In this document: positions 1-28,174 of the stretch, piece by piece
How positions within the stretch are numbered: the stretch's first letter is position 1
Layout of the letters: each line of letters begins with the position of its first letter
Virus record (IMG/VR): IMGVR_UViG_3300027749_000409
Span: 1-28,174 of that record
Source: a virus
Length of the DNA stretch: 28,174 nt
Direction: 5' to 3' (one strand)
Position numbers and translations under genes: made by a program
The notes under the pieces: model-generated
The model's input: only the letters and a program-made list of their open reading frames with translations
Told to the model about the DNA's origin: nothing
Databases searched by the model: none

Positions 1-6
1 CTTTGT

Positions 7-933
7 TTACCACCCTTCTTGACTCCTGATCACATCTATCTCACGTGTCATTACTCCGCGGTTGTGCCAGTTGCTACGATAGTGATGTTTGAAGAATCGG
101 CTGGCCTGTGCGTCTATCACGGTCATGGGCAAGTCTAATTGTCTGTATAGATCCTCAGCCACACGACCTAAGATTATTTCAGGATTGTGTCCGTCTACCG
201 TTTGGAATATGTCTTTGAGAGCATCAAAATCTTGTACCAGTCGATGATCCCATTCGGTCAGCATGGTCATGTAAGTGCCCATTCGGCTACCTGCTATGGC
301 CCAGACACCGTGCTCAACATCACGTCCTACATTGTGCCAGATGGTTAGGTGATCTAGATTGCGCTGATGTACTCGTGTCTTGAATTCAGCAAGACCGGGT
401 CTTGCTCCTTGATTAAGGCACATTTTGACACCTTCTCTGAATCCCGCACGCCAGGCCTGGAATGCTGACCCATTGGGATAGGTAGTGCTGTAACAATCAT
501 GCATGGGCCAGTATAAAGGATCAAAGCAGAATTCTATTTCAGTTTCAACTCGTCCATCAGTGGCTTCGTGGGTACGCATGTCGTTGGCAAATTTTTGAGT
601 CCATGAACTTAATCCACCATTGCCGTACATGAGTCCGTTGACATGATTACGGGCACGCCAGCGAAACACAGCACTTTCCCATTGTGTGTCGGGCAACTCC
701 AGGGTAAGATTAAAAAACTTTTCTTCTGGCAAATTGTCGCCATCAATAAGAACGAACCGTTCAGTGGTACTGGCAGCAGCGGCTGCTTTGTGTGCGGCAT
801 CTGATCCTTTTACTCCATCAACTCTACGAGCCCACGGAATCATGTTGCGAATTTTAACCCAAAACTCTTCACGACTGGGTTCATCGTAGGTTAGGTAGAT
901 GCAATCTAGATCGGCTATGTCAATTTTTTTCAT
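7..933 (-). CDS. Glycosyltransferase-like protein (GT-A type, DGD motif), 308 aa
   Basis: Probable nucleotide-sugar glycosyltransferase. Visible features are a basic segment with RRVDGVKGSDAAHK at residues 37-50, followed by VLIDGDN at 61-67. The latter ends a hydrophobic strand with an acidic DxD-type motif, as in GT-A enzymes that bind the sugar nucleotide through a divalent metal. The C-terminal half is rich in Trp and His (for example FFKHHYRSNWHNRG near 280-293), which would suit a metal or acceptor site. The start is an ATG with no strong Shine-Dalgarno sequence (only GGAA about 14 bases upstream). The gene overlaps the upstream small gene by 14 bp, which suggests translational coupling, and closes a run of three glycosyltransferase-like genes. 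Similar proteins occur in T4-like phages as far as I recall; donor and acceptor are unknown. It could be a non-catalytic relative. Confidence 0.62.
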   Translation of the reverse strand: MKKIDIADLDCIYLTYDEPSREEFWVKIRNMIPWARRVDGVKGSDAAHKAAAAASTTERFVLIDGDNLPEEKFFNLTLELPDTQWESAVFRWRARNHVNGLMYGNGGLSSWTQKFANDMRTHEATDGRVETEIEFCFDPLYWPMHDCYSTTYPNGSAFQAWRAGFREGVKMCLNQGARPGLAEFKTRVHQRNLDHLTIWHNVGRDVEHGVWAIAGSRMGTYMTMLTEWDHRLVQDFDALKDIFQTVDGHNPEIILGRVAEDLYRQLDLPMTVIDAQASRFFKHHYRSNWHNRGVMTREIDVIRSQEGW

Positions 934-1261
934 AAGTTTTTAAATTCCATTTGGTATGAGGCTCAGTATCATTCACTATTATGCACACGTTGTTGGGTTC
1001 ACAACAGATACCCTCTTCGCTTGGTACCAGTTTAAAAATAAAACTAGCGGCCATTTTTATTTTTACAATCTTTCCATCAATGATCCGTATATTGGTTTCA
1101 CCAGACATGTATACAGCTGCGTCAACATCAATGTAATTACCCGGCAAGTCATCTACCGAATAAGAAGTTGGATAACCAAATTCGTCATAATATATACGAT
1201 ATCTTGGCTGTTTAACCGGAGGAAGATTACAAAAGTAGTCGTCTAGGTCAAATTCATCCAT
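920..1261 (-). CDS. Small acidic conserved phage protein (113-115 aa), function unknown
   Basis: I recognise the type as a small protein recurrent in T4-like aquatic phages but know no function. The N-terminus is acidic (MDEFDLDDYF), then comes YRIYYDEFGYPTSYSVDDLPGNYIDVD, and the C-terminal part has a Cys pair in GICCEPNNVCIIV followed by PHTKWNL. The CC...C arrangement might bind a metal, but that is a guess. Two starts are possible: GTG at 1267 (giving MPMDEF) or ATG at 1261. I prefer the ATG because it creates an 8-base overlap (ATGGATGA) with the stop of the upstream gene, typical of coupled translation. No clear ribosome-binding site precedes either. Its place between glycosyltransferase-like genes hints at a shared role, without proof. 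Confidence 0.75.
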   Translation of the reverse strand: MDEFDLDDYFCNLPPVKQPRYRIYYDEFGYPTSYSVDDLPGNYIDVDAAVYMSGETNIRIIDGKIVKIKMAASFIFKLVPSEEGICCEPNNVCIIVNDTEPHTKWNLKTYEKN

Positions 1262-2039
1262 GGGCACGCCAAGTCTTTGTGTTGTAGTGTATGGCTCCCC
1301 ATTGGGCCACAGTTTGTATTCGTAGATTAGGATATTCCCACACTAGCTCCAGGGTCCAATCCGGTGTTTGGGTTGGTATTATATGATGTTTCATGTGGGT
1401 TATTGTAGGACCAAGACCCACAGGCAAGGTAACCAAATCTGTGCCTGTTATGACTGCAGCCATGGCATATACCAAATCAGTTGAAGGCTCCGCGTCGGGC
1501 ATTAAGAGACAGCGTTGATAGTCAGACCAGTTTTCAAATATGCTTCTGACTAGATCAAAAAAGTCTTGTGCTGTTTTACTTAGACGCCAATAGGTAATGG
1601 CATTGTAAACATCTGGCAGATGGTTGCGATCAAATAGCTGTCTGTAAAATCTAGATCGACCGGGCCTATCATAAATGTCTCTACAGCCTTGACTGATCAC
1701 TACATCTCGTCGTTCAAACAAGGTCCACCAATGATCAATAGGACTGGCCACAATCATGTCAGCTTCTAGCTTGATGGTTTGTCTAAATGGACTAGCCGCA
1801 AACATCTGCCAGTCGTTGCATTGTTTGTTTTCTGTTGCGCTCTGATCACCATGTGGCAACGGAATCACATGATCAAATACTGGATCACTTGAACGTCGTG
1901 TTGTAATGGCAGCAATTTGTGCATCTGGATGGAACTCACGGATACTACGGGCCAGCTGAACAGCACAGGCCAGGTAGTCTGTGGTTGCATTGTCAATGGC
2001 TGGTATCAGATAGCCACGTTCAGCAAGCACTGGCAACAA
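1254..2039 (-). CDS. Glycosyltransferase-like protein (GT8-like), second of a tandem pair, 261 aa
   Basis: Probable glycosyltransferase with a GT-A fold. The N-terminus (YLIPAIDNATTDYLACAVQL) resembles the nucleotide-binding strand and helix of GT8-type enzymes. KLEADMIV at 90-97 carries an acidic metal-binding motif (EAD) at the end of a hydrophobic strand. The C-terminal region has THMKHH near 214-219 and AIHYNTKTW near 249-257, positions where GT8 enzymes supply a metal-ligand His. The central segment FFDLVRSIFENWSDYQR aligns with FDTMQMIRENWTHYRS of the next upstream gene product, so the two are paralogues. No ATG is available: TAG closes the frame three codons upstream, leaving TTG at 2037-2039 or 2034-2036. 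A good AGGAG lies just before them. The gene overlaps its upstream neighbour by 20 bp. Confidence 0.65.
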   Translation of the reverse strand: MLPVLAERGYLIPAIDNATTDYLACAVQLARSIREFHPDAQIAAITTRRSSDPVFDHVIPLPHGDQSATENKQCNDWQMFAASPFRQTIKLEADMIVASPIDHWWTLFERRDVVISQGCRDIYDRPGRSRFYRQLFDRNHLPDVYNAITYWRLSKTAQDFFDLVRSIFENWSDYQRCLLMPDAEPSTDLVYAMAAVITGTDLVTLPVGLGPTITHMKHHIIPTQTPDWTLELVWEYPNLRIQTVAQWGAIHYNTKTWRAHG

Positions 2040-2823
2040 TGTCTCCTAGATAGCGTTTGCCCATGGCATGAAAGTCTTGATTTAATGTGATCCACTTTAG
2101 CTGACCTGACCCAGTTCTATAATCTACACGATAGTGATCGACGGCCAATTGTGTTAGTTGTGTTTCTGGAACCACTGTGGCCAGACTCCAAGGAATACAG
2201 GGCCACGCCAAAACTTGTCCATTCACGATCAGTTGAGCAATGGTCAATGCAAAATCATTCCTATAGGTGGCACTGGATACGCCATACAAGCTTCTGTAAT
2301 GGGTCCAATTTTCTCTTATCATTTGCATAGTATCAAATATCAATTCAGCATGATGACTGCGATTGAATCGCATCACAGTAGCCCACGTCATGGGCATGTG
2401 ATATCGTCCAAAACAGTTTTCCTGTTCAAATGGTTTGCCCCCGGCAACATCATATGCATGATCATGTGCCAGGAAATCTATATTGGTGTCAAATAGCATG
2501 CTCAATTGATTGCTTGCTACTACATAGTCAGCATCCAACAACAAGGTCTGATCCCACGGACTCAAAGCATAGGCTGTCATGCGGTCATTATTGTACCAGG
2601 TCACACTGTCTTTGAAGTCGGCAAAGTATCTAGAATTATTTCCTTGTTTGTCAGCATGTATAACCTGATCAAATTGGTATGTGGCAGGCAAATTGACTTG
2701 ATCAGTAATCACACAAACTGGAAGACCCAAATGACGGTGTATGTTTTTGGTACTCCAAGCCGCCAAGGCCACATAATCAATCAGTTCGTTTGCATAGGCA
2801 AATATTACAACTCCTTGAGTCAT
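2020..2823 (-). CDS. Glycosyltransferase-like protein (GT8-like), first of a tandem pair, 267 aa
   Basis: Probable glycosyltransferase. The N-terminus GVVIFAYANELIDYVALA matches the nucleotide-binding strand and helix of GT-A enzymes. LGLPVCVITDQ near 32-42 is a second strand. QTLLLDADYVVAS at 92-104 contains a textbook DAD metal-binding motif after a hydrophobic strand. Near the C-terminus FHAMGKRYLGDI (251-262) offers the His and Lys expected for GT8-like enzymes. The ATG overlaps the stop of the upstream 104-residue gene as ATGA, so translation is probably coupled. It is paralogous to the following gene: both share ENW..Y...(17-20 residues)..D...A.A after the metal motif. Substrate is unknown. 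Family level assignment is fairly secure; activity is inferred. Confidence 0.68.
   Translation of the reverse strand: MTQGVVIFAYANELIDYVALAAWSTKNIHRHLGLPVCVITDQVNLPATYQFDQVIHADKQGNNSRYFADFKDSVTWYNNDRMTAYALSPWDQTLLLDADYVVASNQLSMLFDTNIDFLAHDHAYDVAGGKPFEQENCFGRYHMPMTWATVMRFNRSHHAELIFDTMQMIRENWTHYRSLYGVSSATYRNDFALTIAQLIVNGQVLAWPCIPWSLATVVPETQLTQLAVDHYRVDYRTGSGQLKWITLNQDFHAMGKRYLGDIVASAC
2043..2047 (-). promoter_or_regulatory. Shine-Dalgarno sequence for a TTG-initiated gene
   Basis: On the minus strand AGGAG is followed by ACA and then TTG TTG. Spacing is 3 bases to the first TTG and 6 to the second, so the second (2034-2036) has the more usual spacing. The motif lies inside the end of the upstream glycosyltransferase gene and supports a non-ATG start for the downstream one. 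Confidence 0.6.
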
Positions 2824-3134
2824 CTCAGCGTGTTTAGTTCGTCGTGTTCAATCAACCAGGCTGTCATTTGCTCTTGCCAGCGTTGTTGTGCCATGGCCAG
2901 TAGTTCTCGATAATCAACTCTGACAGGTGTATCGTACAAGTCAAGAAGAACCAGGCCTTGTTGACCTGTTTCCACGGATGCTGTCAAGGTATTGATCAGT
3001 TCAGGACCAGCACTCCACATTCCACCGTTGTAAGCAAAGGTCAGTTTGGCTTGGTATTTTTCTTTAAGTAGACGGCGAGCCTGGGCATGTTCAAATCTGG
3101 CACGGCCATGTTGTACTAATTGATTGGTATCCAT
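2820..3134 (-). CDS. Small conserved T4-like phage protein, 104 aa, function unknown
   Basis: Not assigned to a function. The protein is helical and charged at both ends, with a central AKLTFAYNGGMWSAGPELIN segment (residues 29-48), then VLLDLYDTPVRVDYRELL and an amphipathic C-terminal helix WQEQMTAWLIEHDEL. I recall very similar small proteins next to fibre genes in cyanophages, which makes an accessory role in tail-fibre assembly conceivable, but this is context only. It has an ATG start. No convincing Shine-Dalgarno sequence is present; a TATAAT lies six bases upstream. Its stop overlaps the next gene as ATGA. Confidence 0.78.
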   Translation of the reverse strand: MDTNQLVQHGRARFEHAQARRLLKEKYQAKLTFAYNGGMWSAGPELINTLTASVETGQQGLVLLDLYDTPVRVDYRELLAMAQQRWQEQMTAWLIEHDELNTLR

Positions 3135-3208
3135 AATTGTATTATACTACGAAATACCATAGCAGTCTACTGTTAATTTGCTTATTTGGCATAATCGAGA
3201 AAAGGATA
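3135..3208 (-). other. 74-bp intergenic gap between fibre gene and small conserved gene
   Basis: One of the longest untranslated gaps in the window. On the minus strand it is AT-rich and holds a TATAAT at 3141-3146, with TTAACA further upstream at a spacing (24 bases) too long for a normal sigma-70 promoter. I see no hairpin followed by a T-run, so no terminator is called. Confidence 0.5.
3141..3146 (-). promoter_or_regulatory. Possible -10 element (TATAAT)
   Basis: An exact TATAAT lies in the gap before the 104-residue gene. It is only six bases from the ATG, so a transcript from it would be almost leaderless, and no -35 element is correctly spaced. It may be chance in AT-rich DNA, or a degenerate relative of the late motif. 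Confidence 0.22.
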
Positions 3209-4177
3209 TTAGGGTGAAGAAAATACCTGGGCAAACACGCTTGGAGTGCCCCAAGTATTGGTTAGATATGTGGTTTCTGGTGGAAAGTAGCTAACAATCG
3301 TACAAGGTGCTGTACCCGGTGTAAAAAAACTTGGGGGGGTGCCGCCTGAAATATTGGTGGTTTGTCCATATCCACTCACAGATGGTTGATACCAGGTAGT
3401 TGTGAATCTAATTACATTGGCAGATAGATTGTATGCCTGCACTTGGATATATGAACCGATATATGCTCCACCATCGTACTGTAAAAATAGTTCTTGCTGG
3501 GTGGCCTCATTGGTACCAGTCAATTGTGCATTACCTATGGTGGTGGCCACATTGACCGGACTGCCTGATCCAGCAATTTTATTAGTTCCCTGATATGTGT
3601 AACCAGCAATGACTTTACTTGTACTGGTTGAAGTAAACGAAAGCGTACCGCAGGCTGTAGCAAACGCATTCCAGTCTGGATCACGGTCAGTACCGGTGCT
3701 GGTTTTGCTAAACTGTATGCGGATTATGCCGCCGGCGTTAAAAAAATAATTTCTAACAGTTGCATTAGAAAATGTCACATCATTGGCAAAGATTATGGCC
3801 CAGTCTGCTTGTCCAGTGGTGAATGGGGTTCCTTTATAATTGACCCCAGTGATAATCGCAGGGCCTTGACTACCCACAGCATAGGCATTATACGGGTTAG
3901 TACCAATGGTACTGATGGCCGTGGTCAAATTGGCAATAGTGGCAATTGTTTGTCCAGCACTGGGACTGGTAACACTAGGATTTGATCCTGATTGGTGTAT
4001 GTAAGCATTGGTGATAGTGCCAGCCAGACTGGCCCATTGTGTGGCTGTGACAGTTCCGCCAATGCTGACCGCACCCACAGGTGTCTGTCCATAATAGTCA
4101 CTCCATATTGAATTTACACTGGTTGCAAAACCATTATAGTCTGACGCTTGTATTGTTCCACCGGAGCTGTATGTCAT
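3209..4177 (-). CDS. Tail fibre-like structural protein, 322 aa
   Basis: Likely a virion appendage protein. The N-terminus reads TYSSGGTIQASDYNGFATSV and then VSIGGTVTATQWASLAGTI, a pattern I recognise from fibre-like proteins of T4-like aquatic phages (IQA.DYN.....VN, then TVTATQW..L). The body is rich in Thr, Ser, Gly, Asn and aromatic residues, with few charges, as expected of a trimeric beta-structured fibre. Segments such as NPYNAYAVGSQGP and GGAYIGSYIQVQAYN suggest a globular beta tip. There is no transmembrane segment or signal peptide. The ATG directly follows GATAAAAA, with an 18-bp gap from the upstream fibre gene. No chaperone or variable-repeat element was seen nearby. Receptor unknown. 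Confidence 0.72.
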   Translation of the reverse strand: MTYSSGGTIQASDYNGFATSVNSIWSDYYGQTPVGAVSIGGTVTATQWASLAGTITNAYIHQSGSNPSVTSPSAGQTIATIANLTTAISTIGTNPYNAYAVGSQGPAIITGVNYKGTPFTTGQADWAIIFANDVTFSNATVRNYFFNAGGIIRIQFSKTSTGTDRDPDWNAFATACGTLSFTSTSTSKVIAGYTYQGTNKIAGSGSPVNVATTIGNAQLTGTNEATQQELFLQYDGGAYIGSYIQVQAYNLSANVIRFTTTWYQPSVSGYGQTTNISGGTPPSFFTPGTAPCTIVSYFPPETTYLTNTWGTPSVFAQVFSSP

Positions 4178-4195
4178 TTTTTATCAGTTTTAAAC

Positions 4196-5692
4196 TTATT
4201 TAATTGTTACAATAGCTTCAACTAGGCCTAGTCCTGTATCATGTTTGTCTACCAAGGCTCGCCCAATTGTGTTGAATGCCGTGGCTTCGCCTGCGGTCGC
4301 AGACCTGGCAATTCCTTCACCAGCTGATACCAATCGATCGCCTTTGTGTACAACACCAGTACATTGTACAGGAACCCGACCGGTCATTGCAACCGGGGGA
4401 TGAGTCAAATCTGATCCAGCACCACTGTTCATTAGGTATGCTGCTCGTGTGCTTATAACTCCAAACACTGTGTCACTTAATTCTTTTTTAGATAATGTAA
4501 TTTCTGCTGACCCGCCCAATTCGACCACAGTCCCGGCTTGGTATATATTATCTGCAGCAAATCGTTCTGCTACGTCAGCATATTGAGCCGAAGTTGCCTG
4601 AGCAAATATTGTATTGAAATATCCACCCGAACTGCCAATATTACCAATACCGTTTCCATTGGCGTTGATTATGTTGCCAATGCTCAGAGCCGTTGTGCTA
4701 AAAACTGCAACATTCGATACGCCGCCTATACCTACAGTGACATTGCCTCCCGAACTGACCACAGTCACATTACTTGTACCGCTGTTGATGTTGGCCACGC
4801 TGGTGATCACACCTGTCAGTAGTGCACCGTTACCCAGAATATAATTACCAGTAACATTGCCAATAGCACTGACAAGTCCACCTGTTAACACATTGCCGCC
4901 TGTGATATTGCCTGTGGCTGTGACTGAACCGACGGTACGTAGATTGCCGCTGGATACATTACCAGTGACTGTGATCAGGCCTGCGGTGTTTATATTGCCG
5001 CCTACAATGTTACCTGCCACGTTTACACCACTTGCACCTTGTCCCCAAAATGTAGGAGATGTGACTCCACCAATGCCGGTCACGTTGCTGGCCAATTGTA
5101 TACCGGAACTGATGTTGCCAAATCCAGGAATAGCCAACAATGGAGTCCAGGTTGCATCGCCACTCATAATGCCCACGACCACGCTGTCAACTACTAGTTC
5201 AATTACTTTGTGAGTTACTGTACCGGTTGTATCTGTTATCACATTGGCAAATGCGCCGGTTACACCAGTACCAGCTGTGAATTGTGGGCCAACTAATGTC
5301 CATGACGCTCCAGACCAGATGTTTACCTGTTGGTTTTGTGTGTCATACCAAAGATCTCCTTGGGTGTTATAAATGGTAGAACTAGGAGTAGTATTTCCCA
5401 CTGCCATTGCGCTGAGATATTTCCAGCCAGTTGTGGTATTGTTGGTGTTGACTTGTAGTCGTCCGGCACTGGGTGAATTATTCCACCAAAGTTGTCCAGT
5501 TATTGGTGCAGGTGGTGCTGTACTATTAGAAGAATTTTGTAATACCCGTACAAAATTGGTATTTAAAAATTGTCCGTACCCAGAATAATTTTTACCCACA
5601 AGCGTTAGTGCCGGGGCTGCGGTGGTATTAATAGTACCGTCAGCTATGGTAGCAAATACGGTTCCATCGGTTAGTGTTATTGTATATGACAT
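4196..5692 (-). CDS. Tail fibre protein with 17-residue beta-helix repeats and conserved C-terminal domain, 498 aa
   Basis: Structural fibre. The N-terminus (SYTITLTDGTVFATIADGTI, then LTLVGKNYSGYGQFLNTNFV) is a conserved phage fibre start, probably the virion-attachment part. It is followed by APITGQLWWNNSPSAGRL and a second W-rich copy, QGDLWYDTQNQQVNIWSGASW. Residues 223-290 are four 17-residue repeats built on a x-G-N-(I/V)-x-x-G core, which should form a beta-helical shaft. The C-terminal domain begins AQYADVAERFAADNIYQAGT (around 370) and contains VELGGSAEIT and TGRVPVQCTGVVHKGDRLVS. This module is common at the ends of cyanophage fibre-like proteins and may be a trimerisation or chaperone-like beta-domain. 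A late-promoter motif ends 44 bp before the ATG. Confidence 0.82.
   Translation of the reverse strand: MSYTITLTDGTVFATIADGTINTTAAPALTLVGKNYSGYGQFLNTNFVRVLQNSSNSTAPPAPITGQLWWNNSPSAGRLQVNTNNTTTGWKYLSAMAVGNTTPSSTIYNTQGDLWYDTQNQQVNIWSGASWTLVGPQFTAGTGVTGAFANVITDTTGTVTHKVIELVVDSVVVGIMSGDATWTPLLAIPGFGNISSGIQLASNVTGIGGVTSPTFWGQGASGVNVAGNIVGGNINTAGLITVTGNVSSGNLRTVGSVTATGNITGGNVLTGGLVSAIGNVTGNYILGNGALLTGVITSVANINSGTSNVTVVSSGGNVTVGIGGVSNVAVFSTTALSIGNIINANGNGIGNIGSSGGYFNTIFAQATSAQYADVAERFAADNIYQAGTVVELGGSAEITLSKKELSDTVFGVISTRAAYLMNSGAGSDLTHPPVAMTGRVPVQCTGVVHKGDRLVSAGEGIARSATAGEATAFNTIGRALVDKHDTGLGLVEAIVTIK
4823..5026 (-). repeat. Four tandem 51-bp coding repeats (17 aa, G-N core) in the fibre gene
   Basis: The protein repeats are VNVAGNIVGGNINTAGL, ITVTGNVSSGNLRTVGS, VTATGNITGGNVLTGGL and VSAIGNVTGNYILGNGA, each exactly 17 residues in register. 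Nucleotide identity is lower than protein similarity, so the repeats are old and kept for structure rather than recently amplified. Confidence 0.75.
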
Positions 5693-5736
5693 TGTTTAAT
5701 CGGTCCTATTATATTTGTTGCAATTTGATATACGCA

Positions 5737-5744
5737 TATTTATG
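5737..5744 (-). promoter_or_regulatory. T4-type late promoter motif (CATAAATA) before the 498-aa fibre gene
   Basis: The motif overlaps the TAA stop of the 201-residue gene and lies 44 bp upstream of the fibre ATG. T4 late promoters use TATAAATA at about -13 to -6, with the first base variable. Initiation here would give a leader of roughly 40 nt containing AGGA 11 bases before the ATG. Confidence 0.6.
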
Positions 5745-6345
5745 CGGCACTCAAGTTTGTCAAAGTCTGAATGCGCAAGGTATAATCAATTTGTATCTGT
5801 CGATTTAGACTTTTTTGTACCGGGTGGAAAATCACATGTGTTATCAACAACAACTGTGTGGCAGATCCGTTCCAACACTGTAACCCTAGTTCATCAAACA
5901 CATATTCACCATTGAAATTGGTGCTGTTGTCAAAGGCCTGTTGTCCGGCTGGTTCACCATAATCCAACAAGCAGGTCACTACTATGTCCGTGTACGGTTG
6001 TCCAGATGTGTGTATCACCGTCATGTAATTGTTGCCGGGATCCTGATTGGCAGCTGAATTATCATCTACCACCTTGGCATAAGTTTCGTTGTATAGGCTG
6101 GCACTGGTGCCAACGGTATTAGGTGGCAAATAGGTTATTACTCCAGTGGGATCAACTGCACTGCCGCCATTGCCAAAGGCCATCTGGTAGATCCAGCCCA
6201 CATTGCGGTCACTCAAAGTGTTGGCCATGCAAATACTGATATTTTCGTAATGAATTTGATTGGAGCCGTCAAAAAACACTTCTTTTGTTGATGGATCAAA
6301 AATTTTTAAAAATCCTTTTATTAGTAAATTACTGTTACTCAACAT
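5740..6345 (-). CDS. Phage structural protein (tail/fibre associated), 201 aa
   Basis: I recall proteins of this type in T4-like marine phages as small virion or fibre-attachment components; exact role unknown. The N-terminal motif GFLKIFDPSTKEVFFD (11-26) is followed by SNQIHYENISICMANTLSD. Then comes a glycine-rich turn (YQMAFGNGGSAVDP, about 53-66), and the end is HVIFHPVQKSLNRQIQIDYT. The start ATG has AGGA at 6352-6355, six bases away, lying inside the end of the homing-endonuclease gene, which it overlaps by 11 bp. The first 30 or so codons are markedly more AT-rich than the rest and resemble the endonuclease gene in composition. The 49-codon ORF upstream of the endonuclease encodes a second version of the 11-26 motif. 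Confidence 0.7.
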   Translation of the reverse strand: MLSNSNLLIKGFLKIFDPSTKEVFFDGSNQIHYENISICMANTLSDRNVGWIYQMAFGNGGSAVDPTGVITYLPPNTVGTSASLYNETYAKVVDDNSAANQDPGNNYMTVIHTSGQPYTDIVVTCLLDYGEPAGQQAFDNSTNFNGEYVFDELGLQCWNGSATQLLLITHVIFHPVQKSLNRQIQIDYTLRIQTLTNLSAA

Positions 6346-6982
6346 TTATTTTCCTTTTTCTTCCCCCACCGTTTCCGGTGCCGTATTTGATAGATCTCCA
6401 CCCACCTATGGAATAATAAATTTTATTAAATGGCAAATTATTTTCTCGACAAAATGCCCGTAATCCTTTGATTTTTACTACTTCGCCAGTGGGGTATTGA
6501 ATTTGCCATTCGAGCGCATTAGGATTTTTTCCTCCCGATGTTTGCAAACTGTGTAATTTTTTAGTACGGTCGGATACTGTTACTCCAGTTCGTTGCTCTG
6601 ACCATATTTTTTTTGTTTTTGCTGATGGAGCCCATCCTTTTTTACTGTCTGCCCAATTTTTCTTGTGCATTGCAGATCGAGGTGGCATTTTGCCACCGGG
6701 CGGAAACCCATCCAAACCTGTTTCTGGTATCAAATTGGCCCATTTATCACTATTAACAATATCAAAAAACTCACTAAAAAATGTTGCAAACTCAAAAATA
6801 TCAGACTCTTCTGTAAATAATGTATGCCACAATGTGGTGATGTTGTTACCGTGTTCGTTCATATGTCTCGACCAATAAAGCCCAGACCCCGAATACACTA
6901 CCGGATCAACTGATGTAGTTTTTCCAAAATACAGTTTACCTGTCTTGTTGTGTTGTTTAATATAAAGACTTGTTGGAATCAT
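6335..6982 (-). CDS. GIY-YIG-type free-standing homing endonuclease, 215 aa
   Basis: Probable mobile endonuclease. The N-terminal nuclease core shows SLYIKQHNKTGKLYFGKTT (5-23), where LYI and YFG stand for the GIY and YIG motifs. GSGLYWSRHMNEHG (32-45) follows, then FEFATFFSEFFDIVN and WANLIPETGLDGFPPGG (81-97). The middle is basic (KKNWADSKKGWAPSAKTKK), typical of DNA-contacting linkers. The C-terminus, EWQIQYPTGEVVKIKGLRAF and CRENNLPFNKIYYSIGG, looks like a NUMOD1-type helix-turn-helix. The gene is clearly more AT-rich than its neighbours, a sign of transfer. The ATG overlaps the stop of the 49-codon ORF as ATGA, and its end overlaps the 201-residue gene. No intron core is visible, so it is free-standing. 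Which DNA it cuts is not known. Confidence 0.78.
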   Translation of the reverse strand: MIPTSLYIKQHNKTGKLYFGKTTSVDPVVYSGSGLYWSRHMNEHGNNITTLWHTLFTEESDIFEFATFFSEFFDIVNSDKWANLIPETGLDGFPPGGKMPPRSAMHKKNWADSKKGWAPSAKTKKIWSEQRTGVTVSDRTKKLHSLQTSGGKNPNALEWQIQYPTGEVVKIKGLRAFCRENNLPFNKIYYSIGGWRSIKYGTGNGGGRKRKINVE

Positions 6983-7128
6983 GCTCGTTTTTCCACAAAT
7001 ATCTGTTTGGTCTGGGGATCTGAAATCCTGACATGTCCTTGCACTGAAATACTTCCAGTTTCGTTAGGACGGCGCTGAGGTTTTTGTTCAGCGTTGTTTG
7101 TTTTAGTTGTCTGCTTGTTATCAGTCAT
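6979..7128 (-). CDS. 49-aa ORF: probable N-terminal remnant or paralogue of the adjacent structural protein
   Basis: Short ORF read directly from the minus strand: ATG at 7128, TGA at 6979-6981. The first 25 residues are polar and low complexity (MTDNKQTTKTNN, then PQRRPNETG). Residues 31-46, GHVRISDPQTKQIFVE, align without gaps to residues 11-26 of the 201-residue protein, GFLKIFDPSTKEVFFD. Seven are identical (G, I, D, P, T, K, F) and five are conservative. The frame stops immediately after EKRA, where the 201-residue protein goes on into its IHYENIS segment. The stop overlaps the endonuclease ATG. I infer that the endonuclease gene interrupted an ancestral structural gene here, leaving this 5' fragment. 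An intact small gene is the alternative. Confidence 0.55.
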   Translation of the reverse strand: MTDNKQTTKTNNAEQKPQRRPNETGSISVQGHVRISDPQTKQIFVEKRA

Positions 7129-7132
7129 ATTT

Positions 7133-7140
7133 TATTTATC
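7133..7140 (-). promoter_or_regulatory. T4-type late promoter motif (GATAAATA) before the 49-aa ORF
   Basis: The motif lies in the 59-bp gap after the giant gene, ending only 4 bp before the ATG at 7128. Initiation at the usual distance would begin at or inside that ATG. The motif may therefore serve the endonuclease and the 201-residue gene, with the 49-codon frame translated only from read-through transcripts. Confidence 0.5.
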
Positions 7141-7187
7141 TTAGTTTTTATCCCCAAAAAAAACCTTGGTCGTTGTTGATTGTTGCA

Positions 7188-10100
7188 CTAGGAAGAAGGT
7201 ATTTCTATCCTTCGAACCAGAATGGTCACGTCAACACCGTCTGCAGGCGCCGAGTCCAGGGTCACTGACACCGGTGCCTGGGCAGTTACAGTATAATAGT
7301 CGTCGCTCAACAATATCCCGCCCACATAAACTTGTACCGCTCGGCTTAACGGTTGCCAATATTCAGTGTTTGTGATAGCTGTGTAATATGGAACATCCTT
7401 TAAGGCCATGTAATAACTGCCAGAATTAACTACCACAGCGCCTTGATAATAAGCAAGGCCCACTGTGAAGGTCAATCCTGTGGTGGTGCCTGCTGTGGTA
7501 TCAATTGACACATTGCCAGGAGTGACCAAGGTAAACTGTGTTGACCCATTGGTTGCACTGATCTGATAGGTTGTTGGATTTGTGTAATCAACAATGGTGC
7601 TGGTACCGCTGTTGGTGCCACTTACCACCACAGGATTACCCACTATCAACAACTTGCTTGATGCAGTACAACTACATGCAAACAACAGATTGGTTATGTT
7701 AACACCAGTTACAACTTGAGTGGTAGCCCAGGTCGTAGTTGACGTGCTGATTGTGATATTGGGTGCGTTAAATACTGTGGCAGTTCCATTGGCCAAGGTG
7801 CTGGTACTCACAATGTAATTTTGGTATGCTTCAGGAAACAACATGTTACGACTTATATTGTACACTATTGCAGCGGTTTCGTGTGCTGCCACAGCAGTAC
7901 CCACGGTGCCACGCAATAGTCCGCTGACTGTGTTTGCTACATAGTCTATTTCACGATACATGATACGTTCAGCGTTGATTGTTAGTTCTCCCCATTGATT
8001 TAATTCAAAGTTTGGAGCCGACAATACAGAAGCATTGTCTACAAAAATCTCGTCATCGTCTGCAGCCAAGGGTTGAGTTAGTTCGGTGGTTCCTGATTGA
8101 GTAATTGAGTAATTCAGTTGAATATTCCGCATGGTCTGGAATATACGGCTGTCTACAACAGGAATAGCTGGCGCAGTTTCAATGATCACTACTATGTCAC
8201 CGGCTGCTGGCGGCGTGTTGAATGTCACAGTTGGAGCAACATACGAGTAGTTTGTGCCAGCAATAATCACATTGTTTACACAGACCACAACGGTGGTTGC
8301 CCCTGTAGGTGCAGCAAATGCAACCTGGGCGCCATTTGCAGTGTAATTCGTGACTGGACGATTGTATATTCTGAAATCCATGGTATCAAATTCGCTGCCA
8401 GGAACCAACTCTTCCGGTGCATAACTGCTGAATACATCGATATAGCCACCGCCGTCCACATTGATATCTGTGGCACGCAATCCCAGGTACGGATCCACAT
8501 AGGCGCTTGAATATACGGCATCTAGAATGATTGGACTAAAAGTTGGAAATCCTTCGGGCCCATATGTGATATTGTCAAATGGATTGATATCAAAGTTGCC
8601 CACGTCAAAGCCGGGATTTTGATTGAAGGCTGGAGCAGTCACCATTACTCCAGGGTAGCTGGTGCCCGGTATCAGTAACGGTAAACTGAGCCCGGGCATG
8701 TTTGGTGTTGGCACATAGTAGCCCATGGTTCGATCAGCACCGTTTAGATTTTCTGCCAAAACCACGGTCCACATATTGGGATCAAACACTGTGGCATTGG
8801 TGTTTTCAGCAGCCTGCCACACAGTATTGTTCCAACGCACTCGATTGCCGGTCACATAAGATTCTCCTGGGATCCACTCAAATATAGTGGTCACATATTC
8901 ACAGCGATCAAACTTTAAGGTTACTGTAAAATCACGCACCAGTTGATTGCCCATGACTGGCACAACAGCATAGCCAGCTGGTAAGGCACCACCACCACCG
9001 ATCAAGGTCACATCAGGTGTGGTAATATATCCAATGCCTGTATTGGTAACAGTTATACCGGAAATTGTGCCTGTTAACAAATTAACTATAGCCGTGGCAC
9101 TTGCGCCAGTGCCACTCCAGGTAAGAGTGGCTGATCCATTCAACTGCGACCCCAAAGTAAACACAGGAGCATCTGTGCCCGTGGTTCCAGCCGCGGTCAC
9201 AGTGTACAAATTGTTCACACCTGTATTGATATGATAAATCTGTTGCCCCACACTGTAGGTTGTGGTTGCAATCCATGGCATGCCAATTATTACGTCAGGA
9301 GTTGATGTGTACCCGGTTCCACCTTGTAATACAGTAATTGAATTCACACTCAGCGTGTGATTGTTGAACCATTGTTGCCATGGTTGACGCCCCCACACAG
9401 GTGCGTTTGAGTCTGCATCGCTGACAAATGTTTCTCCCAAGCTGAGTGATTCAGTGTAGGGAGTCAGTACCGGGCTTACAAACTGTGGCACTTCAAGTTC
9501 AACATCCCAATATGCAGGCACATCAAAATCACTCAAATTGCCCGGGTAGGTATCCAATCCATCATAGATCAGATTGAATGCCAGGGTCTGTACATGGAAC
9601 GGTTTGACTTCTTGTAGGTAATCCTCTACAAAAGTTTGATTGTCTTTCTGGTACAACTGATACGGTTGTAACCCACGCAGTCTATGATCCACATCAATAA
9701 AACTGCTCAATGTTAACCAACTGGGTGCTGAAAATTCAGTATAGATAAATTTAAACATCAGGATCAGCAACTGATTGCGATAGATCAATAGATCATCGAT
9801 AAAAAGTTCTTGATTGATTGCTTGGATTATTTTTCTAGTTTCAATCACTGGTTCTTGATCAAAGTATTGTGCATCAAAAACTTCAGCATCAAATCCGTAC
9901 GGTCCTGCAGCATAATCCCATAAATCTTGATCAAACTGTATGGTACCATCTTGTAACCCTACTCGATCCCATCCAGTCACCGTTCGTAAATAAATTTCAA
10001 ATTTGCCTTGGCCGTTGTCAGTGACTCGTACACTGCTGCCAATTGGTGCTGTTGTCAGGCTCAATGTTTGTAACGCTGCAGTGTTTGTTACTTGCGCAAT

Positions 10101-13100
10101 TGGTTGTATTGTGCTGTTATAACCTGGTCTAAACCAATTGACATAGCTCCAATAGTTTCGTGTGTCATAGTTCTGAATCCGTACCAGCTGGGTACTTCGT
10201 TGTGTGCCATCCGTGACCACTTGATACACAGTCCATCGTCCGTTTTGGCTACTGTCGCTCAACACCAGGTATAGGTAGCCAAGATTTACCGCAGATAAAT
10301 TTTGATAACTCAATATCTCAAGAGTGGCAACTGTGGCATTATAGCCAGTGGTACCAGTGATCAAGACTGCGGATATTGTTAAACTGGTCGATATGGTATA
10401 GGTACCAGCTCCGCCTGTACCAGTACCCAGGGCCAGGATTGTGACCGATGAAGGAATGCCAGTACCGGTCACTGTTTGCCCAACTGCAAACACTCCAGTT
10501 ACTGTGCCAGCAACAGTGAGCACATTTCCAGCCACTGAAGCCAATGTTGCAGTGGCGGTGGTTGCAGCAGGTATAGGTTCGTTGCTGTTCAACAGATTAA
10601 AACTGCGTATTTCTGTGATAGGATACTGTGCTATTATGGTATTGGTGCGTTTTAGATAATTTTCCAATGCAGTAAATCTGTTCACAAACATGCTTTGTCT
10701 TGGTCGGAATTGTACTCCATAGCGCATGCCCGGGCTTAAAAATGGATCTGGTATCTGAGCACCCGACACATCCACTCCACAGAAACTGTCTTGTAATTTT
10801 TGGTAGATACTATCATTAACAAAACTGTCAGCTCTGCCGTCGGCTACGAATTCATATTCGGTGTGTATGTTGGCTGTAGATCCTGCCGTCTGTTGGTCGT
10901 ATTCTACATGCAGTATGGTGTCGCTGGCACTGATAAATCCCTTGCCATTGTAAATTGCAACTGTGCTGGCATTCAACGGTGCCACATACGGTATGCCACT
11001 TGTGATAGGACTGGCTATGTAACTGGCAACGGCTGTGGTGCTTAAAGTCTTGCCCTGGGCACTAGCAACTGTTGTGATTCCTCTTACCCAGAAATAATAG
11101 TAGGTTGCAAAAATGCCATTCACAGTCAAGGCCGACGTCACAGTGTAACTTGTGGTTGACAATGGTATCCCAATGCCGGCATAACTGATAGGTGGTTGAT
11201 CACTTTCTATCCACTGATAGATGTCTACTCGACTTCCTGGGAATATTTGTCCCCAACGTCGACTGGCGTAAACTATGTCATCTTGATTGGGGTCAATAAA
11301 TCTTACTGTATCGGTATCCCACCAAATTTCTCCAACATGGTCACTTGCCCAACTGTTACCGTTATTGTGTATGGTACCAGTGTTATAGTTCGCTGGGTCC
11401 ACTGCTCCGGTATAGTCAATATTTCTACGTGCCACTCCAAGCACAGTACCTTGCAATGGATCAAAGAAATCGTAATAGGTCTGTGTGCTACTCAACAACT
11501 TGTCAAAACTGTAAACTGAATTTATCAGGCCAATATTGACCGATGCTTGTTGTTCATGTAGCACAGTCCAGGCCGGTACATCATTGGTGTTCTCAAATAC
11601 TGTGGTTGATCCGTAATTTGGATTGTCGCTTCCGCCAAGATCTGCACCCGGAACACCCACTATCAAGGTACCGTAGACGTAGTCTACGGCATAACCAAAT
11701 GTGTCACCAGGTACAAGATTGTTTCCATAAATCTGTTGCCCAAACACAAATTTTCCAGGATTTGACACTGTTTCATTGGCGCTGGGCAAATAATCAAATG
11801 TGTATGCTACACCGGAATTGGCTATTGGATTATTGAATATGGTACTACGGTCATCAAAAATTGTTTCTCCACCGTCAAATGGCATGGCCTGGTACACATT
11901 GCCGTTGGGCGAGCCAACCACTAAATTTGTGCTGGTATTATTGACACTGATTGCTGATCCAAATAGGCCGTACAAATTGGGATTTGGACTGAAAAGACTT
12001 TGGGTATAAGCAAAAGTTTCAAATTGCAAGGTTTCAAATAATGAAGGAGCTCCGTAATAAACTGTAATCATTCCAGGGAGCACTGTTAATTTATTAAAGG
12101 AAGTTGCTGCATCTACATTGATCACTGACAGAATCAACTTGCCGGTCACTACCAGTACCACTGTGGTATTCAATGGTGCTGTCACAAATAAAATCTGCTG
12201 GCTTGCGTTGTTGTAGGTGTAATCAGTATTTTGTATCTGTAATACATTGTTCAAATACACCAATGGTGTTGATCCAGGATAGGTATATACAGATCCTATA
12301 AAAAATATTTTTGTAGTTCCATTGCCAGCAAAGGTCAAATTACTGCTAAGACTGGCATTTACATTTGGTATCACAAAAGATTGAGCCCAGTAACTGGTGT
12401 TGGTTGGAGACTGTGCCGATCCTATACTTGTTGACAATGCAATGTAACACAAGGAATTATACATCACTCGATCGTTCAGATAATACTGTTGTGTACTTGT
12501 CCAGGCCACTGGAGATATGGCCAAGGCCAATCGAGCTAGTAATTGTTCTGTGGGCGCATATGGAACTGCTACTTCAATGTCGTTGATCCTGATGGTGTCT
12601 CCAGCTGTTAGTGTTGGATTGGCCACAAGACTGCTGGTTACTCCATAAACACGACTTTGATTTACCTGTCGTTCAACACTTCCGGCTTGTGTGAGCACTG
12701 TGCTGTCTTGAGGGGCCCCAATGTACAGGCTACAGTTGTTGGAGCATATGGCCACAGCCTGGCCAAACTTTGACGTTTCTTCTGGTGCTTGGGCTGTGAT
12801 TGTTTGTACAAATTGAAACTGATTTGTTTCTATTTCTAAATTGTCACCCACTACCAGCTCTACCAATGATGACAACACTATGTTGGATCCAGATATGGTA
12901 AATTGTCCATTTACATACTGTGCAGTGTTGGTCAAAAACACTCCATTTAGCAGTACTGCTATGGGCGCAGTACTGGCCCCAGGCATGGCATACGTTGTTT
13001 GGGTGGCATCTGTCACTATGTATTTGATCACGCTGCGATCATATGCGTACACTGACCCGGCATTATTTACTGAAGCAGTATCAGCCATTGTGGCACCGAC

Positions 13101-16100
13101 CAATATTGTTCGTCCGTCGGTACTAGTGCTGATACTGGTTCCAAATCTCGCATCACCGGGCAGGGCCGGACTGAGCATGCTGGTGTCTAATACACCAGCA
13201 CTCTGCCAATATGTTTGAGTCTGAACAGTGATAGTTGTACCATTACCAGGAACTATTAAGAAATGCACAGTGGTGCCGCCGGGTGCAAAGGTGTAATCAA
13301 TATACGGCCTCTGCAACACTTTATCAACGTCTATGCGTAGCGAGTCAATATTGGTTGCAATATACAAATATGGCTCAAGATCATAATCATCAGTCGCTCC
13401 GTCGCTGGTAAATTCTGTCACTGTAGTGCGTGCCGCAATTATTGTGACTCCAGGAGGAGGAGGTGTATTGAATATAATCTGTGTGGCATTGATGGTATAA
13501 TTTGCAGGATTATTAAACAACACATTGTTCACTGATACTGACAGTTGATCTGGTTTTTGATAATTTATTTGTATGGCCGTGTTGTAGGTGTAGGACTGTG
13601 TTGTACCATCCGCTGTAAAAGCGATTGTTTGTTCTGGAACATCTACTCGACCATATGTATAAACCAAATTACCGTCAGCAGCTCCAACATACATCCACCG
13701 TTCGTCTTGACTGATGCTGGTTGCGGACCCAAATGACACAGCATTGGAGTTTACGACATTTCCATTAAGTCCAGCTGTCAACAGTTGTGTTATTTCATAA
13801 TTATTGGTGGCAGGAATTTGATACAACATTGTTGCATAGCCACGTCCGGCACCGCTGGCATCTGCGCCAACCACAGCCCAATTGTTGTCGCCCCAACTTA
13901 CAGTGTTACCAAATCCAGATACACCATTTGCCGACAAGGTGATGACGGTGTTGGGTATATAGGTACCCGAACTGGTGCTGGATGCTATTCTGCGGGCAGT
14001 ATACACTGCACCAACTCCAGAGTTTGCGGCCGGACTGCCTGTTAACAAGCTGAAATGATTGGTGGTTTGTGCCACCGATGCACCGTATAAACTGTTGCTT
14101 TGCGGAATTGTAGCACTAAGTGATTGCACAGTCTGGAATGGTTGTTGTTTTTCAATCACTTCCCAATGCCCAGAGCCGTTGTTGTCCACCCAGGCTCTGG
14201 CACCTGGTATCAGTTGACTGGCATACGGCAAGTCTACCACGTCGCTGGCCTGAGCCACTCGCATGGTCTGCAAGGACCATGCTAGTCCAGTGCCGGTTAA
14301 TGTGGTTTGGTTGGTTGAGGTAAAGGAATATGCTATTACCACCGTGGTTGGAGATGGTACCGATAATACACGATAAACTCCGTCCACGCCTGACGCAAAA
14401 TAACGTACAATCACAAGATCACCAAATGTCAGTCCAGACACCTGTGTAAATCTTGCCACAGCAGTGCCATTTAAATTGTCTGTTATCTGTGTAAGTTGTC
14501 CAGGAACTGGAGTACACCTATACACATTCCAACTATAGCTGTTGTCTCTGGCCACCCATATCGTGGTGCCTGTGCCAATGATATTGATATTGGCACTTAT
14601 GCTGGCTGGATCATCCAGACTGTAGACTGTGATATCAACATCATCAAGATTCACATATCCAGCCGACGGCAACGCAGTATCCAGCATAGTTGGATAGATT
14701 GTAGGCAGTATGTCTGTGTCGGTAATCCTGTAACTTTCTCTCCAGAGATTGGATAACAAAATTGTCTGATTGGCCTGGCTGGTCACGCCAGGCTGAATGA
14801 TCTGCACTGTGCTGGGGTTACTAGTTAGATTGGCTTCGTTGAGATTGATTTCAAAGTAGCTTCTATTGGCATTGGCACCATAGGCTCCAATCAGTACACC
14901 CCAGTTTTCATATATTTGATACTGTCCACTTTCTTTGGCGAGATTCACTCGAGTAAACAGATCCGTGGCTCGTTTTGAACCTTTGGTCTTGATAAATTGC
15001 TGGTAAAGATTGACCTGGCTTACATCATCAAGATTGAGATCTACCATGTACTGTCTTGGTGTAAATCCTATCAGATTATAGGCCAACAAATCATTGGCGC
15101 TGTTGAGATTGGCAGTTTGTGTATTGTAAGTATTGGCCAGTTGATCTGCCTTGTTGGCCAGATTTGGTAATAGTCCTTGTTGAATACGGTCATAGTTACT
15201 TTTGAGCCAGTCATTGTAATCAAATTGAGTCTTTGGTTGAACCAATGCAACGGCCTGCCAGAAATTGTTTTTATACCTAACAATTTCTCCCTTGGTATAT
15301 CGCAGATTTGATTGCCACGGCTTTACATTGTTGTTATTTAAAATAAATCCTTGGGCATCAAGGGTTCCGTTCCAGTCTGTGGAATTGAATGCATTGAGAT
15401 AAAGTCTGTTTTGCCTGGCACCAGTGATTGGCTCATAAATCAAATCATTAAAAATAGTCTCATTGTCAAATACTATGATATGTTCGTAATCAGTAAATCT
15501 TAAATTTAAAAAACTAATTGCCTGTCCAACTGTGGGCTCTGGATTTATTTTAAAGCTGTCTCCGTTCCTTTGTATGATCAAGTTGCGTGTGGCAAAGGTC
15601 TGGCGATTTTGATCCAGCAACATATTTTCAGGACTATAACTGTATATATTGTCAACCACTGCTCCTACCTGGCTGGCTTCCAGTTGTCCAGCAGCCGGAT
15701 TGAGATTTATCAAGGTGCCTGTTTGCCAGCCCTGCTGACTGAAATACAAGAACTCCTGGGCCATTTGTGGCCAATCTAGGGTGTAGCCATTTTCAATCAG
15801 AGTGAATTTCAATCCTTGTGATTGTAAATATTGTCCATAGCTGAGCAAAAAATCAACCATCATGGCACGATTGATAAACACATATCCGTAAGGAATGTTT
15901 ACCACATTACTGGTATACTGTGCAGGCACTTGTACCGTGGCTCCGCCAGCTGAAACAGTTTGTAATTTGCCATTGGCTGCACTGACCACTATTGGAAAAT
16001 ATGGACTACTGTTGCTGTATCCGTATACTGCCCAGCCTGTGTCAACTTTTTCAACAACCACGCTGCTGTAGGCAATTTGACCAAACGGTTGATCTTTGTA

Positions 16101-19100
16101 GACCAATAGATTATAACTTTCAGGAGGAATTCGCAGGCTTTTATTTTGACTTTCTGGGCTGGATTTTTCTAGATATATTTCAAGATACTGTTCATTGCTC
16201 CAGGCTGCCATGCGATAACACAGTCGTACATCAAGGTTGGCAAGATCTGTTGTCAATGCATCTGTACTGTTTAAACCGCTTTGTTGATTGTAATCCACGA
16301 TCCAGTTGATGTAACTGGCCTTGCTGACGCCGTTGCCATATACTTGCACTCCGTTGCCATCTAATCTGTAGCGTTTATTATATAAATATTGTCCAAATTC
16401 TTCGCTGTATTTGTAAAGGTCGCGATCAGCAAACAGGCTGAAAAATTGTGCTGGTCTTGTCAATGCCAACAATCTCATTACTGCAAATGGATAGCTAGAA
16501 CTCATCCACCACGATGCTTCCACAGGTCCGCCATCGCCCACTGCCCAGCTTTTGCGGAAATCGTTGGGATTGTAAAGACCCACAACTGATTGTATTGGTG
16601 GTAGCAATTGACCTAAACTGTCAACAGGAATAACCGATGTCAGTCCTGGCCTTGCAAAATTGGGGCGGATGTATGGTGCCACAGGATCTGCTACCAGACC
16701 TTGTTCAAGATCTCCCCATAGCACCAGGTTGTCACTGGTGTATGGACCAGGTCCATAGCGGCCTTCCCACCAGATGGGTTTTTCACTAAAGCCCAACATC
16801 TCCCACGGTGTTGTATTGGGAGTCATGGTATCATAAAAATATCGATAAATACCGCGCCAGGCACCTTGGTCTAGCACTGCACCGTTGATTCTATTGCCAG
16901 CTGTGCTGTAGTTGAAAGTGAATGGGTTGTTGGCAAGAAAATCTTGCGTGGTATAATCCAGCTTGTTATAACCCACCCAGGTCAAAAAGTCTTGGCCAAG
17001 TATTTGTGTGAGTTGTGCTTCGGTATAATCAGTGGTGCGGAAAAATCCTGGCAACACTTCGTCTATGGTAAGTGGTACCGGGTTGAGATCATTTTTGAGG
17101 TTGTTGTAAATTCTGGTTTCAAATTCCAGCAACACTTGATCGCGTATGTCACCAAACGCAACTGTGATGCTGCCATCGTGCCCTTGTATGACCATGGCAG
17201 GAGTGACATAATTTGTATCCAGATACATTCTGGGTAAAAACTTAGGATACAGTCCCACCTTGGTAGGAGTGTTTGGCACAAAATTTCCATAGGTGGCACT
17301 GTATTCATTGATGGTCACTACGTCACCGACAGCAAGGTCAATCAAGATAGTCAATGTTGGAGTATCTATTCCTACCAGGTATTCAATTCCTCGAGTGAGT
17401 ATGACATCATTGACGTACACCAACAATCCCAAATAGTTTGAAGTGGTAAAGTCATATGTTTGTACTGTGTTGAATCTGGCAGTGGTAATGGGATTCACAG
17501 TGGTTGAATTAGAAATGACAACCGACCCTGTGGGCAACATGTCACTCCAGTAGAACGGACTGATGCTGGTGTCCCCAGCATTGATGATCGCAATTGATTC
17601 ATCAACAATTTGAGGCACAGTCATGTTGACAAAATCATTTGTGATTGAAGTGTTCAACAACAACGATTTAAATTTGATATATTCTCTACTGTTAAATTCA
17701 ATGGCATTAAAAATATTGTACTGTTCGCTGCGTAAAAAATATCCAGCCAGGGTAAGTGGCGCACTTTGTTGTAATATCTGCAGTCCATAAGGAATGATGT
17801 TGCCTAGATCTCTGGTGTTATTGGCACCAATGACCGGCCCTTCGAGATTGATAAGATTTTGTGCTATGGTACTGTAGTGATTTCTAATTGTGCCAAGCGT
17901 GAACAGATTGCTGTTGCCATTGAGTGGATTGTTTTCAAGATTGATTGGTACTTGATAAAATCCTGTAGCACTGATTTGGTCGCTAAGGACCTGTACTTCA
18001 ATCAGGTCACCTGGTACTTGCACCCGTTGTAAGGTGATAGTGGTAGTGTTGGAAGTGGTTGTATAAGTGTAGTTGTCGGTACCGGTAGCAAGATCATATG
18101 GCTCAATGAAGTTGGCATTAATAAAAAGTTGCACAGCCGGAACCGTGGTATTGTTGTTGACTGCAATGTCCAACCTCAATGGCGTTCCGTCGTAGACAAA
18201 TCTGAATTGTTGCCTGATTTGACTTGGTGTAACTGCATCCTGCCACCCAAGTTCTCGCTGATAAGTGAGACGGCTGGTATATTGTCGTACGAATCCTGTG
18301 CTTAGTGCTGTGGTAAAACCCACACTGTCTATGGTGTAGTTAAAACTGTTGCTGTAGAAATTGTTGTCAAATACAATATCTCCAATATTGGTCAGATTAA
18401 GGTAGGTCAGGGGAAACCCTAGCACAAGGTCTGCAGTTCCATTCCCAACAGCATAGCTAAACAAACTGCTGCCAGTGAAATTTGAACTTGGGTAAACATC
18501 TAGATTGCTAAAACTGATGCCGTTGGCATCATAGATATCAAACTGCGGTGGTTGATTTACACTGGTTTTTTCCTGGGCTTGAATCCAGTTCAGGCCATCA
18601 AAGTAAAAACTTATGCCCTGCCAGGTAAATCCATAGGTGCTCACAATACATTGATCACTGACCGCTGTATAAAGTTCTATCAAGTTAATTATGGGCTCGG
18701 CAATCAAGGGCGGTACAGTATCGGGCGTGATAAACTCGACCATGTAAACTTTGTTGCGAACTTCAAGATCTAGATCGGCTGCAAAAACTACGATACTGCC
18801 GGCAATCAGTGTATATCCATCTGGCGTAAATCCAATTGAGCCATTTACTGTGCTGAGTGCATCTGTTTGAGTAAAATCAATAATATCTACGGCACCTATA
18901 CTCTCGGTACCAGAGTTAATTAAACGAATATTTGGTCTGAATTCCAATACAGGGCGTCGTGCCCTGGCTGCTTGGTTATACACCGGAACAGTACCGTTGT
19001 ATTCAGCAGTGAGAGTTATAACATCGGTATGAAACCATCGGTTACTTCTGGACCAGGCATTTTTATCCAGGCCTGCTCGATTTATAGTTAGGTAATCAGG

Positions 19101-20912
19101 AACCAATGGAGCTTGTAGTACCCCATCAAATCTTGTGTTCACACCTTGGTCAAAAGGCAAGGTGTCAAATGGCACAGGGATATTATCTGTGTATTTTTCA
19201 GGAGTATAAAAATCATCAACCAATAACAAACGTATAGCTGTACCCACTCCTTCCACATAGTAGGAATTATTTTCATAGCTGGCAGGAATAGTGGTGCCTT
19301 GGAATTGCACTTTCAATCCATTGGTAAATGTTATACCATTTGGACTGGTATACTGGGTTCTGCCCAGGATATCTGTGATATCTAGCACTGCCAGTGCGGT
19401 GGTATCTACCAGTTGTATGGTTCCAAACATGTTTGGATCTTGACCATCTTGGTAATATAACAAATCGATAGCACTGGTCAGCAACGGCATTATGACCACG
19501 TCCAGATCAACTTGTGTATACCAAGTGGTACTGGCATATTGGACTCCAAACTGTACGTTAAATTTGGTCAGCACCGACATAGCTAAAATATTACTCAGTG
19601 ATATGTAAAGATTCCCACTGCCATCGGGTACATAGCTTATGAGCCATACACTGTTTTGTACCGTTGGCTGAATGATTACTACAGTTCGACCATCAAGATT
19701 GGTTATGCCATCTATGCCAGTGGGGTTAGTTTCAAAAAAGGTCGATACCAAGACGCCGTCAATTTGATTGAATTCTAGTTCGCTTATCAGATCCACAGTA
19801 CCGGCTGGTTGATTGGGTATGCTACCGATGGTTGGCATGTTGTAAAAATTACTTTGTGCGTTAACCGCCGGTGTGTTGAATGTAACTGTGCCCAGATCTT
19901 CACCGTTGTTTACGACTCCGTACACATCGCGACTGCTGATGTTCGGAGTGGCTGGAATACGCCCGTTTACTCCCGGAGTTGTTTGTATATAAAATCCTGG
20001 ACCGGTACCGGGTGTTCCGTTTACAATATCAAATTGTCCACGCAAATTAAATTCCGTTGGACTACAATAGTACAGTGTGTCAGGAGCATCTTGTGGCACT
20101 GTAAATGTAATAAGCCCAGTGCTTGCACCATTGCGAGTCACACCCGAATTGTAAAGGTTGCTGGTTCCAAAACTCAATTCAGTTTTGATATAAAAACTCA
20201 ACGGTAGTGATTGAGTCAGATTAAATGTGTAGGTATTCCCTCTTGTCAAGGTCAGTGTTGGATTACTTGCAAAATCAATGACCCAATTTGTGGTACCATT
20301 GTTGGTCACGCGATATTGTATAGACGCTTGTGCATTTTGCGCCACATTAAAATTATAAACTCCGTTACGGGCCAATCGCAATGGAGGATTATTACCACGC
20401 TCTCCAGAAAAAGTATAGTACCCATTGTTGCGAGTCACTGTGTAGGTTGCATGCAAGGGAATGCCTGTGGCTTCCACTACAACAGCAGCAGGTCCAAGTG
20501 GTAACCAATAATATTGAGCATAGTTTACAAATTTGTCAAAATCAACAAACGGATCCCATGTGTAGTAGTCACTGGTATACAACGCAGACGGATCGGCAGT
20601 GACAGCGCCTTGCAAGGCCAATGCATCGTTTATTCCTGGATAGGTAATGATATCTACCACTGTATGTGAGTTGTCTGGATTGATCTGACAGACACCTGGC
20701 TCCAGCTGATACTGATTGCGCACAGCCGTTGGTTCTATCACATAGCCATCTTGAGGATTTACTCCAGGGCCTATACGTCTACCAACAAATCCTTGGCTTT
20801 TTTTGAACTTGGGTTCTTGGACCAGTTGATCCAGTGTTGCGGCCAGGAACTGTTGATTTACTGGTGTTTGAAATATTTCTGGAAGAAAGTCTACTGTGCG
20901 AGTAGTGGCCAT
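7188..20912 (-). CDS. Giant mosaic baseplate/tail structural protein, 4574 aa
   Basis: One uninterrupted frame in the gene order position of T4 gene 7 (T4 gp7 is about 1030 residues). Recognisable parts, residues approximate: a conserved start, VDFLPEIFQTPVNQQFL (8-24); a cupredoxin-like domain (207-294) with LYYC at Cys283; a phage-conserved block with NAWSRSNRWFH (610-640); and TTPWEMLGFSEKPIWWEG with YGPGPYTSDN (1362-1392). Next come a conserved core ending in carbohydrate-binding-like KPWQSNLRYTKGEIVRYKNN (1860-1910), seven FG-GAP-like blades spread over 2271-3105, and a G/T-rich VTGVFAVGQTVTGTGIP module (3450-3516). Further on are VEDYLQEVKPFHVQTLAF (3757-3774) and more carbohydrate-binding-like and tail-fibre (FTADG-type) modules to the end. 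The start follows GGAG at 20920-20923 and overlaps the gp6 stop as TAATG. No signal peptide or coiled coil stands out. I infer a baseplate-wedge or peripheral protein carrying glycan-binding modules. Confidence 0.8.
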   Translation of the reverse strand: MATTRTVDFLPEIFQTPVNQQFLAATLDQLVQEPKFKKSQGFVGRRIGPGVNPQDGYVIEPTAVRNQYQLEPGVCQINPDNSHTVVDIITYPGINDALALQGAVTADPSALYTSDYYTWDPFVDFDKFVNYAQYYWLPLGPAAVVVEATGIPLHATYTVTRNNGYYTFSGERGNNPPLRLARNGVYNFNVAQNAQASIQYRVTNNGTTNWVIDFASNPTLTLTRGNTYTFNLTQSLPLSFYIKTELSFGTSNLYNSGVTRNGASTGLITFTVPQDAPDTLYYCSPTEFNLRGQFDIVNGTPGTGPGFYIQTTPGVNGRIPATPNISSRDVYGVVNNGEDLGTVTFNTPAVNAQSNFYNMPTIGSIPNQPAGTVDLISELEFNQIDGVLVSTFFETNPTGIDGITNLDGRTVVIIQPTVQNSVWLISYVPDGSGNLYISLSNILAMSVLTKFNVQFGVQYASTTWYTQVDLDVVIMPLLTSAIDLLYYQDGQDPNMFGTIQLVDTTALAVLDITDILGRTQYTSPNGITFTNGLKVQFQGTTIPASYENNSYYVEGVGTAIRLLLVDDFYTPEKYTDNIPVPFDTLPFDQGVNTRFDGVLQAPLVPDYLTINRAGLDKNAWSRSNRWFHTDVITLTAEYNGTVPVYNQAARARRPVLEFRPNIRLINSGTESIGAVDIIDFTQTDALSTVNGSIGFTPDGYTLIAGSIVVFAADLDLEVRNKVYMVEFITPDTVPPLIAEPIINLIELYTAVSDQCIVSTYGFTWQGISFYFDGLNWIQAQEKTSVNQPPQFDIYDANGISFSNLDVYPSSNFTGSSLFSYAVGNGTADLVLGFPLTYLNLTNIGDIVFDNNFYSNSFNYTIDSVGFTTALSTGFVRQYTSRLTYQRELGWQDAVTPSQIRQQFRFVYDGTPLRLDIAVNNNTTVPAVQLFINANFIEPYDLATGTDNYTYTTTSNTTTITLQRVQVPGDLIEVQVLSDQISATGFYQVPINLENNPLNGNSNLFTLGTIRNHYSTIAQNLINLEGPVIGANNTRDLGNIIPYGLQILQQSAPLTLAGYFLRSEQYNIFNAIEFNSREYIKFKSLLLNTSITNDFVNMTVPQIVDESIAIINAGDTSISPFYWSDMLPTGSVVISNSTTVNPITTARFNTVQTYDFTTSNYLGLLVYVNDVILTRGIEYLVGIDTPTLTILIDLAVGDVVTINEYSATYGNFVPNTPTKVGLYPKFLPRMYLDTNYVTPAMVIQGHDGSITVAFGDIRDQVLLEFETRIYNNLKNDLNPVPLTIDEVLPGFFRTTDYTEAQLTQILGQDFLTWVGYNKLDYTTQDFLANNPFTFNYSTAGNRINGAVLDQGAWRGIYRYFYDTMTPNTTPWEMLGFSEKPIWWEGRYGPGPYTSDNLVLWGDLEQGLVADPVAPYIRPNFARPGLTSVIPVDSLGQLLPPIQSVVGLYNPNDFRKSWAVGDGGPVEASWWMSSSYPFAVMRLLALTRPAQFFSLFADRDLYKYSEEFGQYLYNKRYRLDGNGVQVYGNGVSKASYINWIVDYNQQSGLNSTDALTTDLANLDVRLCYRMAAWSNEQYLEIYLEKSSPESQNKSLRIPPESYNLLVYKDQPFGQIAYSSVVVEKVDTGWAVYGYSNSSPYFPIVVSAANGKLQTVSAGGATVQVPAQYTSNVVNIPYGYVFINRAMMVDFLLSYGQYLQSQGLKFTLIENGYTLDWPQMAQEFLYFSQQGWQTGTLINLNPAAGQLEASQVGAVVDNIYSYSPENMLLDQNRQTFATRNLIIQRNGDSFKINPEPTVGQAISFLNLRFTDYEHIIVFDNETIFNDLIYEPITGARQNRLYLNAFNSTDWNGTLDAQGFILNNNNVKPWQSNLRYTKGEIVRYKNNFWQAVALVQPKTQFDYNDWLKSNYDRIQQGLLPNLANKADQLANTYNTQTANLNSANDLLAYNLIGFTPRQYMVDLNLDDVSQVNLYQQFIKTKGSKRATDLFTRVNLAKESGQYQIYENWGVLIGAYGANANRSYFEINLNEANLTSNPSTVQIIQPGVTSQANQTILLSNLWRESYRITDTDILPTIYPTMLDTALPSAGYVNLDDVDITVYSLDDPASISANINIIGTGTTIWVARDNSYSWNVYRCTPVPGQLTQITDNLNGTAVARFTQVSGLTFGDLVIVRYFASGVDGVYRVLSVPSPTTVVIAYSFTSTNQTTLTGTGLAWSLQTMRVAQASDVVDLPYASQLIPGARAWVDNNGSGHWEVIEKQQPFQTVQSLSATIPQSNSLYGASVAQTTNHFSLLTGSPAANSGVGAVYTARRIASSTSSGTYIPNTVITLSANGVSGFGNTVSWGDNNWAVVGADASGAGRGYATMLYQIPATNNYEITQLLTAGLNGNVVNSNAVSFGSATSISQDERWMYVGAADGNLVYTYGRVDVPEQTIAFTADGTTQSYTYNTAIQINYQKPDQLSVSVNNVLFNNPANYTINATQIIFNTPPPPGVTIIAARTTVTEFTSDGATDDYDLEPYLYIATNIDSLRIDVDKVLQRPYIDYTFAPGGTTVHFLIVPGNGTTITVQTQTYWQSAGVLDTSMLSPALPGDARFGTSISTSTDGRTILVGATMADTASVNNAGSVYAYDRSVIKYIVTDATQTTYAMPGASTAPIAVLLNGVFLTNTAQYVNGQFTISGSNIVLSSLVELVVGDNLEIETNQFQFVQTITAQAPEETSKFGQAVAICSNNCSLYIGAPQDSTVLTQAGSVERQVNQSRVYGVTSSLVANPTLTAGDTIRINDIEVAVPYAPTEQLLARLALAISPVAWTSTQQYYLNDRVMYNSLCYIALSTSIGSAQSPTNTSYWAQSFVIPNVNASLSSNLTFAGNGTTKIFFIGSVYTYPGSTPLVYLNNVLQIQNTDYTYNNASQQILFVTAPLNTTVVLVVTGKLILSVINVDAATSFNKLTVLPGMITVYYGAPSLFETLQFETFAYTQSLFSPNPNLYGLFGSAISVNNTSTNLVVGSPNGNVYQAMPFDGGETIFDDRSTIFNNPIANSGVAYTFDYLPSANETVSNPGKFVFGQQIYGNNLVPGDTFGYAVDYVYGTLIVGVPGADLGGSDNPNYGSTTVFENTNDVPAWTVLHEQQASVNIGLINSVYSFDKLLSSTQTYYDFFDPLQGTVLGVARRNIDYTGAVDPANYNTGTIHNNGNSWASDHVGEIWWDTDTVRFIDPNQDDIVYASRRWGQIFPGSRVDIYQWIESDQPPISYAGIGIPLSTTSYTVTSALTVNGIFATYYYFWVRGITTVASAQGKTLSTTAVASYIASPITSGIPYVAPLNASTVAIYNGKGFISASDTILHVEYDQQTAGSTANIHTEYEFVADGRADSFVNDSIYQKLQDSFCGVDVSGAQIPDPFLSPGMRYGVQFRPRQSMFVNRFTALENYLKRTNTIIAQYPITEIRSFNLLNSNEPIPAATTATATLASVAGNVLTVAGTVTGVFAVGQTVTGTGIPSSVTILALGTGTGGAGTYTISTSLTISAVLITGTTGYNATVATLEILSYQNLSAVNLGYLYLVLSDSSQNGRWTVYQVVTDGTQRSTQLVRIQNYDTRNYWSYVNWFRPGYNSTIQPIAQVTNTAALQTLSLTTAPIGSSVRVTDNGQGKFEIYLRTVTGWDRVGLQDGTIQFDQDLWDYAAGPYGFDAEVFDAQYFDQEPVIETRKIIQAINQELFIDDLLIYRNQLLILMFKFIYTEFSAPSWLTLSSFIDVDHRLRGLQPYQLYQKDNQTFVEDYLQEVKPFHVQTLAFNLIYDGLDTYPGNLSDFDVPAYWDVELEVPQFVSPVLTPYTESLSLGETFVSDADSNAPVWGRQPWQQWFNNHTLSVNSITVLQGGTGYTSTPDVIIGMPWIATTTYSVGQQIYHINTGVNNLYTVTAAGTTGTDAPVFTLGSQLNGSATLTWSGTGASATAIVNLLTGTISGITVTNTGIGYITTPDVTLIGGGGALPAGYAVVPVMGNQLVRDFTVTLKFDRCEYVTTIFEWIPGESYVTGNRVRWNNTVWQAAENTNATVFDPNMWTVVLAENLNGADRTMGYYVPTPNMPGLSLPLLIPGTSYPGVMVTAPAFNQNPGFDVGNFDINPFDNITYGPEGFPTFSPIILDAVYSSAYVDPYLGLRATDINVDGGGYIDVFSSYAPEELVPGSEFDTMDFRIYNRPVTNYTANGAQVAFAAPTGATTVVVCVNNVIIAGTNYSYVAPTVTFNTPPAAGDIVVIIETAPAIPVVDSRIFQTMRNIQLNYSITQSGTTELTQPLAADDDEIFVDNASVLSAPNFELNQWGELTINAERIMYREIDYVANTVSGLLRGTVGTAVAAHETAAIVYNISRNMLFPEAYQNYIVSTSTLANGTATVFNAPNITISTSTTTWATTQVVTGVNITNLLFACSCTASSKLLIVGNPVVVSGTNSGTSTIVDYTNPTTYQISATNGSTQFTLVTPGNVSIDTTAGTTTGLTFTVGLAYYQGAVVVNSGSYYMALKDVPYYTAITNTEYWQPLSRAVQVYVGGILLSDDYYTVTAQAPVSVTLDSAPADGVDVTILVRRIEIPSS

Positions 20913-23900
20913 TAAATTACTCCACTACCAGGTGCTGTTTGTAAATTGGTGCTGGTAAGCGCAGTTATAACTTCTACATCATTGACTGTGGCACCGTTCA
21001 CAAATATCTGATTGGGAGCTGATCTTATTTCATACAAGTCGCCAAAACTTTTCAGTGGATTGAGTGGTACCAGTACCACGCTACTGACCACATCACCAAT
21101 CTGCTGATGTATAAAGGCGGCCAATTCTGAAAAATAAAAAGTGTCACCAAAGTCCCAGGCTGCTAGATCAAAATAGGTCTCCATGGTAGCTACCACTAGA
21201 TTTCTTATTGCACTGGTACTGGCTGTGCTTTGTGTGTTTTGTATGACCTTTATGGTGGCTCTAAGTGCTGGATCAGCTTTGCGTCCAAACAAGGGTTGGA
21301 AATCCACGCTGTTTAGAATCATGTTGTCTGATATCATCTTGTAAGTTTGTAAACCCGCATAGGCTGTGTTTAACTCGTCGATTGTGGGTGGACTGGGCTC
21401 AACCACTGTGCCGGTACTGTCCCTCAGCCAATTTTGATATGCTGTATAGTATTGATTGGTGACCACATACAAATCAATGATGTTTGTGCTGCCCGGGTCA
21501 ATCCTGCTGGTCAACGGACTGTTGTGCCGGTATTGAAAATACAAATCCTGTCTACCTATCTGTGCGATATAAGTTTGGTCAACTATTAGGTCGTAGTTTC
21601 CTACAGTATCTTCTGTCAAGAGATAAAACACCTGACTGGTGATTGGCAATCCTGGATATTGATTGTAGGCATAAAATACCTGGCCTGGCGTGAATTGTGT
21701 CTGGATCAATCGTATAGAATCCAATGTAGGATACAGGCTGTTTACCACACCGTTGGCAAGCAGTAGATACCTTTGTAAATTGTCAAAGTCTAAAGTTTGC
21801 TGGAAAAATACCAGCTTGTTGTTGGCATCCACCTGTGGGGCCACGATATCATCAAAAAAGTCTGGGTTGGCAGGTATGGCAGTTCCGGGTCTATTTTCAA
21901 AGCTGACTTCAACTTGAAAATCATCAGTGAGTCCATCAGTCAATACTGGCTGATCAATAATGGTCAATCTGGTATCATCTGGCAACGGATAGTTCACATC
22001 TGGTTGGCTGTTTATTTTGAGTACATTGACAAAGTCTCTGATCACGGTGCCGGTGCGACTGTCGTAGATTGGATTTGGCGTGTAAAAGAAAAATCTTGTT
22101 TGGGCAACACTGGCGAAATAATAATTGAGTGCTCTTGATACCACTGTGTAGGTGGCACCATTTGTGGTGGCCTGTATCAACCAACTGGCATCAAGATTTA
22201 TGCCGGCAGTGCTTTGTGCGTTGGTCAAACTGAAATTGGCATCAGTATCCAAATTGCTGCTGGTAATCAGGTACCAGGTCGAAGTAAGATTATCGTAGCC
22301 CAGTCCAAAGTTCTGATTAAGGAATATTTGATTTACTATTTCCTGTTTAAGAGCAATTGGAATATCTGTAATCAAGATAGGAATTACTTCAAACGGTACC
22401 GCGCCGGTTGGCACATAGGTGTTTAACACCACCGGTCCTACTCCGTTGGGCAAATTCCCTAATCCCTGTGCTGTGCCAGATAGATACACTGCCGTAGGGC
22501 TGGCCCACAGTTCTGTTTTTTCACCAGGCAGACTAGCAGTACCAACTTTTAAATTATTTTCAGCATCAAAGAAATAGCCCGCAGGTGGCACAAATTTAAC
22601 CAGGCTGCCAGCCAATATGTAGCGAGCGTTATTGCTGGTATACTGTCCTATTGGAACTGGAATATCTGTGTTATTTTGGAAATATCCAGTGGTCTCATTG
22701 TTTATCACTGTGCTCTGATGCCAGTTCAAGTTCAGTGCAGCTAAATTTGGTCTTGGAAAGTTAGCATAATAAAATTGAGTTGACCCTGCAACACTTAACA
22801 ATGGATTGATCTGATTGTATACCACATCGCTGATGTCATTGATGCTGACCCAAGAAAATTGAAATGCCGGAGTCGCATTGTATTCAAACAAGGCACCGTC
22901 GCTGGCAAAAATATTAGTGCTGGAATATTTTCCAGTGCCGTCAACCAGGTCAAGATATCTGCTGGTACCAATACTGGCACGATTTACCGCTGTGCTTTTT
23001 AATATGCTGTTATATTGTGTGAATGGAAAGTTACTGTAGTCTTCTCCGTTGACCATTCTATTCTGTGTGTAATACTGTGCAGGAGCACGTTGCTTGATCT
23101 CAGCAATAGTCTCTCTAGACTGGGCATTGGTCACAGGTTGCGTGATCCCGCAGGTGAATGTCAGTGTTTCAATCTGTCCAGTGCGACTCACATAGCTGAT
23201 GGGAATCTGTACACTTTGCATTTCTTGAGGATTGATTATATAGGTCAATCCATTGCTGGCTCTAACATAGGTCCTGAAAGTGCCAACAGGAACGGTACTG
23301 AATATGCCGTCGCCAAAATTCAAAGTGATCTGATCATTGACTCGACTGGCAATACTGTAGATGTTTTGTGTGCCTGCGGCCAACTGTTCGACTGCGGCTG
23401 CATAAACACTTTGCACCGATCTCCAGAACGCATTAATATTGCCCACGTTATCCAATTGATATAACCATACGTCGGTATTGTTGATGCCTTCAATGTTGAT
23501 ATTGACAGCACGATTGGTGATTCGCTCAGCTAGATTGAAATCTTGATTTTGTAAGGTGCCTTGTTTGAACAGGAAAAAGTATCCGGTGTTGGCGCTGGCA
23601 AATCCCAACTGGTCATTACGGAATAAGATATTAAATCTGCCATCGGGCAACGGAGGAGGTTCGTATATATAATCTTCACCAGCAGAAGTAGCATTGACCA
23701 CTTCAAAAGGCATGTTGACTCCATCAACAGTGGCCGTGTAAGGCACCACTGGCAGGAATCCAGGCACAAGATTGACGGTGTATTCCTGTGTGCTAACTCC
23801 CAGGATATTTTGACTGGCGCCGGGGCGGCCAAATCTTTGTGTGTTAACCAGGGCAGCATTGATAATGACTGTGAATTGTTCTTGCCAATCAAGATTGGTG

Positions 23901-24340
23901 GGGTCTGCCCAGTTTATGGTAAGATTAGCAAGATTAATACCGTTGTAGTCAAAAACACTTTCTGTGGTACTGATGCTGAATACTTTGAGATAGCCCGACG
24001 CTTCGGTGTTACGCAACGGTGTATAGCTGACCAGGTTGGCCAACTTGATCACGCTGTCTCTACGTTCAGCTGTGTCTAGGTAATTTTCTCTGGTGTTTAG
24101 ATCTGTTCTAAAAGCCAAGGCCTGGCCCATAAAGGCCATAACGTCAAGCAAGGCAATGAATTCACTACTTTCAATATAGTCATTGAATGTTTCTGGATAA
24201 TACAGACGCAAATAATCCACAAAACTTTTGCGGAGTGTTTCAAAATCATAACTTTGGAAGTCAGCTTCTCTATAGGTTTGATAGATCCGTTTCCAATCCT
24301 CAACGCCAAATATTACAGTTTGTCTTGTAGTCGTAGCCAT
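20912..24340 (-). CDS. 6: Baseplate wedge protein gp6-like, enlarged, 1142 aa
   Basis: Homologue of T4 gp6, which forms the continuous inner ring joining the baseplate wedges. The diagnostic N-terminal block is present at residues 33-120: FETLRKSFVDYLRLYYPETF, then SSEFIALLDVMAFMGQALAF, RTDLNTRENYLDTAERRDSV and ANLVSYTPLRN. The C-terminal region is also typical: ADPALRATIKVIQNTQ, then RNLVVATMETYFD and FYFSELAAFIHQQIGDVVSS (about 1020-1100). At 1142 residues it is much longer than T4 gp6 (660), with extra beta-rich sequence in the middle (about 450-900). The ATG has GGAA at 24346-24349, four bases away, and a late-promoter motif 19 bp upstream. It sits between gp25 and the giant gene, consistent with a wedge operon. 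Confidence 0.93.
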   Translation of the reverse strand: MATTTRQTVIFGVEDWKRIYQTYREADFQSYDFETLRKSFVDYLRLYYPETFNDYIESSEFIALLDVMAFMGQALAFRTDLNTRENYLDTAERRDSVIKLANLVSYTPLRNTEASGYLKVFSISTTESVFDYNGINLANLTINWADPTNLDWQEQFTVIINAALVNTQRFGRPGASQNILGVSTQEYTVNLVPGFLPVVPYTATVDGVNMPFEVVNATSAGEDYIYEPPPLPDGRFNILFRNDQLGFASANTGYFFLFKQGTLQNQDFNLAERITNRAVNINIEGINNTDVWLYQLDNVGNINAFWRSVQSVYAAAVEQLAAGTQNIYSIASRVNDQITLNFGDGIFSTVPVGTFRTYVRASNGLTYIINPQEMQSVQIPISYVSRTGQIETLTFTCGITQPVTNAQSRETIAEIKQRAPAQYYTQNRMVNGEDYSNFPFTQYNSILKSTAVNRASIGTSRYLDLVDGTGKYSSTNIFASDGALFEYNATPAFQFSWVSINDISDVVYNQINPLLSVAGSTQFYYANFPRPNLAALNLNWHQSTVINNETTGYFQNNTDIPVPIGQYTSNNARYILAGSLVKFVPPAGYFFDAENNLKVGTASLPGEKTELWASPTAVYLSGTAQGLGNLPNGVGPVVLNTYVPTGAVPFEVIPILITDIPIALKQEIVNQIFLNQNFGLGYDNLTSTWYLITSSNLDTDANFSLTNAQSTAGINLDASWLIQATTNGATYTVVSRALNYYFASVAQTRFFFYTPNPIYDSRTGTVIRDFVNVLKINSQPDVNYPLPDDTRLTIIDQPVLTDGLTDDFQVEVSFENRPGTAIPANPDFFDDIVAPQVDANNKLVFFQQTLDFDNLQRYLLLANGVVNSLYPTLDSIRLIQTQFTPGQVFYAYNQYPGLPITSQVFYLLTEDTVGNYDLIVDQTYIAQIGRQDLYFQYRHNSPLTSRIDPGSTNIIDLYVVTNQYYTAYQNWLRDSTGTVVEPSPPTIDELNTAYAGLQTYKMISDNMILNSVDFQPLFGRKADPALRATIKVIQNTQSTASTSAIRNLVVATMETYFDLAAWDFGDTFYFSELAAFIHQQIGDVVSSVVLVPLNPLKSFGDLYEIRSAPNQIFVNGATVNDVEVITALTSTNLQTAPGSGVI
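20920..20923 (-). promoter_or_regulatory. Ribosome-binding site (GGAG) of the giant gene
   Basis: GGAG lies seven bases before the ATG at 20912, inside the last codons of gp6. The TAATG junction, with a one-base overlap, supports this start and suggests coupled translation of gp6 and the giant protein. Confidence 0.6.
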
Positions 24341-24358
24341 AGTTCTTCCAGTGTTTTG

Positions 24359-24366
24359 TATTTATG
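24359..24366 (-). promoter_or_regulatory. T4-type late promoter motif (CATAAATA) before gp6
   Basis: The motif lies in the 45-bp gap between gp25 and gp6. Initiation at the T4 distance would give a 13-14 nt leader that just includes the GGAA ribosome-binding site. Motif, spacing and location agree well. Confidence 0.65.
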
Positions 24367-24385
24367 GAACCAATAATCTGGGCAG

Positions 24386-24760
24386 TTAAACATATGTGGC
24401 TACAGCTTGAACTTGATTAAAAAAGATGTTTAATCTTTGTGCGTCAGTGCTAGGAACCACTGTGAGTTCAAGTTGTAGCAACAGGCCGTTTTCTTGGGGA
24501 AATACTTCCAATGAACTAATGTAAATTCTAGGATCTCCAGCTGCTACTCTCTGTAATTCATCGTAGATGGCCCCGATAGTATCTTGTGTTTGATTTTCAA
24601 ATAGGTTATCCCACAATGTGGTACCGTACCATGGCAATCCTACCACTTGGCCTTGTCTGATGTTAAAAGCGTTTAGCAAGTCTCGCTTGATCAACTCAAA
24701 ATCAGTAAGCGTAAAGTACTTGTTTTGATTGATTGTGTTAAATCCAATAAAGGTTGTCAT
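24386..24760 (-). CDS. 25: Baseplate wedge protein gp25-like, 124 aa
   Basis: Member of the gp25/GPW family, the small wedge protein that helps anchor and initiate the contractile sheath. Family signature: DLLNAFNIRQGQVVGLPWYG then TTLWDNLFE (residues 27-55), with the R.G.....P.YGT.LW pattern. Next are GAIYDELQRVAAGDPRIYIS and a C-terminal beta-hairpin (LLLQLELTVVPS). The conserved EPR core motif of the gp25/TssE family appears here as DPR (76-78), a conservative change. Length matches the family (T4 gp25 is 132 residues). The start is seven bases after the stop of the upstream gene; no clear Shine-Dalgarno sequence is present. Confidence 0.93.
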   Translation of the reverse strand: MTTFIGFNTINQNKYFTLTDFELIKRDLLNAFNIRQGQVVGLPWYGTTLWDNLFENQTQDTIGAIYDELQRVAAGDPRIYISSLEVFPQENGLLLQLELTVVPSTDAQRLNIFFNQVQAVATYV

Positions 24761-24764
24761 AGTG

Positions 24765-24772
24765 TATTTAAC
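24765..24772 (-). promoter_or_regulatory. Weak late-promoter-like sequence (GTTAAATA) before gp25
   Basis: Differs from the NATAAATA consensus at one core position and overlaps the stop codon of the upstream gene, four bases before the gp25 ATG. It could be a weak variant or chance around a TAA stop. Confidence 0.2.
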
Positions 24773-26540
24773 CCTGGATTGATCGAGTCAATGCATTAGA
24801 AATCACTCCAGTTGCGGCCCGAGCATTTGTGGCCAAAGTGGCTTGAGCAGTTGTGGCCAATGAAGAAAGTTGTGATGCTGACCCAAGCAAGGCACTGCCT
24901 TGACTTTTTAAATTTTGCAGGGTTTTTTGGGCACTGGCTATGTCCAGCCCGGCTTCCAGGCTTAGGCTATTTAAAGAAGGATACTCAAAGGTTGGTACTG
25001 GTATTTTGCTACTGCCCAGGATCTTGACCACTGCAACGTCGACTGTGGCACGATCTACGGTGTTACTGAACCCGGCAGCTATTTGCGTTGGTGAAACCAA
25101 AGCGTCGCCACCTCCACCAAACAGTCCTCCTAGTTTGCCCAGGCTGCCAAGATCTGCCAGATTAGACAAGTTGCTTAAACTGCCAGTCAACTTGTCACCC
25201 AAGGCACCGAGATTATCAGTCAGGGCCGTCACACTGCTAGTGACTGCTCCGGTCAACTTGTCTGCTAGACCCGACACACTACCAGTCAGCTTGTCTGCTA
25301 GACCAGTGATGCCGGCGGTATCAAAATTTCCAAGATTACTGAGATTACTAAGTGGTGTCGAAAATGCCGTGGCAAATTGACTGGCTTTTCCAGTAATATC
25401 AAGAGAACTGGTAAGACTGCTGATACTGGTTCCGGCTCCACCAACAAGACTATTAACTGAACTGGTGATACTGCCAATCACGCCACTACTTCCTGCAGCC
25501 CAGGCTGTGGCAGCATCTGTTCCAAAACGACTGGCGTTGGCAACTAACGCACCAATATCTCCAGTTGCAGTGTTGGTCAAGCTACGGGTCAATCCAGCAA
25601 TACTAGGAAGTGCGATTGCACTACCGATTGCTCCAGACCCAATGGTGCTTAAATTTGTAGTTGCACTACTCAATAAACTGGCAATAGGAGTACCGCTCAA
25701 TGCTGATGACACTGCACTGGGCACACTTAGACTGGTGTTTGTTAATATGCCCAAAGATGATATGCCCTGAAGTCCACTTTGTGTGAAGATCTGTCCTTGA
25801 CTGGCCAATATCGATGGCACAGATGGCTTGGCAATTGCTCCTGTGCCCAACAATCCTTGATAGGCATTTTGCATCAAAGACACTTGAGTTTTATTTTGTG
25901 CGGCAACACTGCCTAAAAAATCTTGTGCTGCGTTGATACCGCCACGCCCGGTCCATATACCGGGAGAACTTAATACAGCAGTCAATGGAGCTGGATCAAA
26001 AATAAATCTTTGCCAAGTTCCGGGCTTGACTAACCCGGCTTGTTCCAGTTGTGGTACTGTCAATCCAAATTGTCCCACTCCCTTTTCATCACTCATGACA
26101 TCTGCAGGTTGATCAACCAGGTTGGCTATTTGTGCCAGTATTCCCCGTACCTGGTCAGAACCAAGTGGTCCCACTGGTTCAGGTGGAAGGCTTACGTCAA
26201 CTCCGCCAGAGTCAATGTTGGCGATATCCGCTTGTGTGATTGGATTGGTCAACGGTGTTGCAATCAAGGATGGTATTCCACTGACAGTGGGTATGCTGTT
26301 GACTACAGCTATGACAGCTGCAGTATCTACACCAGCGGTGCCGCGATCCAAGCGACTGAGTGCAAATTTAGTTATCACTGACTCTGCGGCTGTGAGTGTC
26401 TGTCCAACACTGTAGCCCACAAATGCACCAGCGGCCACTTGACTATAAAAAATCAGATCCGCTTCAAGCTGTGTGGTCCCGGTTGGCGCTGTCATAGCAA
26501 ACTCAGAACCAGAAGGAAGTGTGTATTTAAATATGCTCAT
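24768..26540 (-). CDS. Ala/Ser/Leu-rich structural protein between gp5 and gp25, 590 aa
   Basis: Likely virion protein of the baseplate hub region; function unknown. The N-terminus is non-repetitive (MSIFKYTLPSGSEFAMTAPT). Residues about 152-178 contain EKGVGQFGLTVPQLEQAGLV then KPGTW, a short block I recall from other phage tail proteins. From about 190 to 500 the sequence is low complexity (Ala, Ser, Leu, Thr, Gly). It has repeated GLADKLTG units and a Leu-rich stretch LSNLSNLADLGSLGKLGGLF ending in GGGG, suggesting a helical or fibrous region. The C-terminal 100 residues are again helical (AQKTLQNLKSQGSALLGSAS). The start ATG overlaps the gp5 stop as ATGA. It has no counterpart that I can name in T4. 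A tape-measure role is unlikely given its position and length. Confidence 0.75.
   Translation of the reverse strand: MSIFKYTLPSGSEFAMTAPTGTTQLEADLIFYSQVAAGAFVGYSVGQTLTAAESVITKFALSRLDRGTAGVDTAAVIAVVNSIPTVSGIPSLIATPLTNPITQADIANIDSGGVDVSLPPEPVGPLGSDQVRGILAQIANLVDQPADVMSDEKGVGQFGLTVPQLEQAGLVKPGTWQRFIFDPAPLTAVLSSPGIWTGRGGINAAQDFLGSVAAQNKTQVSLMQNAYQGLLGTGAIAKPSVPSILASQGQIFTQSGLQGISSLGILTNTSLSVPSAVSSALSGTPIASLLSSATTNLSTIGSGAIGSAIALPSIAGLTRSLTNTATGDIGALVANASRFGTDAATAWAAGSSGVIGSITSSVNSLVGGAGTSISSLTSSLDITGKASQFATAFSTPLSNLSNLGNFDTAGITGLADKLTGSVSGLADKLTGAVTSSVTALTDNLGALGDKLTGSLSNLSNLADLGSLGKLGGLFGGGGDALVSPTQIAAGFSNTVDRATVDVAVVKILGSSKIPVPTFEYPSLNSLSLEAGLDIASAQKTLQNLKSQGSALLGSASQLSSLATTAQATLATNARAATGVISNALTRSIQG
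25257..25304 (-). repeat. 33-bp tandem coding repeat (GLADKLTG units)
   Basis: The 15-base sequence CTTGTCTGCTAGACC (plus strand) occurs at 25257-25271 and again at 25290-25304, a period of 33 bp or 11 residues. It encodes GLADKLTGSVS-GLADKLTGAVT. A diverged third unit, GALGDKLTGSLS, follows about 20 residues later, towards the C-terminus. The near-identity of the two units suggests recent duplication. Confidence 0.7.
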
Positions 26541-28051
26541 CGTGTTTTTGTGATACTTACTCCAGCTGGTACAGCAGGTGCATTTGGCGGAGGCGTTGGT
26601 TGACCTGGTTTTGCCAGGCTATTCTGCACCGCTACACCTTGGTTATGGTACGGATACGGTTCGTGACTTGGTGCACGAGTGCAACAACTTTCTGTTCCGG
26701 TTGGATCTATTTGCCAACCCGTGCTGTTGTCAAATTCTGAATTGGGTTGCAAATAGGAAGTGATTCCTTTGGGAGTTTCTACATTCTGTGCGCCGCCGCT
26801 GTTGAGTAACAATTTGCTACCGCTCAAACTCAGGGTTGAACTGTTGCTCCAACTGCCCATTGAGCTTTTGATTGCAACCGGCCCTGCACTTTTTATTCCT
26901 ATGCCGTCGGCTCCATATAAACTTAACCGAGTCTTGGTGGCCAAGTCAATGGCTAGATCGCTCTGTATGCTGGTGCCTTTTGCACTTTTAAGATTCATTT
27001 TACCACCAGCAAAAATATTTACGTCGGTATCTGCGTGTAAATTTATGGTACCCTCTGTTCGCATGTTTATGCTGTTGGTGCTGTACACATCCAAGGTTCC
27101 TTCTTGTCCAAGCTCGACCCAGCTTTGTCCATTGGCATGGCAGATATAAAAACAGTTTCCATCATCACTCATGGTTATCTGATGGCCTTTACTGGTTCTT
27201 ATCCTGACAAGATTGTCAGATCCATCCAGGGCTCCATCATCCATGACAAAACTATGGCCGCCTCGTCGACCTATCACAGCAATACCTTCTAGTGTTTGTG
27301 CATCTAGAGTTTTGGAATCGTTGGTGTCTCCTAGTCCGCCTTGATAGATGGCACGGCCTGGCGTGCTGATTCCATAACAGTTGCTGGGACTTTCGCGCTG
27401 GCAACTGGACGCAATCGCACCACGTACATTGTCGTTGTTCAAACCTTGCTGGAACAAAATGCCGGCCACATAACTGTGTACTGGTTTCTTTTCATCAAAA
27501 AAAGTGGGGCTTTCACTGGTTTTTGGATTTGACGGTGCAGTATTGATTTCAGTGACTGGTAGTCTGGATGAGTTGCCTAGATAACTGGCCTGATCAGCAT
27601 TTTGTGTCTGTGCTTTTGCCTGATCCACAGATCCAATAGCCGGGATCATGTGGGTGACGCCATTAAATGGCAAACAGCCTATATAGTATCCGTTGCCAGG
27701 ATCGTTGTTGACAAAAAAGCACAAGACCTGTGTGCCAATGTCGGGCGGTGTGAACCACATGCCATAGCTTTGTTGATTGCCATCTAGAAATGTTCCTGTT
27801 CCAGCGCTGCCACCCTTGGGTGTGGATCCGTAGAAAGGAGTACAATAACTTACCCACCTCCAGCCTTGGTCGTTTCCCTCATCATAGTCGCCAAAACTTT
27901 CTATGTATACCTGCAAGCGACCCATTCTAGTAGGATCAAGATTGTTTTTCACCGAGCCAATATAGGGACCGCCCGTGCCCGGCAGGCCGCCTCGGTCTTG
28001 GTCAAAGTTTTTTGGTGTTCCAGTACTTCGTTCGTGATTTGATGTACCCAT
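26537..28051 (-). CDS. 5: Baseplate hub/tail spike protein, gp5-like without lysozyme domain, 504 aa
   Basis: Corresponds to T4 gp5 in architecture: the central spike under the tube that pierces the outer membrane. Residues 28-127 form the OB-fold: GGPYIGSVKNNLDPTRMGRL, VYIESFG, then WFTPPDIGTQVLCFFV and GYYIGCLP. The middle, CQRESPSNCYGISTPGRAIY (about 216-235), replaces the lysozyme domain of T4 gp5; I see no lysozyme catalytic pattern. Residues about 309-390 are the repeating beta-prism (GTLDVYSTNSINMRTEGTI, then NLHADTDVNIFAGGKMNLKS), as in gp5 and VgrG spikes. The C-terminus is Pro-rich (GQPTPPPNAPAVPAG) rather than a sharp tip. It has an ATG start with GAG nine bases upstream. A separate PAAR tip protein is not seen in the window. 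Confidence 0.85.
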   Translation of the reverse strand: MGTSNHERSTGTPKNFDQDRGGLPGTGGPYIGSVKNNLDPTRMGRLQVYIESFGDYDEGNDQGWRWVSYCTPFYGSTPKGGSAGTGTFLDGNQQSYGMWFTPPDIGTQVLCFFVNNDPGNGYYIGCLPFNGVTHMIPAIGSVDQAKAQTQNADQASYLGNSSRLPVTEINTAPSNPKTSESPTFFDEKKPVHSYVAGILFQQGLNNDNVRGAIASSCQRESPSNCYGISTPGRAIYQGGLGDTNDSKTLDAQTLEGIAVIGRRGGHSFVMDDGALDGSDNLVRIRTSKGHQITMSDDGNCFYICHANGQSWVELGQEGTLDVYSTNSINMRTEGTINLHADTDVNIFAGGKMNLKSAKGTSIQSDLAIDLATKTRLSLYGADGIGIKSAGPVAIKSSMGSWSNSSTLSLSGSKLLLNSGGAQNVETPKGITSYLQPNSEFDNSTGWQIDPTGTESCCTRAPSHEPYPYHNQGVAVQNSLAKPGQPTPPPNAPAVPAGVSITKTR

Positions 28052-28097
28052 ATTTTTTATCTCTTTTTACAATTGGTTAAAATTTTTAATTTTGTTA

Positions 28098-28174
28098 TCA
28101 GTTGCGTCTAGTAGTAACCCCGTTGAATCTTGACACTGGCGGAGCAGCTAAATTTGTTGGTAGCGCCTGTGGTA
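28098..28174 (-). CDS. C-terminal end of an unidentified upstream gene (partial)
   Basis: The gene runs off the right edge. The preferred frame ends at TGA (28098-28100) and encodes ALPTNLAAPPVSRFNGVTTR plus RN. A second open frame ends at TAG (28108-28110) with KFSCSASVKIQRGYY, and I cannot choose firmly between them from so few codons. In T4-like phages a baseplate gene such as 53 often precedes gene 5, but nothing here identifies it. The 46 bp to the gp5-like ATG hold no exact late-promoter motif. Confidence 0.4.
   Translation of the reverse strand, partial: PQALPTNLAAPPVSRFNGVTTRRN

Follow-up and report, generated by a model that had tools for sequence, protein, structure and literature searches.

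The locus and its gene products

The window considered here, i.e., the whole stretch of DNA that was analysed, comprises 28,174 nucleotides of a virus record (IMG/VR IMGVR_UViG_3300027749_000409, positions 1 to 28,174), the relatives of which are jumbo phages. On its minus strand, a giant structural gene of 4574 aa (20912-7188) ends and is followed, in this order, by ORFs of 49, 215, 201 and 498 aa, the last of them at 5692-4196 (Table 1). The 49-aa ORF has the C-terminus GHVRISDPQTKQIFVEKRA and then stops; this stop overlaps the start of the endonuclease ORF in the four bases ATGA, and the structural ATG is placed within the final 11 nt of the endonuclease ORF and is preceded, at a distance of six bases, by AAGGA. 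At the sequence level, the endonuclease ORF hence begins in the upstream stop codon and ends across the new structural start codon and a ribosome-binding-like site. Both overlaps, already pointed out in the initial annotation of this DNA, are borne out by the ORFs (coordinates 6982 and 6979 for the ATGA overlap).

The succession of giant structural gene and short or structural gene is also present in Sinorhizobium phage Phosso and Agrobacterium phage Atu_ph07. The 498-aa protein encoded after the structural gene matches phrog_14394, a virion structural family, with its N-terminus, and its C-terminal part (YADVAERFAADN, GTVVELGG, VFGVIS) is conserved also in the relatives L297, L303 and L290.

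Table 1. Features of the split structural gene region in the window
Feature	Positions	Strand	Basis or remark
Short gene ("stub"), 49 aa	7128-6979	-	homologous to N-terminus of unsplit relatives
Duplicated segment, copy 1, GHVRISDPQTKQIFVE	6991..7038	-	
GIY-YIG homing endonuclease gene, free-standing, 215 aa	6982-6335	-	phrog_314 matches of relatives; predicted fold
Predicted GIY-YIG catalytic domain, residues 1-86	6725..6982	-	predicted fold; invariant residues
C-terminal half of endonuclease, putative DNA-binding tail	6338..6595	-	conservation; weak fold matches
AAGGA, Shine-Dalgarno-like, for structural gene, inside endonuclease tail	6352..6356	-	sequence 5' of start codon
Virion structural gene, 201 aa, phrog_11259	6345-5740	-	tail/baseplate-like predicted fold
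Replacement 5' end accompanying the endonuclease, 30 codons up to IHYENIS	6256..6345	-	
Duplicated segment, copy 2, GFLKIFDPSTKEVFFD; predicted first beta-hairpin of structural protein	6268..6315	-	
Recoded split point, GSNQ replacing K[KR]NA; proposed resistance change	6256..6267	-	

No Pfam match was obtained for the endonuclease, the 49-aa or the 201-aa protein; family assignments, thus, rest on relatives and on predicted fold. The 201-aa protein belongs to phrog_11259 (E 7e-69), which occurs in jumbo phages such as RaK2, 121Q and Atu_ph07. Its AF2 model (pLDDT 74) is most similar to the HFTV1 tail (Z 7.7), A511 gp105 (6.3), phiKZ gp139 (6.1) and the phi812 baseplate (5.8), and given these modest Z values, a role as tail or baseplate component is likely. 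In the predicted structure, the duplicated segment forms the first beta-hairpin of this protein. The ungapped match of its two copies, 7/16 identical, was exactly as initially annotated and is beyond chance, with a BLOSUM62 score of 50 that none of 2000 shuffles reached; the pairing recurs family-wide, a consensus query of the short protein matching structural N-termini at E = 5e-5 to 1e-7. The downstream protein is of full length and has its own copy of the N-terminal hairpin; the two genes are not non-overlapping pieces making one protein. A programmed frameshift fusing them was set aside, since the downstream gene is equipped with a start and a hairpin of its own. The AT-rich beginning of the structural gene, likewise noticed before, was recovered when GC was computed in 30-codon steps, giving 28% over 6318-6229, 54% over 6228-6139 and 46% in the three following steps.

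The relatives L002 and L020 match the phrog_314 homing endonuclease. In the AF2 model, the N-terminal domain (pLDDT ~90) superposes on the catalytic domain of I-TevI (1ln0) over 82/92 residues with a Z of 7.4, clearly above the lower-ranked matches, the Foldseek E being only 0.24, and the GIY-YIG domains of UvrC and Slx1 are listed, too; by its predicted structure, this domain is a GIY-YIG catalytic fold. Residues L6, K9, H11, Y18, H40 and N83 are invariant in one alignment (A2), with E87 just beyond the domain, and Y18, H40, N83, E87 and G32-S33-G34, which are putative catalytic residues, are invariant in 20 relatives. An Rfam search of 5600-7300 yielded no intron match, and the ORF overlaps its neighbours by ATGA and 11 nt, which places the endonuclease, as judged from sequence, outside any self-splicing intron or intein.

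The C-terminal half gives weak fold matches to the DNA-binding domains of I-HmuI and I-TevI (Z 3.8 and 3.6), and the Atu_ph07 homologue contains a NUMOD3 motif. The pattern W..P.G..GL..C..F..Y..G..K is invariant in the C-half of six endonucleases, including that of Atu_ph07. At least three catalytic subtypes are found at the site—the window type, a LEM-3-like GIY-YIG type with NUMOD3 (Atu_ph07) and a SegE-like type (L120, similarly L297 and L303)—and these differing subtypes have the C-terminal half in common, as would be expected if a conserved DNA-binding tail directed them all to a conserved part of the virion gene. When L120-type and L085-type enzymes served as queries, almost no further carriers at this site came up.

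Split, unsplit and scarred forms of the structural gene

Deeper relatives possess one unsplit gene, the N-terminus of which resembles the 49-aa ORF and continues into KRNAIHYEN, as exemplified by MQASKPNETGSVSVQGHIKIFDPSTKEVFVDKRNAIHYENFS of L164. On a tree rooted on jumbo-phage outgroups, the 78 unique unsplit sequences are located at the outgroup and at the deepest forks; split and unsplit forms interchange five times, four of these changes being forced by well-supported branches, and a single split clade is rejected. On this tree, the gene was split several times. In several lineages, the ancestral gene, as reconstructed from the sequences, was unsplit, and where it is split, a short gene upstream ends at the same codon. 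Specifically, the stubs of five split lineages end 13 residues past the start of a DP motif; that of Atu_ph07 alone extends 10 residues further.

Among isolates, Phosso has the unsplit gene, and Atu_ph07 has a 43-aa stub (MDNVKDDTTTKIQGHVLIRDPESGEVFVNKSLQ...), a GIY-YIG ORF joined to it by an ATGA overlap and a structural gene with another start; the C-half of this GIY-YIG ORF is shared with the window enzyme. A second pair is formed by L132, which is unsplit, and L129, which is split and holds an endonuclease remnant of 122 nt. Such scars are found repeatedly. MIPTTLYI is retained in L118, IKYGQRKSGKQQNA in L124-L128, and endonuclease start plus tail in L129/L130; in L118 and L124-L128, the endonuclease fragments lie between the pieces and the captured 5' end is still present. 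No recognised endonuclease remnant is contained in the split groups L161, L201 and L206. The wider scenario of the initial annotation, in which a gene is cut, a stub remains and the gene is kept whole by a foreign 5' end, is thus seen elsewhere, namely in the pairs Phosso/Atu_ph07 and L132/L129.

For the window lineage itself, the annotation had proposed that the present endonuclease made the 49-codon stub, and this was not supported. L004 is devoid of an endonuclease and encodes a 49-aa protein identical to that of the window (141/150 nt), ATGA-joined to an intact structural gene, the start of which (MIITPGLTKIEGF) differs from the window's. The same arrangement without endonuclease is present in ~70/80 relatives of the 201-aa protein; in endonuclease-less relatives, the short gene ends with ...PNETGSISVEGFVKIFDPKTKEVFVEKRA and a stop that overlaps the structural ATG by ATGA, and their structural starts are mostly of a related MI(Q/I/L)(T/P) type with no scar. 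Homologues without endonuclease include unsplit deeper relatives with N-termini matching the 49-aa ORF up to KRNAIHYEN, and split L004-type relatives that do have a stand-alone short gene, with a structural start other than the AT-rich one of the window; of the two observations that, taken together, would have spoken against the annotation, only the first was made. Most likely, the window endonuclease entered an already split, endonuclease-less allele like that of L004. With a dN/dS of ~0.39 and pN<pS in 39/40 independent pairs, the short gene is, by its sequence variation, a conserved gene under purifying selection and not debris.

One endonuclease-less relative, L290 (NZVE01000006.1), comes from a Rhodobacteraceae MAG; short gene, structural gene and the tail gene downstream of them are all present on its contig, which is, therefore, probably jumbo-phage DNA binned with a bacterium.

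The replacement 5' end and the recoded split point

Compared to L004, the window is 92% identical at the nucleotide level in the short gene, 53% in the structural 5' end and 85% in the structural body; compared to the endonuclease-bearing L002, the respective values are 67%, 81% and 75%. The 5' end tracks the endonuclease and not the remainder of the gene, in agreement with the earlier proposal of an element sitting at the structural gene start together with a replacement 5' end. Two types of 5' end are shared between carriers: type A (...STKEVFFDGSNQIHYEN) in the window, L001-L003 and L005-L007, and type B (...DVTDKxNPQxLVDKDNSIHYEN) in L020, L085 and L109. The DNA of the structural body places the window as sister of L004 and rejects a single clade of the type-A carriers (p-AU 9e-7) as well as of the type-B carriers (6e-4).

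The identity of L005 and L007 is mostly 70-92% in the flank upstream, but 94-100% in a tract that begins ~100 nt within the endonuclease and stops ~165 nt into the structural gene; a likewise sharp tract of 94-100% identity, which also begins within the endonuclease and reaches ~115 nt into the structural gene, is shared by L085 and L109. Such tracts between less similar flanks are the signature of transfer with co-conversion. As read from these alignments, endonuclease and structural 5' end were transferred as one tract between different backgrounds, and the site is occupied in some alleles and empty in others, flanking DNA having been transferred as well; most of the compared sequences are metagenome contigs, in which chimeric assembly is possible, while those of Atu_ph07 and Phosso are complete genomes of isolates. 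The coupling of endonuclease C-half and 5' end is not strict, the C-half of the window being nearest to that of L020 and its 5' end nearest to that of L002. No donor of the type-A 5' end turned up, the starts of L161, L168 and L175 being 49-57% similar at most.

The residue before IHYEN is Ala in 152/155 unique endonuclease-less sequences and in 0/9 endonuclease-bearing ones, where GSNQ, KDNS, KDNQ or KHNQ replaces K[KR]NA. The Fisher value of this contrast (1e-12) ignores kinship and overstates the case, since the carriers represent few (~4-6) independent 5' ends. Later-fetched sequences agreed with the prior idea: two carriers obtained by a search with the endonuclease C-half (L297 and L303) both have KDNQ and, hence, no Ala, and the empty L290, obtained by a genome-contig search, has Ala. 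Exceptions are the unsplit L132, with Ser at the split point, and the scar loci L124-L128, with Ala. The pattern suggests that the change of the Ala codon is a self-protection of endonuclease-bearing alleles; on the simplest reading, the replacement 5' end would carry an altered target.

L109 (~3998-4430) has a site endonuclease with an in-frame deletion of ~73 codons between its two domains, a probable decay stage that retains the captured 5' end.

Origin of the split gene and known parallels

We consider it probable that a free-standing GIY-YIG endonuclease of a large phage homes into the K(K/R)NAIHYEN codons near the start of a virion structural gene and, when it moves, takes along a replacement for the 5' end of this gene. 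The enzyme would cut the uninterrupted codon stretch, and repair from an endonuclease-bearing allele would copy the endonuclease gene along with the 5' end; the altered 5' end would resist cutting and keep the structural gene at full length. The cut-off original 5' end may then persist as a small gene with an N-terminal PNETG tail and a beta-hairpin, and later loss of the endonuclease would leave a stable two-gene pair. To the phage, the stub may be of use in that it retains the PNETG tail, which is absent from replaced 5' ends. For the window lineage, this would mean an ancestral split, loss of the endonuclease in most descendants and, most likely, entry of the present endonuclease into such a pair with a second replacement of the 5' end.

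Alternatively, an ordinary partial tandem duplication may have made the gene pair, with endonucleases settling in the junction and unsplit genes arising via direct-repeat recombination. The two copies are indeed true direct repeats, most split relatives are without endonuclease, and the split of the window lineage is older than its present endonuclease; however, unsplit genes occupy the outgroup and deep branches, the split sisters of unsplit genes have an endonuclease (Atu_ph07) or a scar (L129), and in separate lineages, the stub ends at one and the same codon, which is unexpected for random duplications. We therefore regard this origin as unlikely. Similarly little can be said for the history initially proposed, in which the present endonuclease itself split the gene of the window lineage and made the 49-codon stub; L004-like relatives would then have lost it and re-acquired a different 5' end. 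Such a course is seen elsewhere, and the scars show that losses occur; the ATGA-joined pair in ~70/80 relatives, mostly with the related structural start and no scar, as well as the scattering of carriers among endonuclease-less relatives on the body tree, argue against it. With carriers so scattered, fewer steps are needed if endonucleases repeatedly entered a split allele, and we deem the initially proposed course quite improbable.

Least credible is fast evolution of the 5' end under relaxed constraint beside the insertion, with no co-transfer. This would account for a 5' end that is AT-rich like the endonuclease and diverged at the protein level, but the same 5' end is found in different backgrounds (L002/L005/L006; L085/L109) at up to 100% identity, and the shared 5' ends have no synonymous change while the bodies differ; barring chimeric contigs, the shared 5' ends contradict this explanation, and we give it very little weight.

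Returning to homing with a replacement 5' end, a broader proposition appears reasonably probable to us: large phages may host a recurrent class of homing endonucleases whose mobile unit includes the recoded, cleavage-resistant 5' end of a virion gene. Gain and loss by varied catalytic subtypes with one DNA-binding tail would split the gene at one codon, swap N-termini and create a selected small gene, i.e., gene birth by homing.

T4 Seg enzymes are free-standing, and by predicted structure, the window enzyme has the same catalytic fold as these and I-TevI; unlike them, it lacks a Pfam GIY-YIG match and is inserted along with the 5' end of a host gene. Splitting of phage genes by free-standing homing endonucleases is known from Aeh1 nrdA/mobE, T4 gene 60/mobA and Aeromonas phage 25 gene 43, and in T4-type phages, both pieces are needed where mobE, mobA or seg genes have split a gene (PMC2988022). 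As in splits of the Aeh1 nrdA type, a free-standing phage endonuclease is situated at a conserved gene, there are two products where relatives have one, and the stop and start codons overlap, suggesting translational coupling. In contrast to that type, in which the pieces assemble into one enzyme, the downstream gene is of full length here owing to the replacement 5' end brought in with the endonuclease, the upstream piece, a copy made redundant, persists as a small gene, and recurrent entries, losses and scars are visible.

Mobile ORFs of fungal mitochondria replace gene C-termini (Allomyces atp6; Glomus atp6, atp9, cox2 and nad3; PMC3630166). There, too, the endonuclease ORF carries a diverged host-gene end that replaces the native one, the latter being left over beyond the insert; however, the 3' end is concerned, in mitochondria and mostly with LAGLIDADG enzymes (GIY-YIG in atp9), whereas the present case concerns the 5' end, in a phage, with the left-over piece under purifying selection. 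In Tremella fuciformis, mitochondrial introns come with a duplicated gene N-terminus and bring about N-terminal exchange (PMC7315562); the mobile element introduces the N-terminus as a foreign copy, and gain followed by loss exchanges a gene part, as at the present site. Unlike there, no intron was found here (Rfam), and the self-resistance signature and the multi-lineage scars are features of the present case. Our literature search, outside which most subscription journals lay, returned no phage element with a replacement gene start. At the level of sequence organisation, insertion with a replacement gene end has mitochondrial analogues.

If correct, this would show, in phages, a selfish endonuclease that invades the coding part of a virion gene without intron or intein by means of a replacement start, with all stages of the cycle—unsplit, occupied, scarred and empty-split—visible in living relatives. 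Endonuclease homing would thereby be linked to virion proteins swapping their N-termini and to the emergence of a small gene, and the idea of self-resistance by recoding becomes directly testable in a single codon region, with the isolates Atu_ph07 and Phosso.

Endonucleases were also observed in other positions. L106 and L107 (3324-4645) have, directly downstream of an unsplit structural gene and hence at the opposite gene end, an endonuclease that shares the GIY-YIG-like N-domain but has a different tail. ORFs resembling endonucleases lie just downstream of an apparent ribonucleotide reductase small subunit gene in other viruses (L264 and L266, ~1871-3070); their start is of the GIY-YIG type, and they match the L120-type enzyme over a short stretch.
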